Origin: Sinosporangium siamense
GTDB taxonomy: Bacteria; Actinomycetota; Actinomycetes; Streptosporangiales; Streptosporangiaceae
Reading direction: 5' to 3'
DNA length: 64,000 nucleotides
NCBI RefSeq assembly: GCF_016863435.1
Contig: NZ_BOOW01000027.1
Span: 1 to 64,000, forward strand
This document shows positions 1 to 64,000 of the stretch, piece by piece (position 1 is the stretch's first letter; every line of letters begins with the position of its first letter). Position numbers and translations under genes: made by a program. The notes under the pieces were generated by a model. It had not been told where the DNA came from. It worked only from the letters and a program-made list of their open reading frames with translations, and did not search any database.

Positions 1-621
1 GCCGGCCGGGCGGGGAACCCCGGACCGGCTCGCGGCGGCGGGCGCTCAGCCGGTCATCCGCGGCGCGGCGGCGTTCCGCAGGCAATCGTCGAGCGCCGCC
101 CACAGCGGCCCGTTCAGCGCCGTCACGACGACCCGGTCCCCGGCGTCCACCCCCGGATCCGCGTGGACACATGCGAAAAACCGCCGGCCCCGTTTCGACG
201 GGGTGTGCCGTCCGGCACACCCCGGCGCGGCTCCGCCGCAGCACGACCTACCCGCCGGGCACACGGCGCCACCCGGGCGGGCCCGTCGTGGCCCCCGCCC
301 CCGCCGCGCCGGCGGCCCCGCGCCCGCCCGCGCCTTCGGGCACGTGAGCGGGCGGATGAAGGGCCGCAGGGGGGAGCTGCGGCCTTGAGGGGCGGCGAAA
401 GGCGATAGGGGGTGGCCGCCGGACTCGCCGCGCCAGGAAACAGCGGTCCGGCGACCGGAAGGATCGGCCCACGCGCGAAGGGCGGGAGGGGGCCGAGGAG
501 ACCTGGGGGAAAGACGCACGACCCGCATGAGCCGGGGCCGCACTGGCAGGGCGGCCCACTCCGGCCAGGGGCCCGTGCCGGCGGAGCTCAAATGAACCAT
601 GGAGCCCCGCACAAGTGAAAA
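1..621. other. GC-rich stretch without a supportable gene
   Basis: Several overlapping open frames cross this stretch, but all are Arg/Pro/Ala-rich low-complexity translations typical of chance frames in very GC-rich DNA. The minus-strand frame ending at 46 has a more protein-like last 40 codons, so it could hold the tail of a small gene, but nothing supports a start. I see no tRNA or repeat here. Confidence 0.4.
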
Positions 622-726
622 CCGCTTCCCCGGCCGTGGTCTGCCACCCATGGAACCACCCTTGGAAACCACGGCCGGGGAAGCGGAGCCTTCGCCGGTC
701 CTGCCCGCCGCGAGGGGCGGGCAGGA
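622..726 (-). terminator. Strong hairpin terminator pair after the S9 peptidase gene
   Basis: Positions 622-640 and 668-686 form a perfect 19-bp inverted repeat with a 27-nt loop. Read on the minus strand the stem is followed directly by TTTT, as in a rho-independent terminator. A second hairpin (701-710 with 717-726, 10 bp) sits between it and the peptidase stop codon. Together they close the minus-strand hydrolase/peptidase unit. Confidence 0.75.
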
Positions 727-734
727 CCCGGGCG

Positions 735-2942
735 TCAGAGCCGGAGTCTGCCCAGCTCGGGCGAGAGCCGTACTCCCGCCGGCGGCTCGGCGCCGAGCAG
801 GTGCCGCACGAGGAAGTCCCACTGGCGCCGCAGCACGTAGGGCTCGGCCTCCAGATAGGAGTGCGCGGCGCCGGGGACGACCAGCAGGTCGAAGTCCTTG
901 CCGGCGTCGATGAGCGCCCGCACGAGCCGGTAGGTCATGCCGGGATGCACGTTGTCGTCCATCTCGCCGGTGACGAGGAAGAGCTTCCCTGCGAGCCGCT
1001 CGGCGTGGGCGGCGACGGCCTGCTCGGCGTAGTCCGCCGCGCCGTGGTAGGTCTCACCCCACACCGCGTAGTAGGACCGCTGGTCGTGGTTCCCGGCCGA
1101 GGCGACGCCCACCTTGTAGAAGCCGGGGTGGCGCATCATGGCCGTCGCAGTGGCGAAACCGCCGCCGGAATGCCCGTAGATCCCGGCCCGCTCAAGATCC
1201 AGCCACGGCCGGTCGGCGGCGAGCTGCTTGAGCAGCGCGACGTGGTCCTCCAGGCTGCCCGCGGTCTCGAGCCTCCCGTACGACACGTCGGCGAACGCCC
1301 GGCTGCGGAAGGGCGTGCCCCGCCCGTCCATGACGAGTACGGCGAAGCCCAGTTCGGCGACGGCGTTGGCGTGGCCCAGCTCGTCGATGAGGAAGGGGCC
1401 GTCCAGCCCGCCGTCGCCCGGCACCCTGATCTGCCGGATGATCTGCGGGCCGGGGTAGACCGAGTCGACCACCGGGTATTTCGCCTCGGGGTCGAACGTG
1501 CTCGGGGTGTAGAGCAGGCCCCACACCTCGGTCTCGCCGTCCGCCGCGAGGCCGCTGACCTCCTCCGGCGCCCGCCACCCGGTCGCGAGCAGGCGCGACA
1601 GGTCGGCGGTCTCCAGCTCGGCCACCACCGCGCCGGACGCGTCGCGGAGCAGGGTCACGGGGGCCGTGCCGGCACTGCCGTACGTGTCGACAAACCACTT
1701 GCCGTCGGGGGAGAACACCACGTGGTGGTCGCCGCGCTCGGGGGTGAGCAGCCGCTGGCCGCCCCCGTCCAGATCGGCGGCGTAAAGGTAGCGGTGGTAG
1801 GGGTTGCCCGGTTCGCGGCCGCAGATGCTCACGTAGGCGGTGCGGTCCTCGACGTGGGCGATCCCCGTGACGATGCCGGGGCTCTCGGTGACCGCCGCCT
1901 TGAGGTCACCCGTCCGCGCGTCGTAGGAGTAGAGCCGGCCCCACCCGTCGCGCTCGGAGAACCACAGCACCTCGCCGTCCGCCGTGGTGCGCGTGACGCG
2001 CGGGAGCACGATGGAAGGACCGGGCTGGACGATCGTGCCGCCGCTCTCCTCGACGATCACGCGGGCGGCCCCTGTCCCGGGGTCGATCCGGTAGAGCGTG
2101 AGGGAGCGGTGGCCGCGGGACGGGTGCAGCAGCCACAGTGTGCCGCCGTCCTCGCTCCACCACAGGTTGCCCGCGCTCACCGGGTCCCCGTAGGTGAACT
2201 CCAGCGGCGGCAGGTCCACGTCGATCCGCTTGCCGGTCTCGGCGTGGAAGACGATGATCCGCACCGTGGGCAGGGGATCGCCCGGCATCTCGTAGTGCAG
2301 CGTGTGCAGGATCGGGCGCGGGCCGCCGTCCGGCGGGATCGCCTGTGTGAGCGGCAGCACGGGCACGTGCCGCTGGTCGCGCAGGACGGTCGCCAGGCGC
2401 TCGCCGTCCGGCGACCACACGACGAGCGGCGGCAGCGAGAGGCCACGCTGCTGGAGCACGATCGGCAGGTCGCGCTGGTCACTCGGCCTTGCGTAGGCGA
2501 GGCCGGGCGGTTCGGCGTCATGGGTGAGGCGGCGGCCGTCGACGTGGAGGTCGCCGTCGGCGACGGTCGCGTGGTGTTTGCCGCACGGCGACGCCGAGCG
2601 GTCCATGGGGGGCTTGTCGCGCTCGCCGGACCTCGTGAGCCCGCCGGTCGCGAGGTCCAGCGTCCACAGGGACTCGGCCGAGCCGAGCGTCACCTCGTGC
2701 TCGCCGGTGAGGTCCACCGCCGACAGGCTCTCGCCGCCGGGCTCTGTGACCCGCGCCGCCACCCGGCGTTCGCCGGTGGCCAGGTCGGCCTCGATCAGTT
2801 CGTGTCCGTCGGGCACGCGCACCAGGTAGCGCAGCGCGGTGGGCGGCGTGCCCACCCACACGGGGGCGACCGACGCCCGGAAGATCAACTTATCGGCGTG
2901 CGCGCCGGTCAGCCGGTCCGCGCGCTCGTAGGCGTCACGCAT
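735..2942 (-). CDS. S9 family (prolyl oligopeptidase/DPP IV-like) serine peptidase
   Basis: 735-residue protein of the S9 family: an N-terminal beta-propeller (about 40-470; WSPDGERLA and SPDGKWFVD blade motifs) and a C-terminal alpha/beta-hydrolase domain. The nucleophile elbow GHSGGG puts the catalytic Ser near residue 592, the acid is in GEMDDNVHP (about 662-663) and the His in PGAAHSY (about 694). The family cleaves short peptides, often after Pro or Ala. No signal peptide is visible, so it is probably cytoplasmic. The ATG lies 12 bp after the upstream hydrolase stop, with AGAGGA as ribosome-binding site, so the two are probably co-transcribed. Substrate unknown. Confidence 0.9.
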   Translation of the reverse strand: MRDAYERADRLTGAHADKLIFRASVAPVWVGTPPTALRYLVRVPDGHELIEADLATGERRVAARVTEPGGESLSAVDLTGEHEVTLGSAESLWTLDLATGGLTRSGERDKPPMDRSASPCGKHHATVADGDLHVDGRRLTHDAEPPGLAYARPSDQRDLPIVLQQRGLSLPPLVVWSPDGERLATVLRDQRHVPVLPLTQAIPPDGGPRPILHTLHYEMPGDPLPTVRIIVFHAETGKRIDVDLPPLEFTYGDPVSAGNLWWSEDGGTLWLLHPSRGHRSLTLYRIDPGTGAARVIVEESGGTIVQPGPSIVLPRVTRTTADGEVLWFSERDGWGRLYSYDARTGDLKAAVTESPGIVTGIAHVEDRTAYVSICGREPGNPYHRYLYAADLDGGGQRLLTPERGDHHVVFSPDGKWFVDTYGSAGTAPVTLLRDASGAVVAELETADLSRLLATGWRAPEEVSGLAADGETEVWGLLYTPSTFDPEAKYPVVDSVYPGPQIIRQIRVPGDGGLDGPFLIDELGHANAVAELGFAVLVMDGRGTPFRSRAFADVSYGRLETAGSLEDHVALLKQLAADRPWLDLERAGIYGHSGGGFATATAMMRHPGFYKVGVASAGNHDQRSYYAVWGETYHGAADYAEQAVAAHAERLAGKLFLVTGEMDDNVHPGMTYRLVRALIDAGKDFDLLVVPGAAHSYLEAEPYVLRRQWDFLVRHLLGAEPPAGVRLSPELGRLRL

Positions 2943-2954
2943 TTGGGGGTCCTC

Positions 2955-4271
2955 TCAGCGGGTCGCGGACGGGCCGGTGCGCCGGGCCGGGAACGCGCCG
3001 TTGACGAACCGTACGGCGCTGCCGTCAGGGCCCGGCACGAACGCGACGTCCCACCCGTGGTAGCCGCCGATGCGCTCGTCGGCGGGAAGGAAGCGGTGGC
3101 CGCCGAGGGGGAGCAGCTCGCTGGTGAGGGTCTCGCCCTGCGCCGTCATCGCGATCAACAGCCGCCCTTCGGGGGCGGTCACCTCGTAGCGCAAGCCGTA
3201 CGCCTCGTAGACCCCCGTGTAGAGGCCGGGATCGGCGACCGCCGCCGCGGGGCCGGGCTCGGGCGGCCCCGGCTTCGTGATGCCGAGCACCTCCGCGCAG
3301 ATCGCCTCGAACACGGCGTCGGCGAACGGATAACCGCGTGAGGGCGTGTTCACGGTGACCGCCATGGCCGCGTCGTGCTCGGGGATCCACACGACCGTGG
3401 ACGAACCGGCGAGGTTCGTGCCGCCGTGCCCGTAGACGCGCACACCGTCCCAGATCTTGAGATAGGGCCCCGCGCACCACTTCTCCGCGAACCACGTGCA
3501 CGGCACGTCGACCTGCGGCGTGTGCAGCGTCGCGACCGCCTCTGCGGACAACACCGGGGCGCCCCCGCCGAGCAGCATCCGCGCGAACTTCACCTGGTCG
3601 CCCGCCGTGCCGCACAGGGTGCTGCCGGCCGGCGCCGCGCCCCGGGCGAACGTCCAGGGCCGCACGATCTCGCCTTCGCGGGTGTGGCCCAGGGCGACGT
3701 GGCGGTAGACGAGCTCGTCCAGCTCGCTCACCGTGTCTGTCAGCCCGGCCGGCCCGCACAGGCGGCGCTGGAGCGCCTCGTGCCAGGGCAGGCCGGTCAC
3801 ACGCTCGATGAGCAGACCGGAGACGTTGGTCGAGGTGTTGGAGTAGCCGAAACCCGTGCCCGGCTCGAACGCGAAGGGATAGCCCGCGACCGAGCGCACC
3901 GCCTCCGCGGTGGTCGCCGTGTCGTCGTAGGGCCCGTTGTCGATGCCGCTCGACATCGACAGCAGGTGGCGGGGGGTGAGCGCCTTGGTCCACTCGGGTT
4001 CGCCCAGCTCGAGCTCGGGCAGGTGCTCGGTGACCGGCCGGTCGAGGTCGATCAGCCCCTCGTCGACCAGTCCCAGGATCAGCACCGCGGTGTGCAGCTT
4101 GGTGGTCGAGCCGATCTGGAAGAGCGTGTGGTCGGCGACCGGGCTGCCGTGGGCGTCGGCCACCCCGGTGGCGGCGCGGTGGAGTTCGCCGCCGACCGAG
4201 TACGCGGCCTGGGCGCCGGTGACGCCGAGGCGCTTGGCCGTCTCGGCGAGGAGCGTGGGAAGGTCGAACAC
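2955..4271 (-). CDS. Serine hydrolase, beta-lactamase/DD-peptidase fold
   Basis: 438 residues, GTG start, class C beta-lactamase-related fold. The S-x-x-K motif is STTK (Ser55-Lys58) and the Y-x-N motif is YSN (143-145); the C-terminal ~100 residues form an accessory beta domain as in esterase and peptidase members. No signal peptide is visible, which argues against a periplasmic-type beta-lactamase and for an intracellular esterase or peptidase. It is first in a two-gene unit with the S9 peptidase and diverges from a TetR gene across a palindromic operator, so TetR control is likely. A joint role in degrading a peptide or ester is inference. Confidence 0.85.
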   Translation of the reverse strand: MFDLPTLLAETAKRLGVTGAQAAYSVGGELHRAATGVADAHGSPVADHTLFQIGSTTKLHTAVLILGLVDEGLIDLDRPVTEHLPELELGEPEWTKALTPRHLLSMSSGIDNGPYDDTATTAEAVRSVAGYPFAFEPGTGFGYSNTSTNVSGLLIERVTGLPWHEALQRRLCGPAGLTDTVSELDELVYRHVALGHTREGEIVRPWTFARGAAPAGSTLCGTAGDQVKFARMLLGGGAPVLSAEAVATLHTPQVDVPCTWFAEKWCAGPYLKIWDGVRVYGHGGTNLAGSSTVVWIPEHDAAMAVTVNTPSRGYPFADAVFEAICAEVLGITKPGPPEPGPAAAVADPGLYTGVYEAYGLRYEVTAPEGRLLIAMTAQGETLTSELLPLGGHRFLPADERIGGYHGWDVAFVPGPDGSAVRFVNGAFPARRTGPSATR

Positions 4272-4290
4272 TGTGGAGCCTCTCCAGTTA

Positions 4291-4329
4291 GCGTATGACG
4301 AACGGTACGCCGTACCGTATGCCGTACGC
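4291..4329. promoter_or_regulatory. 39-bp imperfect palindrome, likely TetR operator
   Basis: The divergent gap carries a palindrome centred on 4310. Its core ACGGTACGCCGTACCGT (4302-4318) is perfect, and the outer arms (GCGTA...TACGC) extend the symmetry with few mismatches to 39 bp. It ends 20 bp before the hydrolase GTG and 54 bp before the TetR start, as expected for an autoregulatory TetR operator controlling both genes. Confidence 0.75.
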
Positions 4330-4382
4330 TTTGGTGGCGCGGCCTAACGATCGCCAGGAAATTCGTGAACGGAGACGATGAA

Positions 4383-5042
4383 ATGGCCCAGCGGGCGCGT
4401 ATACCCCGGGGCACTCTCAACCGGGAGGCCATCGTGACGGCGGCCGTCGAGGTCCTCGCCGACGGCGGCCTCGACGCCCTCACCATGCGCGCGGTCGCCG
4501 ACGCGCTCGGCACCCGGTCGATGTCGCTCTACACCTACTTCTCGGGCAAGGAGCAACTCCTCACCGCCGCGGAGGAGCATCTGATCGCCATGCTCGACCT
4601 GCCCGAACCCGGCTCCGGCGGCGTCGAGGCCCTCCGCGAGATCTTCCGCGCCTACTGGCGCATGCTCGTCGCCCACCCCTGGCTCGTGCGCCGCGACCAC
4701 AGCCGCGAAGAGACCTCACCCGGCGACCTGCGCCTGGCCGAGACCATCTACTCCATCGTCGGCCGCCTCGGCATCCCCGAGCGCACCGCCGTCGGCCTCG
4801 TCGCCACCACCTTCCGCTTCACCCTCGGCTGCGCGACGCTCTATCCCGGCCGCCGCGCTTGGGACGATCCCCGCCACTGGGAAAGACTCCGGACGGAGCT
4901 CGGCAAACTCCCTCGGGACGATTACCCGTCCCTCCATTTGTTCAGCACGGAGTTGTCGGACTATACCCAGGACGAGGTCTTCGAATTCGGCCTCAACGAA
5001 CTCATGAACCGCTTCCGCGCGGCGGCGGAACACAGTTCTTGA
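4383..5042 (+). CDS. TetR/AcrR family transcriptional regulator
   Basis: 219 residues. The N-terminal HTH is canonical: [16 protein letters not shown] helix 1, [13 protein letters not shown] helix-turn, then [15 protein letters not shown] (about 15-60). The rest is a ligand-binding domain of the TetR_C type. I place the start at ATG 4383 because GGAG at 4371-4374 is 8 nt upstream; a GTG at 4365 is in frame but less likely. It is divergent from the serine hydrolase/S9 peptidase pair and probably represses it through the palindrome at 4291-4329. Ligand unknown. Confidence 0.9.
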
Positions 5043-5404
5043 GAATCCCGCATCGCCGCGCCCCACGGCGATCCGGGGCCGACCGGCCCACCGGGAGGCT
5101 CGATTCCCGGACGTATTCCCTGGACGGCGCATCCGGTCATGGATTCCGCACCCGATATTTCACAACAAAACCCCTCCAGTGGGCAGGGGATTATTCCTGG
5201 AATTTTGTACGGATCAGCCGGGCAGGCCGTGAGAGCGGCCCGCCGACACGCCCGGCCCCGCCCATACCGGCGACTCGCGGGGGAGCCGCCTCCGCCGGGC
5301 CGCCCGCAGGCACGCGCGGTCTCGCCACGCGGACGCTTCACCCGTGCTCCGGCCGGGGGCCATTAAGCTGGACTCGCAGATCCGCCGATTTCCGAGAAGA
5401 GACC
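5043..5404. other. Intergenic region with hisE promoter
   Basis: No gene is visible. A weak hairpin (CCCCT 5171-5175 with AGGGG 5185-5189) followed by ATTATT may end the TetR transcript. A -10 box TAAGCT at 5364-5369 would start hisE transcription near 5377, leaving a 28-nt leader with GAGAAGAG as ribosome-binding site. Confidence 0.5.
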
Positions 5405-5668
5405 ATGAAGACCTTCGAAGAGCTGTTCGCCGAGCTGTCGGAGAAGGCGCGTGACCGGCCGGCCGGCTCGGGCACCGTCGCCGCGCTGGACGCCGGCGTC
5501 CATGCGATCGGAAAGAAGGTCGTCGAGGAGGCCGCCGAGAGCTGGATGGCCGCCGAGCACGAGTCGCGTGAGCGCGCCGCCGAGGAGATCTCGCAGCTCC
5601 TCTACCACGTGCAGGTGCTCATGCTGGCCCGGGGCATCGGACTGGACGAGGTCTACAAGCATCTCTAG
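5405..5668 (+). CDS. hisE: Phosphoribosyl-ATP pyrophosphatase
   Basis: 87 residues, the normal size for a stand-alone HisE, all-alpha MazG-like fold. It hydrolyses phosphoribosyl-ATP to phosphoribosyl-AMP, step two of histidine biosynthesis. The metal-binding EE-x-x-E pattern is present as VVEEAAES and again in [15 protein letters not shown]-type residues appear as IGKKVVEEA. It lies 89 bp upstream of hisG on the same strand; that neighbour makes the product used by HisE, so the pair is almost certainly one transcription unit. ATG at 5405 follows GAGAAGAG. Confidence 0.95.
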
Positions 5669-5757
5669 GTCCTCCTCCCGCCGGCTCCGCTCGCCGCGCG
5701 GGGCAGGACCAAGACCGGCCTCGCCCGATTCCGATCCATCAGACTGAGGACTTCTCG

Positions 5758-6603
5758 ATGCTGCGTCTCGCCGTACCCAACAAGGGCGCCCTCAACGAGG
5801 CCGCCCAGACAATCTTGAAGGAGGCGGGCTACCGGCCCCGCTCCGACTCCAAGGAACTCGTCGTCATCGACGAGGAGAACTCCTGCGAGCTGTTCTTCCT
5901 GCGCCCCCGCGACATCGCGATCTACGTCGGCGAGGGCACCCTCGACGCCGGGATCACCGGCCGCGACATGCTGATCGACTCCGGCGCCCCGGTCGAGGAG
6001 ATCCTCACCCTCGGCTTCGGCGGCTCCACGTTCCGCCTGGCCGCCCGGCCGGGGAGCATGGACAGCGTCAAGGACCTCGCCGGGCTGCGCATCGCCACCT
6101 CCTACGCCGGTCTGCTCGGCCGCTACCTCGCCGAGACCGGCGTCGACGCCCGCGTGATCAAGCTGGACGGCGCGGTGGAGACCTCCATCAGGCTCGGCGT
6201 GGCCGACGCCGTCGCCGACGTGGTCGAGACCGGCACGACGCTGCGCAACGTCGGCCTTGAGGTCTTCGGCGACCCGATCATGAGGTCGGAGGCCGTGCTC
6301 ATCAAGCGTGAGGGCGCCGCGGAGAGTAACGGTCTCTCCCAGCTCATCCGCCGCCTTCAGGGTGTGCTGCACGCCCGCGACTTCGTGATGATGGACTACG
6401 ACATCCGCGCCGAGCGCATCGAGGAGGCCATCGCGCTCACCCCCGGCATGGAGGGCCCCACGGTGTCGCCTCTGCACCGCGAGGGCTGGGTGGCCGTCCG
6501 CGCGATGGTCCGCCGCAAGGGCCACCAGCAGGTGATGGACAAGCTCTGGGACATCGGCGCCCGGGCCATCCTGGTGACCGACATATACGCCTGCCGCATC
6601 TGA
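5758..6603 (+). CDS. hisG: ATP phosphoribosyltransferase (long form)
   Basis: 281 residues, the long HisG form with a C-terminal regulatory domain (about 210-281, ending AILVTDIYACRI), the site of histidine feedback inhibition in this class. It condenses ATP and PRPP in the first step of histidine biosynthesis. The N-terminus LRLAVPNKGAL and the PRPP-binding segment around DAVADVVETGTTLR are typical. GAGGA precedes the ATG by 9 nt. Follows hisE. The other his genes are not in the window. Confidence 0.95.
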   Translation: MLRLAVPNKGALNEAAQTILKEAGYRPRSDSKELVVIDEENSCELFFLRPRDIAIYVGEGTLDAGITGRDMLIDSGAPVEEILTLGFGGSTFRLAARPGSMDSVKDLAGLRIATSYAGLLGRYLAETGVDARVIKLDGAVETSIRLGVADAVADVVETGTTLRNVGLEVFGDPIMRSEAVLIKREGAAESNGLSQLIRRLQGVLHARDFVMMDYDIRAERIEEAIALTPGMEGPTVSPLHREGWVAVRAMVRRKGHQQVMDKLWDIGARAILVTDIYACRI

Positions 6604-6613
6604 CTCCCTTCCT

Positions 6614-6644
6614 GGGCCGGCCTCACCTTCACTGGCGCCGGCCC
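6614..6644 (+). terminator. Hairpin after hisG
   Basis: GGGCCGGC (6614-6621) pairs with GCCGGCCC (6637-6644) across a 15-nt loop, 10 bp after the hisG stop. There is no U-tract, so it is a probable but unproven terminator. Confidence 0.45.
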
Positions 6645-7095
6645 GTCCGCTCTGACCGCCGCACACGGCCGCAGCACGGGGGGACCCCCGCCCTGCCGCC
6701 GCGCCGTACGGTGACCCGCGGCCAACCTGCGCCGAACCGGTCGCGGAGGCTCTCGCCGTACGGCCCCCCGGGAACGATCGGCGGCGAACGGGTCTCCCGC
6801 ATCGGCCTGCTCAGTGGTGTGATGGCGGTGGAAGCGGCCGGTCGTCCAGATGTGAGCTCCTTCTGGGGGAAGGCTGCCGACGTGCGGTGATGAAGGGGAT
6901 TGGTGCCGCGGGCGGATTCCGCCGAACGCCGGCACGAGATCCGTGTGCCGGTGCGCGGCCGGGGTATGAGGTGCGTTCGCGCGGTGGGCGGGGGATGTCC
7001 CGTGGTGGGGCGGCGCTATCGTGTCGCCGACCGCCGTGTGGAGACCTGCCGTGTGGAAAACAAGGCGGCGCCGATGAGAGTGACGGGGTGGTGAG
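6645..7095. other. Intergenic region, no confident gene
   Basis: About 450 bp between hisG and the acVLRF1 gene. A 64-codon frame (6900-7094, +) ends 1 bp before the next start, but its Arg-rich translation and lack of ribosome-binding site do not support coding. No repeat or RNA gene was recognised. Confidence 0.4.
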
Positions 7096-7794
7096 ATGGG
7101 GTCGCGACCCGCCGCGGGTGGGGGCCGGTGGGTGTCGGTGGCGCCCGAGAGGCTGGCCGGGTGGCTGCGTGGTTTCGCCGAGCGGCACGGGCCGCCGGTG
7201 GTGTCGGCGACAGCGGAGGTCGTGCGGCTGAGTGCGCCCGATGGGGAGGTGGCCGAGTGTCATGTGCCTTTTCCACCGCTTCCGCCTGTGGGGACGGCCG
7301 GGGGGCCGCTGCGCGAGCCGTACTCCGCGGCGCTGGTGGAGCACGCGATGTGCGAGCGGCGGGTCGGGGTCGTGCTTGTGCGGCTCGGCGGTTATGCGGT
7401 GGGGGTGTTCGAGGGGGCCGATCTCGTGGTCTCCAAGGTGGGATCCCGGCACGTGCAGGGCCGGACGGCGGCGGGCGGATGGTCGCAGCAGCGGTTCGCG
7501 CGGCGCCGGGCCAAGCAGGCCGGCGAGGCGCACGGCGCGGCGGCGGAGACCGTGGTCAGGGTGCTTGTGCCTCGCCTCCCGGAGCTCGCGGGCGTGGTGT
7601 TCGGGGGCAGCAGACGGTCGGTGGAGGCGCTGCGGGAGGTCCGGGGGCTCGCGCCCCTTTTCGCCCTGGAGACTGGGGACTTCCTGTCGGTGCCCGAGCC
7701 CCGGCTCGCCGTGCTCATCGACACGCCCCGGCTTTTCCGCGCTGTCAAGACCAGGGTTGTAACGCCGCATGAAAAGCGTGAGCCCGGTCTGTGA
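7096..7794 (+). CDS. acVLRF1-type peptidyl-tRNA hydrolase (Vms1-like release factor)
   Basis: 232 residues matching the actinobacterial Vms1-like release-factor-1 family (acVLRF1), relatives of eRF1 domain 2 and of Vms1/ANKZF1, which release nascent chains from stalled ribosomes by cleaving peptidyl-tRNA. The catalytic loop is visible as GRTAAGGWSQQRFARRR at about 122-138: a Gly-Gly turn, then Ser-Gln-Gln, replacing the GGQ of classical release factors and resembling the GGSQS of Vms1; Gln131 or Gln132 would be catalytic. The basic RRRAK tail of the loop should contact rRNA or tRNA. The C-terminal half is a second alpha/beta domain (LPELAGVVFGG, LAVLIDTPRLF). The next gene encodes an ABC-F ribosome-associated ATPase, which supports a translation-rescue context. 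Confidence 0.8.
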   Translation: MGSRPAAGGGRWVSVAPERLAGWLRGFAERHGPPVVSATAEVVRLSAPDGEVAECHVPFPPLPPVGTAGGPLREPYSAALVEHAMCERRVGVVLVRLGGYAVGVFEGADLVVSKVGSRHVQGRTAAGGWSQQRFARRRAKQAGEAHGAAAETVVRVLVPRLPELAGVVFGGSRRSVEALREVRGLAPLFALETGDFLSVPEPRLAVLIDTPRLFRAVKTRVVTPHEKREPGL

Positions 7795-7803
7795 GGGTGG
7801 CCA

Positions 7804-7834
7804 TAGACTGAACGCCATGTCCACTCCCGATTAG
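7804..7834 (+). promoter_or_regulatory. Leaderless promoter and 5-codon leader ORF upstream of ABC-F gene
   Basis: TAGACT (7804-7809) fits the TANNNT -10 box and lies 7 nt before an ATG at 7817, the spacing of a leaderless transcript. The ATG opens only five codons (Met-Ser-Thr-Pro-Asp) before TAG at 7832-7834. The frame would run another 21 codons after that stop. The ABC-F start is 170 bp further on, so this looks like a leader-peptide ORF or the relic of a small gene. Confidence 0.45.
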
Positions 7835-8003
7835 ACCGAGTCGGCCGCCTCGGCGCCGTCCCCTGACGTCGAGGTGCCGGGTGGTTCCGCGGCGGGCTGA
7901 CGTCCGGATTCGTCTTTGTCGGCTCTCACGCTCCGGCCCCCGATTCGCACGACAATGCTCAGTGAGTCCCGACGACCTCCGGCCTGGGAGTCCTTTCTCT
8001 AAC

Positions 8004-9602
8004 ATGATCATTTCTTCTGATATCGAATTGAGAGTCGGCGCACGCCTGCTCATCGAGGATGCGAGTTTCCGGGTCGGCCCCGGCGACAAGATCGGTCTGG
8101 TGGGCCGCAACGGCGCGGGCAAGACGACGCTCTGCCGGGTCCTCGCGGGCGAGGGAGCTCCGGCGGCCGGATCGGTGAGTGTGTCGGGCGCGGTGGGCTA
8201 TCTCCCGCAGGACCCGCGCACGGGCGATCTCGAGGTGCTGGCGCGTGACCGCATCCTGTCGGCACGGGGGCTCGACCAGGTGCTGCGCGAGCTGCGCGCC
8301 GCGGAGGCGGGCATGGCGGCCGACGACACGCGCAAGCGCGACCGGGCGGTCAAGGCCTACGGGCGGCTTGAGGACCAGCTTCATGTGCTCGGCGGCTATG
8401 CGGCCGAGGCCGAGGCGGCGTCGATCGCCTCCAGTCTGGGCTTGCCCGATCGTGTGCTGGGTCAACCCCTCAGCACACTGTCCGGTGGGCAGCGGAGACG
8501 TGTTGAATTGGCACGAATCCTCTTCAGTTCCGCTGAAACTCTCCTGCTCGACGAACCGACAAACCACCTCGATGCAGACTCAATCGGCTGGCTTCGCGAT
8601 TTTTTGCGATCTCATCAAGGTGGCTTGGTGATCATCAGCCACGACGTCAACCTTCTTGAAGCGACGGTCAACCGCGTCCTGCATCTCGACGCCAACCGCT
8701 GCGTGATCGACACCTACAACGTCGGCTGGAAGGCCTATCTGGCCCAGCGGGAGACCGACGAGCGGCGCAGGAAGCGTGAGCGCGCCAACGCCGAGCGCCA
8801 GGCCACCGCCCTGATGTCCCAGGCCGACCGCATGCGGGCCAAGGCCACCAAGGCCAAGGCCGCCCAGGACATGGAGCGCCGCGCCCGGCGGCTGCTCGCC
8901 GGCGTCTCGGAGGAGCGCCGCTCCGACCGCGTGGCCAAGCTGCGCTTCCCCGAGCCCGCCCCCTGCGGGCGCACGCCGCTGACGGCCACGGGGCTGTCCA
9001 AGTCCTACGGCTCGCTAGAGGTGTTCACCGACGTCGACGCGGCCGTGGACCGCGGGTCGCGCGTCGTCATCCTCGGCCTCAACGGCGCGGGCAAGACGAC
9101 CCTGCTGCGCCTGCTGGGCGGCTTGGAGACGCCCGACACGGGGGAGGTCAGGCCGGGGCACGGGCTGAAGCTCGGCTACTACGCCCAGGAGCACGAGACC
9201 CTCGACGCCGGGCGCACGGTGATGGAGAACATGCGTTCGGCCGGTCCCGACGTGGCGGACGTCGACCTGCGCAAGGTGCTCGGATCGTTCCTGTTCTCGG
9301 GCGACGATGTGGACAAACCCGCGGGGGTGCTTTCCGGCGGGGAGAAGACACGCCTGGCCCTTGCCACATTGGTGCTTTCGAGCGCCAACGTCCTCCTGCT
9401 CGACGAACCTACGAACAACCTCGACCCAGCCAGCCGCGATCAAGTGCTTTCAGCGCTTAGGTCCTATTCTGGGGCAATCGTCCTTGTCACGCATGATGAG
9501 GGTGCAGTAGAGGCCCTAAGACCGGATAGGGTGATCTTGCTACCGGACGGAGTTGAAGACGCTTGGAGCGATGAATTTTCCGATCTTGTGGCACTCGCCT
9601 GA
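8004..9602 (+). CDS. ABC-F family ATP-binding protein (ribosome-associated)
   Basis: 532 residues if started at ATG 8004 (MIISSDIEL), where homology begins; the frame is open to 7881 but those codons look non-coding. Two ABC domains lie in tandem without membrane segments: Walker A GRNGAGKTT (about 37) and LNGAGKTT (about 358), signature motifs LSGGQRRR and LSGGEKTR, and Walker B LLLDEPTNHLD and LLLDEPTNNLD. A charged, helical linker (about 235-320, rich in RRKRERANAERQ) corresponds to the P-site tRNA interaction motif. The family acts on ribosomes as translation factors or antibiotic-resistance proteins; which applies here is not clear. Ribosome-binding site is weak. GC content and codon choice drop at 8500-8640 and 9370-9600. 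Confidence 0.9.
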   Translation: MIISSDIELRVGARLLIEDASFRVGPGDKIGLVGRNGAGKTTLCRVLAGEGAPAAGSVSVSGAVGYLPQDPRTGDLEVLARDRILSARGLDQVLRELRAAEAGMAADDTRKRDRAVKAYGRLEDQLHVLGGYAAEAEAASIASSLGLPDRVLGQPLSTLSGGQRRRVELARILFSSAETLLLDEPTNHLDADSIGWLRDFLRSHQGGLVIISHDVNLLEATVNRVLHLDANRCVIDTYNVGWKAYLAQRETDERRRKRERANAERQATALMSQADRMRAKATKAKAAQDMERRARRLLAGVSEERRSDRVAKLRFPEPAPCGRTPLTATGLSKSYGSLEVFTDVDAAVDRGSRVVILGLNGAGKTTLLRLLGGLETPDTGEVRPGHGLKLGYYAQEHETLDAGRTVMENMRSAGPDVADVDLRKVLGSFLFSGDDVDKPAGVLSGGEKTRLALATLVLSSANVLLLDEPTNNLDPASRDQVLSALRSYSGAIVLVTHDEGAVEALRPDRVILLPDGVEDAWSDEFSDLVALA

Positions 9603-9716
9603 TCTTAATTTGAGCGGGTACGGATCTTTTCCCGTGGAGTAGGTAGCCGATCCCGCCGAAATGACTGATCATGGCGTGAGTAACGCTGCGGAAGTCTGGC
9701 ACTACAGGAGGTACTC

Positions 9717-9932
9717 GTGGCCGAGACTCTGAAGAAGGGCACCCGGGTGACCGGGGCCGACCGTGAAAAACTGGCCGCCGATCTCAAGAAGCGCTATGCC
9801 GCGGGTGAAAGCATCCGCGCCCTGGCTGCTTCCACCGGCCGGTCATATGGGTTCATCCACCGCATCCTCAGCGAGTCAGGCGTGACTCTGCGTGGACGCG
9901 GTGGGGCCACCCGAGGCAAGTCCAAGCGCTGA
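9717..9932 (+). CDS. Small helix-turn-helix protein
   Basis: 71 residues, GTG start behind a strong AGGAGGT (9705-9711). The central part, ESIRALAASTGRSYGFIHRIL (about 26-46), is a clear HTH with Ala-x-x-x-Gly turn spacing; the tail GRGGATRGKSKR is basic and could bind DNA nonspecifically. Proteins of this size and motif (SGVTLRGRGGATRGK tail) are widespread in actinobacteria. It stands 114 bp after the ABC-F gene on the same strand, but the ribosome-binding site suggests independent expression. Role as a nucleoid-associated or regulatory protein is inference. Confidence 0.8.
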   Translation: MAETLKKGTRVTGADREKLAADLKKRYAAGESIRALAASTGRSYGFIHRILSESGVTLRGRGGATRGKSKR

Positions 9933-10000
9933 CACCGCCTCGGAACGTGCGACCGCAGCCGCTCGTCCCCCTTCATCCGGAGCCGTCGCACCCGGACCGA

Positions 10001-10030
10001 TAGAACCTCGTTCTAGAGGATCGGTAGGCT
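10001..10030 (+). promoter_or_regulatory. Palindromic operator and -10 box before enoyl-CoA hydratase gene
   Basis: TAGAACCTCGTTCTA (10001-10015) is a perfect 6+3+6 palindrome; TAGGCT (10025-10030) is a TANNNT -10 box 10 bp downstream, so the palindrome overlaps the expected -35 position. The half-sites match those of KstR-type regulators of lipid degradation, but the spacer here is 3 nt rather than 2. Confidence 0.5.
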
Positions 10031-10066
10031 CGGGTGCGACGGTCACCGATGCGGGAGAAGGCGGCG

Positions 10067-10870
10067 ATGACGGACGCGGTGCATGGGGGGAGCGCTGAGC
10101 TCGCCGGCAGCGGGCTCCGCTACGAGGTGGACGGTGAAATCGCGACGATCACTCTGAACCGGCCCGAGAAGCGAAACGCTCAAACGTTCGCTACTTGGTC
10201 GGCACTGGCTTGGATCGGAAAAAACTTGCCAGAGCAGGTGCGTGTCGTCGTGGTCAATGGCGAGGGGCCGTCCTTCTCAGCAGGCTTGGACCTGCGCATG
10301 TTCACACCTGACGGGGTTCCCGGACAAGGGTCGTTCGCGTCGGCCGCCGCGACGTCCCGCACGGCCTTCATGGAGCGGGTCACCGCCGCCCAGGAAGGAT
10401 TTCTCTGGCTGCGCCGACCGGACATCGTCTCGGTCGCGGCGGTGCGGGGGCACGCGATCGGCGCGGGCTTCCAACTCGCACTGGCCTGCGATCTGCGCAT
10501 CCTCACCTCGGACGCGAGGTTCTGCATGAAGGAGCCGGCACTCGGCCTGGTTCCCGATCTGACCGGCACCAAGCCCTTGGTCGACCTCGTCGGCCTGTCC
10601 AGAGCCATGGAGATCTGCCTGACCGCGCGTTCGGTCGGCGCCCACGAGGCTCTGCGCCTCGGCCTCGCCGAACTCGTCGTCGAGCCCGGGCAACTCCCCT
10701 CGGCCGTCGACGACCTGGTCAAGGCACTGCTGTCCGTCAACAGGGACGCCGCCTCCGCCACCAAGCGCCTCCTCGTCGCGGCAGGGGGCAACACACTGGA
10801 GGAGCAGGCCGCCCTCGAACGGCATGAGCAGTGGGGGCGTTTGCAGGCTTTGTTCGCCCCGCCGAACTGA
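10067..10870 (+). CDS. Enoyl-CoA hydratase/isomerase family protein
   Basis: 267 residues, crotonase fold. IATITLNRPEKRNAQTF is the N-terminal signature, GPSFSAGLDLRMF supplies the first oxyanion-hole strand, and GHAIGAGFQLALACDLRI the second; ALGLVPDLTGT follows. The two catalytic Glu of classical hydratases are not both obvious (ALGLVPD carries Asp where Glu-rich sequence is usual), so isomerase or another crotonase chemistry is possible. ATG 10067 is chosen because GGGAGAAGG (10053-10061) precedes it; an earlier in-frame start at 10034 is unlikely. Preceded by a palindrome that may bind a fatty-acid or steroid regulator. Confidence 0.85.
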   Translation: MTDAVHGGSAELAGSGLRYEVDGEIATITLNRPEKRNAQTFATWSALAWIGKNLPEQVRVVVVNGEGPSFSAGLDLRMFTPDGVPGQGSFASAAATSRTAFMERVTAAQEGFLWLRRPDIVSVAAVRGHAIGAGFQLALACDLRILTSDARFCMKEPALGLVPDLTGTKPLVDLVGLSRAMEICLTARSVGAHEALRLGLAELVVEPGQLPSAVDDLVKALLSVNRDAASATKRLLVAAGGNTLEEQAALERHEQWGRLQALFAPPN

Positions 10871-11012
10871 CGGGAGCAGGTTCCCCCGCGAGCCGGCCGG
10901 CAGCGAAGCTCGGGCCGCCGGAGGCCCGGGCCGGGAATCACCCGGCGTTTTTCCGTGCTTGAGTGGCTAGAGCGTATTTGTGCCCTTGTGCGGGAATGAA
11001 CGGGCGGTTTGT

Positions 11013-12932
11013 ATGTCGATGCTGGGTGGGGGCTACGGCCCTTCGGTCTATCGGTCGCTGAGGCGCGACGGCTCGGTGGTCAACGAGAGGCTCACGCCGG
11101 GCACCGTCCGCCGCATCGCCGCCTATGCCAGGCCGTTCTCCCGGCAGATCACCGCGTTCCTGATCCTCGTCGTGCTCGGGTCGGTGACCGTCATCGCCTC
11201 GCCCCTGCTCATGAAGGCCGTCATCGACAACGGCATCATCCCCCGCCGGGTCGACGTCGTCGTGCAGCTGTCGCTCGCCATCGCCGCTCTCGCCCTGCTC
11301 GACGCGGCCCTGTCCCTCGGCCAGCGGTGGTTCTCCTCCCGCGTCGGGGAGGGGCTGATCTTCAATCTGCGCACCGAGGTCTTCGACCACGTGCAGCGCA
11401 TGCCCGTGGCCTTCTTCACCCGCGCCCAGACCGGGGCGCTGGTGTCGCGGCTCAACTCCGACGTCATCGGCGCCCAGCGGGCCATCACGAGCACGTTGTC
11501 CTCGGTCCTGTCCAACGTGGTCAGCCTGATCATGGTCCTCGGGGCCATGCTGCTGCTGTCGTGGCAGATCACCCTGGTGGCCCTGGTGCTGCTGCCGATC
11601 TTCGTCGTTCCCGCCAAATGGGTGGGGCGGCGCATGTCGGGGCTGACCCGCCGGCAGATGACGCTCGACGCCGACATGAGCCAGGTGATGACCGAGCGGT
11701 TCAACGTGGGCGGCGCGATGGTCGCCAAGCTGTACGGCAGGCCGGAGGAGGAGGCCGACGCCTTCGCCGAGCGGGCCGGCCGGGTGCGTGACATCGGCAT
11801 CACCGTCGGCATGTACGGCGCGTTCTTCCGCATCGCCCTCGGCCTGGTCGCCGCCCTCGCCACCGCGCTCGTCTACGGCCTCGGCGGCATGCTCGCGGTC
11901 GAGGGCGTGTTCGCGCTCGGCACTCTGGTCGCTCTCGCCTCACTGCTCATGCGCCTGTACGGCCCCCTCACGAGCCTCTCCAACGTGCACGTGGACGTGA
12001 TGACGGCCCTCGTGAGCTTCGACCGCGTCTTCGAGGTCCTCGACCTCAAGCCGATGGTGGCCGAGCGCCCAGGCGCCCGGCCCGTGCCCGGCGGCCCGGT
12101 GCGGATCGAGTTCGACGACGTGGCGTTCCGCTACCCGGCGGCCGACGAGGTGTCCCTGGCGTCCCTGGAGGCCGTGGCCCGCCCCGACACCGGCCCCGGC
12201 CAGGAGGTGCTCACCGGCGTCACGTTCACCGCGGAACCCGGTCAGCTGGTGGCTCTGGTGGGTCCCTCGGGTGCGGGCAAGACCACGATCACCTCGCTCG
12301 CCACCCGCCTCTACGACGTCACCGGCGGCGAGGTGCGCGTCAACGGCCTGCCCGTACGCGACGCCACCATGGCCTCACTGCGCGACACCGTCGGCGTCGT
12401 CACCCAGGACGCCCACCTGTTCCACGACACGATCGGCGCCAACCTCCGCTACGCCCGCCCCGCCGCCTCCGACGAGGAGATCTGGGAAGCGCTGCGCGCC
12501 GCGCAGATCGCCGACATGATCGAAGGCCTGCCCGAGGGCCTCGACACCGTGGTCGGCGACCGCGGCTACCGCCTGTCCGGCGGCGAGAAGCAGCGCCTGG
12601 CGCTCGCCAGGCTGCTGCTGAAGGCCCCGCGGGTGGTCGTCCTCGACGAGGCCACCGCCCACCTCGACTCCGAGTCCGAGGCCGCCGTCCAGCGCGCCCT
12701 GAAGACCGCCCTGGCGGGCCGCACGTCCCTGGTGATCGCCCACCGCCTCTCCACGATCAGGGAGGCCGACCAGATCCTCGTCGTCGCCGGCGGCCGCATC
12801 GCCGAGCAGGGCCGCCACGAAGCCCTCCTGGCCCGCGGCGGCCTCTACGCCGAGCTCTATAGAACCCAGTTCGAACACCAGCCGGACTCCCCGGCCCGCG
12901 CCCTCTACGACCCGCAGAGCACAACCGGCTGA
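11013..12932 (+). CDS. ABC exporter, fused membrane and ATPase domains
   Basis: 639-residue half-transporter of the MsbA/LmrA type. Six membrane helices occupy about 50-320 (ITAFLILVVLGSVTVIA, VVSLIMVLGAMLLLSW, LGLVAALATALVYGLGG). The ATPase follows: Walker A GPSGAGKTT (about 418), Q-loop VVTQDAHLF, signature RLSGGEKQR, Walker B VVVLDEATAHLD and H-loop IAHRLSTI. It should act as a homodimer or heterodimer pumping lipids or drugs outward; the substrate is not readable. An insertion of about 30 residues (EVSLASLEAVARPDTGPGQ) interrupts the start of the ATPase domain. The frame opens with GTG at 10980, but ATG 11013 is taken. Confidence 0.9.
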   Translation: MSMLGGGYGPSVYRSLRRDGSVVNERLTPGTVRRIAAYARPFSRQITAFLILVVLGSVTVIASPLLMKAVIDNGIIPRRVDVVVQLSLAIAALALLDAALSLGQRWFSSRVGEGLIFNLRTEVFDHVQRMPVAFFTRAQTGALVSRLNSDVIGAQRAITSTLSSVLSNVVSLIMVLGAMLLLSWQITLVALVLLPIFVVPAKWVGRRMSGLTRRQMTLDADMSQVMTERFNVGGAMVAKLYGRPEEEADAFAERAGRVRDIGITVGMYGAFFRIALGLVAALATALVYGLGGMLAVEGVFALGTLVALASLLMRLYGPLTSLSNVHVDVMTALVSFDRVFEVLDLKPMVAERPGARPVPGGPVRIEFDDVAFRYPAADEVSLASLEAVARPDTGPGQEVLTGVTFTAEPGQLVALVGPSGAGKTTITSLATRLYDVTGGEVRVNGLPVRDATMASLRDTVGVVTQDAHLFHDTIGANLRYARPAASDEEIWEALRAAQIADMIEGLPEGLDTVVGDRGYRLSGGEKQRLALARLLLKAPRVVVLDEATAHLDSESEAAVQRALKTALAGRTSLVIAHRLSTIREADQILVVAGGRIAEQGRHEALLARGGLYAELYRTQFEHQPDSPARALYDPQSTTG

Positions 12933-13218
12933 CCCCGCCGAGAGGTACGGCGAAGCCTCGCAGTCCTCATGGGGGCGTACGGCGAAGCCCGCACGGCGCG
13001 GCACCGGCCCCAGGGCGCCGGCTTGGTCCACAGGGCGGGGAGACGACTCGGCCGACTGTGCGGCGAAGCGGCGAGGAGGGGAGCGGCGCTGTGCCCCTGT
13101 GCGGCGAGGGGTGGGGCGTACGGGGGCGCCAGGTGGGCTTTGCGGTAAATGCCGGGCACCCCGTGTCGTGACCGCCTCGAAGCCGCCTGCGGGCAAGGGG
13201 CCGGAAACCTCCGCCGGG

Positions 13219-14106
13219 TCAGGGGAGGTAGCCGAGGCGGGTGAGTTCCTCCCGGGCGACCTTCTCCACCAGGGCCGCGTCTTCGGGGCGCAGGCGGGTG
13301 CGCCAGGTGCCGGTGGGGGAGGTGGGGCCGCCGTAGAGGGCGACCTTGGAGACGCGGGTGGCGAGGAACGCCGAGACGGCCTCGGCGGTCTCCGCGGGCG
13401 CGGCCACGAGGTCTTCGTAGCGGAGCGTGAGGAGCTGCTCCTTGGGCAGCTCCTGGCGGAGTTCGGCCGCGAGGCGGACGGCGCCGCGCCAGCGCAGGGC
13501 GCATTTGCCGGCGGTCGGCATGGCCTTCCAGCGGTCGCGGTGTTCCTCGGATTTCACGCCCAGGAAGGCGTTGGGAAACTCGGTGTCGTCGCTCAGCATG
13601 GATGGTTTGAACCACGCGAGGCACGCCGGGTCGTTGAGCATGTCGGCGCTCACGTCGCGCCCGTCGCGGATGAGCTGGACGAAACGCGCGTCGGGGAATG
13701 CCTGGAGGAGCACCGGCGCGCTGTAGAGCAGGTCGGGTCCGGCGTCGCCGAAGCGGGCGACGGTGCCGGGGGCGGTGCAGGGGCCGACGCCGGTGACCCC
13801 GCCGGCGTCGCGGCAGGAGGCGGGGCACTGACCACAGGAACCGGGGGTTAGCTGCCAGCACTCGGCGAGGGCGTCGCGGAGCACCCGCACGGCGCCGGTG
13901 CCGCGGGTGGTGGCGATGGAGGGTCTGCGGGCGTAGGCGTAGATCACGTGGGCGACGGAGGCGCGGCCCATGGTGACGTGGAAGCCTGGGGAACGTTTGA
14001 GGGCACGGCCGAGCAACTCCGCTCCCGAGTGCGGGGCGGCGAGCACGAAGACGGGCCGACGGACCTTGACGCCGTTGACCACCAGAATGTGGGTCGGGGG
14101 TCGCAT
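13219..14106 (-). CDS. Sulfotransferase family protein with cysteine cluster
   Basis: 295 residues from ATG 14106 (MRPPTHILVV). The 5'-phosphosulfate loop is FVLAAPHSGAELLGRAL (about 20-36) and the 3'-phosphate motif is RFVQLIRDGRDVSA; LRYEDLVAAP matches the later PAPS-contact segment. The family moves sulfate from PAPS to a hydroxyl or amine acceptor. Between the motifs is an unusual cluster, ECWQLTPGSCGQCPASCRD then C about 10 residues on, which could bind a metal or form disulfides. The frame runs upstream to 14193 but those 29 codons look non-coding. Acceptor unknown. Confidence 0.75.
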   Translation of the reverse strand: MRPPTHILVVNGVKVRRPVFVLAAPHSGAELLGRALKRSPGFHVTMGRASVAHVIYAYARRPSIATTRGTGAVRVLRDALAECWQLTPGSCGQCPASCRDAGGVTGVGPCTAPGTVARFGDAGPDLLYSAPVLLQAFPDARFVQLIRDGRDVSADMLNDPACLAWFKPSMLSDDTEFPNAFLGVKSEEHRDRWKAMPTAGKCALRWRGAVRLAAELRQELPKEQLLTLRYEDLVAAPAETAEAVSAFLATRVSKVALYGGPTSPTGTWRTRLRPEDAALVEKVAREELTRLGYLP

Positions 14107-14363
14107 AGGTGAGGACAGTGTGACACCGTTTGCAGGGTGTCCGAGCCAATGATCGCCGCTCCGCCCCCGAAGGGCCTGTGACAGGCGCCACACCGCGGAA
14201 AGCTCTTGGTGTTATTGATACGGAATCGTGCTCTCTGAGGTATCCCGCATCCGGAGAGAAGGGGACAATAGAGACATGTTGCCGGGTCTTCCTTCCGGTC
14301 GGCGGGGAAGATTCGCTAAAGGGGGATGAACGCTAGCGAGACGCGAAGAGGGGGGCCCATCGC

Positions 14364-15281
14364 GTGTGGCTGTTTCGGCGGAGACGGGACCGGCAGGCAC
14401 CTCCGCGGCCGGTCCAGGACGTCGACCTCGACTCCTTGCTCGCCCTCGTCGGGGAGAGCCTCGGTTATACCTGTGTCTTCGCCCCCGGCGGCGGCACCCT
14501 CACCCTTGAGCTGAACGGCGTCAAACGGCACGTCGTGCGGCTCGGCGGCCTCCGCCGCGAGGCCGGCCGCCGCGCCCGCGAGGACTGGCCGACCCTCGTC
14601 TCCACCCACCTCCGCCACGTGATCGAGACCGCGGGCGAGCCGCTCGACGCCACCGACCTTGAGCAGGTCCGCCCCATGCTGCGCACCAGCGTGCAGCTCG
14701 CCGACGACATCCCCGACCTCACCCAGGTCGTGGGCCGCCACCTCACCTCCGACCTCGTCGAGCTGCTGACGGTCGGATACGGCGGAGCCTCGCGGCCCCT
14801 GCGCCCCGAGGAGGCGGGCTGCTGGCCGGTGCCGTCGGGGGAGGCGCTCGACCTGGCCGTGTCCAACGTCCGCGACGACGAGCGGCTCGCCGTCGAGCAG
14901 GGCGAGCTGGGCGGCGTCCCGGTGTGGCGGCTGTCGGGCTCGACCGTCGGCGCGGCGGCCCACCTGCGGTGGCTCGCCGACTATGTGCCGGTCCCGGCCG
15001 CCGGCGCCCTGGTGGCGTTCCCGGGGAACTCGACGATGGTGGTGCACCCGGTGCGGGGCATCGGCGTGGTGCGTGCCATCGAGCGCCTCCGCCTCTATGC
15101 CCAGCGGGAATACGACGGCGGCGACCGCCCGGTCAGCCCGCAGATCTACTGGTGGCGCGACGGGCGGCTCACCCTGATCAAGGCCGACCTGGTCGGCGGG
15201 GACGGCCAGACCAGGCTCGTGGTCGCGCCGTCCCGCGAGTTCGCCCGCCTCCTGGCCGAGATCGCCGGCAGGGACGACTGA
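14364..15281 (+). CDS. Conserved hypothetical protein, possibly DUF1444-like
   Basis: 305 residues, GTG start with AGAGGGGGG about 9 nt upstream. It begins WLFRRRRDRQAPPRP, then a predominantly alpha/beta chain without signal peptide or membrane helix. The middle (DDIPDLTQVVGRHLTSDLVELL) and the alternating pattern of short strands and acidic turns are reminiscent of YtpQ/DUF1444 proteins, but I do not recognise it firmly. It ends convergently 24 bp from the glycoside hydrolase gene. No function assigned. Confidence 0.7.
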   Translation: MWLFRRRRDRQAPPRPVQDVDLDSLLALVGESLGYTCVFAPGGGTLTLELNGVKRHVVRLGGLRREAGRRAREDWPTLVSTHLRHVIETAGEPLDATDLEQVRPMLRTSVQLADDIPDLTQVVGRHLTSDLVELLTVGYGGASRPLRPEEAGCWPVPSGEALDLAVSNVRDDERLAVEQGELGGVPVWRLSGSTVGAAAHLRWLADYVPVPAAGALVAFPGNSTMVVHPVRGIGVVRAIERLRLYAQREYDGGDRPVSPQIYWWRDGRLTLIKADLVGGDGQTRLVVAPSREFARLLAEIAGRDD

Positions 15282-15305
15282 CCAGGCAGGCGGCGAGCAG
15301 ACCTT

Positions 15306-17060
15306 CTAGGACAGTGACCGTGCCGTGTGGATCAGCGGCACGTGACTGAACGCCTGCGGGAAGTTGCCCGCCATACGTCTCGTCACCGGGTCGTATTCCT
15401 CGGCCAGCAGCCCCACGTCGTTGCGCAGGTCGAGCAGCCGCTCGAACAGCTCGACGGCCTCGTCCCTGCGCCCGATCATGGCCTTGGCCTCGGCCAGCCA
15501 GAAGCTGCACGCGAGGAACGCCCCCTCCCGCCCGGGCAGGCCGTCCACCGGATTCTCCGCGGCGACCGGGTAACGCAGCACGAACCCGTCGACCATCAGC
15601 TCGTTCTCGATCGACTCGATTGTGGAGATCACCCTCGGGTCGGACGCCGGCAAAAACCCGACGACCGGGATCAGCAGCAGTGCGGCGTCGAGCTCGCGCG
15701 AGCCGTACGACTGGGTGAACGTGCCGGTGTCGGTGTCGTAGCCCTTGGCGCAGATCTCGGCGTGGATCTGGTCGCGCAGCGCGCGCCACCGCTTGAGCGG
15801 GCCGCCTTTGTCGAAGACCTCGGCCTGGCGGATGGCCCGGTCGAGCGCGACCCAGCACATGACCTTGGAGTGGGTGAAGTGCCGGCGGGGGCCGCGCACC
15901 TCCCAGAGCCCCTCGTCGGGCTCGTGCCAGCGGGACTCGAGGTAGTCGAGCATCTCGCGCTGGATGGACCACGCCCGCTTGTCGGGCGGAAGGCCCGACG
16001 TGCGTGAGGAGTAGAGGCAGTTGACGACCTCGCCGTAGACGTCGAGCTGGAGCTGGTTGACCGCGCCGTTGCCGATGCGGACCGGCCGGGAGTTCTCATA
16101 GCCCGGCAGCCAGTCGAGCTCGAGCTCGGGCAGACGGCGTTCGCCGGCCACGCCGTACATGATCTGGAGGTCCTGGGCGCGCCCGGCGATGGCGCGCAGC
16201 AGCCATTCGCGCCAGGCCCGCGCCTCGTCGAGGTAGCCGGCGCCGATGAGGGCGTCGAGGGTCATGGTGGCGTCGCGCAGCCAGCAGAAGCGGTAGTCCC
16301 AGTTGCGCACCCCGCCGAAGTCCTCGGGCAGGGAGGTGGTGGGCGCCGCCACGATGCCGCCCGTGGGGGAGTAGGTCAGGCCCTTGAGCGTGATGAGGGA
16401 CCGGACGACGGCCTCGCGCCAGCGGCCCTTGTGGGAGCAGGCCGACACCCAGTCGGTCCAATACGACTCGGTCTCCTCAAGCTGCTCCTCGGTGTCGATC
16501 AGCTCGGGCCGGGGCTCATGGGAGGGGTGCCAGGTGAAGATGAACCCGAGCCGTTCGCCCGCCGACACCCGGAAGGTCGCGTGGTGGGCGTAGTCGCCGC
16601 CGGCGAGCGGCACCGGCGAGTGCAGCCAGGCCGAGTCGGGCCCGCCGATGGCGTGCAGGTGGCCGTCGGCGCGGCGCACCCACGGCACGATGCGCCCGTA
16701 GTCGAAGCGGATGCGGATCCGGGTGCTCATCTCCACGGTGCCGGCCACACCCTCGACGATGCGCACCACGTCGGGGTTGGCCTGCCGGGGCGGCATGAAG
16801 TCGATCACCCGGACCGTGCCGCCCGGCGTATCCCACTCGCTTTCCAGGATGAGCGTGTCCTCGCGGTAGCGCCGCCGCGTCGCCATCGGCCTGCCGGTGG
16901 GGCCGAGCCACCAGTGGCCGTTCCGGTCACTGCCGAGCAACCCGGCGAAACACGCGGGGGAGTCGAATCGGGGCAGGCAGAGCCAGTCGATCGACCCGTC
17001 TCTGCCCACCAGGGCGGCTGACTGCATGTCCCCGATCAGGGCGTAGTCCTCGATCCGCAT
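15306..17060 (-). CDS. Glycoside hydrolase family 15 protein (glucoamylase/trehalase type)
   Basis: 584 residues. The N-terminus IEDYALIGDMQSAALVGRDG and SIDWLCLPRFDSPACFAGLLG is the hallmark of actinobacterial GH15 enzymes, several of which are trehalases; others hydrolyse maltodextrins. The (alpha/alpha)6 barrel begins near 230 with NWDYRFCWLRDATMTLDAL; the general acid and base Glu are expected in the EPDEGLWEVRG segment and near the C-terminal AEEYDP. No signal peptide, so it is intracellular and probably recycles trehalose or glycogen oligosaccharides. TAACGT (17067-17072, minus) lies 6 nt before the ATG and overlaps the upstream YczE stop codon, indicating its own leaderless promoter. 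Confidence 0.88.
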   Translation of the reverse strand: MRIEDYALIGDMQSAALVGRDGSIDWLCLPRFDSPACFAGLLGSDRNGHWWLGPTGRPMATRRRYREDTLILESEWDTPGGTVRVIDFMPPRQANPDVVRIVEGVAGTVEMSTRIRIRFDYGRIVPWVRRADGHLHAIGGPDSAWLHSPVPLAGGDYAHHATFRVSAGERLGFIFTWHPSHEPRPELIDTEEQLEETESYWTDWVSACSHKGRWREAVVRSLITLKGLTYSPTGGIVAAPTTSLPEDFGGVRNWDYRFCWLRDATMTLDALIGAGYLDEARAWREWLLRAIAGRAQDLQIMYGVAGERRLPELELDWLPGYENSRPVRIGNGAVNQLQLDVYGEVVNCLYSSRTSGLPPDKRAWSIQREMLDYLESRWHEPDEGLWEVRGPRRHFTHSKVMCWVALDRAIRQAEVFDKGGPLKRWRALRDQIHAEICAKGYDTDTGTFTQSYGSRELDAALLLIPVVGFLPASDPRVISTIESIENELMVDGFVLRYPVAAENPVDGLPGREGAFLACSFWLAEAKAMIGRRDEAVELFERLLDLRNDVGLLAEEYDPVTRRMAGNFPQAFSHVPLIHTARSLS

Positions 17061-17066
17061 GCTTCG

Positions 17067-17072
17067 ACGTTA
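17067..17072 (-). promoter_or_regulatory. -10 box for leaderless GH15 mRNA
   Basis: Minus-strand TAACGT sits 6 nt upstream of the ATG at 17060. Its first three bases are the TAA stop codon of the preceding gene, so the promoter is embedded in the end of that gene. Confidence 0.55.
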
Positions 17073-17699
17073 TACGGCTCCGCCCTCGGATTGAGGCTTC
17101 CGCACCGCGAGAAGCCGTATGCAGACCTGGGCGAGCGGCCCGATTGTGAACGCGAACAGCAGCGTGCCGACGCCGGCGGTGCCGCCGAGCAGCCAGCCCG
17201 CCGCCAGCACCGTCATCTCGACGAGGGTACGGCTGAGCCGGATCGACAGGCCCCGGGCCGCGAGACCGGTCATCAGCCCGTCGCGGGGGCCCGCGCCGAA
17301 CCCCGCCCCGATGTAGAGGCCGGTGGCGACGGCGGTGATCAGGATGGCGAGCACCAGGTAGCCGGTGCGGACCGCGAGGTCATCGGGGGTGGGGGTGAGC
17401 CACAGGGTGAGGTCGGCGAACAACCCGACGCAGAACACGTTGCTGATCGTCCCGAGGCCCGGCCGCTGGCGGAGGGGGATCCAGAGCAGCATCACGAGCG
17501 CGCCGCCGACTATGACCCACATGCCGATGGACCAGCCCGTCCTGAGGGAGAGTCCCTCATGGAGCACGTCCCAGGGGGAGTTGCCGAGATTGGACTCGAC
17601 TTGGAAGCCGATCCCCGCGCCGTAGAGGGCGAGTCCCGTGTAGAGGCGCAGGAGGCGGCCGGGGAGGGGGCCGAGGCGGCCCAGGGTGAGTTCGCTCAT
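17070..17699 (-). CDS. YczE/YitT-type integral membrane protein
   Basis: 209 residues with about five hydrophobic helices (LYTGLALYGAGIGFQV, GMWVIVGGALVMLLWI, TGYLVLAILITAVATGLYIGAGF, LVEMTVLAAGWLLGG, TLLFAFTIGPLAQVCIRLL). The motifs LGNSPWDVLHEGLS and GAGPRDGLMTGLA identify the YczE/YyaS family. Function is not established; transport has been proposed. It is divergent from a MocR-type regulator, a pairing known from Firmicutes (YczR/YczE), which points to PLP-dependent regulation of this gene. ATG at 17699 is the outermost base triplet of an inverted repeat shared with the regulator start. Confidence 0.85.
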   Translation of the reverse strand: MSELTLGRLGPLPGRLLRLYTGLALYGAGIGFQVESNLGNSPWDVLHEGLSLRTGWSIGMWVIVGGALVMLLWIPLRQRPGLGTISNVFCVGLFADLTLWLTPTPDDLAVRTGYLVLAILITAVATGLYIGAGFGAGPRDGLMTGLAARGLSIRLSRTLVEMTVLAAGWLLGGTAGVGTLLFAFTIGPLAQVCIRLLAVRKPQSEGGAV

Positions 17700-17766
17700 A
17701 ACGCCACTCAGAGTGGACCGGTCCCAGGTTGCTTTGAAAGGGCCAATCGTGAAAAGTGGCGTTATG
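17697..17766. promoter_or_regulatory. Divergent operator: 12-bp inverted repeat joining two start codons
   Basis: CATAACGCCACT (17697-17708) and AGTGGCGTTATG (17755-17766) are perfect inverted copies, 46 bp apart. The CAT and ATG at the ends are the start codons of the YczE gene and the MocR gene. A nested palindrome, CCACTCAGAGTGG (17704-17716), adds a third AGTGG half-site. Such repeated half-sites are what MocR dimers bind. Confidence 0.7.
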
Positions 17767-19224
17767 ACTGGTATTGACCGGCATATCAGCGCACCGCAAC
17801 TGGCCCGGCTCGTGCAGGCGGGCGGAGGGCTCACCCCCGCCCCCGGGGTGAAATACCGCGCCCTCGCCGGCGCCGTGCGCTCCCTCATCCTCGAAGGCCG
17901 CCTGGCCGTGCGCGTGCGGCTGCCCGCCGAGCGGCACCTGGCCGAGGAGCTCGGCGTCAGCCGTACCACCGTCACCTCCGCCTACGACAGGCTCCGCGAG
18001 CAGGGCTACCTCGCCAGCCGCCAGGGCGCGGGAAGCTGGACCGAGCTGCCCGATCCGCAGGCGCTCGGCGCCGACAGCCCGTGGGCGGCGGACGAGGACG
18101 GCGGGCTGATCCCCATGCACGCCGCCGCGCCCATGGCCCCCACGTCGCTGGCCGCCGCCGTCGACGCCGCCGCCAGGGATCTGCCGCGCCACACGCTCGG
18201 CATCGGCTACCGCCCCCTCGGCCTCGAACCGCTGCGGGAGGCCGTCGCCGCCCGCTACACCGAACGCGGCGCGGCCACCCGGCCCGAGCAGATCCTCATC
18301 ACCACCGGCGCGCAGCAGGCCATGCACCTGATCGTGCACCTGCTCACCTCGCCGGGCGACGCCCTGCTCGTCGAGTCGCCCACCTACCCGCACGTGCTCG
18401 ACCTCGCCCGCCTGCGCGGCGCCCGCATCGTCCCCGTCGGCATCCCGCCGGGCGGGTGGCACCTCGACCTGCTCACGTGCGCGATGCGGCAGTCGGCCGC
18501 CCGCCTCGCCTACCTCATCCCCGACTTCCAGAACCCCACAGGGCACCTGATGGAGGACGCCGGCCGCGCCGAGCTCGTCGCGGCGGCCCGCGCCTGCGGC
18601 ACGACGCTGATCGTCGACGAGACCTGGGCCGAGACCACGCTCGACGAGGTGCCCGCCGTCCGGCCGATGGCCGCCTTCGACACCGACGGGCGCGTCTTCA
18701 GCATCGGGTCGGCCGCCAAACTCTGGTGGGGCGGCCTGCGGATCGGCTGGATCCGCACCACCGCCGCCATGGTGCGCAGGCTGTCGGCCTTCCGCGCGGG
18801 GGTGGACATCGCGAGCCCGCTCTTGGAGCAGCTCGTCGTGGCCAGGCTGTTCGAGGACCTCCCCGCGGGCCGGGCCGAACGCCGCGCCGCCCTGCTCGCC
18901 TCACGCGCGGCCCTCACCGCCGCTCTCGCCGCCGAACTCCCCTCGTGGACCTACACGCTCCCGCGCGGCGGCGGTTCGATCTGGGCGCTCCTGCCGGCCC
19001 CCGCCGCCACCCCGATCGCCGAGGCCGCCGTCGGCCACGGAGTACGGCTGGCGCCGGGGCCGTGGTTCGGTGTCGACGGCACCCTGGAGAGCTACCTCCG
19101 CCTGCCCTTCACCCAGCCACCCCAGGTGATCACCGAAGCGGTCCGCCGCGTCGCCGCCGCCCAGGCCGGCGCGACCGCCCCTCGCGGGAGCCTGCCGGCG
19201 GACCTCATGACCCCGGTGTTGTAG
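17764..19224 (+). CDS. MocR-type GntR/aminotransferase transcriptional regulator
   Basis: 486 residues. The N-terminal winged HTH (about 30-95: LAVRVRLPAERHLAEELGVS, TVTSAYDRLREQGYL) is GntR-like. The rest is a fold-type I aminotransferase domain: ITTGAQQAMHLIVHLL, DFQNPTGHLM, VDETWAETTLD, and SIGSAAKLWWGGLRIGW carrying the PLP-lysine motif (SAAK). These proteins sense pyridoxal phosphate or an amino-acid adduct and regulate a neighbouring gene, here probably the divergent YczE gene. The frame is open from 17686 but ATG 17764 is preferred because it forms the end of the shared inverted repeat and the HTH follows at normal distance. Confidence 0.9.
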   Translation: MTGIDRHISAPQLARLVQAGGGLTPAPGVKYRALAGAVRSLILEGRLAVRVRLPAERHLAEELGVSRTTVTSAYDRLREQGYLASRQGAGSWTELPDPQALGADSPWAADEDGGLIPMHAAAPMAPTSLAAAVDAAARDLPRHTLGIGYRPLGLEPLREAVAARYTERGAATRPEQILITTGAQQAMHLIVHLLTSPGDALLVESPTYPHVLDLARLRGARIVPVGIPPGGWHLDLLTCAMRQSAARLAYLIPDFQNPTGHLMEDAGRAELVAAARACGTTLIVDETWAETTLDEVPAVRPMAAFDTDGRVFSIGSAAKLWWGGLRIGWIRTTAAMVRRLSAFRAGVDIASPLLEQLVVARLFEDLPAGRAERRAALLASRAALTAALAAELPSWTYTLPRGGGSIWALLPAPAATPIAEAAVGHGVRLAPGPWFGVDGTLESYLRLPFTQPPQVITEAVRRVAAAQAGATAPRGSLPADLMTPVL

Positions 19225-19277
19225 GGGGAACGTGTAGGGGGCACGTGTAAGGGTCAGGTGTAAGGGAGCACGTGTGA
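19216..19277. repeat. Four degenerate 13-16-bp tandem repeats
   Basis: The end of the MocR gene and the convergent gap read GTGTTGTAGGGGGAAC, GTGTAGGGGGCAC, GTGTAAGGGTCAG, GTGTAAGGGAGCAC, then GTGTGAC. Each unit starts GTGT and contains AGGG. It fills most of the 66 bp between the convergent MocR and channel genes. Confidence 0.6.
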
Positions 19278-19290
19278 CTGTCCCCGGGGT

Positions 19291-19908
19291 TCAGTCGTCC
19301 GGCACGCCGCGGGCCAGCGGGGCGCGCCAGCTGTACCTCATGGCGAACATGCGGAGCGTGAACGCGAGCACGGCGGCGGCGAGGGTGGCCTGCCAGCCGG
19401 CGTGGCCGAGGCGCCACAGGCTCGCCATCACGGCAGAGCCGAGCAGTGCCGGGACCGCGTATAGCTGCCTGTCGTAGAGCAGGCTCGGGATCTGCCCGGC
19501 CAGCACGTCGCGCAGGATGCCGCCGCCGACCGCCGTGGTGACCCCGAGCAGCACCGCGTGCAGCGGGCTCAGCCCGAAGGTCAGCGCCTTCTCGGTGCCG
19601 ACCGCGCAGAACAGGCCGAGGCCCGCCGCGTCGAACACCAGCACCGCCGGCATGCTCCGCTCGACCTGCGGATGCCAGAAGAACACGATGACGGTCGCGA
19701 GCAGCGGCACCAGCACATAGCCGAGACTTTCGAAGGCGGCGGGCCGCACGTTGAGGATGAGGTCGCGCAGGATGCCGCCGCCGAGGGCGGTCATCGAGGC
19801 GAGGACCGCCATGCCCACCACGTCGAGGCGTTTGCGGACCCCCATGACCGCGCCGGACAGGGCGAAGACAAAGATTCCTGTCAGGTCGAGGAGGGACGTC
19901 ACATTCAC
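19291..19908 (-). CDS. UPF0126/TRIC-type cation channel family protein
   Basis: 205 residues with six to seven hydrophobic helices in two pseudo-repeats, each with the family motif: GGGILRDLILNVRP (about 47-60) and GGGILRDVLAGQIPSLL (about 132-148). The family (UPF0126, bacterial trimeric intracellular cation channel relatives) forms K+-permeable trimers in studied members. The start is uncertain: GTG 19908 (VNVTSLLDLTG) or TTG 19914; neither has a convincing ribosome-binding site. It follows the POT transporter gene by 14 bp on the same strand, so they may be co-transcribed. Confidence 0.85.
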   Translation of the reverse strand: MNVTSLLDLTGIFVFALSGAVMGVRKRLDVVGMAVLASMTALGGGILRDLILNVRPAAFESLGYVLVPLLATVIVFFWHPQVERSMPAVLVFDAAGLGLFCAVGTEKALTFGLSPLHAVLLGVTTAVGGGILRDVLAGQIPSLLYDRQLYAVPALLGSAVMASLWRLGHAGWQATLAAAVLAFTLRMFAMRYSWRAPLARGVPDD

Positions 19909-19922
19909 CGACAAAGTTTCGT

Positions 19923-21407
19923 CTACGCGGCCTCGTGCTCCGACATGAGGTGCCGCAGGCGGCGCGAGAACAGCAGGAGTACGGCGCCCGCCACGACGGC
20001 GACCGCCGCGAGCGCCAGGAAGTAGTGCGTCTCCGAGAGGAACGCCCGCAGGCGGTAGGTCTGCCCGCCGACGGAGTCGCCGACCGCGGCGGCCAGGAAC
20101 CACACGCCCAGCATCTGCCCCTTGAACGCGGCCGGCGCCAGCTTGGCGGTGACCGACAGGCCGACCGGGCTGAGGGAGAGCTCGCCGAAGGTCTGCACGA
20201 GGTACATCGCCGCGAGCCACCAGAGGCCCACCTTCACCCCCGCCTCGGCGACGCCCGAGGCCGCGGCCAGGATCACGAAGCTGAGCCCAACCATGAACAG
20301 CGCGAACGCGAACTTCGCCGGGCTGCCCACCCGATCGCCCAGCCGCGGCCAGAGCGCCGCGAAGACCCCGGCGAAGACGATGACGAACAGGGAGTTGAAG
20401 TTCTGGGTCCATCCCGCGGGGATCGCGAACCCGAACGCGGTGAGGTCCACATGGCTGTGGGCGAAGCCGGTGACCGGTCCTGGAGCCAGATCGAAGATCA
20501 TCCAGAAGACCGCCGCCGCGACGAACAACCAGACGTAGGCGGTCATGTGCCGCCGCTCCCCGGCGGTGACCTGCGGGTGGCGCAGGATGTAGACGAAGTA
20601 GGCGAACGGCACGAGCAGGGTGATCGCCGTCGCCATATAGGTGACGTTGTCGATCGTGAGCACCCCTGTGGCGGCCGCGATCGCCGCGGCCGTCGCGCAC
20701 AGCACTCCGGCCAGGGCGAGCATGCGCAGCGCGCGGGTGCGCTCGGCGGGCGTCAGCGGGTCCCCCGGGCGTGTCCCCGCGCCCCGCAGGCGGCGTCCGC
20801 CGGCGATGTACTGCGTGAGCCCGAGTGCCATGCCCACCGCCGCCGCGCCGAACGCCAGGTGCCAGCGGTCCTCCCCGGCGAGCAGCGGCGTGACGAGAAT
20901 CCCGGCGAAGGCACCGATGTTGACGCCCATGTAGAACAGCGAGAATCCCGAGTCCCTGCGGGCGTCCTCGTCGTCGCGGTAGAGGTAGCCCACCATGCTG
21001 GAGATGTTGGGTTTGAGCAGTCCCGAGCCGCACACGATGAGGGTCAGGCCGGCCCAGATCAACGCCGGGCCGCGCACGGGGATCGCCATGCAGATGTGGC
21101 CCGCCATGATGACGGCGCCGCCCCAGAGCACCGTGCGCCGGGCGCCGAGCACGCGGTCGGCGATCCAGCCGCCCGGCAGCGCCGTCAGGTAGACCAGGCC
21201 CTGGTAGATGCCGACGACCGCGTAGGCGGTGGCGGCGGGCAGCCCGAGCCCCTCGCGGACGGGCGGGGCCATGAGGAAGAGCCCCAGGACGGCGCGCAAG
21301 CCGTAGAAGCTGAAACGCTCCCACATCTCGGTGCCGAAGAGGGTGGCCAGCCCGCGCGGGTGGCCGAAAAAAGTGCGCTCAGTGGAGTGGAGGGTGCCGT
21401 CGGCCAT
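19923..21407 (-). CDS. POT family proton-dependent oligopeptide transporter
   Basis: 494 residues, about 14 membrane helices. The POT signatures are present: GTEMWERFSFYGLRAVLGLFL (ExxERFSYY-like, about 25-45) and FSLFYMGVNIGAFAG (PTR2 signature, about 140-155), plus ELSLSPVGLSVTAKLAP. It imports di- and tripeptides with protons. ATG 21407 gives MADGTLHSTERTFFGHPRG; an upstream in-frame start at 21461 is unlikely. A channel-family gene follows 14 bp downstream. Confidence 0.92.
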   Translation of the reverse strand: MADGTLHSTERTFFGHPRGLATLFGTEMWERFSFYGLRAVLGLFLMAPPVREGLGLPAATAYAVVGIYQGLVYLTALPGGWIADRVLGARRTVLWGGAVIMAGHICMAIPVRGPALIWAGLTLIVCGSGLLKPNISSMVGYLYRDDEDARRDSGFSLFYMGVNIGAFAGILVTPLLAGEDRWHLAFGAAAVGMALGLTQYIAGGRRLRGAGTRPGDPLTPAERTRALRMLALAGVLCATAAAIAAATGVLTIDNVTYMATAITLLVPFAYFVYILRHPQVTAGERRHMTAYVWLFVAAAVFWMIFDLAPGPVTGFAHSHVDLTAFGFAIPAGWTQNFNSLFVIVFAGVFAALWPRLGDRVGSPAKFAFALFMVGLSFVILAAASGVAEAGVKVGLWWLAAMYLVQTFGELSLSPVGLSVTAKLAPAAFKGQMLGVWFLAAAVGDSVGGQTYRLRAFLSETHYFLALAAVAVVAGAVLLLFSRRLRHLMSEHEAA

Positions 21408-21529
21408 CGCCTCCGCCCCCGTTCGCGACCTCGATGGGCACGTGCCGGATAAATTGCCCACAAAATGGGGGCGTCAGTCCTCATGTATGCCGTCTGACCT
21501 GGGAACATGTGATCCGGTGTGAACGGCGC

Positions 21530-21564
21530 CGCGCCCGGTTCTCGGGGGCGGAGAACCGGGCGCG
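21530..21564. terminator. 14-bp hairpin in the gap upstream of the POT gene
   Basis: CGCGCCCGGTTCTC (21530-21543) pairs perfectly with GAGAACCGGGCGCG (21551-21564) around a 7-nt loop; TTTCC follows on the plus strand. It lies 175 bp beyond the stop of the minus-strand secreted-protein gene and 123 bp before the POT start, so it probably insulates the two. The rest of 21408-21739 shows no gene; a low-GC patch (21690-21740) has TTGACT but no matching -10. Confidence 0.6.
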
Positions 21565-21739
21565 TTTCCGGAAGGGCCCCTTCAGCGACGACCGCGGGTG
21601 GGTGCGGCGTCGGCGGTGAGGTGATCCGGCGCTCAAGCGCACGGGGCACAGGCCGCGAGCCGCTACTCCCCACACATCAAGACGCGTCAGAGTGCGGAAG
21701 GGTTGACTGGTTTCTTACAGAATTTGTCATGGGTGGCGA

Positions 21740-22780
21740 CTAGAGGCGCCGCGGCCGCACGACGGACGTGCGCTGCACCTCGCTCAGCTCACCGGCGTAG
21801 TGGTCGGAGCCCACGAACCGCATGCGCCACAGGCCCGCCGCCCGGCCGGCGATCCGCTCCGCGAAGCGGCCCGACTGGTCGGTCGTGACCGTCGCGGCGA
21901 GCTCCCACCGGCTGCCCTGGTGCGGCCGGTGCAGGATCTCCACCTGCTGTCCCGCGTAGGGGGCGTAGTCGAGGTGGCCCGTCGGGTCGACCCGCTCGAG
22001 CGTGCCGCGCACCCGCACCGCCTGGGTGTTCTTGACGCGGGCGGCCCGGAGGTCGCTGAAGTGGGTGTTGCGGCGCAGCCTGAAGCCGGCGAACTCGGTC
22101 ACGGTCTTGCCGTCGGCGCCCTTGGCGGTGACGCGCACCGTCCAGTGGCCGGTCGGATACCACCGGCTGAGGCCCTTCTCGGGCAGGAAGCGCCAGGTCT
22201 TCCAGGCTCCCTTGGGCGCGTTGGACTCGGCGGGCGTCTCCTGTGCCTCGCCCTCCAGCTCCTCCACCTCCGCCTCGGCCCCGGGGGCCTGCGGCTGCTG
22301 GGCGGGCTTGCTCTCCTTGGCGGGGTCCCTGTCGCCCTCCGCCGGCCCCGCCGCCTTGTCGCCCTTGACCTCGGGCCTGGCCTCACCCTGCGCGGCGTCC
22401 GGCTTCTTCTGCTCCGGCCGCTGGCCGGGCTGAGCCGGCTGAGCGGGCTGTCCCGGCTGACCGGGCTGACCGGGCTGACCGGGCTGACCGGGCTGGGCGG
22501 GCTGGGCGGGCTGGGCGGGCTGCCCCGGCTGTCCCTGCGGCGCCGGCGGCATGCCGGGACTGACCTTGATCGTCACGCCGTTCTTGCCGGAGACACCCCG
22601 GGCCACAACGTCGATCACCATGCGGACGGCCCCGCTGGGCCCCACCACGGGAGCTCCGGGCTTGATGCGGATGGCACGGATGGCGAGCTCGTCGTCGGCC
22701 GAGGCGGGCAGCGCCTGGGCGACCGCGGGCAACGCCATCGTCCCTGTCAGGAGGGACAGAAGCACTACTCTCTTGATCAT
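21740..22780 (-). CDS. Secreted protein with Gln-Pro triplet repeats
   Basis: 346 residues. A signal peptide (MIKRVVLLSLLTGTMALPAV, cleavage near AQA-LPA at about 24) starts it. A short N-terminal domain (about 28-78) is followed by a (G/A)-Q-P repeat tract of about 14 triplets (about 84-125), an acidic/Ala-Pro linker to about 190, and a C-terminal domain (about 195-340) with two beta-sandwich-like halves (WTVRVTAKGADGKTVTEF; WELAATVTTDQSGRFAE). Such halves resemble cell-surface calcium or carbohydrate-binding folds, but I recognise no family. Likely exported, with the repeat spanning or binding the cell wall. Upstream (22781-23007) is a divergent promoter region. Confidence 0.75.
   Translation of the reverse strand: MIKRVVLLSLLTGTMALPAVAQALPASADDELAIRAIRIKPGAPVVGPSGAVRMVIDVVARGVSGKNGVTIKVSPGMPPAPQGQPGQPAQPAQPAQPGQPGQPGQPGQPGQPAQPAQPGQRPEQKKPDAAQGEARPEVKGDKAAGPAEGDRDPAKESKPAQQPQAPGAEAEVEELEGEAQETPAESNAPKGAWKTWRFLPEKGLSRWYPTGHWTVRVTAKGADGKTVTEFAGFRLRRNTHFSDLRAARVKNTQAVRVRGTLERVDPTGHLDYAPYAGQQVEILHRPHQGSRWELAATVTTDQSGRFAERIAGRAAGLWRMRFVGSDHYAGELSEVQRTSVVRPRRL
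22425..22545. repeat. 9-bp-phase tandem repeat encoding Gly/Ala-Gln-Pro
   Basis: Near-exact copies of a CCGGGCTGA/CGGGCTGGG-type unit repeat in 9-bp steps inside the secreted-protein gene; each encodes Gly-Gln-Pro or Ala-Gln-Pro. The low divergence between copies implies recent expansion and probable length polymorphism. Confidence 0.75.
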
Positions 22781-23007
22781 GTTCGTGAGGTTAGGAAGTG
22801 CCGGGTCACGGCTCGGGAGCCGACATGCACCTCCTACGGCAAAGCCCCCCGGGCCAGAGGAAAGCGCGCCCCGCCGTACGGCATGGCAATGTCATTTGCC
22901 CGATTCGTCGGGGCGGATAATTGTGCTTGTCGAGCCTAAATAAGTTGCCCGACTGCCACACTTTCTGGCCATATAGGGGTCGAATAGATGGAAGGAGGCG
23001 ACACGGA

Positions 23008-24195
23008 ATGACGTTCACCACGGTGGCGGGGGGCCGGGCACCGATCCGGATGTGGGCGGATCCCGCAGAGGTCGAGGACCAGGCGATGGGCCAGCTGCGC
23101 AACGTCGCCAACTTGCCCTGGGTGCACGGGGTCGCGGTCATGCCGGACGTGCACTACGGGAAGGGCGCGACCGTGGGGTCGGTCATCGCGATGCGCGGCG
23201 CCGTCTCGCCCGCCGCGGTGGGAGTCGACATCGGCTGCGGAATGACAGCGGTCAAAACCTCATATACCGCCTCACAACTCCCCGACAACCTCGCATATCT
23301 CCGCTCGAAACTCGAACAGGCCGTCCCGGTCGGTTTCCAGGCGCATAAGCGGCCGGTCGACCCGGCCAGACTCCACGGTTTCCCGACCGCGGACTGGGCC
23401 GCCTTCTGGCGGGGCTTCGACGACCTGGCCCGTGCCGTACGCCCGCGCAGGGACCGCGCGGAGGTGCAGATGGGCACGCTCGGGGGCGGCAACCACTTCC
23501 TCGAGGTGTGCGCGGACGACGAGGGCGCGGTCTGGGTGGTGCTGCACTCGGGGTCGCGCAACATCGGCAAGGAGCTCGCCGAGCACCACATCGAGGAGGC
23601 GCGCGGGCTGCCGCACAACCAGGACATCCCCGACCGCGACCTCGCGGTGTTCGTCGCGGGCACGCCGCAGATGGAGGCCTACCGCCGGGACCTGTTCTGG
23701 GCGCAGGACTACGCGCGGCGCAACCGGGCGCTCATGATGGCTCTGGTCCGCGACGTGCTCCGCCGCCACCTGCCGAACATCACCTTCGAGCCGGAGATCT
23801 CCTGCCACCACAACTACGTGGCCGAGGAGCGCTACGACGACGTGGACGTGCTTGTCACCCGCAAGGGGGCGATCAGGGCGGGCACCGGCGAGCTCGGCAT
23901 CATCCCGGGCTCGATGGCCACGGGCACCTATATCGTGCGCGGCCTCGGAAACGAGGCGGCGTTCAACTCCGCCTCGCACGGGGCCGGGCGCAAGATGAGC
24001 AGGAACAAGGCGAAGAAGACCTTCACCCTGGCCGACCTTGAGGCGCAGACCGCGGGTGTGGAGTGCCGCAAGGACCACGGGGTGCTGGACGAGATCCCGG
24101 GGGCGTACAAGGACCTGAAGGCGGTCATGGCCGCCCAGACCGACCTCGTCCAGGTCGTCGCGCACCTCCGGCAGCTCATCTGCATCAAGGGATGA
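23008..24195 (+). CDS. rtcB: RtcB family RNA ligase
   Basis: 395 residues. RtcB joins 2',3'-cyclic phosphate (3'-phosphate) and 5'-OH RNA ends using GTP and Mn2+. Key residues are visible: the metal Cys in VDIGCGMTAV (Cys77), GGGNHFLEV and SGSRNIG metal and phosphate motifs, and the guanylylated His in SHGAGRKMSRNKAKK (His324). GGAGG (22994-22998) precedes the ATG by about 9 nt. There is no archease or RtcA gene beside it; it stands alone, divergent from the secreted-protein gene and closed by a terminator. RNA repair or tRNA healing are the likely roles. Confidence 0.92.
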   Translation: MTFTTVAGGRAPIRMWADPAEVEDQAMGQLRNVANLPWVHGVAVMPDVHYGKGATVGSVIAMRGAVSPAAVGVDIGCGMTAVKTSYTASQLPDNLAYLRSKLEQAVPVGFQAHKRPVDPARLHGFPTADWAAFWRGFDDLARAVRPRRDRAEVQMGTLGGGNHFLEVCADDEGAVWVVLHSGSRNIGKELAEHHIEEARGLPHNQDIPDRDLAVFVAGTPQMEAYRRDLFWAQDYARRNRALMMALVRDVLRRHLPNITFEPEISCHHNYVAEERYDDVDVLVTRKGAIRAGTGELGIIPGSMATGTYIVRGLGNEAAFNSASHGAGRKMSRNKAKKTFTLADLEAQTAGVECRKDHGVLDEIPGAYKDLKAVMAAQTDLVQVVAHLRQLICIKG

Positions 24196-24208
24196 CCGCG
24201 AAGACGGC

Positions 24209-24237
24209 GGGCCACCCGGAATCACCCCGGGTGGCCC
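24209..24237 (+). terminator. Terminator hairpin after rtcB
   Basis: GGGCCACCCGG (24209-24219) pairs perfectly with CCGGGTGGCCC (24227-24237), loop 7 nt, 13 bp after the rtcB stop. The U-tract is weak (ACTGTTGT). Confidence 0.7.
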
Positions 24238-24375
24238 ACTGTTGTCGGGTGTAAAGGGTTTTTTGACGGCAAAGATCCTGATAGCCCTACTCTTGAGTGG
24301 TCTGTAGCAGGACTCATAGCCTTGGCCGGTGTTCTCCTGCGGACGCTCCGTACGGAAAGCGGGAGGTGGGCCCAG

Positions 24376-25365
24376 TTGCTGGTGGACTCGTTCGGCCGGG
24401 TGGCCACGGATCTGCGGGTGTCGCTCACCGACCGGTGCAACCTGCGGTGCAGCTATTGCATGCCACCCGAGGGCCTCGAATGGCTGCCGAAACCCGAGCT
24501 TCTGACCGGCGACGAGATCGTGCGCCTCGTCCGCATCGGCGTCGAACGGCTCGGCATCGCCGAAGTGCGCTTCACCGGCGGCGAACCCCTGCTCCGGCGT
24601 GAACTGGTCGACATCGTGTCCCGCTCCGCCGCGCTGACCCCCCGGCCCCACCTGTCGATCACCACGAACGGCATCGGCCTCGACCGCCTGGCCGCCCCCC
24701 TCACCGCGGCCGGGCTGGACCGCGTCAACGTCTCCCTCGACACCCTCGACCGCGACACCTTCGTCAAACTCGCCCACCGCGACCGCCTCCCCGACGTGCT
24801 CGCCGGCCTCGCCGCCGCCGACGCCGCCGGCCTGCGGCCGGTCAAGGTCAACAGCGTGCTCATGCGCGGCGTCAACGACCACGAGCCGGCGGCGCTCCTC
24901 GGCTATTGCCTGGAACGCGGCTACGAGCTGCGGTTCATCGAGCAGATGCCGCTCGACGCCCAGCACGGGTGGCGGCGCGACACCATGGTCACCGCCGACG
25001 AGATCCTGGCACACCTGCTCACCCGGTTCGACCTCGTGCCCGAGGACCCGGGCGAGCGCGGCAGCGCCCCCGCCGAGCGGTTCCTGGTGAACGGCGGCCC
25101 GGCGACCGTCGGGGTCATCGGATCGGTGACACGCCCCTTCTGCGGCAGCTGCGACCGGGTGCGCCTCACCGCCGACGGCCAGATCCGCAACTGCCTGTTC
25201 GCCACCGAGGAGTCCGACCTGCGCGCCGCGCTGCGCGGCGGCGCCTCCGACGACGAACTGGCCGAGCGCTGGGCCTCCGCCGTACGCGTCAAGAAGGCCG
25301 GCCACGGCATCGACGACCCGAGCTTCCTGCAGCCCGCCCGCCCCATGTCGGCCATCGGCGGCTGA
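24376..25365 (+). CDS. moaA: GTP 3',8-cyclase, molybdenum cofactor synthesis
   Basis: 329 residues, the normal MoaA length, if started at TTG 24376 (then VDSFGRVATDLR), 6 nt after AGGTGG. GTG 24382 is an alternative; the frame is open from 24322. Radical SAM enzyme converting GTP to cyclic dehydro-GTP, the first step of molybdopterin synthesis. The first [4Fe-4S] motif is CNLRCSYC (Cys21, 25, 28), the second is FCGSCDRVRL plus RNCLF near residue 255-275. It ends in Gly-Gly, which is required for activity in the family. mobA-like and DUF6457 genes lie downstream, but other moa genes are outside the window. Confidence 0.93.
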   Translation: MLVDSFGRVATDLRVSLTDRCNLRCSYCMPPEGLEWLPKPELLTGDEIVRLVRIGVERLGIAEVRFTGGEPLLRRELVDIVSRSAALTPRPHLSITTNGIGLDRLAAPLTAAGLDRVNVSLDTLDRDTFVKLAHRDRLPDVLAGLAAADAAGLRPVKVNSVLMRGVNDHEPAALLGYCLERGYELRFIEQMPLDAQHGWRRDTMVTADEILAHLLTRFDLVPEDPGERGSAPAERFLVNGGPATVGVIGSVTRPFCGSCDRVRLTADGQIRNCLFATEESDLRAALRGGASDDELAERWASAVRVKKAGHGIDDPSFLQPARPMSAIGG

Positions 25366-25687
25366 CCGCCCGGGGGCTCGCCGCCACGTGGGGTACGGCA
25401 CGGGCCTTCTGGCCGGGTGAGTCGTGTTCGCCAAGCCGGGGTGGGGGGGATGGGCCGGAGTGGCGGCGGGGCGGCGGCTGATCCGCCGGTCTTGCCCCGG
25501 GGCGTCGTCCGGAGGCTCCGCTCCGCGACGGGTCCGGCCTGCGGGTGCCTAGGGGCAGGGCATGTGCGCCGCATTCAGCCCGTTACACGTTCCGCCCGTG
25601 AGTGGTGGCCGGCGGCGGGGGAGTGGCGGTGGTTCCGGCGGGGATGTGGTGGCGATCCGGGGAGGCGGCAGTGGCACGATCACCGGT

Positions 25688-26317
25688 ATGGACGGCGGCA
25701 TGAGCACGGACATGGGTGCCGGCGCCCGCGCGTTTGACGCGGTCGTGCTCGCGGGAGGGCAGGCCAGGCGGCTGGACGGGCTGGACAAACCCGCGCAGGA
25801 GGTGGGGGGCCGGAGTCTGCTGGGGCGTGTGGTGTCGGCGCTGGCGGAGGCCGGGGCGCGGCGGGTCGTCGTGGTCGGGCCGCGCAGGGACCTGCCGGGA
25901 GCGGTCTTCGTCCGCGAGGACCCGCCGGGTGGCGGACCGGTGCCCGCGCTGCGGGCCGGGCTGGCCGAGGTCGAGGCCCCCTGCCTGGCGCTGTTCGCGG
26001 GAGATCTCCCCTTCCTGGTGCCGTGGATCGTCGCCGAACTGCTGAAAGCCGCTGAGAGCGCCTCTGGGGCCGTTCTGGTGGACAACGGGGGCCGAGAGCA
26101 GTGGCTGGCCGGTACGTGGCGCGTGGAGGCCCTCAGGGAGGCTCTGGCGGGATATGAGGGGGGCTCGCTCCGTGGCCTGCTCGGTCCACTCGGTCCGGTG
26201 CGCCTCGCCGTACCACCACGGCCCGACGGAGCGGACGTGTGGTTCGACTGCGACACAATGGACGACCTGCGCACGGCGCGGCGGCTGATCGCGCGCCGTG
26301 AGGGGGAGGACGCGTGA
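25688..26317 (+). CDS. mobA: MobA-like molybdenum cofactor guanylyltransferase
   Basis: 209 residues, nucleotidyltransferase (GT-A-like) fold. The nucleotide-binding signature is VVLAGGQARRLDGLDKPAQE (about 19-38; LAGGxxxRxxGxDK-type) and the metal/nucleotide segment LALFAGDLPFL (about 95-106). MobA links GMP to molybdopterin to give the MGD cofactor. The start at ATG 25688 leaves a short Gly-rich lead; earlier in-frame codons are low complexity. DUF6457 follows 22 bp downstream, a conserved actinobacterial pairing. 322 bp of GC-rich DNA separates it from moaA, so it may have its own promoter. Confidence 0.85.
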   Translation: MDGGMSTDMGAGARAFDAVVLAGGQARRLDGLDKPAQEVGGRSLLGRVVSALAEAGARRVVVVGPRRDLPGAVFVREDPPGGGPVPALRAGLAEVEAPCLALFAGDLPFLVPWIVAELLKAAESASGAVLVDNGGREQWLAGTWRVEALREALAGYEGGSLRGLLGPLGPVRLAVPPRPDGADVWFDCDTMDDLRTARRLIARREGEDA

Positions 26318-26339
26318 GAGCACAGGAAGGAGCGTCATC

Positions 26340-26585
26340 GTGAACGTGCTGGAGGAGTGGACGTCCACCGTGTGCCGCGAGCTCGGCATCGACCCGGCGT
26401 CCCTCGACCGGGACGAGGTGCTCGACCTCACCCGCGAGGTCGCCCACAACGTCGCGCGGCCCGCCGCCCCCCTCACGGTCTATCTGCTCGGGTTGGCGCG
26501 CGGCGCCGGAACCGGCCCTGAGGAGGCGGTGGCGCTCCTCACCCGCATGGCGCGCACTTTCAAGGCGCCGCCGGAAGAGGACTGA
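26340..26585 (+). CDS. DUF6457 domain protein
   Basis: 81 residues, all-alpha, no cysteines beyond one; begins MNVLEEWTSTVCRELGID. The LTREVAHNVARPAAPLTVYLLGLA stretch (about 28-51) is typical of DUF6457 proteins encoded next to mobA-like genes in actinobacteria. AGGAAGGAG (26323-26331) precedes the GTG by 8 nt. Likely an accessory factor in molybdenum-cofactor maturation; that is inferred from position only. Confidence 0.8.
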   Translation: MNVLEEWTSTVCRELGIDPASLDRDEVLDLTREVAHNVARPAAPLTVYLLGLARGAGTGPEEAVALLTRMARTFKAPPEED

Positions 26586-26602
26586 CGCCCGCGCCGTGAG
26601 TC

Positions 26603-26728
26603 GTGTTGCAGCTGGCGGGGGAGGACAGGCCCGACCTCGACGCGCCCGTCGAGAGATATCTCCCCGGCCTGGTGCGCGGCAACGGCAACGACGTCGGCGC
26701 GATCACGATGGGGGCGCGGCCGTGCTGA
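26603..26728 (+). pseudogene. Fragment of a serine hydrolase (DD-carboxypeptidase/beta-lactamase class C)
   Basis: This frame encodes 41 codons that read VLQLAGEDRPDLDAPVERYL followed by PGLVRGNGNDVGAITM. In intact serine hydrolases this exact pattern (VLQLVEEGKLxLDDPVExYLPGLVPxGxxITVRQLL) lies just after the S-x-x-K motif. Here it starts right after an in-frame TGA and ends in TGA after a few unrelated codons; SxxK and YxN regions are absent. It is therefore a decayed remnant. Confidence 0.7.
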
Positions 26729-26830
26729 AAAGTCCGATGAGCCGGAGAAATCGGAAAGATCCTGACTCGCTTCCTTGACTGAAGCGAGGGCGCAAATCGC
26801 ATGAAGTGCCGGGATGTCCGGAGGCGTCGC

Positions 26831-26948
26831 ATAAAAAGGCGACGCCGGGTGGTTACGGGGGCAAACCACCCGGCGCCGCGTCATCGGCGTTCCGACGGGG
26901 GCCCGGAACGCCGGCACCAGCGCCCCGACGGGGGACCAGGGCGCTTGC
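26831..26948 (-). ncRNA. Candidate small RNA with three C-rich-loop hairpins (6C-RNA-like)
   Basis: On the minus strand three hairpins follow each other: stem AGCGCCC/GGGCGCT (26945-26919), stem CGGCGTTCCG/CGGAACGCCG (26913-26885) and stem CCGGGTGGTT/AACCACCCGG (26873-26845). Their loops read TGGTCCCCCGTCG, GGCCCCCGT and TGCCCCCGT, so each exposes CCCCCGT. A run of five U follows 7 nt after the last stem, within the loop of a fourth hairpin (26846-26823). TTGACG (26984-26979) and TACGCT (26958-26953) upstream look like promoter boxes, although their 20-nt spacing is long. The layout recalls the actinobacterial 6C RNA, which has C-rich loops and a terminator. Each loop here has five C, and there are three hairpins rather than two. 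Confidence 0.5.
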
Positions 26949-26952
26949 CTAA

Positions 26953-26984
26953 AGCGTACACCTACTACCCATGGTGTGCGTCAA
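26953..26984 (-). promoter_or_regulatory. Putative promoter of the C-loop small RNA
   Basis: TTGACG at 26984-26979 and TACGCT (TANNNT) at 26958-26953, minus strand, directly downstream of the DUF3099 stop codon. The spacing of 20 nt is longer than the usual 17-18; TAGGTG at 26964-26959 (spacing 14) is a less likely -10. Confidence 0.35.
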
Positions 26985-26991
26985 GACTTAG

Positions 26992-27309
26992 TCACGACCC
27001 GATCTCACGTCGATGCCGTGGTATCTCGTTTTGGTTAGCTTCGGGTGTGTCAAAAGTCGGCGCAGGGGCACCTTTGCCCCGCTCGTTCGCCCCGATGACG
27101 GCAATGTATGGCAAAAAGATCGCACCAGCGATGAACAGGATCTTGTACGGCCAGGGGCCGGGCACGACAACGGCGAGAATCAGACAAAGGGTGCGAATGC
27201 CCATCTGAATCAGGTAGCGCTTCTCCCTGCGGCCGATGTCCTCGCTGAGAGAGGGCTGGGCATCGGTCACCGGATGCACGATCGCCTTTTTACGCCACAG
27301 CTTCACCAT
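26992..27309 (-). CDS. DUF3099 small membrane protein
   Basis: 105 residues, two membrane helices: MGIRTLCLILAVVVPGPW (about 36-53) and ILFIAGAIFLPYIAVIGAN (about 57-75), the DUF3099 pattern. The N-terminus is basic and the tail hydrophilic. Start is ambiguous: ATG 27309 has GGGGAGGAC upstream, but TAACGT (27318-27313) lies 6 nt before an in-frame GTG at 27306, which would suit a leaderless mRNA. Function unknown. Confidence 0.8.
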   Translation of the reverse strand: MVKLWRKKAIVHPVTDAQPSLSEDIGRREKRYLIQMGIRTLCLILAVVVPGPWPYKILFIAGAIFLPYIAVIGANERGKGAPAPTFDTPEANQNEIPRHRREIGS

Positions 27310-27425
27310 TCCACGTTAGTCCTCCCCGGCCACCGTGTGGCCACTGCATGTGGCGCGCGCTCCCGGGTAGTCAAACCGAAGGAGCACGCCGGCGATCAGG
27401 CCGCGTACGGGATCGGGGGAGCGCT

Positions 27426-27638
27426 ATGACGGACCGAACGTATCGGGTGACCGAGGTGGTGGGTTCCTCGGGGGAGAGCATCGACATGGCCATCCGCAAC
27501 GGACTCGGCCGGGCCGCGCAGACCCTGCGCCACCTGGACTGGTTCGAGGTCGTCGAGGTGCGCGGCCACCTGGTCGACGGCGAGGTGGCCCACTTCCAGG
27601 TCGGGATGAAGGTCGGGTTCCGCCTGGAGGACCCGTGA
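27426..27638 (+). CDS. Dodecin
   Basis: 70 residues, the size of dodecin, a dodecameric flavin-binding and storage protein. TYRVTEVVGSSGESIDMAIRNGL and LDWFEVVEVRGHLVDG (with the family Trp that stacks on flavin, about residue 38) and the C-terminal FQVGMKVGFRLED strand match well. GGGGGAG precedes the ATG. Converges on tldE and is closed by the hairpin at 27681-27716. Confidence 0.92.
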   Translation: MTDRTYRVTEVVGSSGESIDMAIRNGLGRAAQTLRHLDWFEVVEVRGHLVDGEVAHFQVGMKVGFRLEDP

Positions 27639-27680
27639 TCTGCCGCCGCCGCAGGAGACCCGGGCCGTTACCCACGCCGG

Positions 27681-27716
27681 ACGGCGTCTGTACGGCGGAA
27701 GCCGTACAGACGCCGT
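27681..27716. terminator. Bidirectional terminator hairpin, 16-bp stem with GGAA loop
   Basis: ACGGCGTCTGTACGGC (27681-27696) pairs perfectly with its complement at 27701-27716 around GGAA, a GNRA tetraloop. It sits between the convergent dodecin and tldE genes. The inner part, GTACGGC-GGAA-GCCGTAC, matches a palindrome seen elsewhere in the window. Confidence 0.75.
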
Positions 27717-27771
27717 GTCCGATGGGGTAAAGGTCCGGCCGGGGCGGGCCCCGGCCGGACTCGCCCGGAGA

Positions 27772-29142
27772 TCAGTTCGCCTGGCTGACCGTTGACATGT
27801 TGAAGTCCGGCACCCTTAGCGCCGGCATGACGGTGCGGGTGAAGTAATCGCTCCACTCCCGCGGCAAGGTCTGGCCGGAGGCACCCACCTGGCTGACGCG
27901 GCCGAGGAGGTCCACCGGGCTCTCGTTGAACCGGAAGTTGTTCACCTCGCCGACCACCTCGCCGTTCTCGACGAGGTAGACGCCGTCCCTGGTGAGGCCG
28001 GTGAGCAGGAGCTGCTGCGGGTCGACCTCGCGGATGTACCACAGGCAGGTCAGCAGCAGGCCCCGCTCGGTCTCGGCGACCATCTGCTCCAGGGAGGCAT
28101 CGGCCCCGGGGGCCGTCATGATCAGGTTGTCGATCGCGGGAGTGACCGGCAACCCGGTGAGCCCCGCCGAGTAGCGGGTCTGCAGCAGGTTGGCCAGGCG
28201 GCCTTCGCTGATCCAGTCGGTGGCCGACAGCGGCAGGCCGTTGTCGAACACCGAGGAGTCCCGCCCGCCCGCGTGGGCGACGGCGAACGGCGCGCACTCG
28301 ACCCCGGCGGCCGACGGGTCGCTGTAGAGGCGCAGCGGGGTCGAGGAGAGCTCCTCGCCGACGCGGGTGCCGCCGCCGGGAGCGGAGAACACCGTGCGGC
28401 CGTCGGCGGCGTCGCGGGCTCCCGCCGTCCAGTACAGATAGATCATGAGGTCGGCCACCGCCGTGGGCGGCAGCAGCGTCTCGTAGCGGCCGGCCGGCAG
28501 GTCGACGCGCTTGACGGCCCACTCCAGGCGCCCCGCGAGGGTCGCGTTGAGCGCGGCGACGTCCACGTCGGCGAAGTCGCGGGTCGCCACGCCCGCCCAG
28601 GCGGAGCGCTTCATGTCGGGCGATTTGGCGTTGAGCTCCAGCCGGCCGGTGGGCTGGTCGTGGCGGAGCCGCAGGCCGCTGGAGGACCCGACGAAGGTGC
28701 TGGTCAGCGAGTGCTCGGCGAAGCCGTACAACCTCCTGCCGCCCTCCTCGGCGGCGGCGAACGCCTCGCCGAGCGCCGGGGCGAACGCCGAGAAGACGTC
28801 GATGCCGGTCGGCTCGATCGGGGCGCTCCACCCGCCGCTCTCGCCCTTGCCCTCGATCAGGGGGCGGGCGTCCTCTGCGGGGCGCGCGTCGCGTGCGGCC
28901 CGGTCGGCGGCGGCCACGACGTCGGCGATCTGGTCGGGCCTGACCGCCGACCGCGACACGACGCCGGTGCTCTGCCCCGCGATGGAGATCACCGTGAGCT
29001 GGGACGAGCGGGCCACGCCGTTGGTGGTGAGGGTGTTGCCGGCGAAACGCAGGTTGGCGGTGGAGCCTTCGTCGGCGATGACGATCACGTCGTCGGCGGT
29101 GCTGAGGGAAAGCGCCCGCTCGACCGTCTCCTGTGGGGTCAC
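27772..29142 (-). CDS. tldE: TldE/PmbA-type metalloprotease partner
   Basis: 456 residues, PmbA/TldE family. TldE lacks the metal ligands and pairs with TldD to form a heterodimeric protease that degrades unfolded peptides and matures some RiPPs. Typical segments include LRFAGNTLTTNGVARSSQ (about 29-46) and the C-terminal GLTRDGVYLVENGEVVGEVN and NFRFNESPVDLL. The start overlaps the tldD stop by 4 nt (ATGA-type), so the two are translationally coupled. Confidence 0.9.
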   Translation of the reverse strand: MTPQETVERALSLSTADDVIVIADEGSTANLRFAGNTLTTNGVARSSQLTVISIAGQSTGVVSRSAVRPDQIADVVAAADRAARDARPAEDARPLIEGKGESGGWSAPIEPTGIDVFSAFAPALGEAFAAAEEGGRRLYGFAEHSLTSTFVGSSSGLRLRHDQPTGRLELNAKSPDMKRSAWAGVATRDFADVDVAALNATLAGRLEWAVKRVDLPAGRYETLLPPTAVADLMIYLYWTAGARDAADGRTVFSAPGGGTRVGEELSSTPLRLYSDPSAAGVECAPFAVAHAGGRDSSVFDNGLPLSATDWISEGRLANLLQTRYSAGLTGLPVTPAIDNLIMTAPGADASLEQMVAETERGLLLTCLWYIREVDPQQLLLTGLTRDGVYLVENGEVVGEVNNFRFNESPVDLLGRVSQVGASGQTLPREWSDYFTRTVMPALRVPDFNMSTVSQAN

Positions 29143-30638
29143 TTTCCACCCTCCTGGATGGTGTTGAGGATGCGCACGCCCCGGAAGAGCGCCGACGGGC
29201 AGCCGTGGCTGACCGGCGCGACCTGCCCGGGTTGTCCCTTGCCGCAGTTGAACGCCCCGGCCAGCACGTAGGTCTCGGGGCCGCCCACGGCGTCCATCGA
29301 CCGCCAGAAGTCGGTGGTGGTGGCCTGGTAGGCGACGTCGCGGAGCTGACCGGCCAGCCGGCCGTTCTCGATCTTGAAGAACCTCTGGCCGGTGAACTGG
29401 AAGTTGTAGCGCTGCATGTCGATCGACCAGCTCTTGTTGCCCACCACGTAGATGCCGCGATCGACCCCGGAGATCATCTCCTCGGTCGAGGGGCCGTTCA
29501 GGGCCGGCTGGAGGGACACGTTGGCCATGCGCTGGATCGGCATGTGGCCGGGCGAGTCGGCGAAGGCGCAGCCGTTCGACCGCCCGAGGCCCTTCATGAG
29601 GGACATGCGCCGGTCGAGCTGGTAGCCCACGAGCCGCCCGTCCTTGACGATGTCGAACCGCTGCCCCGCCACGCCCTCGTCGTCGTAGCCGACGGTCGCG
29701 AGGCCGTGCTCGGCGACGCGGTCCCCGGTCACGTTCATGATCGGTGATCCGTACTCAAGCGTGCCGAGCTGGTCGAACGTCGCGAAGCTGGTGCCGGCGT
29801 AGGCCGCCTCGTAGCCGAGCGCCCGGTCCAGCTCGGTGGCGTGCCCGATGGACTCGTGGATGGTGAGCCACAGGTTGGTCGGGTCGATGACGAGGTCGTA
29901 GTCCCCCGCCTCCACCGACGGCGCCGCGAGCTTCTCCGCGAGGTATTCGGGCATGCGGGCGAGCTCGCCGGGGAAGTCCCATCCCGTCCCGGTCAGATAT
30001 TCGTAGCCGCGCCCGACCGGCGGCGCGAGCGTGGCCATGTCGTCGAACCGGTTGCCCTCCACCCGGGCGGCGACCAGCTCCGGATGCAGCCGCACGCGCT
30101 GCTGGGTGGTGACCGTGCCCGCGGTGTCGGCGTAGAACTTCTGCTCCTTGACCGCCATCAGCGTGGCGCTGACGTGGTCCACCCGGGAGTCCTTGAGCAG
30201 GTCGGCGGACCAGCCCGACAGCAGCTCGACCTTGTCCTTCATCGGCACGTCGAACGGATCCACCTCATACGCCGACACCCACACGGCGTCGGCGTGGACC
30301 GGCTCGGGGGCCAGCTCGATGGGCTCGCGGTTGACCGCCGCCGCCACGGTGGCGACCCGCACCGCCTGCTCGGCGGCGAGGGCGGCTGCCTCCGGGGTCG
30401 GCTCGATGGCCGCGGCGAACCCCCAGGTGCCGTTTTTGATCACTCGTACGGCGAAGCCGAGATCGTCGGAGTCGATGGAGCCTTCCAAGCGTGCGTCGTA
30501 AAGGCGCAACGTCTCAGCCCGCACACGTTCGAACCGGAAATCCGCGTGTTCGGCACCGAGTTCGCGTGCCCGCTGCAAGGCTGCGTCCGCGAGCTGCCGC
30601 AGGGGCAGTGCGAGAAAATCTGGATCGATCTGGCGCAT
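29139..30638 (-). CDS. tldD: TldD metalloprotease
   Basis: 499 residues, catalytic subunit of TldD/TldE. The zinc motif HExxxH is visible as TIHESIGHATELDRALGYE (about 265-283), with the third Cys-type ligand region in FNCGKGQPGQV near the C-terminus. ATG 30638 (MRQIDPDFL) is chosen over the earlier GTG because TAGGAT (30651-30646) lies 7 nt upstream, indicating a leaderless mRNA. Substrates unknown; no RiPP precursor was recognised beside it. Divergent from fabG. Confidence 0.92.
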   Translation of the reverse strand: MRQIDPDFLALPLRQLADAALQRARELGAEHADFRFERVRAETLRLYDARLEGSIDSDDLGFAVRVIKNGTWGFAAAIEPTPEAAALAAEQAVRVATVAAAVNREPIELAPEPVHADAVWVSAYEVDPFDVPMKDKVELLSGWSADLLKDSRVDHVSATLMAVKEQKFYADTAGTVTTQQRVRLHPELVAARVEGNRFDDMATLAPPVGRGYEYLTGTGWDFPGELARMPEYLAEKLAAPSVEAGDYDLVIDPTNLWLTIHESIGHATELDRALGYEAAYAGTSFATFDQLGTLEYGSPIMNVTGDRVAEHGLATVGYDDEGVAGQRFDIVKDGRLVGYQLDRRMSLMKGLGRSNGCAFADSPGHMPIQRMANVSLQPALNGPSTEEMISGVDRGIYVVGNKSWSIDMQRYNFQFTGQRFFKIENGRLAGQLRDVAYQATTTDFWRSMDAVGGPETYVLAGAFNCGKGQPGQVAPVSHGCPSALFRGVRILNTIQEGGK

Positions 30639-30645
30639 GTCAACG

Positions 30646-30708
30646 ATCCTAGCCACGTGATCTTGTACCCCCCGGACATGCGGGTTACGCGGCAGTAGGC
30701 GATAACGT
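30646..30708. promoter_or_regulatory. Divergent leaderless promoters of tldD and fabG
   Basis: Minus-strand TAGGAT (30651-30646) is 7 nt before the tldD ATG. Plus-strand TAACGT (30703-30708) is 8 nt before the fabG ATG at 30717. Both genes therefore start almost without 5' leaders from a 78-bp divergent gap. Confidence 0.6.
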
Positions 30709-30716
30709 CAGTGCTC

Positions 30717-31421
30717 ATGGCACGCTCAGTACTCGTCACCGGTGGCAACCGGGGCATCGGCCTCGCGATTGCCCGTGAACTCGCGGCGGCCGGCGACGCC
30801 GTCGCCGTGACCTACCGCTCAGGGGAGCCCCCCGAGGGCCTCTTCGGCGTCCGCTGCGACGTCACCAGCACCGCCGACGTCGACGCCGCCTTCGACAAGG
30901 CCGAGGCCGAGCACGGCCCGGTCGAGGTCGTCGTGGCCAACGCCGGCATCACCAAGGACACCCTTCTTCCCATGATGAAGGAGGACACGTTCACCGACGT
31001 CATCGACGCCAACCTCACCGGTGCCTACCGGGTGTCCAAGCGCGCGATCAAGGGCATGCTGCGCATGCGCCGGGGCAGGATCGTCCTGATCTCCTCCGTC
31101 GTGGGCACCATGGGCTCGGCCGGGCAGACCAACTACGCCGCCTCCAAGGCCGGCATGATCGGGTTCGCCCGGTCGGCCGCCCGCGAGCTCGGTTCGCGCA
31201 ACATCACCGTTAACGTGGTGGCCCCGGGCATGGTCGAGACCGACATGACCGCGGTGCTCGACGACACCTATCAGGAGAAGATCCGCGGCAACATCCCCCT
31301 CGGGCGCTTCGCGACCCCGTCGGAGATCGCGCGCGTGGTCAGGTTCGTCGCAAGTGAGGACGCCGCCTACATCACCGGGGCGGTCATCCCCGTCGACGGC
31401 GGCCTGGGAATGGGGCACTGA
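30717..31421 (+). CDS. fabG: 3-oxoacyl-ACP reductase
   Basis: 234 residues, short-chain dehydrogenase: the NADP motif TGGNRGIGLAIA (about 9-20), NAGITKD, catalytic Ser in ISSVVG, and YAASKAG with catalytic Tyr and Lys (about 138-142). It reduces 3-oxoacyl-ACP in fatty-acid elongation. The second gene, fabI, starts 3 nt after the stop, as mabA-inhA in mycobacteria. ATG 30717 is favoured over GTG 30711 by the TAACGT box. Confidence 0.92.
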   Translation: MARSVLVTGGNRGIGLAIARELAAAGDAVAVTYRSGEPPEGLFGVRCDVTSTADVDAAFDKAEAEHGPVEVVVANAGITKDTLLPMMKEDTFTDVIDANLTGAYRVSKRAIKGMLRMRRGRIVLISSVVGTMGSAGQTNYAASKAGMIGFARSAARELGSRNITVNVVAPGMVETDMTAVLDDTYQEKIRGNIPLGRFATPSEIARVVRFVASEDAAYITGAVIPVDGGLGMGH

Positions 31422-31424
31422 GTC

Positions 31425-32189
31425 ATGGGAATACTCGAAGGCAAGCGCATCCTGGTCACCGGGGTCCTCACGGACTCCTCCATCGCCTACGCGGTGGCGA
31501 GGATCGCCCAGGAGGAGGGCGCCACGGTCGTGCTGACCGGGTTCGGCCGCATGAGCCTCGTCGAGCGCATCGCCAAGCGGCTGCCTGAGCCGCCCCCGGT
31601 GGTCGAGCTCGACGTGCAGAACACCGAGCACCTCGACACCCTCGCCGACCGCGTCGGTGAGCACGTCGACGGCCTCGACGGCGTCGTCCACGCCATCGCC
31701 TTCGCCCCGCAGGGGGCGCTCGGCGGCAACTTCCTCAACACGCCGTGGGAGGACGTCGCCACCGCGATGCACGTCTCCACCTACTCGTTCAAGGCGCTCG
31801 CGACGGCGTGCCTGCCGCTGATGAAGAGCGGCGGCTCGATCGTCGGCATCGACTTCGACGCCACCAAGGCGTGGCCGGTCTACGACTGGATGGGCGTCGC
31901 CAAGGCCGGCCTCGAGTCCTGCTCCCGCTACCTCGCCCGCGACCTCGGCCCCCACGGCGTCCGCGTCAACCTGGTCGCCGCCGGGCCGCTGCGCACGATG
32001 GCGGCCAAGAACATCCCGAACTTCAAGGAGTTCGAGGAGAGCTGGCCGGCCAAGGCGCCGCTCGGGTGGGACCTCTCCGACACCGGCCCCGCGGGCAAGG
32101 CCTGCGTGGCGCTGCTGTCCGACTGGTTCCCGGCCACGACCGGTGAGATCGTGCACGTCGACGGCGGCGTGCACGCCATGGGGGTCTGA
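31425..32189 (+). CDS. fabI: Enoyl-ACP reductase, InhA/FabI type
   Basis: 254 residues, NADH-dependent enoyl-ACP reductase. LVTGVLTDSSIAYAVARIA (about 10-28) is the divergent Rossmann motif of the family, HAIAFAP follows, and YDWMGVAKAGLES holds the catalytic Tyr and Lys with spacing Y-x6-K. Most like actinobacterial InhA. Catalyses the last reduction of each elongation cycle; coupled to fabG. In Mycobacterium the equivalent is the target of activated isoniazid and of triclosan. Confidence 0.93.
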   Translation: MGILEGKRILVTGVLTDSSIAYAVARIAQEEGATVVLTGFGRMSLVERIAKRLPEPPPVVELDVQNTEHLDTLADRVGEHVDGLDGVVHAIAFAPQGALGGNFLNTPWEDVATAMHVSTYSFKALATACLPLMKSGGSIVGIDFDATKAWPVYDWMGVAKAGLESCSRYLARDLGPHGVRVNLVAAGPLRTMAAKNIPNFKEFEESWPAKAPLGWDLSDTGPAGKACVALLSDWFPATTGEIVHVDGGVHAMGV

Positions 32190-32207
32190 CCCGGTCCCAC
32201 ATGCGAC

Positions 32208-32250
32208 CCGGCGCCCACCCGCTCCGGCGGGTGGGCGCCGGTGCTGTTTT
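32208..32250 (+). terminator. Rho-independent terminator of fabG-fabI
   Basis: CCGGCGCCCACCCG (32208-32221) pairs perfectly with CGGGTGGGCGCCGG (32228-32241), loop 6 nt, followed by TGCTGTTTT. It lies 19 bp after the fabI stop. Confidence 0.85.
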
Positions 32251-32492
32251 GAGGGGCTCTGCGGCTGTCTCATGTCTCGGTCGCCGCCGGCCTTCAGATC
32301 CGGGCCGGGCCGGTACGGCGGAGCCGTACGCATGTCGTGTGCCGGATCGGTGCGGCGGAGCCGCCCGGACGTCGTGCGGCCGGCCGCTGCACCGTCCGGC
32401 TCGCTCTCCGGCCGGTACGGCGGAGCGGTTCGGGTGGCGTGCGGCCGGCCGTTGCACAGTGTGCCTCGACCCTCGGTCCGGGGCGGCGTGGC
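32251..32492. repeat. Degenerate repeats around a GTACGGCGGAGCCGTAC palindrome
   Basis: Three imperfect copies follow each other: GGTACGGCGGAGCCGTACG (near 32312-32330), GGTGCGGCGGAGCCGCCC (near 32349-32366) and GGTACGGCGGAGCGGTTC (near 32413-32430). The last two are each followed by a similar GTGCGGCCGGCCG-TTGCAC-type segment. No protein is encoded. The unit resembles REP-like elements. Confidence 0.55.
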
Positions 32493-33407
32493 TCAGGCGA
32501 GCCGGTGCTGTCCGCCGGGGCGCAGAGGCTCGAACGGGATCGATTCGCGGCCTCCCCGCCTCTTGGCGTACACGAAGCGGGTCGCGATGATCGCCGACAG
32601 GAGCAGCGCCATCGTCAGCGTCGTGCCGAGCGCGTCCGACTGCCTGGCGCGCGGCCGCACCAGACCCGGACCCAGCGGGGTGCTCAAGATGTCCGGATGC
32701 CACATCAGCGTCACCCCCATCCGGTCGACGTCGACCGAGGTGCCCTTCCGGGGTTTGCCGGGGCCTGTGGCGGCCCCGTCTATCGGGCTGCTGCCGTAGG
32801 AATGCACTCGCCGCTCGGGGATGTACGGCGCGTGCGTTTTAGGCGCGGGTTTGTGCGCACGCCGTTCGGGCCGCTCCCTCGGCGGCCGGGGCCGTGCCGG
32901 AGGCGGCGGGGCCTCGGGACCGTTCTGCGCGGCGGCGGAGTCGGCGCTCTCGCAGACCCTCCCGGCCCGGCAGTGAGTGTCCCGGGCCGCCGGTGCGCCG
33001 TCCTCGCCCGGCCGTGCGCCGTCCGTCGGAGCCGGGCGCGCCGAGGGGGCCGGGCCCGGTTTCCCGGGCGGCTCGGGCGCCGGGAGAGCCGGCGCGGGGG
33101 GCGCCTGGGGCGCGCCGCCGACGCCGTTAAGCACATTCGTCGTGGTGTCGGTCACCGTGCCGGTGACCGGGTTCAGGGAACTGCCGGTCAACTCGTCCAC
33201 CACATCGGTGACGTCGTTGACGATGTCGCAGATCCCGCCCGTCAAGCCGGAGAGCAACCCGCCGCTCTTCTCACACGCGGGAGCCCGTGCGGTGCCAAGT
33301 CCCGGCACGGCGGCCTGGGCGGGTGCGGCACCCACCACGGGCAGCCCGCCCAGCGCCAGCGCCAGGGCTCCGGCCGAGATCGCGGATGCCCGGCGTCCAG
33401 TTTCCAT
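32493..33407 (-). CDS. Secreted, C-terminally membrane-anchored proline-rich protein
   Basis: 304 residues. Signal peptide (ASAISAGALALALGGLPVV, cleavage near AQA-AVP at about 33), then a region with two Cys (about 45 and 60) and repeats of DIVNDVTDVVDELTG type, a Pro/Arg/Ala-rich linker (about 95-205) with CRAGRVC, and one C-terminal membrane helix (TTLTMALLLSAIIATRFVYA, about 262-281) followed by a basic tail. The topology fits a cell-surface protein anchored at its C-terminus with the bulk outside. No recognised domain. GAGGGGGAAC precedes the ATG. Confidence 0.7.
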   Translation of the reverse strand: METGRRASAISAGALALALGGLPVVGAAPAQAAVPGLGTARAPACEKSGGLLSGLTGGICDIVNDVTDVVDELTGSSLNPVTGTVTDTTTNVLNGVGGAPQAPPAPALPAPEPPGKPGPAPSARPAPTDGARPGEDGAPAARDTHCRAGRVCESADSAAAQNGPEAPPPPARPRPPRERPERRAHKPAPKTHAPYIPERRVHSYGSSPIDGAATGPGKPRKGTSVDVDRMGVTLMWHPDILSTPLGPGLVRPRARQSDALGTTLTMALLLSAIIATRFVYAKRRGGRESIPFEPLRPGGQHRLA

Positions 33408-33532
33408 ATGTTCCCCCTCGGACCATCAAGGGTGACCCCATCCTGTTACCCGTTGATAGTTTTGTGGGGACACTGAAGCATTCCACAAAAAGTTGCGATT
33501 CGGTATCAATTAGTGATATGTGAATTCACTTC

Positions 33533-34477
33533 TCATTCGATGGCCGAGACGTCGTCCAGCGCTTCCCGGATCTCCATCGGAAGTGTCAGTTCCTCTGCCT
33601 GCAGGATGCCGTTGAGCTGGGCGTTTGTGCGGGCTCCCACGATCGCGGCGCACACCCCCGGCTGGTCGCGCACCCATGAAAGGGCCACCGACAAAGGGGA
33701 TACGGCCAGGCCTTCCGCCGCTGTGGTGACCGATTCGACGATGCGACGGCAGCGTTCGTCGAGATAAGGGCGGACAAAATCGGCGAAATGGGGTGTGGCC
33801 GCTCGGGAATCGGCTGGAACCCCCGTACGGTATTTCCCAGTCAAAACCCCTCGTCCGAGGGGTGACCACGCCAGCATCCCCGCCCCGAGATGCTCGGCCG
33901 CCGACAGCAATTCCCGCTCGGCGTCCCTGGCCAGGAGCGAGTATTCCGCCTGGGCCGACACCATCGGCGTGCGCCCGAGCGCCCGCTGGTGCACCGCCGC
34001 CGCGGCGAGCTGCCACCCCGCGTAGTTGCACACCCCGGCGTAGGCCGCCCGGCCCGTCGACACGATCGTGTCGACCGCCGCCAGCGTCTCCTCCAGCGGC
34101 ACCTCCGAGTCGAACGCGTGCAACTGCCACAGGTCGACGTCCTCCAGCCCCAGACGGGCCAGCGACGCGTCGGCGGCCGCGATCAAATGCTTGCGCGACG
34201 CGTCGCGCGGGCGCCGGGCCGTCGGGGTCAGCACGGCCTTGGTCGCGATCACCAGCTCGGAGCGAGGCACCGTGTCCTGCATGAGGCGCCCGAGCAGTCG
34301 CTCGGCGTCGCCGCCCGTGTAGACGTCGGCGGTGTCGATCAGAGTGCCGCCGGCATCGGCGAACGTGCGCAGCTGGGCCGCTGCTTCCTCGGCCCCGGTG
34401 TCGCGCCCCCATGTCATTGTGCCGAGCCCGAGGCGGGACACCGACAGCCCGCTCCGCCCGACGTAACGCTGCTCCAT
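33533..34477 (-). CDS. Aldo/keto reductase
   Basis: 314 residues, TIM-barrel NADPH oxidoreductase. The tetrad is visible: Asp in TLIDTADVYTGGDAE, Tyr in DVY, Lys in LVIATKAVL and His in DLWQLHAFD. Closest pattern is the AKR11/12-like group (EQRYVGRSGLSVSRLGLGTM start). Minus-strand TAATCT (34492-34487) is 9 nt before the ATG, so the transcript has at most a 2-nt leader. Substrate unknown. Confidence 0.88.
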   Translation of the reverse strand: MEQRYVGRSGLSVSRLGLGTMTWGRDTGAEEAAAQLRTFADAGGTLIDTADVYTGGDAERLLGRLMQDTVPRSELVIATKAVLTPTARRPRDASRKHLIAAADASLARLGLEDVDLWQLHAFDSEVPLEETLAAVDTIVSTGRAAYAGVCNYAGWQLAAAAVHQRALGRTPMVSAQAEYSLLARDAERELLSAAEHLGAGMLAWSPLGRGVLTGKYRTGVPADSRAATPHFADFVRPYLDERCRRIVESVTTAAEGLAVSPLSVALSWVRDQPGVCAAIVGARTNAQLNGILQAEELTLPMEIREALDDVSAIE

Positions 34478-34840
34478 GATCCGGCCAGATTACCGTCTGG
34501 GCAGGGAGAACCTTCGATTACCCTGCCACGACCCGCTGATGTTGCCCCCCTCTGAACCGCTTTGCGGCACGCCGTAATCACCGTCCCACCGCGCGTGTCG
34601 ATCCCCGCACCCCTTACGGCACAGGGGGATCGGGCGCCCGCGCCACCGGAGGCGAGTGCGGCGGTGTGACATTGTGCACGCGCCCGGCGGGACCGGCCGC
34701 CTTGGCGGCGCCGTACGGGCCGCGGGGACCGGCCCCCGTGGTCTTTCATACGGGTAGGACTGGTGCGGGGTTGTGCATAACTCGTAGGAGATTGTCGGAT
34801 GCGTGAACGGCGAACGTAGTGCAGCCGTACGCTGTGGGGT
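34478..34840. other. Divergent intergenic region, no gene
   Basis: Two promoters bound it: TAATCT for the reductase (34492-34487, minus) and TACGCT for the phosphatase (34828-34833, plus), each near its start codon. GGCAGGG (34499-34505) and a downstream CCCTGCC form an inverted repeat near the reductase promoter. No protein-like frame is seen in the middle. Confidence 0.5.
34828..34833 (+). promoter_or_regulatory. -10 box for leaderless histidine-phosphatase mRNA
   Basis: TACGCT lies exactly 7 nt before the GTG at 34841, which fixes that start. Confidence 0.6.
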
Positions 34841-35539
34841 GTGACGACCTTGATCCTTGCTCGCCACGGGCTGACCCATCTCACCGGGCCGGTCCTCGCG
34901 GGCCGTACGCCCGGGGTGGCGCTCAACGACGCGGGCCGGGCGCAGGCCAAGGGGCTTGCGGCCAGGCTCGCTCAGGTGCCGCTCGCGGCCGTCGTGTCCA
35001 GTCCTCTCGACCGGTGTGTGCAGACCGCCGCCGCCGTCGCGGAGGAGCGCCGGGCCGAGGTGGTGACCGACGACAGGTTCGGCGAGTGCGACTACGGCGA
35101 GTGGACCGGGCGCCCGATCGCCGAGCTGGCGCGTGAGCCGCTGTGGCAGGTGGTGCAGGCGCACCCCAGCGCGGCGGCGTTCCCCGGCGGGGAGGCGCTC
35201 GCCGCGGTTCAGGCGCGGGCGGTCGCGGCGGTCCGCGAGTGGAACGCGAGGTTCGGGCCCGAGGAGGCCTACCTCGTGTGCAGTCACGGAGACGTGATCA
35301 AGGCGATCGTGGCCGACGCGCTCGGCCTGCACCTCGATCAGTTCCAGCGCATCACCGCCGATCCCGCATCGGTCACGGTGATTCGATACACCCCGCTACG
35401 TCCTTTTCTCCTCCGCCTCAACGACGTCGGGGGCGACGTTGTGAGACTGCCGTCCGCGGAGGGTTCGGAGTCGGCTGACGGGGCAGTAAACCTCACCGGG
35501 AGCGATGCCGCCGTCGGCGGCGGAGCCGGAACCACGTAG
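34841..35539 (+). CDS. Histidine phosphatase family protein, MSMEG_4193 type
   Basis: 232 residues, phosphoglycerate-mutase-like fold. The RHG motif is LILARHGLTHLTG (about 4-16; phosphorylated His9), a second Arg in SSPLDRCVQTA, and the catalytic His in YLVCSHGDVIKAI (about 146). It starts a conserved actinobacterial set with DUF3090 and the kinase-like SCO1664-type gene. The C-terminal 40 residues are disordered. Substrate unknown; linkage to a kinase-like protein suggests a phosphorylated small molecule or protein. Confidence 0.85.
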   Translation: MTTLILARHGLTHLTGPVLAGRTPGVALNDAGRAQAKGLAARLAQVPLAAVVSSPLDRCVQTAAAVAEERRAEVVTDDRFGECDYGEWTGRPIAELAREPLWQVVQAHPSAAAFPGGEALAAVQARAVAAVREWNARFGPEEAYLVCSHGDVIKAIVADALGLHLDQFQRITADPASVTVIRYTPLRPFLLRLNDVGGDVVRLPSAEGSESADGAVNLTGSDAAVGGGAGTT

Positions 35540-35542
35540 GGT
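35537..35542 (+). promoter_or_regulatory. -10 box for leaderless DUF3090 mRNA, overlapping a stop codon
   Basis: TAGGGT (35537-35542) lies 6 nt before the ATG at 35549, and its first three bases are the TAG stop of the phosphatase gene. Confidence 0.55.
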
Positions 35543-35548
35543 CGGGTT

Positions 35549-36100
35549 ATGCCGGTCTTCGACTACGATCCGCCAGAAAGGTTCGTGGCCGGTGCCGTAG
35601 GGCAGCCGGGGTCACGTGCCTTCTTTTTGCAGGCCCGCGGGGGTGGCAGGCTGACGACGGTGGCCCTGGAGAAGTCTCAGGTGGCAGCCTTGGCCGACCG
35701 GCTGGACGAGCTGCTCGACGAGGTGCTGCGCCGCATAGGCCCCCAAGGCCACGTGCCCGCCATGGCGCCCGCCGACCTCCAGGACGAGGCCCCGCTCGAC
35801 CAGCCTCTGATCGAGGACTTCCGGGTGGGCACCATGACGCTCGGCTGGGATCCCGAGACATCTCTCGTGGTCATCGAGGCCAAGGAGCTCATCGACGACG
35901 AAGACGAGATCGAAGGCCCGGAACCCGCCGTGCTGCGCGTGCACATCAGCGCGAAGTCGGCGCGGGCCTTCTCCAAACGAGCACTCGAACTTGTGGCGGC
36001 GGGCCGTCCGGCCTGTCCGCTGTGCGGTCAGCCATTGGAAGCGGAGGGGCACATCTGCGTGCGATTGAATGGATATCGTGCCGGTCGGGGTGGTGTGTGA
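35549..36100 (+). CDS. DUF3090 family protein
   Basis: 183 residues. The body is alpha/beta (RFVAGAVGQPGSRAFFLQARG; LADRLDELLDEVLRRIG) and the C-terminus is a small zinc-ribbon-like motif, CPLCGQPLEAEGHICVRLNGY (about 155-175; Cys-x2-Cys and His-x-Cys). Sits between the histidine phosphatase and the kinase-like gene, a conserved gene order. Function unknown. Confidence 0.88.
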   Translation: MPVFDYDPPERFVAGAVGQPGSRAFFLQARGGGRLTTVALEKSQVAALADRLDELLDEVLRRIGPQGHVPAMAPADLQDEAPLDQPLIEDFRVGTMTLGWDPETSLVVIEAKELIDDEDEIEGPEPAVLRVHISAKSARAFSKRALELVAAGRPACPLCGQPLEAEGHICVRLNGYRAGRGGV

Positions 36101-36125
36101 TCGAGCAAACCCTGGAAGAGGCCGC

Positions 36126-36887
36126 ATGAGCGCCGAAAGCGAGCCCGCGTTGAGCGCGGCGCACGTGTCCAGAATCGACGACGAATCCGCCCTCCGCCTT
36201 CTCAGGGAGGGCCGCCTCGAGGTCGCGGGCCGGCTGGTCGAGGCGACCAACATGACGCTCTACTGCTCGGTACGGCTCGGCGACCTTGGCGCGGCCTGTG
36301 TCTACAAGCCGGTCCGCGGCGAACGCCCCCTGTGGGACTTCCCCGACGGCACCCTGGCCGCCCGCGAGGTCGCCGCCTTCGAGGTCTCGGCCGTGACGGG
36401 CTGGCGCATCGTCCCCCCCACCGTCTACCGGGACGGACCCTTCGGGCCGGGCATGTGCCAGCTCTGGATCGACAGCGACCGCGAGATCGACCTCATGGCC
36501 CTGGTCCGCAGCCGCCACCCCGCCCTGCGGCGCATGGCGGTGTTCGACGCCGTGGTCAACAACGCCGACCGGAAGGGCGGGCACCTGCTTCCGCTTCCCG
36601 ACGGTCACGTATACGGCGTCGACCACGGAGTCTGCTTCTCCGCCGAGGACAAACTTCGCACCGTGCTGTGGCAGTGGCGCAACAAGACCCTGCCCCGCGA
36701 GGCCGTCAACGTGCTGGCCCGCCTCGACCGCGAACTCGAGAACGGCCACCTCGGCCGCCGCCTCCGCGAACTTCTCACCCCCGCCGAGGCCGCCGCCACC
36801 GCGGCCCGGGTGCGCCGCCTGCTCGACAGCGGCGTGCACCCGGTCCCCTCGGGCGACTGGCCGGCGGTTCCCTGGCCGCCGATCTGA
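36126..36887 (+). CDS. SCO1664-type kinase-like protein (PI3/4-kinase fold)
   Basis: 253 residues. ATP-site Lys in VYKPVRGERPLWDFP (Lys61), catalytic segment VVNNADRKGGHLLPL (Asp148) and metal segment GVDHGVCF (Asp166) resemble the K...DRxxxN...DxG series of PI3/4 kinases and HipA-like kinases. Substrate unknown. ATG 36126 follows GGAAGAGG. Third gene of the conserved set; mshC follows two genes later. Confidence 0.8.
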   Translation: MSAESEPALSAAHVSRIDDESALRLLREGRLEVAGRLVEATNMTLYCSVRLGDLGAACVYKPVRGERPLWDFPDGTLAAREVAAFEVSAVTGWRIVPPTVYRDGPFGPGMCQLWIDSDREIDLMALVRSRHPALRRMAVFDAVVNNADRKGGHLLPLPDGHVYGVDHGVCFSAEDKLRTVLWQWRNKTLPREAVNVLARLDRELENGHLGRRLRELLTPAEAAATAARVRRLLDSGVHPVPSGDWPAVPWPPI

Positions 36888-36936
36888 CCGCCCGGCCGCA
36901 GGAGTCGCGGAAGGCAGGGGGTCCATCCGGACCGCC

Positions 36937-36953
36937 GTACGGCTTCGCCGTAC
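36937..36953. repeat. GTACGGC-TTC-GCCGTAC palindrome
   Basis: A 7+3+7 perfect palindrome in the gap between the kinase-like and NRDE genes. It equals the reverse complement of GTACGGC-GAA-GCCGTAC and belongs with the copies at 27690 and 32313. May terminate transcription. Confidence 0.6.
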
Positions 36954-36983
36954 TCTGGCCGGTGATCCGGGAGGTGGTTGAGG

Positions 36984-37736
36984 ATGTGCACCGTCGTCGT
37001 GAGTGTGGACCCCGGCAGGTGGGCGCCCGTCCTGCTGGTGGGAGTGCGGGATGAGCTGTCCACCCGCCCCACACGTGGACCGGGGGAGCACTGGCCGGAT
37101 TCGCCCGGTGTCTACGGGGGCGTCGATCTGCGCGCCGGCGGCACCTGGCTGGCGGCGGCGCCCGGGCTCCCGCGCGTGGCGGCCCTCCTCAACGGGCACG
37201 GCACGCCCGCTCATCACGACCGGCGCATTTCGCGCGGTGGGATCCCCCTGCACGCCATCCGGGAGGGCGGGCCACCCGACGGTGATCTGAGTCGCTACGA
37301 CCCCTTTCACCTGGTGCTCGGCGATCTCGACGGGGTGAGGTTGTGGAGCTGGGACGGCACGCGGCTCAGCCAGGACAAGCTTCCCGAAGGCACCCATGTC
37401 ATGGTCAACTCCGGGTGGGCGCGCCTGCCCGGCGACCCCCGGGCCGACCACTTCGGCCCCCTCTTCGCCGCCGCCCCGGCGCCCCTGGCGGACCTCGGCG
37501 CGGAGCCCGGGGAGTTCTGGGGCGAGTGGGCCGGGCTGGCCTCGGGCGCGGGGCTGCCCTTCGGGGATCCGAGGGCGATGGTCGTGCGGCACGAGATGTC
37601 CGGCGGGCTCGTCTACGCCTCCCTGTCGGTCACCATGGTGGCCTTGGGATCCGATGGCACACGCTACGACTTCCGCGTGCTCGGCGACGATCCGGGACCG
37701 TGGGAGCGCGTCCTCCCTCGCCCTGGATTGGGGTGA
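36984..37736 (+). CDS. NRDE family protein (TANGO2-like)
   Basis: 250 residues. Starts MCTVVVSVDPGR, giving a Cys at position 2, the expected nucleophile of an N-terminal-nucleophile hydrolase after Met removal; NRDE/TANGO2 family members share this. The NRDE-like motif appears as GVRDELSTRP, and FGGVDLRAGGTWLA as YGGVDLRAGGTWLA. TTG 36978 is in frame but ATG 36984 gives Met-Cys and follows GGGAGGTGG by 6 nt. Activity is unproven. Confidence 0.85.
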   Translation: MCTVVVSVDPGRWAPVLLVGVRDELSTRPTRGPGEHWPDSPGVYGGVDLRAGGTWLAAAPGLPRVAALLNGHGTPAHHDRRISRGGIPLHAIREGGPPDGDLSRYDPFHLVLGDLDGVRLWSWDGTRLSQDKLPEGTHVMVNSGWARLPGDPRADHFGPLFAAAPAPLADLGAEPGEFWGEWAGLASGAGLPFGDPRAMVVRHEMSGGLVYASLSVTMVALGSDGTRYDFRVLGDDPGPWERVLPRPGLG

Positions 37737-37786
37737 AAACGACTTAATGTCCACCCCGGGGTGATCCGGGTAGTCCGCTGCATGGA

Positions 37787-37792
37787 TAGGCT
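37787..37792 (+). promoter_or_regulatory. -10 box for leaderless mshC mRNA
   Basis: TAGGCT lies 6 nt before the ATG at 37799 and fixes that start. Confidence 0.6.
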
Positions 37793-37798
37793 CAAGGC

Positions 37799-39028
37799 AT
37801 GCGATCGTGGTCTGCCCCGAAGATCCCTCGGCTCCCCGGCGTCGGCACTCCGTTGCGGCTCTACGACACGGCCTCCCGCGAGGTCAGGCCCACCGAGCCC
37901 GGCCCCGCCGCCAAGATGTACGTCTGCGGAATCACCCCCTATGACGCCACTCATATCGGGCACGCCAACACCTACCTCGCCTTCGACATGATCAACCGGG
38001 TGTGGCGTGACGCCGGCCATGAGGTTCATTTCACGCAGAACTCCACCGACGTGGACGACCCGCTCTTGGAACGTGCCGAAAGGACCGGCGAGGACTGGCG
38101 GGTGCTCGCCGAACGCGAGATCGACCTGTTCCGCAGCGACATGGAGGCCCTGCGGGTGCTCCCGCCCCGCGAATACGTCGGGGTGACCGAGGTCGTCGAC
38201 CAGATCGCCGATTTGATCGCGGTCCTGCGGGACAAGGGCGCCACCTACACCCTCGACGGCGACGTCTACTTCGACGTCGCCGCCGCCCCCAAGTTCGGCG
38301 CCGTGTCCGGCTACTCGGAGGACGAGATGCTCGCCCTCTTCGCCGACCGCGGCGGCGACCCCGGCCGCCCCGGCAAGCAGCACCCGCTCGACTGGCTCCT
38401 CTGGCGGGCGGAGCGCCCCGGCGAGCCCTCCTGGCCCTCGCCCTTCGGCCCCGGCCGCCCCGGCTGGCACGTGGAGTGCACGGCCATCGCGCTCGCCAAC
38501 CTCGGTTCGGGCTTCGACGTGGCCGGCGGCGGCTCCGACCTGATCTTCCCCCACCACGAGATGGGCGCCTGCGAAGGCCACGTCGCCACCGGCGACTGGC
38601 CCTTCGCCAAGTCATACGTCCACGCGGGCATGGTCGCCCTCGACGGCGAGAAGATGTCCAAGTCCCGGGGCAACCTGGTGTTCGTGTCCCGCCTCCGGGA
38701 TGAACACGACCCCATGGCGGTCCGCCTCGCCCTGCTGGCCCACCACTACCGCGCCGACTGGGAGTGGACCCCCCACCAGATCACCGCCGCAGAGACCCGC
38801 CTCGCCCGCTGGCGCGCCGCCGCGGCCCTTGCGAGCGGTCCCCCCGCCGAACGCCTCCTTGAGCAGGTCCGCGACCACCTCGCCGACGACCTCGACACCC
38901 CGTCGGCGGTCGCCGCCGTCGACAACTGGTCCGAGCACGCCCTGTCGGAGGGCGGCCCCGACACCACCGCCCCTGCTTTGATGCACAGCACCGCCGACGC
39001 CCTCCTGGGCATCGACCTCACCATCTGA
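37799..39028 (+). CDS. mshC: Cysteine-glucosaminylinositol ligase, mycothiol synthesis
   Basis: 409 residues, a cysteinyl-tRNA-synthetase homologue that joins Cys to GlcN-inositol with ATP. Zinc and HIGH region: [17 protein letters not shown] (Cys43; HIGH 52-55), Cys227 and His252 as further ligands, KMSKS at 285-289. The shortened C-terminus lacks the anticodon-binding domain of true CysRS, which identifies MshC. Mycothiol is the main low-molecular thiol of actinobacteria. Confidence 0.95.
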
Positions 39029-39034
39029 CACCTT

Positions 39035-39060
39035 CCGGCACCCGTGCCCTGTGGTGCCGG
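39035..39060 (+). terminator. Hairpin after mshC
   Basis: CCGGCACC (39035-39042) pairs with GGTGCCGG (39053-39060), loop 10 nt, 6 bp after the stop; no U-tract. Confidence 0.5.
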
Positions 39061-39186
39061 GCAGCCCTGCGAGGCTCGGGCCCGGCCGATCTCACCGTCC
39101 GTGCCGCCCAGAAGAAAAGGGCGGTACGGCGGGAAGCCTCCAAATGCGATTTGTCCTGAAAAATCGCAGGAAAGCGGATAAAAGCC

Positions 39187-39672
39187 CTACTCGGCGAGGT
39201 TGGCTGAGGTCAGGAAACGTGCGCGTTCGTCGGCGGGAAGATGGTCGATGAACAATGTCCCGTCAAGATGGTCCGCCTCATGCTGGAGAACCCGGGCGAG
39301 CACCCCGAGGGCACGCACCGTGACCGGCTTGCCGTACATATCGCGCCCCTTGGCTACCGCCGAGTAGGAACGCTCCAGCGGCCACCAGACCCCGGGGGCC
39401 GACAGGCAGGCCTCATCGGCCGTGATCTTGCGCTCGGACAGCTCAAGGCGGGGGTTGACGAGATGCCCCGACCTGCCGTCGTAGGAGAAGACGAGCACCC
39501 GCAAAGGCACCCCCACCTGGGGTGCGGCGAGGCCGGCGCGGCCGGCGCCGGCGTGCAGGGTGGCGGTGAGGGACTTGACCAGGCCCCGCAGCTCCTTGTC
39601 GAAGGCGGTGACCGGTTCGGCCACTTCCCGCAGGCCGGGATCACCGAAGACGCGGATCTGCCGAACCGTCAC
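39187..39672 (-). CDS. def: Peptide deformylase
   Basis: 161 residues from GTG 39672, which follows GGGGAGGG. Removes the formyl group from nascent Met. The three family motifs are present: GLAAPQVG (motif 1), EACLSAPGV (motif 2; usual EGCLS has Ala for Gly, metal Cys89) and QHEADHLDG (motif 3; His131, Glu132, His135). Frame extends far upstream without other homology. Probably an additional rather than the only deformylase, given the motif-2 change; that is inference. Confidence 0.9.
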   Translation of the reverse strand: MTVRQIRVFGDPGLREVAEPVTAFDKELRGLVKSLTATLHAGAGRAGLAAPQVGVPLRVLVFSYDGRSGHLVNPRLELSERKITADEACLSAPGVWWPLERSYSAVAKGRDMYGKPVTVRALGVLARVLQHEADHLDGTLFIDHLPADERARFLTSANLAE

Positions 39673-39903
39673 ATGCCCTCCCCGAAACCGAGCTGAGAAT
39701 CCAGCTTTTGAGTTGCCCGCGGCAGCATCCATCCAATCATCAGAATCGGGGCGAAGAGCATTATCCGGCCTGTCCGGATGACCGCGTTGAGCGATTATTT
39801 TATAGGCCGATCGTCGCCGCATACCCAAGGCAGCGTGCGTGCCGTAGCACAGCGGTAACAGAGCGGACTCAAGACCGAAACCGGGAGGCCGCACGATCGG
39901 ACC

Positions 39904-41043
39904 ATGCTGGAGACGGCGCCTGACGCGCTGGCCGGGTTCACCATCGGGATCACCGCGACCCGACGCCACGAAGAGCTGCGCGTGCTGCTGGAACGCAGGG
40001 GAGCACGGGTCGTCGGCGCGCCCGCGATCCGCCTGGCGCCGGCCGCCGACGACGGCGACCTGCTGGTGGCGACCCGGAATGTCCTGGCCGCGCCGGTGGA
40101 CGACGTCGTGGTGACGACCGGGGTCGCGTTCCAGGAGTGGATGGCGGCGGCCGAGGGGTGGGGCCTCGGCGGTGAGCTGGCCGCCCACCTGGACAAGGCC
40201 AGGATCCTGGCCAGGGGACCCAAGGCGACGGGCGCGGTGCGTGCCGCGGGGCTGCGCGAGTGCGAGGCATACGCGGGTGAGTTGTGCGAGGAGGTCGCCC
40301 GGCACCTGCTGGCGCAGGACCTCCGGGGGCGACGGCTCGCCGTGCTGCCTCACGGCGAGCCGCTGCCTCTGCTGACGGGCGCGCTGCGGTCGGCGGGCGC
40401 CGAGGTGATCGAGCTGCCCGTCTACCGCTGGCTGCCCAATCCCGACTCGGCGCCGCTGCGGCGCATGATCGCGGCTGTCGTGTCGGGCAGCCTCGACGCC
40501 GTCGCCTTCACGAGTTCTCCCGCGGTGCGTGCGACGCTCGCCGTCGCGAGCGAGGAGGGGGTGGAGGAGGCCCTGCTGGCGGCGCTGGCGGGGCCGGTGG
40601 TGGCGGCGTGTGTGGGCCCGGTGAGTGCGGGGCCGCTGCTCGCCAGGGGGGTGCCGGTGCTTCAGCCGGATCGGTTTCGCCTCGGGGCCCTGGCTCGCAC
40701 GCTGGTGAGGCATCTTCCGGAGTGCGGTGTGATCCGGCTGTCGGCCGGTGGTCACGAGCTGGAGATCCGCGGGCACGCGGTCGCCGTCGACGGGGAGTTG
40801 CGTCCGCTGCCGCCCGCTCCGATGGCTGTGCTCAAGCGGCTGGCTCGCCGCCCGGGGCATGTGATCGCCCGTTCGGAGTTGCGCACCGTTCTGCCCGGTG
40901 GCTCCTCTCGCGATCCCGCAGAGCATGCCGTCGAGATGGCCGTCACGCGGCTGCGCCGCGCACTCGGACAGGCCGGGATCGTGGAGACCGTCGTGAAGCG
41001 GGGCTATCGCCTCGCCTACGACAAGTGGTCGGTGATGCCCTGA
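39904..41043 (+). CDS. hemD: Uroporphyrinogen-III synthase fused to winged-helix DNA-binding domain
   Basis: 379 residues. The N-terminal HemD domain (about 1-260: FTIGITATRRHEELRVLLE; VVTTGVAFQEWM; DAVAFTSSPAVRATL) closes the tetrapyrrole ring in heme and B12 synthesis. The C-terminal OmpR-type winged helix (about 285-375: LPPAPMAVLKRLARRPGHVI, HAVEMAVTRLRRALG, VETVVKRGYRLAY) binds DNA in related response regulators. Such fusions are known in actinobacteria. Heme genes are not nearby. The last 28 bp overlap the convergent TetR-like gene. Confidence 0.85.
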   Translation: MLETAPDALAGFTIGITATRRHEELRVLLERRGARVVGAPAIRLAPAADDGDLLVATRNVLAAPVDDVVVTTGVAFQEWMAAAEGWGLGGELAAHLDKARILARGPKATGAVRAAGLRECEAYAGELCEEVARHLLAQDLRGRRLAVLPHGEPLPLLTGALRSAGAEVIELPVYRWLPNPDSAPLRRMIAAVVSGSLDAVAFTSSPAVRATLAVASEEGVEEALLAALAGPVVAACVGPVSAGPLLARGVPVLQPDRFRLGALARTLVRHLPECGVIRLSAGGHELEIRGHAVAVDGELRPLPPAPMAVLKRLARRPGHVIARSELRTVLPGGSSRDPAEHAVEMAVTRLRRALGQAGIVETVVKRGYRLAYDKWSVMP

Positions 41044-41651
41044 TCCACGACGCGGATCTGCGGTGTGAGCCGTAGTTCGCGCACGATTTCCTCGGCCACG
41101 TCCTCATGTGACGTCCCGACATGCGGTCCGGCGAAGAGCTCTTCGTAGGCATAGCGGAAACAACCGGCGAGGAGCAGTCGCGCGCTCGCGACCGGGGCGA
41201 CGTCGGCACGCACCCGTCCGGCCTTCTGCTCCGCGGCGATGTAGTCCGCCAGGGGCTGGATCTCGGACATGGGGCTGAGGCCGGCCTCCCGCTGCGCCTC
41301 ACGGAACCGTACGGTCACCGTGGGCGAGGTGAACGCGGGAAGCTGGGCCGAGTGCACGTCGACGTAGTATTCGATGCCGGCGCGTGCGATCGGGAGAAGA
41401 TTGTCGTTGACGTTGCCCTTGCCGACCAGATTGCTCAGGTCATCCAAGATGCGCAGCCACATGGGGAGCCGATCCTGGAGCAGGGCGAGGAATCTGTCCA
41501 CCGCCTGCCCGGCCGCCGGCGGGCCGTTTCTGATGGGGGGACGTGCCGCAGCGTCCTCACCATCATCCCGCTTCATGTAACCGGCGATCTCAAGGACGCG
41601 ACGGCGCGTCTCTTGTGTCCTCTGATGCGGTTCAAGCTGGGGAATCGCCAT
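41016..41651 (-). CDS. TetR-like protein lacking a recognisable HTH
   Basis: 211 residues from ATG 41651 (MAIPQLEPHQRTQETRRRVL). The C-terminal part is a normal TetR ligand domain (PLADYIAAEQKAGRVRAD; ASARLLLAGCFRYAYEELFAG). The N-terminus starts like a TetR helix 1 (RTQETRRRVLEIAG) but continues KRDDGEDAAARPPIRNGPP, and the usual T-x-x-x-IA-x-x-x-G-x-x-x-x-x-x-YxxF-x-x-K segment is missing, as if about 35-40 codons were lost. It could be a dead regulator or a ligand-binding partner. Confidence 0.65.
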   Translation of the reverse strand: MAIPQLEPHQRTQETRRRVLEIAGYMKRDDGEDAAARPPIRNGPPAAGQAVDRFLALLQDRLPMWLRILDDLSNLVGKGNVNDNLLPIARAGIEYYVDVHSAQLPAFTSPTVTVRFREAQREAGLSPMSEIQPLADYIAAEQKAGRVRADVAPVASARLLLAGCFRYAYEELFAGPHVGTSHEDVAEEIVRELRLTPQIRVVDQGITDHLS

Positions 41652-42057
41652 AGTTGCCCTAACATGCGCAGTCTTGAGAGTCGCGCTCACACAGATCCTC
41701 ACTTGTAGTCGGACCCGGGCTCGCCGCTCGTACACCGACGTTTACAGAGCCGCGTTTCTCCTGGTAGTGGATGTGGATACCGGCAGCCCTTCCCTAGCGG
41801 GGGCAAACCGTTCGGGACGGGTGGCGCTCAGTTGGCGCTCATTATTACCCGAAAACCAGGAGAAATGGTGAATTTGACGAGAAGTCTCAGCAAGCCTTCA
41901 GCCGTAGGTGAGGAGCAGGCCAACAAAAGACCAGGCCGGCCCCTGTGAGCAGGGGTTCTCCTGCCATCTCAAAAGGCTGTACACCAGCTTGAGGAGCCGA
42001 CGTGTCGCCGGATGCCGCTCCGTCCAAATCCGGCCGGAGAGGCGATCCAGGAGCCTC
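41652..42057. other. Intergenic region with 11-bp inverted repeat ends
   Basis: No gene. TTTCTCCTGGT (41755-41765) and ACCAGGAGAAA (41855-41865) are perfect inverted copies bounding 111 bp. A CCCCTG-TGAG-CAGGGG hairpin lies near 41940, and GGCGCTCA occurs twice in close succession near 41823-41839. Purpose unknown. Confidence 0.5.
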
Positions 42058-42912
42058 TTAGCTGTCGGTGTCGTGGTCTCTGCGGCGCAGATAACGCTCG
42101 AATTCCGCCGCGATGGCGTCGCCGCTCGCCTCGGGCAGCTCGGCGGCGTCCTTGCGCTCCTCGAGCTCCCGCACGTATTCGGCGACCTCGCTGTCCTGCG
42201 AGGCCAGCTCGTCGACGCCGTGCTCCCACGCCCGCGCCTCCTCGGGCAGCTCGCCCAGCGGCATCGGGATGTCGAGGAGGTCCTCGACCCGGCGGAGCAG
42301 CGCCAGCGTGGCCTTGGGGTTGGGCGGCTGGGCGACGTAGTGCGGCACCGACGCCCACAGCGAGACCGACCGCATCCCCGAGGAGCCGAACGCCTGCTGC
42401 AGCACGCCCACGATGCCCGTGGGCCCCTCGTAGCGCGTCAGCTCCAGGTTGATCGCACGTGCCATGCCGGGGTCGCTCACCGCGCCCACGATCGGCACCG
42501 GACGGGTGTGGGGCGAGTCGTTGAGCAGCGCCCCGAGCAGCACCGCCGTCTCCACGCCGAGCTCACGGCAGATCTCCACGATCTCCTCGCAGAAGGTGCG
42601 CCAGCGCATGTTGGGCTCGATGCCGCGCAGGAGCACGACGTCACGCTCCAGGCCGGGCGGTCTGGCGTAGGAGAGTCTGGTGGTGGGCCAGGTGATGGAC
42701 CTGGTCAGCCCGTCGCCGAGCTCGACGATCGGCCGGGTCACCTGGAAGTCGTAGTAATCCTCGGGATCGAGGGAGATCAGAGGCGTCGCCTTCCAGGCCG
42801 TCTCCAGGTGCGTGAGCACGCCACTAGAGGCCTCACCTGCGTCGTTCCACCCTTCGAACGCCGCGATGAGCACCGGATCGACGAGCTCGGGGAGCCCTTC
42901 GAGCTCGATCAC
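42058..42912 (-). CDS. PAC2 family (proteasome-assembly chaperone-like) protein
   Basis: 284 residues, GTG start. PAC2 signature: LVDPVLIAAFEGWNDAGEASSG (about 11-32), then VVLLRGIEPNMRWRTF and GALLNDSPHTRPVPIVGAVS. Actinobacterial PAC2 proteins are linked to the Pup-proteasome era but their role is not proven. Minus-strand TAGGCT (42946-42941) followed by GAGAGGAGA gives a promoter with a short leader. Divergent from metH. Confidence 0.88.
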   Translation of the reverse strand: MIELEGLPELVDPVLIAAFEGWNDAGEASSGVLTHLETAWKATPLISLDPEDYYDFQVTRPIVELGDGLTRSITWPTTRLSYARPPGLERDVVLLRGIEPNMRWRTFCEEIVEICRELGVETAVLLGALLNDSPHTRPVPIVGAVSDPGMARAINLELTRYEGPTGIVGVLQQAFGSSGMRSVSLWASVPHYVAQPPNPKATLALLRRVEDLLDIPMPLGELPEEARAWEHGVDELASQDSEVAEYVRELEERKDAAELPEASGDAIAAEFERYLRRRDHDTDS

Positions 42913-42940
42913 GCGCCGTCTCCTCTCGCTGTTTGGGCTA

Positions 42941-42946
42941 AGCCTA
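42941..42946 (-). promoter_or_regulatory. -10 box of the PAC2 gene
   Basis: TAGGCT on the minus strand; transcription would start near 42934, leaving about 22 nt with a GAGAGGAGA ribosome-binding site before the GTG at 42912. Confidence 0.5.
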
Positions 42947-43194
42947 TGTGTTGCGACCCCCCTCGCGTTAAACGAGCGGCGAGCCGACTCGAAGAGAGCT
43001 TTAGCGAGCGTAGCGAGCCTTGGCGGGCCGAGGGGAGAGGGAACGCGACCATAAGCGCGGAGTGGCGAGCCGGGCTCGGAAAAAGCTCGCGCGGGCGGGG
43101 CGCGGGATACCCGGAGAAGCCGCTGCTCGGAGCGGCCGCACGGCCGGAGGAAGAGCCCGGCCCGGCGTTCCCGGGGAAGGGAATTCGGCCTGGA

Positions 43195-43200
43195 TAGGCT
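43195..43200 (+). promoter_or_regulatory. -10 box for leaderless metH mRNA
   Basis: TAGGCT lies 6 nt before the ATG at 43207. A leaderless transcript leaves no room for a 5' riboswitch. Confidence 0.6.
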
Positions 43201-43206
43201 GGCCGC

Positions 43207-46200
43207 ATGACTCTCACGTCGTCGTTCAGAGAGGCTTTGTCACGTCGCGTTCTGGTCGCGGACGGGGCCATGGGGACGATGTTGCAGGCTCATGACCTCT
43301 CGCTCGAGGATTTCGACGGCCACGACGGCTGTAACGAGGTCCTCAACGTCACCCGCCCGGATATCGTCCGCGCGGTGCACGACGCCTATTTCGCGGCGGG
43401 TGTCGACTGCGTCGAGACGAACACCTTCGGCGCCAACCTTGGGAATCTAGGCGAATATCGCATTAGCTCCCGCATTTACGAATTGTCCCAAGCAGGTGCC
43501 CGGCTGGCCAGAGAAAGGGCCGACCACTGGTCCGCCCCCGGACACCCGAGGTTCGTGCTGGGATCGATGGGCCCTGGCACGAAGCTCCCGACTCTCGGGC
43601 ACGTGCCGTACCGGCGGCTCCGCGACGCGAGCGAGGAGAACGCCAGGGGCCTGATCGACGGCGGCGCCGACGCGCTGATCGTCGAAACCTGCCAGGACCT
43701 GCTCCAGGTGAAGGCCGCGGTCGTGGGAGCGCTCCGCGCGGTGGCCGGGGCCGGGCGCGACATCCCCGTGATCGCGCAGGTGACCATCGAGACCAACGGG
43801 GCGATGCTCCTCGGATCGGAGATCGGCGCCGCGCTGACCGCGATCGAGCCGCTCGGAGCCGACATGATCGGCCTCAACTGCGCCACCGGCCCGGCGGAGA
43901 TGAGCGAGCACCTGCGCTACCTCGCCCGGCACTCCCGCCTGCCGCTGTCCTGCATGCCCAACGCGGGGCTGCCCGAGCTGACGTCCGCAGGGGCGCACTA
44001 CCCGCTCTCGCCGGACGAGCTCGCCGGCGCGCACGAGGGGTTCGTGCGCGACTACGGCCTGAGCCTGGTGGGCGGATGCTGTGGCACGACACCCGAGCAC
44101 ATGCGCCGGGTGGTGGAGCGGGTGCGCGGCCGCGAGCCGGCGGCGCGGCGGCCGCGGCCCGAGCCGGGGGCCTCCTCGCTCTACCAGGCGGTCGCCTTCC
44201 GGCAGGACACCTCCTACCTCGCCATCGGCGAGCGGAACAACGCCAACGGCTCCAAGGCGTTCCGGGAGGCGATGCTCGCCGGGCACTGGGACGAGTGCGT
44301 TGAGATCGCGCGGGCGCAGGCCAGGGACGGGGCGCACATGCTCGACCTTTGCGTCGACTACGTGGGGCGGGACGGCGTGGCCGACATGAAGGAGCTGGCC
44401 TTCCGCCTGGCGACCGCCTCGACCCTGCCGATCGTGCTCGACTCGACCGAGCCCGAGGTGCTGCGGGCGGGGCTGGAGATGCTCGGCGGGCGCGCGGTCG
44501 TCAACTCGGTCAACTACGAGGACGGCGACGGCCCGGACTCGCGCTTCACCCGGATCATGCGCCTGGTGAAGGAGCACGGCGCGGCCGTGGTCGCGATGTG
44601 CATCGACGAGGAGGGGCAGGCCCGCACCGCCGGGTGGAAGGTGCGCGTGGCGTCGCGGACCATCGGCGACCTGGCCGGCCGGTGGGGGATGGCGGTGGAG
44701 GACATCGTCGTCGACTGCCTCACCTTTCCCATCGCCACCGGCCAGGAGGAGACCCGCCGCGACGGGGCCGAGACGATCGAGGCCGTCCGCGAGCTCAAGC
44801 GGCTCTACCCGTCCGTGCAGACGACCCTCGGGGTGTCCAACATCTCCTTCGGCCTCAATCCGGCCGCCCGCGTCGTGCTCAACTCCGTCTTCCTCAACGA
44901 GTGCGTCAACGCGGGGCTCGACTCGGCGATCGTGCACGCCTCCAAGATCCTCCCGACGGCCCGCATCCCCGAGGAGCAGCGCGAGGTCGCGCTCGACCTG
45001 GTCTACGACCGCAGGCGCCCGGGCTACGACCCGCTGCAGCGGTTCATGGAGCTGTTCGAGGGCGTCGACCTGGGCGCGGTGCGCGCGGACCGGGCGGCCG
45101 AGCTGGCCGCGCTGCCGCTGTGGGAGCGGCTCAAGCGGCGCGTCGTGGACGGCGAGCGCAAGGGGCTTGCGGCCGATCTCGACGAGGCCCTGGCGCGGCG
45201 GCCCGCCCTGGAGATCGTCAACGACGTGCTGCTCGACGGCATGAGGACGGTGGGCGACCTGTTCGGCTCGGGCGAGATGCAGCTGCCCTTCGTGCTCCAG
45301 TCGGCCGAGGTCATGAAGACCGCCGTGGCCTACCTCGAACCCCACATGGAGAAGGTGGAGGACGGCGGCAAGGGCCGCATCGTGCTCGCCACCGTCAAGG
45401 GCGACGTGCACGACATCGGCAAGAACCTCGTGGACATCATCCTGTCCAACAACGGCTACGAGGTGATCAACCTCGGCATCAAGCAGCCGGTGTCGTCGAT
45501 CCTCGCCGCCGCAGAGGAGATGCGGGCCGACGTGATCGGCATGTCGGGCCTGCTGGTCAAGTCCACCGTGATCATGCGGGAGAACCTCGAGGAGATGAAC
45601 GCCCGCGGTCTCGCCCGCCGATACCCCGTCCTGCTCGGCGGGGCCGCGCTGACCCGGGCCTACGTGGAGCAGGATCTCGCCGCGCTGTTCCAGGGCGAGG
45701 TGCGCTACGCCCGCGACGCCTTCGAGGGGCTGCGGCTGATGGACGCCTTCATGGCGGTCAAACGCGGCGGCGCCGCCCCGCCCCCGCTGCGCGAGCGGCG
45801 TGTCCGGACCGGGGCGACGCTGCGGCGCACCCCGGTGGAGGAGCTCCCGGCCCGGTCGGACGTGGCGGCCGACAACCCGGTGCCCGCCGCCCCCTTCCAC
45901 GGCGACCGTGTCGTCAGGGGCGTTCCGCTGGCCGGCTATGCGGCCTGCCTGGACGAGCGGGCGACGTTCATGGGCCAGTGGGGGCTGAAGGCGGCCCGAG
46001 GGGGCGGCGGGCCGTCCTACGAGGAGCTGGTGGAGACCGAGGGGCGGCCCCGGTTGCGCATGTGGCTGGAGCGCATGCAGACCGAGGGGCTGCTGGAGGC
46101 CGCCGTGGTCTACGGCTACTACCCCTGCGTGAGCGAGGGCGACTCGCTCGTCGTCCTCGGCGAGGAGGGCGGCGAGCGCACCCGCTTCACGTTTCCCCGG

Positions 46201-46665
46201 CAGCGCCGCGACCGGCATCTGTGCCTGTCGGACTTCTTCAGGTCCCGGGCGTCGGGCCAGACCGACGTGGTGGCCTTCCAGATCGTCACCGTGGGCGGCC
46301 GGGTCGGCGAGGCCGCCGCGGAGCTGTTCGCCGCGCACGCCTACCGCGACTACCTGGAGCTGCACGGCCTTTCCGTGCAGCTCACCGAGGCGCTGGCGGA
46401 ATACTGGCACGCCCGGGTGCGCGCGGAGCTCGGGATCGGCGGTCACGAGTCCCTGACGGCCATGCTCAAGGTCGGCTTCCAGGGGTGCCGCTACTCGTTC
46501 GGCTATCCGGCCTGTCCCAATCTGGAGGACCAGCGGCAGCTCGTGGAGCTGCTCGACCCGGCCCGCATCGGCGTGACCCTGTCGGAGGAGTTCCAGCTCC
46601 ACCCCGAGCAGGCCACCTCGGCCCTCGTGGTCCATCACCCCGAGGCGAAATACTTCAACGTCTAG
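43207..46665 (+). CDS. metH: Cobalamin-dependent methionine synthase
   Basis: 1152 residues, complete four-domain MetH. Homocysteine domain (about 1-325; DGAMGTMLQAHDLSLEDFDG; zinc Cys291-Cys292 in VGGCCGTTPEH), methyl-tetrahydrofolate pterin domain (about 330-610; NNANGSKAFREAM, DLCVDYVGRDG), B12 cap and binding domain (about 645-870; cobalt His735 in DVHDIGKN, then SGLLVKSTVIMRENLEEM), and the reactivation domain (about 900-1152; EELVETEGRPRLRMW, FGYPACPNLEDQ). It transfers the methyl group from methyl-folate to homocysteine through methyl-cobalamin. Leaderless start confirmed by the TAGGCT box. An antisense frame covers almost the whole gene but is a GC-bias artefact. Confidence 0.97.
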   Translation: MTLTSSFREALSRRVLVADGAMGTMLQAHDLSLEDFDGHDGCNEVLNVTRPDIVRAVHDAYFAAGVDCVETNTFGANLGNLGEYRISSRIYELSQAGARLARERADHWSAPGHPRFVLGSMGPGTKLPTLGHVPYRRLRDASEENARGLIDGGADALIVETCQDLLQVKAAVVGALRAVAGAGRDIPVIAQVTIETNGAMLLGSEIGAALTAIEPLGADMIGLNCATGPAEMSEHLRYLARHSRLPLSCMPNAGLPELTSAGAHYPLSPDELAGAHEGFVRDYGLSLVGGCCGTTPEHMRRVVERVRGREPAARRPRPEPGASSLYQAVAFRQDTSYLAIGERNNANGSKAFREAMLAGHWDECVEIARAQARDGAHMLDLCVDYVGRDGVADMKELAFRLATASTLPIVLDSTEPEVLRAGLEMLGGRAVVNSVNYEDGDGPDSRFTRIMRLVKEHGAAVVAMCIDEEGQARTAGWKVRVASRTIGDLAGRWGMAVEDIVVDCLTFPIATGQEETRRDGAETIEAVRELKRLYPSVQTTLGVSNISFGLNPAARVVLNSVFLNECVNAGLDSAIVHASKILPTARIPEEQREVALDLVYDRRRPGYDPLQRFMELFEGVDLGAVRADRAAELAALPLWERLKRRVVDGERKGLAADLDEALARRPALEIVNDVLLDGMRTVGDLFGSGEMQLPFVLQSAEVMKTAVAYLEPHMEKVEDGGKGRIVLATVKGDVHDIGKNLVDIILSNNGYEVINLGIKQPVSSILAAAEEMRADVIGMSGLLVKSTVIMRENLEEMNARGLARRYPVLLGGAALTRAYVEQDLAALFQGEVRYARDAFEGLRLMDAFMAVKRGGAAPPPLRERRVRTGATLRRTPVEELPARSDVAADNPVPAAPFHGDRVVRGVPLAGYAACLDERATFMGQWGLKAARGGGGPSYEELVETEGRPRLRMWLERMQTEGLLEAAVVYGYYPCVSEGDSLVVLGEEGGERTRFTFPRQRRDRHLCLSDFFRSRASGQTDVVAFQIVTVGGRVGEAAAELFAAHAYRDYLELHGLSVQLTEALAEYWHARVRAELGIGGHESLTAMLKVGFQGCRYSFGYPACPNLEDQRQLVELLDPARIGVTLSEEFQLHPEQATSALVVHHPEAKYFNV

Positions 46666-46700
46666 CAATGTCTAAGCATGTAGACGGTTAATCAGCCGCT

Positions 46701-46726
46701 CCGCGCCCGGTCCGCACCGGGCGCGG
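46701..46726 (+). terminator. Terminator hairpin after metH
   Basis: CCGCGCCCGGT (46701-46711) pairs perfectly with ACCGGGCGCGG (46716-46726) around CCGC, 36 bp after the metH stop; a modest T-containing tail (CGTGGTCTTAG) follows. Confidence 0.65.
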
Positions 46727-46789
46727 CGTGGTCTTAGCAGACATGGACCCGGGCAGAACAAATGGTCTCGGGCAAATGAAGGGGTGCAC

Positions 46790-47431
46790 GTGGAAGCTGT
46801 CTTCTTCGACATGGACGGCCTGCTGGCGGACACGGAGAAGGTGTGGCTGCTGGTGGAGACCGAGGTCATGGAGCGGCTCGGCGGAGAGTGGAGCCACGAG
46901 CACCAGCGCAATCTCGTCGGCGGCTCGATGGAGCGCACGGTCGACTACATGATCAAGCACTCGCGCGTCCCGGTGTCCCCGCAGGTCCTGCGGCAGTGGC
47001 TCACCGAGGGCATGACCCGCCGGCTGAGCGAGGGCGTCGAGGCCATGCCGGGCGCGCTGGAGCTGCTCGGCGAGGTCGTCGCGGCCGGTGTGCCGGCGGC
47101 GCTCGTGACGTCGTCGGTGCCCGAGATCGCCGGCCTCGTGCTCGACCACATCGGGCGCGCGCACTTCTCGGCCATCGTGACCGCCGGGGATGTGACCCGC
47201 ACCAAACCCCACCCCGAGCCCTACCTGACGGCGGCCCGCCTGCTGGGGGTGGATCCGGCCCGCTGCGTGGTGCTGGAGGACTCCCCGAACGGCGTGGCCG
47301 CGGCGACCGCCGCGGGCTGCGCGGTCGTGGCGGTGCCGAGCCTGCTGCCCATCGAGCCGGCTCCCGGCCGCGCCGTGGTGTCCTCACTCCTCGATGTGGA
47401 TCTTCCGTACCTCCGGTCCCTCATCCCCTAG
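46790..47431 (+). CDS. HAD family hydrolase (beta-phosphoglucomutase-like phosphatase)
   Basis: 213 residues. Motif I FFDMDGLLADTEK (Asp nucleophile near residue 8), motif II LVTSSVPE, motif III Lys in TRTKPHPEPYL and motif IV CVVLEDSPNGV place it in HAD subfamily IA. GTG 46790 has AAGGGG 5 nt upstream; GTG 46784 is a close in-frame alternative. Substrate unknown, probably a sugar phosphate. Confidence 0.88.
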   Translation: MEAVFFDMDGLLADTEKVWLLVETEVMERLGGEWSHEHQRNLVGGSMERTVDYMIKHSRVPVSPQVLRQWLTEGMTRRLSEGVEAMPGALELLGEVVAAGVPAALVTSSVPEIAGLVLDHIGRAHFSAIVTAGDVTRTKPHPEPYLTAARLLGVDPARCVVLEDSPNGVAAATAAGCAVVAVPSLLPIEPAPGRAVVSSLLDVDLPYLRSLIP

Positions 47432-47439
47432 GGGTTGAT

Positions 47440-47460
47440 CCCCTCCCTCCGGAGGAGGGG
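47440..47460 (+). terminator. Hairpin after the HAD gene
   Basis: CCCCTCC (47440-47446) pairs with GGAGGGG (47454-47460), loop 7 nt, 8 bp after the stop codon. Confidence 0.5.
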
Positions 47461-47519
47461 AGAACGCCCGGGTGCGTGCCAGGATGGAGGTGCACGGACG
47501 AGACGAGGGGCGGCAGATT

Positions 47520-48017
47520 ATGGACTTCAACGACATCGCTTGGCTCCCGCTTTGCGGAGGGCTCACCGCCGTGGGGTTGGTCCTCAGCTTCCTGGCGATG
47601 CGGCGCAAGGGCCTGGCGGCCGGACTACGGGGCCTGGCATGGTCGCTGCTGCCGCTCGCGGCCTATCTGATCGGCGCCCTGCAGACCCTCTGGAGCATCG
47701 GCACCTCCATCGCCGGCTTCCTCGCGGGGCTCGTCTTCTCGCCCACGGTGTGGGTCGGCGTGGCGCTGACGGGTCTCGCCGTCGTCCTCTACGTCGCCTC
47801 CGGCTATATGTACGGCAGAGGCGCACGCTCGGCCGGGACCTCCGCGGCCAAGGGCGGCGGCGGGTCCGCCCCCGCCGCGCCGTCCGCGCAGGCCGGGCCG
47901 GCCGCCCCTCAGGCGCCCGCCGCGCCGCGCCGCCCGCAGGTCGCCAAGTCGAAGCCGAAGGCCGACGACGACTTTTCTGACATCGAAGAGCTGCTCAAGC
48001 GTCGAGGCATCAGTTAG
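47520..48017 (+). CDS. Small conserved membrane protein with acidic C-terminus
   Basis: 165 residues from ATG 47520 (MDFNDIAWLPL). Three membrane helices: LCGGLTAVGLVLSFLAMRR, LLPLAAYLIGALQTLWSIG with SIAGFLAGLVFSPTVWVG, and ALTGLAVVLYVASGYMYG, then a long Ala/Pro/Lys linker and the conserved tail DDDFSDIEELLKRRGIS. The tail motif is shared by actinobacterial homologues, sometimes misnamed cellulose synthase. Function unknown. Confidence 0.8.
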   Translation: MDFNDIAWLPLCGGLTAVGLVLSFLAMRRKGLAAGLRGLAWSLLPLAAYLIGALQTLWSIGTSIAGFLAGLVFSPTVWVGVALTGLAVVLYVASGYMYGRGARSAGTSAAKGGGGSAPAAPSAQAGPAAPQAPAAPRRPQVAKSKPKADDDFSDIEELLKRRGIS

Positions 48018-48018
48018 G

Positions 48019-48070
48019 AGGGCGGGGCTCCCGGAGGGGAAGACCGGGGGCCCGCGCCGCCCTGAGTTTT
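48019..48070 (+). terminator. Terminator with long inner loop after the membrane protein gene
   Basis: AGGGCGG (48019-48025) pairs with CCGCCCT (48057-48063), followed by GAGTTTT; the intervening sequence can form further GC pairs. Confidence 0.6.
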
Positions 48071-48206
48071 GCGTGTTGTTTCAATTCCGAGACGTAACTA
48101 AAACACCGCTCTGACAATCACCTCAAGATCAACACGAATCCGTTTCGGCCGAATCACGGTTGAGCCACAGCCCGTGTTGAGGTACTGGTCAGCGCAGCTC
48201 AGCGCA

Positions 48207-48275
48207 TAGATTCTGCCTCCAGGGGTCCACACGTGGACCTCTGCCGACATGTCATCTTGCTTGGTGTCATGTCGG
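48207..48275 (+). promoter_or_regulatory. Promoter and palindromes upstream of the peptide-ABC operon
   Basis: TAGATT (48207-48212) is a TANNNT -10 box; transcription would begin near 48219. GGTCCACACGTGGACC (48224-48239) is a perfect 7+2+7 palindrome just downstream, a likely repressor site. CCGACATG (48244-48251) and CATGTCGG (48268-48275) form a further inverted repeat. This region is less GC-rich than its surroundings. Confidence 0.5.
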
Positions 48276-48313
48276 CCGGACAAGAACCGTCTGGCAGCAG
48301 GGGGCCGAATCTC

Positions 48314-49309
48314 ATGACCGCACCGCTCGACGTCTCGGGCCCTCATCTCCCCGGAGATGAGGGCGCCGGCCCCTCGGCGGGCGCAGGCGTGGCGATCCAG
48401 GGAAGGTCTCTCAGTCAAATCGCGTGGGCCCGCCTGAAGCGGGACCGCGTGGCCATGGCGGGGCTCGCGATCGTGGTCTTCCTGATCCTCGTCGCGGTCT
48501 TCGCGCCGCTCATCGTGAACCTCTTCGGCCACCCGCCGCTCCAGCACTACCGCAACATGGTCGACCCGACCACCCAGGTGCCGAAGGGCGCCTTCGGCGG
48601 CATCAGTACGGACTTCCTCTTCGGCGTCGAGCCGCAGAACGGCCGCGACATCTTCAGCCGGGTCGTCTACGGCGCGCGGATCTCCCTGCTGATCGCCTTC
48701 CTGGCCACGCTGCTGTCGGTGGTGATCGGCACCGTCCTCGGCGTCGTCGCGGGCTTCGCGGGCGGCTGGGTGGACACCATCATCAGCCGGGCTATGGACG
48801 TCTTCCTCGCCTTCCCGATCCTGGTCTTCGCCATCGCGCTCGCCGGGGTCGTGCCGGACGAGGCCCTCGGATTGTCCGGCGACACCCTCCGCGTGTCCCT
48901 GCTGGTCTTCATCATCGGCTTCTTCAACTGGCCCTACATCGCGAGGATCATCCGAGGCCAGACGCTCTCACTGCGCGAGCGCGAGTTCGTGGACGCCGCA
49001 CGCAGCCTGGGCGCACGCCGGCCGTACATCATCTTCCGCGAGCTGCTGCCGAACCTCATGGCGCCGATCCTCATCTACGCCACGCTGCTCATCCCGACCA
49101 ACATCCTGTTCGAGGCCGCGCTGTCGTTCCTCGGCGTCGGGGTGCGGCCGCCGACGCCGACCTGGGGAGGCATGCTCGCGGACGCGGTGCGCTACTACAC
49201 CGTGCCGCACTTCGCGATCTTCCCCGGACTGGCGATCTTCCTCACGGTTCTGGCGTTCAACCTCTTCGGAGACGGCCTGCGCGACGCTCTCGACCCACGT
49301 GCTCGATGA
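48314..49309 (+). CDS. ABC transporter permease (DppC/OppC type)
   Basis: 331 residues if started at ATG 48314, which has AGGGGGCC 8 nt upstream; ATG 48269 is in frame. Six membrane helices; the first follows RLKRDRVAMAGLAIVVFLILVAVF, and the EAA loop REFVDAARSLGARRPYIIFRELLPN is typical of DppC/OppC. First gene of the five-gene operon, an order (permease C before the binding protein) that is less usual. Confidence 0.9.
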   Translation: MTAPLDVSGPHLPGDEGAGPSAGAGVAIQGRSLSQIAWARLKRDRVAMAGLAIVVFLILVAVFAPLIVNLFGHPPLQHYRNMVDPTTQVPKGAFGGISTDFLFGVEPQNGRDIFSRVVYGARISLLIAFLATLLSVVIGTVLGVVAGFAGGWVDTIISRAMDVFLAFPILVFAIALAGVVPDEALGLSGDTLRVSLLVFIIGFFNWPYIARIIRGQTLSLREREFVDAARSLGARRPYIIFRELLPNLMAPILIYATLLIPTNILFEAALSFLGVGVRPPTPTWGGMLADAVRYYTVPHFAIFPGLAIFLTVLAFNLFGDGLRDALDPRAR

Positions 49310-49366
49310 CTTTCCGCCGTCCCACATGTTCCTCGATTTCCTAACGATCAAGGGGTGTACCACGAA

Positions 49367-51145
49367 ATGAAGAGAAAACCCACATTGGCGGCCGTCGCTC
49401 TCGGCGCCGTCATCACGCTCGGCCTGTCGGCCTGCGGAGGTGGCGGAGGGGGCGGAACCACGTCCGGCGGGGGCGACAACCAGGGCGCCGCGGCCAAGGG
49501 CGAGTTCAACGCGGCCCTCACCAAGGTGTTCAACCCGTCCACCAAGAAGGGCGGAACCCTCAAGTTCGCCAACCCCGGCGAGTGGGACTCCCTTGACCCG
49601 GCCGACACGTACTACGCGTACACCTGGAACTTCATCCGCTTGTACGGCCGAGCCCTCGTGATGTTCAAGTCCGCTCCCGGCCCCGACGGCAACACGGTCG
49701 TGCCGGACCTCGCCGAGAGCCTCGGCAAGCCGAGCAAGGACTTCAAGACCTGGACCTACACCCTGCGTAAGGGCCTGAAGTACGAGGACGGCTCGCCGAT
49801 CACGGCCAAGGACGTGAAATACGCCGTGAGCCGGACGGTCGACCGGGAGACCTTCCCCAACGGCCCGACCTACATGGGCGACATGCTCAACTGGCCGAAG
49901 GACTACAAGGGCCCCTACAAGTCCAAGGGCGCCAACATCGACTCGGCCATCGAGACCCCCGACGACCACACGATCGTCTTCAAGCTGAAGCAGCCCTACT
50001 CCGGCTTCGACTACCTGGCCCAGATGCCCGGCACCATGCCGGTGCCCGAGGGCAAGGACACCGGGACGAAGTACCAGGAGCACGTGATCTCCTCGGGCCC
50101 CTACATGTTCGAGAAGAACGAGATCGGCAAGGGCTTCAGCATGGTCCGGAACCCCAACTGGGACGCCGCGACCGACCCGAACCGTCCCGCGCTGCCCGAC
50201 CGCATCGAGGTGCAGCTCAAGGTCAACGCCGACGACATGGACAACCGCCTGCTCTCGGGCGACATCCACGTCGACGTCACGGGCAACGGCGTGAGCTCCG
50301 CCGCGCAGGGCCGCGTGCTCTCGGACCCGAACCTGAAGGCCGGCACCGACAACGCCGTCATGCAGCGCCTCTGGTACACCTCGGTCAGCCCGACGGTGAA
50401 GCCGCTCGACAACATCGACTGCCGCAAGGCCGTGCTCTACGCCACCGACCGGGCCGGCTACCAGTCCGCCTACGGCGGCGAGTTCACCGGCGGCGAGATC
50501 GCCACGGGCCTGCTGCCGCCGACCGTTCCCGGCTTCGAGCGGTTCGACCTCTACCCGGCGGGTCCCGACAACACCGGCGACCTGAACAAGGCCAAGGAGC
50601 ACCTGACCAAGTGCGGCCAGCCGAACGGCTTTGAGACCAACATCGCCTACCGCGCCGAGCGCCCGAAGGAGAAGCAGACCGCCGAGGCCCTGCAGCAGGC
50701 TCTCGGCCGGGTCGGCATCAAGCTGACGCTCAAGCCGTATCCGCAGGGCGACTACTTCTCGCTCTACGCCGGCAAGCCGTCCTACGTCGTCGAGAACAAG
50801 CTGGGCCTGTCCGTCAACGGCTGGGGCTCGGACTACCCCGACGGCTACGGCTTCCTGCAGCAGATCGTGGACAGCCGCGTCATCCGTCCGGGCGGCGGCT
50901 CCTCCAACGTCAGCGTCCGCATCCCCGACGTGGACAAGATGATCGACCAGTCGCTCACCGAGCCCGACGCCGAGAAGCTCAAGCCTCTCTGGGCTCAGAT
51001 CGACAAGCGCGTCATGGAGGAGGCCGTGATCCTTCCCGGCGTGTGGGCCAAGGCCCTCCTCATCCGCGGCAAGGGACTGACGAACGTCTACGTCAGCGAC
51101 AGCCAGCAGATGTACGACTACGTCGGACTCGGCGTCCAGCAATAG
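49367..51145 (+). CDS. ABC transporter substrate-binding lipoprotein (family 5, peptide type)
   Basis: 592 residues. Signal peptide with lipobox LGLSACGG (lipidated Cys about 25), then a Gly/Ser-rich spacer and the family 5 solute-binding domain: GTLKFANPGEWDSLDPADTYY, TWTYTLRKGLKYEDGSPITAKDVKYA, FSMVRNPNWD. Captures oligopeptides or similar solutes outside the membrane. AAGGGGTG precedes ATG 49367. Second in the operon. Confidence 0.93.
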   Translation: MKRKPTLAAVALGAVITLGLSACGGGGGGGTTSGGGDNQGAAAKGEFNAALTKVFNPSTKKGGTLKFANPGEWDSLDPADTYYAYTWNFIRLYGRALVMFKSAPGPDGNTVVPDLAESLGKPSKDFKTWTYTLRKGLKYEDGSPITAKDVKYAVSRTVDRETFPNGPTYMGDMLNWPKDYKGPYKSKGANIDSAIETPDDHTIVFKLKQPYSGFDYLAQMPGTMPVPEGKDTGTKYQEHVISSGPYMFEKNEIGKGFSMVRNPNWDAATDPNRPALPDRIEVQLKVNADDMDNRLLSGDIHVDVTGNGVSSAAQGRVLSDPNLKAGTDNAVMQRLWYTSVSPTVKPLDNIDCRKAVLYATDRAGYQSAYGGEFTGGEIATGLLPPTVPGFERFDLYPAGPDNTGDLNKAKEHLTKCGQPNGFETNIAYRAERPKEKQTAEALQQALGRVGIKLTLKPYPQGDYFSLYAGKPSYVVENKLGLSVNGWGSDYPDGYGFLQQIVDSRVIRPGGGSSNVSVRIPDVDKMIDQSLTEPDAEKLKPLWAQIDKRVMEEAVILPGVWAKALLIRGKGLTNVYVSDSQQMYDYVGLGVQQ

Positions 51146-51236
51146 CAGGCGACGGCCGTCAACGAATAGTTAGGCAGGTGAAGGCGTAGGTGACCGCCGG
51201 GGAGAGGATCCCCGGCGGTCACCGGGGCCGGGCACT

Positions 51237-52252
51237 GTGGTCACATACATCATCAGGCGCCTGATCGCGGCGATCCTCATGCTCCTCATCGTGAGCATGG
51301 TCACTTTCGCGATCTTCTTTCTGGTGCCGCGGCTCGCGGGGGCGACGCCCGAAGGCATGGCCAGCCGATACGTCGGCAGAACGGCCAGCGAGGAGACCGC
51401 CAAGCTGGCGGCCGAACGCCTAGGGTTCAACGATCCGGTGATCGTGCAATACGGCAACTACGTCAAGGGCATCGTCTTCGGCGCCGAGTACGACTACGGC
51501 CCGGGTGTGGAGACCTGCCCGGCCCCCTGCCTCGGATATTCGTTCATCACGCGCCAGCCGGTCTGGCCGGACTTGCTGGACCGGATGCCGGTGACGTTCT
51601 CGCTCGCGGTGGGCGCGGCCGTCATCTGGGTGCTGGTGGGTGTCGGCATCGGCGTGGTGTCGGCGCTCAAGCGCGGCAGCCTGTTCGACCGGGCCGCGAT
51701 GACCGTCGCCCTGGCGGGTGTGTCGCTGCCGATCTTCTTCACCGGTCTGATCTCGCTGGTGGCGCTGAGTTACGGCAATCCGTTCTCGATATTTGCCCAA
51801 GGCGGGCATTACACACCCATCACTGAAAATCCCATCATGTGGGCCTATAACTTGATCCTTCCGTGGGTCACGCTGGCCTTCCTCTTCGCCGCCGGATATG
51901 CCCGGCTCACCCGTGCGGGCATGCTCGACACGATGAACGAGGACTACATACGTACGGCGAGAGCCAAGGGTCTGGCCGAGCGCGTCGTGGTCACCAAACA
52001 CGGCCTGCGCGGCGCCCTCACCCCGATCATCACGATCTTCGGCCTGGATTTCGGGCTTTTGATTGGCGGTGCCGTACTTACGGAGAGCACGTACTCTTTG
52101 CAGGGTTTGGGTAAGTATGCGGTCGACGCCATCACCAACAACGACTTGCCCAAGGTGATGGGCGTCACGCTGCTCACCGCGGTGTTCGTCATCGTGGCCA
52201 ACCTGATCGTGGACCTCCTCTACGCGGTGGTCGATCCGAGAGTGAGGCTGTC

Positions 52253-52256
<4 letters not shown>
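51237..52256 (+). CDS. ABC transporter permease (DppB/OppB type)
   Basis: 339 residues, GTG start. Begins MVTYIIRRLIAAILMLLIVSM and has six membrane helices, a long extracytoplasmic loop after the first, and the EAA loop NEDYIRTARAKGLAERVVVTKHGLR. Overlaps the next ATPase gene by 4 bp, so it is translationally coupled. Confidence 0.93.
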
Positions 52257-53295
<1,039 letters not shown>

Positions 53296-53299
<4 letters not shown>

Positions 53300-54327
53300 G
53301 CGAGCACCCGGACATGCTCCTGTCCGTCAAGGACCTGAGCAAGCACTTTCCGATCACCACGGGCCTGCTCAAACGCCAGGTGGGCGCGGTCAAGGCGGTC
53401 GACGGGGTCTCCTTCGACGTCGTCAAGGGCGAGACGCTCGGCGTGGTCGGCGAGTCCGGCTGCGGCAAGACGACCACGGGCCGCCTCATCACCCGCCTGA
53501 TCGAGCCCACCGCCGGCAAGGTCGTGTTCGAGGGCGAGGACATCACCCACATGTCGCAGTCGCGGCTCCGCCCGCTCCGCCGCGACATGCAGATGATCTT
53601 CCAGGACCCGTACTCGTCGCTCAACCCGCGCCACACCGTCGGCACCATCGTCGGTGCGCCGTTCCGCATCCAGGGCATCAAGACCGAACACGGCATCAAA
53701 CGCGCCGTGCAGGACATCCTCTCGCTCGTCGGCCTCAACCCCGAGCACTACAACCGCTACCCGCACGAGTTCTCCGGCGGGCAGCGGCAGCGCATCGGCA
53801 TCGCGCGGACCCTGGCCCTCAAACCCAAGCTGATCATCGCCGACGAGCCGGTCTCCGCGCTCGACGTGTCCATCCAGGCGCAGGTGGTCAACCTCCTTGA
53901 GGACCTGCAGAACGAACTCGGCCTCACCTACGTCGTGATCGCCCACGACCTGTCGGTGGTCCGCCACATCAGCGACCGGGTCGCGGTCATGTATCTCGGC
54001 AAGGTCGTCGAGATCGGCGGGCGCAAGAGCCTCTACAGCTCGCCGCTGCACCCCTACACCAACGCGCTGCTGTCGGCCGTGCCCATCCCCGATCCGGCGA
54101 ACCGCACCGGACGAGAGCGCATCCGCCTCCAGGGCGACGTGCCGAGCCCGCTCAACCCGCCGCCCGCCTGCCGCTTCCACACCCGGTGCTGGAAGGCGCA
54201 GGAGGTCTGCAAGACGGTCGAGCCGGTCCTCACCGAACTCGCGAGCGGCCACCAGGTGGCCTGCCACTTCCCGGAGAACATGCCGGTGCTGGAGACGACG
54301 GCGCCCGCCGAGAACACCACCGCCTGA
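53296..54327 (+). CDS. ABC transporter ATP-binding protein (DppF/OppF type)
   Basis: 343 residues, GTG start. Walker [11 protein letters not shown], signature [10 protein letters not shown], Walker [14 protein letters not shown]-loop AHDLSVV, and a C-terminal extension [18 protein letters not shown]. Last gene of the operon; a terminator follows. Confidence 0.93.
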
Positions 54328-54339
54328 CACAGCCACGAG

Positions 54340-54378
54340 GTACGGCACGAGCCCGCGCGGGCCCGTGCCGTACGTTTT
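54340..54378 (+). terminator. Rho-independent terminator of the peptide-ABC operon
   Basis: GTACGGCACG (54340-54349) pairs with CGTGCCGTAC (54364-54373), and GCCCGC (54351-54356) pairs with the adjoining GCGGGC, followed by GTTTT. It also faces the convergent response-regulator gene. Confidence 0.8.
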
Positions 54379-54400
54379 GCGCCTGTGAGGGGCCCGCCTG

Positions 54401-55084
54401 CTAAGGAATGGCCCCGGGGGTGATCAGGCCCGTCTCGTAGGCCAGCACCACGGCCTGCACACGGTCGCGCAGCCCGAGCTTCGTCAGCACGTTGCCCACA
54501 TGGGTCTTGACCGTGGTCTCGCTCACGACCAGCTTCGCGGCGATCTCGGCGTTGGACATGCCCCTGGCGATCAGCTTGAGCACCTCAAGCTCACGCTCCG
54601 TCAGCCGGTCGAGCCGCGCCGGCGTCGACTGCTGGTAGGCCGAAGGCAGCCGGGCCGAGAACCTGTCGAGCAGGCGGCGCGTCACACTCGGCGCCACGAT
54701 CGCGTCGCCCGCCGCCACCACCCGGATCGCCTGCACCAGCTCGTCGGGCGGCACGTCCTTGAGCAGGAAGCCGCTGGCCCCCGCCCGCAGCGCCTCGACG
54801 ATGTATTCGTCCAGGTCGAAGGTCGTCAGCACCAGCACACGCGGCACATGCGCCCCCGCCGAGGCCTCCTTGACGATGCGGCGCGTCGCCTCGATGCCGT
54901 CGACACCCGGCATGCGGATGTCCATGAGCACCACGTCGGGCAGCAGCGCACGCGACTGCTCCTGGGCGGCCTTGCCGTCGCCGGCCTCGCCCACCACCGT
55001 GATGTCCGTCTCGGCCTCCAGGATCAGACGGAACCCGGTGCGCAGCAGTGGCTGGTCGTCCACCAGCAGCACTCTGATAGTCAT
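54401..55084 (-). CDS. LuxR/NarL family response regulator
   Basis: 227 residues. Receiver domain with phospho-acceptor Asp55 (VVLMDIRMPGVDG) and LLVDDQ acidic pair (Asp9-Asp10), Lys in FLLKDVPPDEL; C-terminal HTH LTERELEVLKLIARGMSNAE and TVKTHVGNVLTKLGL. GAAGGAG precedes the ATG. Its kinase gene is upstream on the same strand, but a TnpB element now lies between them. Confidence 0.93.
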   Translation of the reverse strand: MTIRVLLVDDQPLLRTGFRLILEAETDITVVGEAGDGKAAQEQSRALLPDVVLMDIRMPGVDGIEATRRIVKEASAGAHVPRVLVLTTFDLDEYIVEALRAGASGFLLKDVPPDELVQAIRVVAAGDAIVAPSVTRRLLDRFSARLPSAYQQSTPARLDRLTERELEVLKLIARGMSNAEIAAKLVVSETTVKTHVGNVLTKLGLRDRVQAVVLAYETGLITPGAIP

Positions 55085-55231
55085 CAGGGGTCTCCTTCGT
55101 GGGTACCCCGGCCTTCAGGCCGGGGTGGAAACGAGGCTCCTGCGGAGCAGGGCAGAGAATGCCGAATCGCCGCCCGGGCGATCCGGCGTCCACCATCCAC
55201 CGGCCGACACCGCCACTCACACGGAAACCGA

Positions 55232-55237
55232 TAGTAT
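55232..55237 (+). promoter_or_regulatory. -10 box for leaderless tnpB mRNA
   Basis: TAGTAT is exactly 7 nt before the GTG at 55245, indicating that tnpB has its own leaderless promoter inside the element. Confidence 0.55.
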
Positions 55238-55244
55238 GTGAGGC

Positions 55245-56483
55245 GTGACGCAGCAGGTCAAGCGGGCGTTCAAGTACCGCTTCTACCCGACCGACGAGCA
55301 GGCGGCCGAGCTGTCGCGCACGTTCGGCTGCGTCCGCCTCGTGTACAACAAGGCGCTGGAGGAGCGCACCCGGGCCTGGTACGCAGAGCAGCGCCGGATC
55401 TCCTACGTGCAGTCCTCCGCCGCCCTGACGGAGTGGAAGAAGACCGAGGAACTGGCCTTCCTGACGGAGGTGTCCTCCGTCCCGCTCCAGCAGGCACTGC
55501 GGCACCTTCAGACGGCGTTCGCAAACTTCTTCGCCAAACTGGCGAGATACCCCCGGTATAAGAGCCGGAAGAGGTCCCGGCCGGCGGCCGAGTACACGCG
55601 CAGCGCCTTCAAGTGGCGCGACGGACAGCTGACTCTGGCCAAGATGGCGGAGCCCCTGGACATCCGCTGGTCGCGTCCGCTGCCCGAGGGGGCGGAGCCG
55701 ACCACGGCAACCGTGTCCCGCGACGCGGCGGGCCGCTGGTTCGTGTCCCTGCTGTGCGAGGACACCGTCGCCCCGGCCCCCGCCGCCACGGCGGCGGTCG
55801 GCCTGGACGCCGGACTCACCTCTCTCGTGACCCTGTCCACCGGGGAGAAGATCACCAACTCCTGGCACGAGCGTCGCGACCGCGCCCGCCTCGCGAAGGC
55901 GCAGCGGGAGCTGTCGCGGAAGGCGCAGGGCTCGGCGAACCGGGCCAAAGCCCGGGTGAAGGTCGCCCGCGTCCACGCGCGGATCGCCGACCGGCGCCGC
56001 GACTTCCTGCACAAGCTGTCGACTCGTCTCGTCCGTGAGAACCAAACGGTCGTGATCGAGGACCTCACCGTCCGCAACCTGCTGAGGAACGGCAGGCTCG
56101 CACGCGCCGTCTCCGACGCGGCCTGGACGGAGCTGCGCTCCATGCTGGAGTACAAGTGCGCCTGGTACGGGCGTGAACTCGTCGTGGTCGACCGCTGGTT
56201 CCCCAGCTCGAAGCTGTGCGGGGCCTGCGGCACGGTCGCTGCGGGGATGCCGCTGAACGTCCGGGAGTGGGCGTGCGGCTGCGGCGCCGTGCACGACCGC
56301 GACGTGAACGCGGCGCGCAACATCCTGGCCGCCGGGCTGGCGGTGTCCGCCTGTGGAGACGGTGTGAGACCTCAACGGGAGTCCTCCCGGACGGGGCGGT
56401 CGTCGGTGAAGCAGGAACCCCAGCGGGCGACCGCTGGAATCCCTCGCCTTCAGGCGGGGGAGGAAGTCAAGAACCGTCCTTGA
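55245..56483 (+). CDS. tnpB: TnpB RNA-guided endonuclease
   Basis: 412 residues. OrfB/TnpB domains: N-terminal HTH_OrfB (YRFYPTDEQAAELSRTFGCVRLVYNKAL, about 11-38), the WED/REC-like middle, and a split RuvC: Asp188 in VGLDAGLTSL, Glu272 in VVIEDLTVRNLL, Asp351 or Asp353 in HDRDVNAARN. The zinc finger is CGACG...CGCG (Cys325, 328, 344, 346). All key residues are intact, so the nuclease may be active. Its 3' end overlaps the right-end RNA scaffold and the kinase stop (17 bp past it). Confidence 0.92.
   Translation: MTQQVKRAFKYRFYPTDEQAAELSRTFGCVRLVYNKALEERTRAWYAEQRRISYVQSSAALTEWKKTEELAFLTEVSSVPLQQALRHLQTAFANFFAKLARYPRYKSRKRSRPAAEYTRSAFKWRDGQLTLAKMAEPLDIRWSRPLPEGAEPTTATVSRDAAGRWFVSLLCEDTVAPAPAATAAVGLDAGLTSLVTLSTGEKITNSWHERRDRARLAKAQRELSRKAQGSANRAKARVKVARVHARIADRRRDFLHKLSTRLVRENQTVVIEDLTVRNLLRNGRLARAVSDAAWTELRSMLEYKCAWYGRELVVVDRWFPSSKLCGACGTVAAGMPLNVREWACGCGAVHDRDVNAARNILAAGLAVSACGDGVRPQRESSRTGRSSVKQEPQRATAGIPRLQAGEEVKNRP
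56411..56471 (+). ncRNA. Candidate omega (reRNA) scaffold at the element right end
   Basis: TnpB guide RNAs come from the right end of their element. Here CCAGCGG-GCGA-CCGCTGG (56420-56437, GNRA loop) and CCCTCGCC-TTCA-GGCGGGGG (56441-56460) form two hairpins overlapping the end of tnpB. The guide would begin just after the element, in the 3' end of the histidine kinase gene (from about 56472). Confidence 0.55.
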
Positions 56484-57699
56484 GGGGGAACCGCGCCGTT
56501 ACCTCAAATCCGCCCCCGGAGCGCGGGCCGATCCTCAGAATTCCACCATAGAGGGCCACCCGTTCGCGAATCCCCACCAGTCCGTGACCAGGGCGGCGGC
56601 CCTCCGACGCCTCGGGCGGGCCCGCGCCGTCGTCCTCGACCACGACGGCCAGCTCGCCGTCCCCATGGCGCACCGTCACCCAGGCCCGCGCACCCGGCCC
56701 CGCGTGCCTCAGGCTGTTCGTCAGCCCCTCCTGGACCAGCCTGTAGGCCGCGAGGTCCACCCCCGCCGGCACCTGCCCAGGCTCGCCCTCGATCCAGAGC
56801 TGCGCCCGCAACCCCGCCTCCCGCATCTGCTCGAACAACGCCGGCAGGTCACGCAGCCCCGGCTGCGGCCCCCGCTCGGCCGGGCCGTCCACCTCGTCCG
56901 TGCGCAGCACCCCGACCAGGTTGCGCATCTCCCGCATCGCCGTGCGGCCCGTCTCCTCGATGGCCGACAGGGCCTCCCGCGCCCCGTCCGGATTGCTCCC
57001 CAGCACCCGGCGGGCCGCCGCCGCCTGCACCGTCATCACGCTCACATGGTGGGCCACCACGTCGTGCAGCTCCCGCGCGATTCGCGAACGCTCCTCCGCC
57101 CTCGCCGCCCGCGTGTCCGACTCGCGGGCACGCTCAAGACGCTCGGCGCGATCACGCAACTCGGCGGTGTATGCCCGGCGCAGCCGTACCCCCCGGCCCG
57201 CCCCCCAGACGACGCCGAGCAGCAGCAGCGCCAGAACCCGCTCCGACCACGACGGCACCGGATCCGCCAGCCACCATCCCGCGGCCGTGCTCGACACCAC
57301 CACCGCCAGCACCCACACGTTGACCGCGAGGCCCCGGTAGGCGGCGGCCGAGTAGAGCAGGATCATCGCGGCGACCGCCGTGCCGATCGACGCCTGCCCC
57401 GCCACGATCATCAGCAGACTGGACGCCTCCGACAACAACACCGCCACCACGGGCGCCCGCCTCCGCCACGCGATCGGCAGACACGTGAAGGCGATCAACA
57501 CCAGCGCCCAGCCGGTGGGAGCCTTGAACCCCTCACCGACCCAGACCCCGCTCTCCCACAGCAGCCGGTGCTCGGCCGACAACAGGTTGAGCGTGATCGT
57601 CACAGCCGTCAGCAGCACTGCGAGCACAACATCGACGGCCGGCGGCCCGCCCGGCCACGGGCGGATCACGCCTCGGGGGCTGGTGCGCACGCGTTTCAC
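56467..57699 (-). CDS. Sensor histidine kinase (NarL/DesK-type, HisKA_3)
   Basis: 410 residues. Four to six membrane helices in the first 170 residues (VDVVLAVLLTAVTITLNLL, ALVLIAFTCLPIAW, VAVLLSEASSLLMIVAG, AMILLYSAAAYRGLAVNVWV, RVLALLLLGVVWGAG). Phospho-acceptor His212 in RSRIARELHDVVAHHVSVM; ATPase motifs LVQEGLTNSLRHAG (N box), EDDGAGPPE and GHGLVGIRERV (G boxes). Start GTG 57699; GTG 57690 lies 7 nt after TACAGT and may be the true leaderless start. The last codons and stop (GGT-TCT-TGA) fall at the TnpB-element edge. Confidence 0.9.
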   Translation of the reverse strand: MKRVRTSPRGVIRPWPGGPPAVDVVLAVLLTAVTITLNLLSAEHRLLWESGVWVGEGFKAPTGWALVLIAFTCLPIAWRRRAPVVAVLLSEASSLLMIVAGQASIGTAVAAMILLYSAAAYRGLAVNVWVLAVVVSSTAAGWWLADPVPSWSERVLALLLLGVVWGAGRGVRLRRAYTAELRDRAERLERARESDTRAARAEERSRIARELHDVVAHHVSVMTVQAAAARRVLGSNPDGAREALSAIEETGRTAMREMRNLVGVLRTDEVDGPAERGPQPGLRDLPALFEQMREAGLRAQLWIEGEPGQVPAGVDLAAYRLVQEGLTNSLRHAGPGARAWVTVRHGDGELAVVVEDDGAGPPEASEGRRPGHGLVGIRERVALYGGILRIGPRSGGGFEVTARFPLKDGS

Positions 57700-58313
57700 T
57701 GTAGGCCCAGGTCAACCCCCCGACCTCCTCCCGAGGGAGGAGCCTCCCTCGGGAACAAGACCGAGAAGACCCCCACCCACACCCCCCTCCCCATCACTCC
57801 ACACCCCTGCGACGCCCTCCCTGCCCGCCCCCCCAACCCCCCACAAAAGCCCTCCTTAGCGCGACCCCACCTTTCCCGGGCCCGCCCGCCAGTGCTGCCC
57901 GGCTCCGCCCGCGGGTACGGCCCGCCTGAAGGCGCAACCCGTGCTCTGCCCTGCTGAGGCCCCGCCGGCCCTTTCCGGTGGCCCCACTCCGCCCGGGGGC
58001 GCCTCTGCCGTGCCTGGGAGTGTGGCTCCCCGCCGGGGGTGCGGCCCGACCCCGCCGTGTGAGGACCTGCTGAGGCCCTGCTCGCCCCTGCTCCGGTGGG
58101 GTCGGCCGGGCCGGGCGGCGGTACGGCGGAGGCATCCGTGGCCGGTCCCGTGCGCGTCGGCGGGTGGCCGGGCGGGGTTACCCGTGGGTTCTCCGTGCCG
58201 CTGCGAGTGTGGTTGGCGGCCCTCTGGGAGCCGGGCGTGGGGACTTGGATGCTCCGTGCGGCCGCAGGGGCCGCGGTCTTTCTGGAACCGGGTGGGGGCT
58301 GCTCTTCCCGGAT
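57700..58313. other. 614-bp GC-rich gap without a gene
   Basis: No convincing coding frame. Near the kinase, CTCCTCCC-GA-GGGAGGAG (57725-57742) and CCGAGGGAGG-AG-CCTCCCTCGG (57731-57752) are overlapping, mutually exclusive hairpins. The rest is C-rich on the plus strand with no repeat or RNA that I recognise. Confidence 0.45.
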
Positions 58314-59180
58314 TTAGAGTTCGTCGGTGGCGGCGCGGCGTTTGGTCTTGGTGGAGCGGACGGTGTCGCCGGGGCGGCGTTCGGGGATGGGGGGTGGGGT
58401 GCCGCCGAACTCGGGGCACAGGGCCTGGTGGTCGCACCAGCCGCAGAGGCGGCTCGGGCGGGCTCGCCACTCGCCGGTCGCAAGGGCCCGCTCGATGGCC
58501 TGCCACAGGGCGGTGACCTTGCGCTCGGTGGCGTTGAGGTCGGCCTCGTCGGGGGAGTAGCGCAGGACCTCGCCGTTGCCGAGGTAGACGAGCTGGAGGA
58601 GGCGGGGGACCCGGCCGGACAGGCGCCAGAGCACCAGCGCGTAGAACTTCATCTGGAAGAGCGCCTTGGCCTCGAAGTCGGGGCCGGGGGCGCTGCCGGT
58701 CTTGTAGTCGACCACCCGAACGTCGCCGCTCGGGGCCACGTCGAGGCGGTCGATATAGCCGCGGAGCATGAGCCCCGACCCGAGGACCGCCTCGACGTAA
58801 AGCTCGCGCTCGGCGGGCTCCAGCCGCGTCGGGTCCTCCAAAGTGAAGTATCGGCCGATCATCGAGCGCGCCTCGGCCAGCCAGCCGGCCAGCTCGGCCT
58901 CGCCGGAGAACATCTCGGCGTAGTCGGGCTCCTCGGCGAGCAGCCGCTCCCACTGGGGCTCCAGCAGGGCCTGGGCCGCCTCGACGGTGCGGCCGCCCGC
59001 GGGCAGGTCGAACAGGCGCTCGAGGACCGCGTGGACCACCGTGCCACGCACGGCCGCGGGGGAGGGGCGCTCGGGAAGCCGGTCGACCACCCGGAACCTG
59101 TAGAGCAGCGGACAGGTCATGAAATCGCCTGCCCGGGACGGGGAGAGCGCCCCGACGATCTCTGGCTCGGTCATGGTCAT
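58314..59180 (-). CDS. RecB-family PD-(D/E)XK nuclease with Fe-S cluster motif (Cas4/AddB-like)
   Basis: 288 residues from ATG 59180, fixed by TACAGT (59192-59187) 6 nt upstream. SPSRAGDFMTCPLLYRFRV starts the fold, GTVVHAVLERLF carries the first catalytic His, DRLDVAPSGDVRVVDYKTG holds the D...D-x-K motif, and QMKFYALVLWRL the Q-x3-Y motif. The C-terminal LCGWCDHQALCPEFGG plus the early Cys form a four-Cys Fe-S site. Stand-alone nucleases of this type act in DNA repair; no CRISPR genes are near. Confidence 0.88.
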   Translation of the reverse strand: MTMTEPEIVGALSPSRAGDFMTCPLLYRFRVVDRLPERPSPAAVRGTVVHAVLERLFDLPAGGRTVEAAQALLEPQWERLLAEEPDYAEMFSGEAELAGWLAEARSMIGRYFTLEDPTRLEPAERELYVEAVLGSGLMLRGYIDRLDVAPSGDVRVVDYKTGSAPGPDFEAKALFQMKFYALVLWRLSGRVPRLLQLVYLGNGEVLRYSPDEADLNATERKVTALWQAIERALATGEWRARPSRLCGWCDHQALCPEFGGTPPPIPERRPGDTVRSTKTKRRAATDEL

Positions 59181-59186
59181 GGTCGC

Positions 59187-59192
59187 ACTGTA
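59187..59192 (-). promoter_or_regulatory. -10 box for leaderless RecB-like nuclease mRNA
   Basis: Minus-strand TACAGT lies 6 nt before the ATG at 59180. Confidence 0.55.
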
Positions 59193-59240
59193 GGTCACGG
59201 GACCGACAGTTCGCGCCCCGGCAGGCCGCGCCGCGTGGCC

Positions 59241-59395
59241 TGATGCGCCTTGGTAGGTCGTGTCGGGTGCGTCAATGCGCCTCGGCGGCGTGTCGGGTGC
59301 CCTTTGCGCCTTGGCGGGTCGCGCAGGGTGGCCTGATGCGCCGCAGCGGGCCGCGTCGGGGGCCTTATGCGGTTCGGTAGGCGGTGTCGGATTCC
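59241..59395. repeat. Five degenerate ~31-bp tandem repeats
   Basis: Units at 59241-59271, 59272-59301, 59302-59333, 59334-59364 and 59365-59395 share a TnATGCGCC-TyGGyrGGTCG-yGTCGGG-type consensus at 30-32 bp period. They fill the divergent gap between the nuclease and site-2 protease genes, starting 49 bp from the nuclease promoter box. Confidence 0.65.
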
Positions 59396-59501
59396 TCCCT
59401 GGATGCCGCCACCCGCCTCCGCGGACCGTGCCGGGTGTCTCTACGCGTCTTCGCGGGTCGGGTTGGGGCACCGGATCGGCGGATTCCCGCCTCTATGCGC
59501 G

Positions 59502-59507
59502 TAGCAT
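59502..59507 (+). promoter_or_regulatory. Likely -10 box of the site-2 protease gene
   Basis: TAGCAT (TANNNT) with an expected start near 59514 would leave a 23-35 nt leader containing CCAGGAG. Confidence 0.4.
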
Positions 59508-59536
59508 CGTGGACGAGGACCACGATTCCAGGAGCG

Positions 59537-60685
59537 GTGAAGAGACCAGTGAGCGCCCAGAGCCCCAGACAGGACACCCCAGGGCTGCGGATGGGCCGGC
59601 CTTTCGGGATCCCGGTTTATGTCTCCCCGACCTGGTTCATTGTCGCGGCGTTCATCACCATCACCTTCGCGCCGGCGTTCCAGAGTCGCCTGCCCGACAT
59701 CAGCGCCGTCGCGAGCTACGGGGTGGCCTTCGCCTTCGCCGTGCTGCTCTACCTTTCGGTGCTGCTGCATGAGCTGGCGCACTGCGTGGTGGCCAAGATG
59801 TACGGCCTGCCCGTCCGGCGCATCACCCTCTACCTGCTAGGGGGCGTCTCGGAGATCGAGCGCGAGCCCGAGACGCCTGGCCGGGAGTTCATGGTGGCCT
59901 TCGCCGGGCCGGCGCTGTCGCTGGGCCTGGGCGGCATCGGGTTCGTCCTCGACGTCATGGTGGTGCCGCCCGGCGGCGTCTTGTCGGTGCTGACCTGGCA
60001 GCTCTGGGTGGCCAACCTGGTGGTCGGGGTGTTCAACCTGCTGCCGGGGCTGCCGCTCGACGGCGGGCGCATGTTGCGGGCGGGCGTGTGGAAGGCGACC
60101 CGCAACCCCGGCTCGGGCACCATCGCGGCGGCCTGGACCGGCCGCGGCCTGGCGATCGTCCTCGTGGCCGTGCCGTTCGTGCTGGGCCTCATGACCGGCC
60201 AGAGCCCCGGGTGGGAATACATCATCTGGTCGGTGCTGCTCGCGTCCTTCATCTGGTTCGGCGCCACCCAGTCACTGCGCGTGGCGCGGGTCCGGGCGCG
60301 CATCCCGCAGGTCAACGCCCGCGCTCTGGCGCGGCGGGCCATCGCGGTGACCGCCGAGACCCCGCTCGCCGAGGCGCTGCGCCGGGCGGCCGACGCGCAG
60401 GCGGGGGCGCTGGTGGTGGTCGACCACGAGGGACGGCCGGTCGCCATCGTCAACGAGGTGGCCGTCGAGTCGACGCCGGAGCAGCGCCGGCCGTGGGTCA
60501 CGGTCGGTTCGCTGGCCCGCAGCCTGGAGCCGTCGCTGGTGCTCGCCGCCGACCTGTCGGGGGAGTCGCTGATCGACGCGATGCGCGACGCTCCCGCGGG
60601 TGAATACCTGCTTGTGGAGCGGGGCGGCGAGATCTTCGGCGTGCTCGCGACGTCCGACGTCAACAAGGTGTTCGCCGGCGTGTGA
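59537..60685 (+). CDS. Site-2 protease (M50) with C-terminal CBS domains
   Basis: 382 residues from GTG 59537; GTG 59549 is an alternative. Membrane metalloprotease: HExxH in LLHELAHCVVAKMYGLPVRR and the third ligand in NLLPGLPLDGGRML; about six helices. A cytoplasmic pair of CBS domains (about 255-382; VTAETPLAEALRRAADAQ; FGVLATSDVNKVF) likely senses adenine nucleotides. Such proteases cleave membrane regulators. AGGAG lies 2 nt before 59537, which is tight. Confidence 0.88.
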   Translation: MKRPVSAQSPRQDTPGLRMGRPFGIPVYVSPTWFIVAAFITITFAPAFQSRLPDISAVASYGVAFAFAVLLYLSVLLHELAHCVVAKMYGLPVRRITLYLLGGVSEIEREPETPGREFMVAFAGPALSLGLGGIGFVLDVMVVPPGGVLSVLTWQLWVANLVVGVFNLLPGLPLDGGRMLRAGVWKATRNPGSGTIAAAWTGRGLAIVLVAVPFVLGLMTGQSPGWEYIIWSVLLASFIWFGATQSLRVARVRARIPQVNARALARRAIAVTAETPLAEALRRAADAQAGALVVVDHEGRPVAIVNEVAVESTPEQRRPWVTVGSLARSLEPSLVLAADLSGESLIDAMRDAPAGEYLLVERGGEIFGVLATSDVNKVFAGV

Positions 60686-60911
60686 TCCTGGGCCGGTCCA
60701 TCCCTCCGTTCCCACTCGATTCAGGGGCGGACCGGGACTAAGGTTCTGGTGGAGTGATCAGGTCGGCTCCTCATAATGAAGAACACACATTGTGAGGACC
60801 GTCGGTCGGTTATGCCACGTTCGTGCCTGAAACTTGTTTTCTGTACCTTTTTGCTACGGCCCGGTGCGGGGCCGTCCGTTATAGAGGTCGTTTCCGGGGA
60901 GGGAGAGTTCT

Positions 60912-62405
60912 GTGACCGATCAGGGCTTTGGGGAGGTCTGCCCACTTCCCGGTAGCGGACTGGTCGCCCACGTGGGCGGGTTGCTGCTGGTTTGCGATGC
61001 CGACAGCGACACCACCGCCGACTTGATCGCGGCGCTGCGCGAGACGGTCGCCGCCGGCGACGACGGCCGCGCGCTCGCCCGCAGGGTCGCCCAATTGCTG
61101 GCCCGGGCCATGATGGGCGAACCCGTGGCCTGCGCGGTGGCCGGCCCGGCAGCCGGCGGTGTGGCCGTGCTGGTGAGCGGGGCCGCCTCGGCGGTGGTGG
61201 GCGGTGGCGACGGCGAGGTGCACCTGGCCGGCCGCGACGCCCTCACCTGGACCGACCGGCTCGTGCCCGGCCCGGCGAGCCGGGTCGAGCTGCTCCTGCC
61301 CGGCGCGGGTTCACCCCACCCCCTCGCCCGCCTGGACGCCGGCGTGGTCGTGGGCGGCGGCCTTCGCACCGGCGAGCTCGGCGCCGCCCCCACGAGAGTC
61401 GAGGCGCCCGCCGCCGCGAGGAACGACGCGCCGCAGGCCGCGCCCATGGCGCCCTACCCGATGGGTGAGGCCGCCCCCGACTACTACCAGGAGCCGGCGC
61501 GTCCCGAGCCCGCCGCCCGTCCCGAGCCGATCTGGCAGGAGTCCACCCAGCACCACCCGGCGCCGCCGCCGTTCGGCATGTCCCAGTCGGAAGTGCTTCC
61601 CGCGCGCCACGACTCCCAGCCGCCCTACCCGTCCCCGGCGGACTCGCTCCCGCCGCTGCCCGCCCCCTCCGGCCCCGACCTGGGCTCCCCCTCGGGCCCG
61701 ATCCCGATAGGCGCACCGGTCGGCGCCGACGCCGAGGAGCATTGGGCGGACGGCGGCCAGGACGCCCACGGCGACGGCAGGTTCCCCGACTCGCAACCGT
61801 TCCCCGACTCACCGCCCTTCGGGGACCAGCCGCCGTTCGCGGACCAGCAGCCCTACGCCGAGTCCCAGATGGAGCCCGCCCCGGCCGCCGAGGGACCCGC
61901 CTCCGACGGCCCCATGCAGCCCGGCCCCGGCCCCCTGGTCTACGGGGTGGACTGCAAGAACGACCACTTCAACACGCCTCACGCGCCCTACTGCGCCGTC
62001 TGCAATGTGCCCCTCGTGCAGAGCACGCTCGTGCCGTACCAGGGGCCGCGCCCGCCGCTCGGCCTGCTGGTGCTCGACGACGGCACAAGCCTGCGCCTGG
62101 ACTCCGACTACCTGCTCGGCCGCGACCCCGACCGCGCCCCCGAGGTCGCCGGCGGCACCGCCAAGCCGGCCAAGGTGACAAGCCCCGACGGCTCGGTCTC
62201 CCGCCGCCACCTCCGTGTCGCCCTGGACAACTGGGACGTCAACCTGGTCGACCTGGGGTCCGTGAACGGCACCCAGATCCAGCCTCCCGGCGACCCCAAC
62301 TTCTACGACATCCCCCCCAACGAGGCCATCACCATCCTGCCCGGCACGATCGTCCGCATCGGCGTCTCAAGGACAATGCGCTACGACGGCCACCGCGACT
62401 GGTAG
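60912..62405 (+). CDS. FHA-domain protein with zinc-ribbon-like motif
   Basis: 497 residues, GTG start behind GGGAGGGAG. N-terminal alpha/beta part (about 1-160) without recognised family, then a long Pro/Ser/Asp-rich linker (about 165-335). A Cys/His motif CKNDHFNTPHAPYCAVC (about 346-364) resembles a zinc ribbon. The C-terminal FHA domain (about 385-490) has LLGRDP, SRRHLRV and LGSVNGTQI, the phospho-Thr-binding residues. Likely a Ser/Thr-kinase signalling adaptor. No kinase gene is adjacent in the window. Confidence 0.85.
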   Translation: MTDQGFGEVCPLPGSGLVAHVGGLLLVCDADSDTTADLIAALRETVAAGDDGRALARRVAQLLARAMMGEPVACAVAGPAAGGVAVLVSGAASAVVGGGDGEVHLAGRDALTWTDRLVPGPASRVELLLPGAGSPHPLARLDAGVVVGGGLRTGELGAAPTRVEAPAAARNDAPQAAPMAPYPMGEAAPDYYQEPARPEPAARPEPIWQESTQHHPAPPPFGMSQSEVLPARHDSQPPYPSPADSLPPLPAPSGPDLGSPSGPIPIGAPVGADAEEHWADGGQDAHGDGRFPDSQPFPDSPPFGDQPPFADQQPYAESQMEPAPAAEGPASDGPMQPGPGPLVYGVDCKNDHFNTPHAPYCAVCNVPLVQSTLVPYQGPRPPLGLLVLDDGTSLRLDSDYLLGRDPDRAPEVAGGTAKPAKVTSPDGSVSRRHLRVALDNWDVNLVDLGSVNGTQIQPPGDPNFYDIPPNEAITILPGTIVRIGVSRTMRYDGHRDW

Positions 62406-62642
62406 ACCCCCGGACCATCGTCGGTCCGCCGACCGAGCGTGCCCCGCTCCTGCACCTGGCTCGTCCGAGGCGTGGTGGCGCCGGGGCAGCACCGGCGGGC
62501 GGGGGAGGGGCGGTTTGAGAGACGCCGCGCCCAACCCCCTGGCCGGGCGCGGGCGCCTCTCGGTGTTCATGAGAGATTGTTCATCAAAGAGCCCCGTTCG
62601 GACAGGGGTTCGCCCCACCCGGTCCGCCCGGCGTGCGGCGGC

Positions 62643-64000
62643 TCACGGGGCGCCTGGCGTGGAGGGCTCCCGCAGCGGAGCCGCCACCTGCGGCTTCGTC
62701 AGGTGGGCGAGGCTTTCGCCGTACTCCTTGTCGTCGAAATAGTCGGCGTGGCCGAGCAGCGGGCCGGGTTTGCCTCCGTGGCCGGCGGGGGGTGACGGGT
62801 CCCACAGGAAGCGGTCTATCGCGCCGTCGCGGGCTGTGCCGTTCTCGGGGTCGCAACGCTCGAACACCGGGCCGGCGATCGGGTCGGTCGGCCGGTAGAG
62901 GTTGCGCCAGTGGCCGTCCCCGAGCAGCCGCCGTGCCTCGCCCATGGCCTCGGAGCCGAAATACGCGGGGAAGAAGGCCGAGTAGAGGCGGCGCAGCGGC
63001 GATCCGTGGGTGAGCAGCCGCACCTTGTCCCGCGTGGCGGGCGGGAGACGCAGCACGACCGCGACCGCGATGACGCTGCCCTGGCTGTGCCCGGACAGCA
63101 CGACCACGTCGTCCTTGCCCGAGATCAGCGTCGTGACCCGCTCCACGAGTTCGGGCACTACCCGCTCGGCATAGCACGGCGGCGCCAGCGGGTGGGTGGC
63201 GCGCGGCCAGAAGGTGGCCACGTCCCACAGGACGCCGACGATCCGGCGGGCCTCTGGGTCGCGGGACACCTGCCGCTGGAGCAGGACGAGCCCGGCGATC
63301 AGCGCGACCATGCCGAAGGTGCCGAACGTCGCCAGCAGGGTCGGCGGCGCGAACGATACCGGCGTGCGCTCGGTGAGGGCCAGCACCACGACCGTGCTGA
63401 GCGCGGTGACCGCGACCAGCGTGACGAGCGAGAGCACCCGCCCGGCGGCGTCGGTGAGGGAGGCGAGCGCCCACCCCGGCGGGTCGCCGCCGTAGGCCCC
63501 GCCCGCGGAGGCCCTGCTCCGCAGCGCCGCCAGCCGGAACGTCCGGGCCATCAGGGCCAGCAGGCTCAAGCCGAGCACGAACGACACGACCGGCAGCGAC
63601 ATGGCCGTCCACCAATACGCGTCGGGCAGGAACAGCAGGTCCCCCACCCGGCCGCCGGGGCCGCCCTGCCGGGGGAAGGCGGGTGTGCCGAGCAGGTCGG
63701 CCGCCCACAGGGAGGCACCCAGGCTGAACCCTGCGGCCACCCACCCGGCGAACACCAGCACCAGCCAGCAGGCCAGGCCGCCCGCCGCCCGCGCCTCGCC
63801 GAGTTCGCGGCCCTCGGGTGCTTTCGGGCGGTGCCGTACGGCGGCGGCCGCCGTGGCCACCCCCACCACCGCGGCCAGCGCGATCACCGACCAGAACAGC
63901 ACGGTCCCCATCACCGACAGCTCGGCCAGATGGCTCCGGGGCGGCCCGCTCTCGAACCCGCGCCACGCGAGCACCAAGGTGCCCGCGAGCACCGCCCAGG
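62643..64000 (-). CDS. Multispanning membrane protein with alpha/beta-hydrolase (lipase) domain, partial
   Basis: At least 449 residues; the N-terminus runs off the window at 64000. Several membrane helices in the first part (MGTVLFWSVIALAAVVGVAT; CWLVLVFAGWVAAGFSLG; SLPVVSFVLGLSLLALMA; LVTLVAVTALSTVVVLAL; GMVALIAGLVLLQ), then a cytoplasmic hydrolase-like domain with GHSQGS (Ser nucleophile) after VVVLS. A further Asp and His are expected towards the C-terminus (GHADYFDDKEY). Known families with this mix are few; substrate unknown. Confidence 0.75.
   Translation of the reverse strand, partial: WAVLAGTLVLAWRGFESGPPRSHLAELSVMGTVLFWSVIALAAVVGVATAAAAVRHRPKAPEGRELGEARAAGGLACWLVLVFAGWVAAGFSLGASLWAADLLGTPAFPRQGGPGGRVGDLLFLPDAYWWTAMSLPVVSFVLGLSLLALMARTFRLAALRSRASAGGAYGGDPPGWALASLTDAAGRVLSLVTLVAVTALSTVVVLALTERTPVSFAPPTLLATFGTFGMVALIAGLVLLQRQVSRDPEARRIVGVLWDVATFWPRATHPLAPPCYAERVVPELVERVTTLISGKDDVVVLSGHSQGSVIAVAVVLRLPPATRDKVRLLTHGSPLRRLYSAFFPAYFGSEAMGEARRLLGDGHWRNLYRPTDPIAGPVFERCDPENGTARDGAIDRFLWDPSPPAGHGGKPGPLLGHADYFDDKEYGESLAHLTKPQVAAPLREPSTPGAP

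Follow-up and report, generated by a model that had tools for sequence, protein, structure and literature searches.

On the minus strand of the stretch of Sinosporangium siamense DNA analysed here (the window, 64,000 nt), positions 26831-26984 carry three hairpins in tandem, each with a 9-nt loop that ends in CCCCCGT. The sequence bears out this arrangement, which had been described in the initial annotation, and the three-hairpin C-loop element is confirmed as real. Judged from its sequence, the element appears to have every feature expected of an uncatalogued small RNA that is distinct from the 6C RNA and is a variant of the C-loop sRNA kind. We think it probable, though well short of certain, that the element is transcribed independently, acts in trans as an sRNA by base-pairing of its loops with G-rich sites in mRNAs, and represents a family outside Rfam 15. 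The computations presented below establish its structure, the covariation of its stems, its conserved promoter boxes and terminator, its synteny, its presence as a single copy and its distinctness from 6C.

Hairpin 1 (H1, 26919-26945) has a stem of 9 bp, of which one pair is G-U, and the loop GTCCCCCGT at 26936-26928. Hairpin 2 (H2, 26885-26913) has 10 bp and the loop GGCCCCCGT at 26903-26895, and hairpin 3 (H3, 26839-26879), the terminator stem, has 16 bp and the loop TGCCCCCGT at 26863-26855. Stems of 7, 10, and 10 bp had been proposed; this is correct for H2, but not for H1 and H3. Similarly, the U5 run proposed 3' of the last stem is present, at 26833-26837, but the proposed gap of 7 nt is a single C after the full 16-bp stem, giving a predicted intrinsic terminator. 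The small RNA is predicted to be about 115 nt long and would extend over 26833-26947 of the minus strand, with the 5' end placed from the -10 box. The minimum free energy of the element is -76.8 kcal/mol, compared with a mean of -56.8 kcal/mol for dinucleotide shuffles (z = -5.3), and 0 of 200 such shuffles matched its stability. The computed ensemble leaves the loop bases of H1, H2, and H3 largely unpaired, with mean unpaired probabilities of 0.75, 0.76, and 0.63, and the fold allows inner pairs within the C-loops. CCCCCGT occurs at 16 sites on the two strands of the window, and 5 of them cap a stem of at least 7 bp; three of these five are the H1-H3 loops, in the same register within a span of about 80 nt. 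The other two, at 34733 on the plus strand and 9144 on the minus strand, are single 7-bp hairpins that are probably due to chance.

A -35 element, TTGACG, at 26984-26979 (inside TCTTGACG) and a -10 element, TACGCT, at 26958-26953, of the form TANNNT and preceded by GTG, lie upstream of H1 on the same strand, separated by 20 nt. Both boxes had been pointed out in the initial annotation, and they are conserved in relatives. The pattern TTGAC-N-spacer-GTG-TANNNT was detected in 34 of the 35 aligned sequences described below, with a spacer of 20 nt in 33 and of 21 nt in one. The 35th, L036, was missed by the script because the pattern required C or G ahead of GTG; it has AGTGTAGATT at the equivalent place, with identical boxes and an A in front of GTG. 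The stop codon of the upstream DUF3099 gene (26992-26994 in the window) precedes the -35 box by a few bases. We suggest that the element has its own SigA-type promoter, with the transcription start just before H1. Thus, the sequence seems to provide the promoter and terminator of its own that are expected of a trans-acting C-loop sRNA. The 20-nt spacer (26959-26978) is long for SigA. It contains an inverted repeat, ACACC...GGTGT, in the window; the left half is missing from some relatives, and many have a G run in place of the repeat.

A DNA match to the 166-nt region was found in 39 of the 60 genomes searched, own genome included; by count from the table, 35 of them belong to the window's family, in which only G010 and G029 of 37 genomes were missed. 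Some matches outside this family cover only a short length and could be chance hits (G049). The alignment contained 35 sequences, 34 from the window's family (own included) and one from G037, another member of the order; it excluded L037, which is from a different family, and L030, L038, L039, and L040, which are partial or weak. Over these 35 sequences, 99.8% of the cells of the three-hairpin structure are paired. The initial annotation had proposed examining stem covariation in related genomes, and it is clearly seen: 16 of 35 pairs show changes on both sides, against a mean of 5.5 in shuffled alignments, and 0 of 500 shuffles reach 16, the structure having been derived from one of the 35 aligned sequences. 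Versions of the structure slid along the alignment give only 0-3 pairs with both-side changes.

The loops behave differently from the stems. The H1 loop GTCCCCCGT is kept in 30 of the 35 sequences, the H2 loop is GGCCCCCGT or AGCCCCCGT in 33, and the H3 loop TGCCCCCGT is kept in all 35; the exact 9-nt loop is present in 34, 34, and 35 rows for H1, H2, and H3, respectively. The pairs covary while the loops are nearly invariant, so that the stems have diverged through compensatory changes and the loops have scarcely diverged, as expected from the selection on the loop that had been proposed. The linkers between the hairpins vary by 1-4 nt between relatives. The modelled structure would expose a C-run in the loops of covarying stems, as is expected of a trans-acting C-loop sRNA.

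How widely is the element distributed? Two models, R1 for the three hairpins and R2 for a two-hairpin core, were run against 394 sampled genomes of the class at E ≤ 0.001. R1 has matches in 86 of the 394, of which 41, with strong scores, are in the window's family (own included); the R1 table names matching genomes alone, and the 288 genomes without a match may include family members. The core alignment for R2 has 30 sequences and is 96.2% paired, and 19 of its 24 pairs changed on both sides, a number reached in 0 of 500 shuffles. R2 has matches in 143 of the 394 genomes, with one match per genome. In a sample of the phylum, 9 of 246 genomes match, and 9 of the 9 are in the class Actinomycetes, the share of this sample outside the class being unstated. 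Of the 102 R2 matches outside the family, 47 loci were fetched (27 already known from R1 and 20 more). A pattern scan of named genomes, which favours RNAs with two good C-loops, gave at least 118 stretches.

The element sits between the DUF3099 gene (PF11298, E = 8.4e-24; 26992-27309, minus strand), a conserved neighbour upstream on the same strand, and the convergent moaA genes. In the window, the latter are a MoaA-MobA-DUF6457 run on the plus strand, with the conserved neighbour MoaA (Mob_synth_C, Radical_SAM) at 24322-25365 and DUF6457 (PF20058), the last of the run, at 26298-26585. Twenty-eight of the 45 R1 matches outside the family were fetched, and 27 of these adjoin DUF3099, moaA or both. 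The exception, L086 (G400), was dropped as a chance match; it has no such neighbour gene, and G400 is absent from the R2 matches. Among the 20 further R2 loci (down to E = 6.7e-4), DUF3099 or moaA is adjoining in 18, and the other two, L302 and L303, adjoin dodecin, with tldD as well in L302. Since 27 of 28 R1 loci and 20 of 20 further R2 loci keep neighbours, synteny holds for 47 of the 48 loci fetched from outside the family. Weak R2 matches (E = 0.028 or worse) have the neighbour genes in 0 of 11 fetched loci and were taken as chance. Among the matches listed for the named genomes, 109 of 118 loci are flanked by DUF3099 (upstream, same strand), by a convergent moaA (downstream) or by both, and in 104 of the 118 the element follows a DUF3099 gene of the same orientation. 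Of the nine non-syntenic loci among those listed, five are from Nocardiopsis and Marinitenerispora, with dodecin or other neighbours. The remaining four (L115, L125, L168, and L215), without DUF3099 or moaA neighbours, look like chance matches.

The number of C-loop hairpins varies from one to three, and the C-loop is kept although the sequence around it varies. The third hairpin was seen by eye, among the fetched loci, only in the window's family, in G037 of the same order and in named relatives of that group. Among the matches listed, carriers of three hairpins include Nonomuraea, Microbispora, Actinomadura, Nocardiopsis, and Rhizohabitans, and carriers of two include Streptomyces, Kitasatospora, Streptacidiphilus, Embleya, and Motilibacter. 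The script called 25 three-hairpin loci among those listed, and 21 when a stem of at least 7 bp was required; in the four calls dropped, all from Streptomyces, a CCCCCG lies within the promoter. The closest named loci among those listed are from Nonomuraea, Microbispora, and Rhizohabitans, with 77-80% DNA identity over 3.7-4.8 kb. By eye, the part that is constant across families is the C-loop terminator hairpin, mostly with CCCCCGU, but with only four C in L075. A second C-loop hairpin is seen, also by eye, in Streptomyces and several families; its loops are deviant, without the GU after the C-run, in L072, L079, L289, and L290, and the hairpin lacks a C-run in, for example, L085, L091, L297, L299, L300, and L306. 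The Streptomyces-type loci have two hairpins with five and six C, and CCCCCGUCGG recurs in Streptomyces.

The two-hairpin loci also have a recognizable upstream region. An extended -10 element, TGN-CATACT, lies ahead of the first hairpin in 87 of the 93 two-hairpin named loci among those listed, these 93 being the 118 minus the 25 called three-hairpin by the script and still including the four chance matches. Upstream of the extended -10 in this version, which is mostly from Streptomyces (e.g., L100, L102, and L103), there is a direct repeat, CTCAAGAAAAGCTCAG, with an 11-bp step; it is at a constant distance from the extended -10 in 13 of 15 printed examples and absent from the other two. Of 89 named loci among the matches listed, 76 contain CTCA-N6..8-CTCA. 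The CTCAAGAAAAGCTCAG repeat looks like a response-regulator-type site.

No Rfam 15 family reaches its gathering cut-off in the whole window or in 18 homologous loci, and this includes the 6C family (RF01066, cut-off 47 bits). The initial annotation had proposed a search of the locus with the RF01066 model, and this found nothing within 26700-27100 even at E ≤ 10. The genome has its own 6C at G000:C25:5502-5577 (L041:1501-1576), with 60.8 bits, and R2 has no match on this 6C stretch of L041. The own-genome 6C is on another contig and has two C-runs of seven. Within the window's family, 6C matches at E ≤ 0.001 occur in 32 of 37 genomes, with scores above the cut-off in 30 of these 32; 30 genomes have both 6C and the C-loop RNA, at different places. 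One member of the family, G010, which is 99% complete, keeps 6C and has possibly lost the C-loop RNA; it gave no DNA match, and the best model match was only at E = 0.72. In the part of the literature available to us, 6C is defined by two stem-loops with at least six C in each (PMC8388888). The window instead has three hairpins with five C each, a difference from 6C that had been recognized at the outset and that holds against this definition. The element was therefore rejected as a member of 6C, given the lack of an RF01066 match at the locus and the separate locus of the genome's own 6C; of the two alternatives in the initial annotation, a 6C relative or a new C-loop RNA, the second is retained.

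The new RNA nevertheless resembles 6C (also called B11) in being a predicted actinobacterial small RNA with an independent gene, hairpins that expose C-runs and a terminator at the end. By analogy, the two probably share a way of working, through pairing of the C-loops with G-rich leaders. They differ in locus and sequence, with no covariance-model match either way and with both present in one genome, and in having two hairpins with at least six C (6C) or three, or one to two, C-loop hairpins, with CCCCCGU in the window's group (the new RNA). The top sub-threshold Rfam match is Scr3202 (RF02833), to H2 and H3, at 26.8 bits (E = 0.068); it was rejected, since the gathering score is 52 and the linker and loops differ. 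ncS035, ar7, and the other sub-threshold matches, all far under the cut-off, were also rejected. In the scanned Streptomyces-type loci of the new RNA, there is no Rfam match at gathering, RF02833 included.

Conserved, highly expressed Streptomyces sRNAs with C-rich loops, scr5583 and scr1434, are described in the accessible part of Moody et al. 2013 (PMC3765725). Compared by these descriptions only, they share the C-rich loops with the new RNA and are flanked by SCO5583 and SCO1434, in contrast to DUF3099-moaA here. We take SCO5583 and SCO1434 to be neither moaA nor DUF3099. The main texts of PMC3765725, PMC8388888, PMC8079986, PMC11678152, PMC4681348, PMC2422843, and PMC4895711 do not contain the word moaA and give no transcript from the DUF3099-moaA locus, but the sRNA may bear another name there. 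Among dozens of Streptomyces core intergenic regions, only 6C RNA and the glycine riboswitch had previously been identified, according to the portion of PMC11678152 available. Because just these two are listed there, the new RNA may be among the unnamed regions.

We propose the following mechanism. The SigA-type promoter would start the RNA just before H1, and H3 with the U-tract would end it. The three stems would be scaffolds that present one single-stranded module, (K)CCCCCGU. This module most likely pairs with G-rich mRNA stretches that resemble ACGGGGG(A/C), often near ribosome-binding sites, and the pairing would lower translation. The three copies of the module may give higher occupancy or allow one RNA to hold several sites. 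Transcription, action in trans, mRNA pairing and repression as the outcome are all steps that we infer. The computed energies of the 8-bp loop-target duplexes with ACGGGGGA and ACGGGGGC are -15.1 and -16.6 kcal/mol. For B11 (6C) of M. abscessus, the accessible text of PMC10470900 reports that either C-rich loop alone is enough to repress a G6-bearing leader, and that mutation of both loops abolishes this repression.

A search of the own genome for ACGGGGGA-N3..11-ATG gave 30 sites, compared with 14 for the reversed pattern, which is a weak control because it does not end in ATG. Twelve of the 30 sites were chosen as preceding a plausible gene; nine of these were scanned against Pfam, and six have a family. 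Two of the 30 candidate sites, L220 and L225, were traced in relatives. For the lipoprotein-like L220 gene, 10 of 46 genomes, the own one among them, contain a relative. G001 has lost the site, and the leaders of some distant relatives (L252, L255, and L257) are G-rich as judged by eye only, because the match starts inside the gene. The TctC-like L225 gene has relatives in 20 of the 46 genomes, again counting the own one; G001 retains the G-rich pair almost intact, L262, L263, L265, and L266 have a G-rich but imperfect version, and the pair is absent from L261 and L264. Thus, no conserved target was found among the two traced candidates; the remaining ones include the Ser/Thr-kinase candidates L232 and L239. 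Tandem ACGGGGG was found at 99 sites in 37 same-family genomes, compared with 84 for reversed controls, which we count as negative. In the own genome, ATG follows four of five tandem sites, and in 30 fetched loci, a plausible start lies behind only 4 of 35. L220, L224, L225, and L232 have, near position 1500, two ACGGGGG spaced 9-11 nt start to start just before ATG; the ORFs behind these four own-genome sites are lipoprotein-like, 154-aa, TctC-like and Ser/Thr-kinase, and there is no family-wide trend. Outside the family, G057 has 16 tandem ACGGGGG sites, some of them in overlapping arrays, compared with 2 reversed controls.

Could the conservation have another cause? A small coding sequence is extremely improbable: a 145-aa minus-strand ORF (26480-26917) does extend into H2 and H3, but the 1-4 nt linker differences would shift any frame, and paired columns change together. 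That the element is a divergent 6C RNA is suggested by its C-rich loops, its terminator hairpin and its actinobacterial host, but in view of the blank RF01066 and R2 searches and of the family genomes that hold both RNAs at different places, we consider it very unlikely. We also doubt strongly that the element is a mere terminator or 3'-end stabilizer of the DUF3099 mRNA, with no function in trans. In most fetched loci it does lie 3' of a DUF3099 gene with the same orientation, and H3 with the U-tract would make a strong terminator. However, a terminator requires neither an invariant loop nor two or three copies of it, and the conserved -35 and -10 boxes between the gene and the hairpins would be unneeded.

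The CsrB and RsmZ RNAs titrate a protein by means of repeated GGA loops. It is possible, if on the unlikely side, that the identical loops of the new RNA are similarly sites for an RNA-binding protein, which the RNA titrates or scaffolds. As in these sponges, an identical loop motif is carried on several unlike stems in variable copy number (one to three hairpins), although the motif is CCCCCGU rather than GGA. This motif, which is longer than the C-run, is kept on unlike stems in the window's group, where the exact 9-nt loop is nearly universal, and Streptomyces again has CCCCCGUCGG. In the window's group, the GU that follows the C-run is almost as constant as the C-run itself, which exceeds the need of simple C:G pairing; therefore, a protein partner is possible. 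On the other hand, families with a single C-loop would have poor sponges, the GU is missing from the hairpin-2 loops of some families, and a role in mRNA pairing has been reported for C-rich loops of this phylum, as far as the accessible part of PMC10470900 goes. A broader and more doubtful proposal is a class-wide modular RNA, in which the loop (K)CCCCCGU(CGG) would be read by an RNA-binding protein or a dedicated regulon, with the number of modules increasing from one to three along the lineages, as an actinobacterial counterpart of the Csr/Rsm sponge RNAs. Few RNA chaperones are known to us from actinobacteria. We favour the sRNA reading, in which the loops act in trans by pairing with G-rich sites on mRNAs.

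To our knowledge, little of the post-transcriptional control of actinobacteria has been mapped, and few widely conserved sRNAs of this group, 6C/B11 among them, have a reported mode of action. From Streptosporangiales to Streptomyces, the locus is constant and the C-loop is kept, while the stems and the copy number change. If our proposal is correct, the element would be a second, separate single-copy C-loop RNA, and presentation of C-loops would be a recurrent regulatory device in actinobacteria, one for which Streptomyces species may serve as genetically tractable hosts in testing the C-loop RNA.
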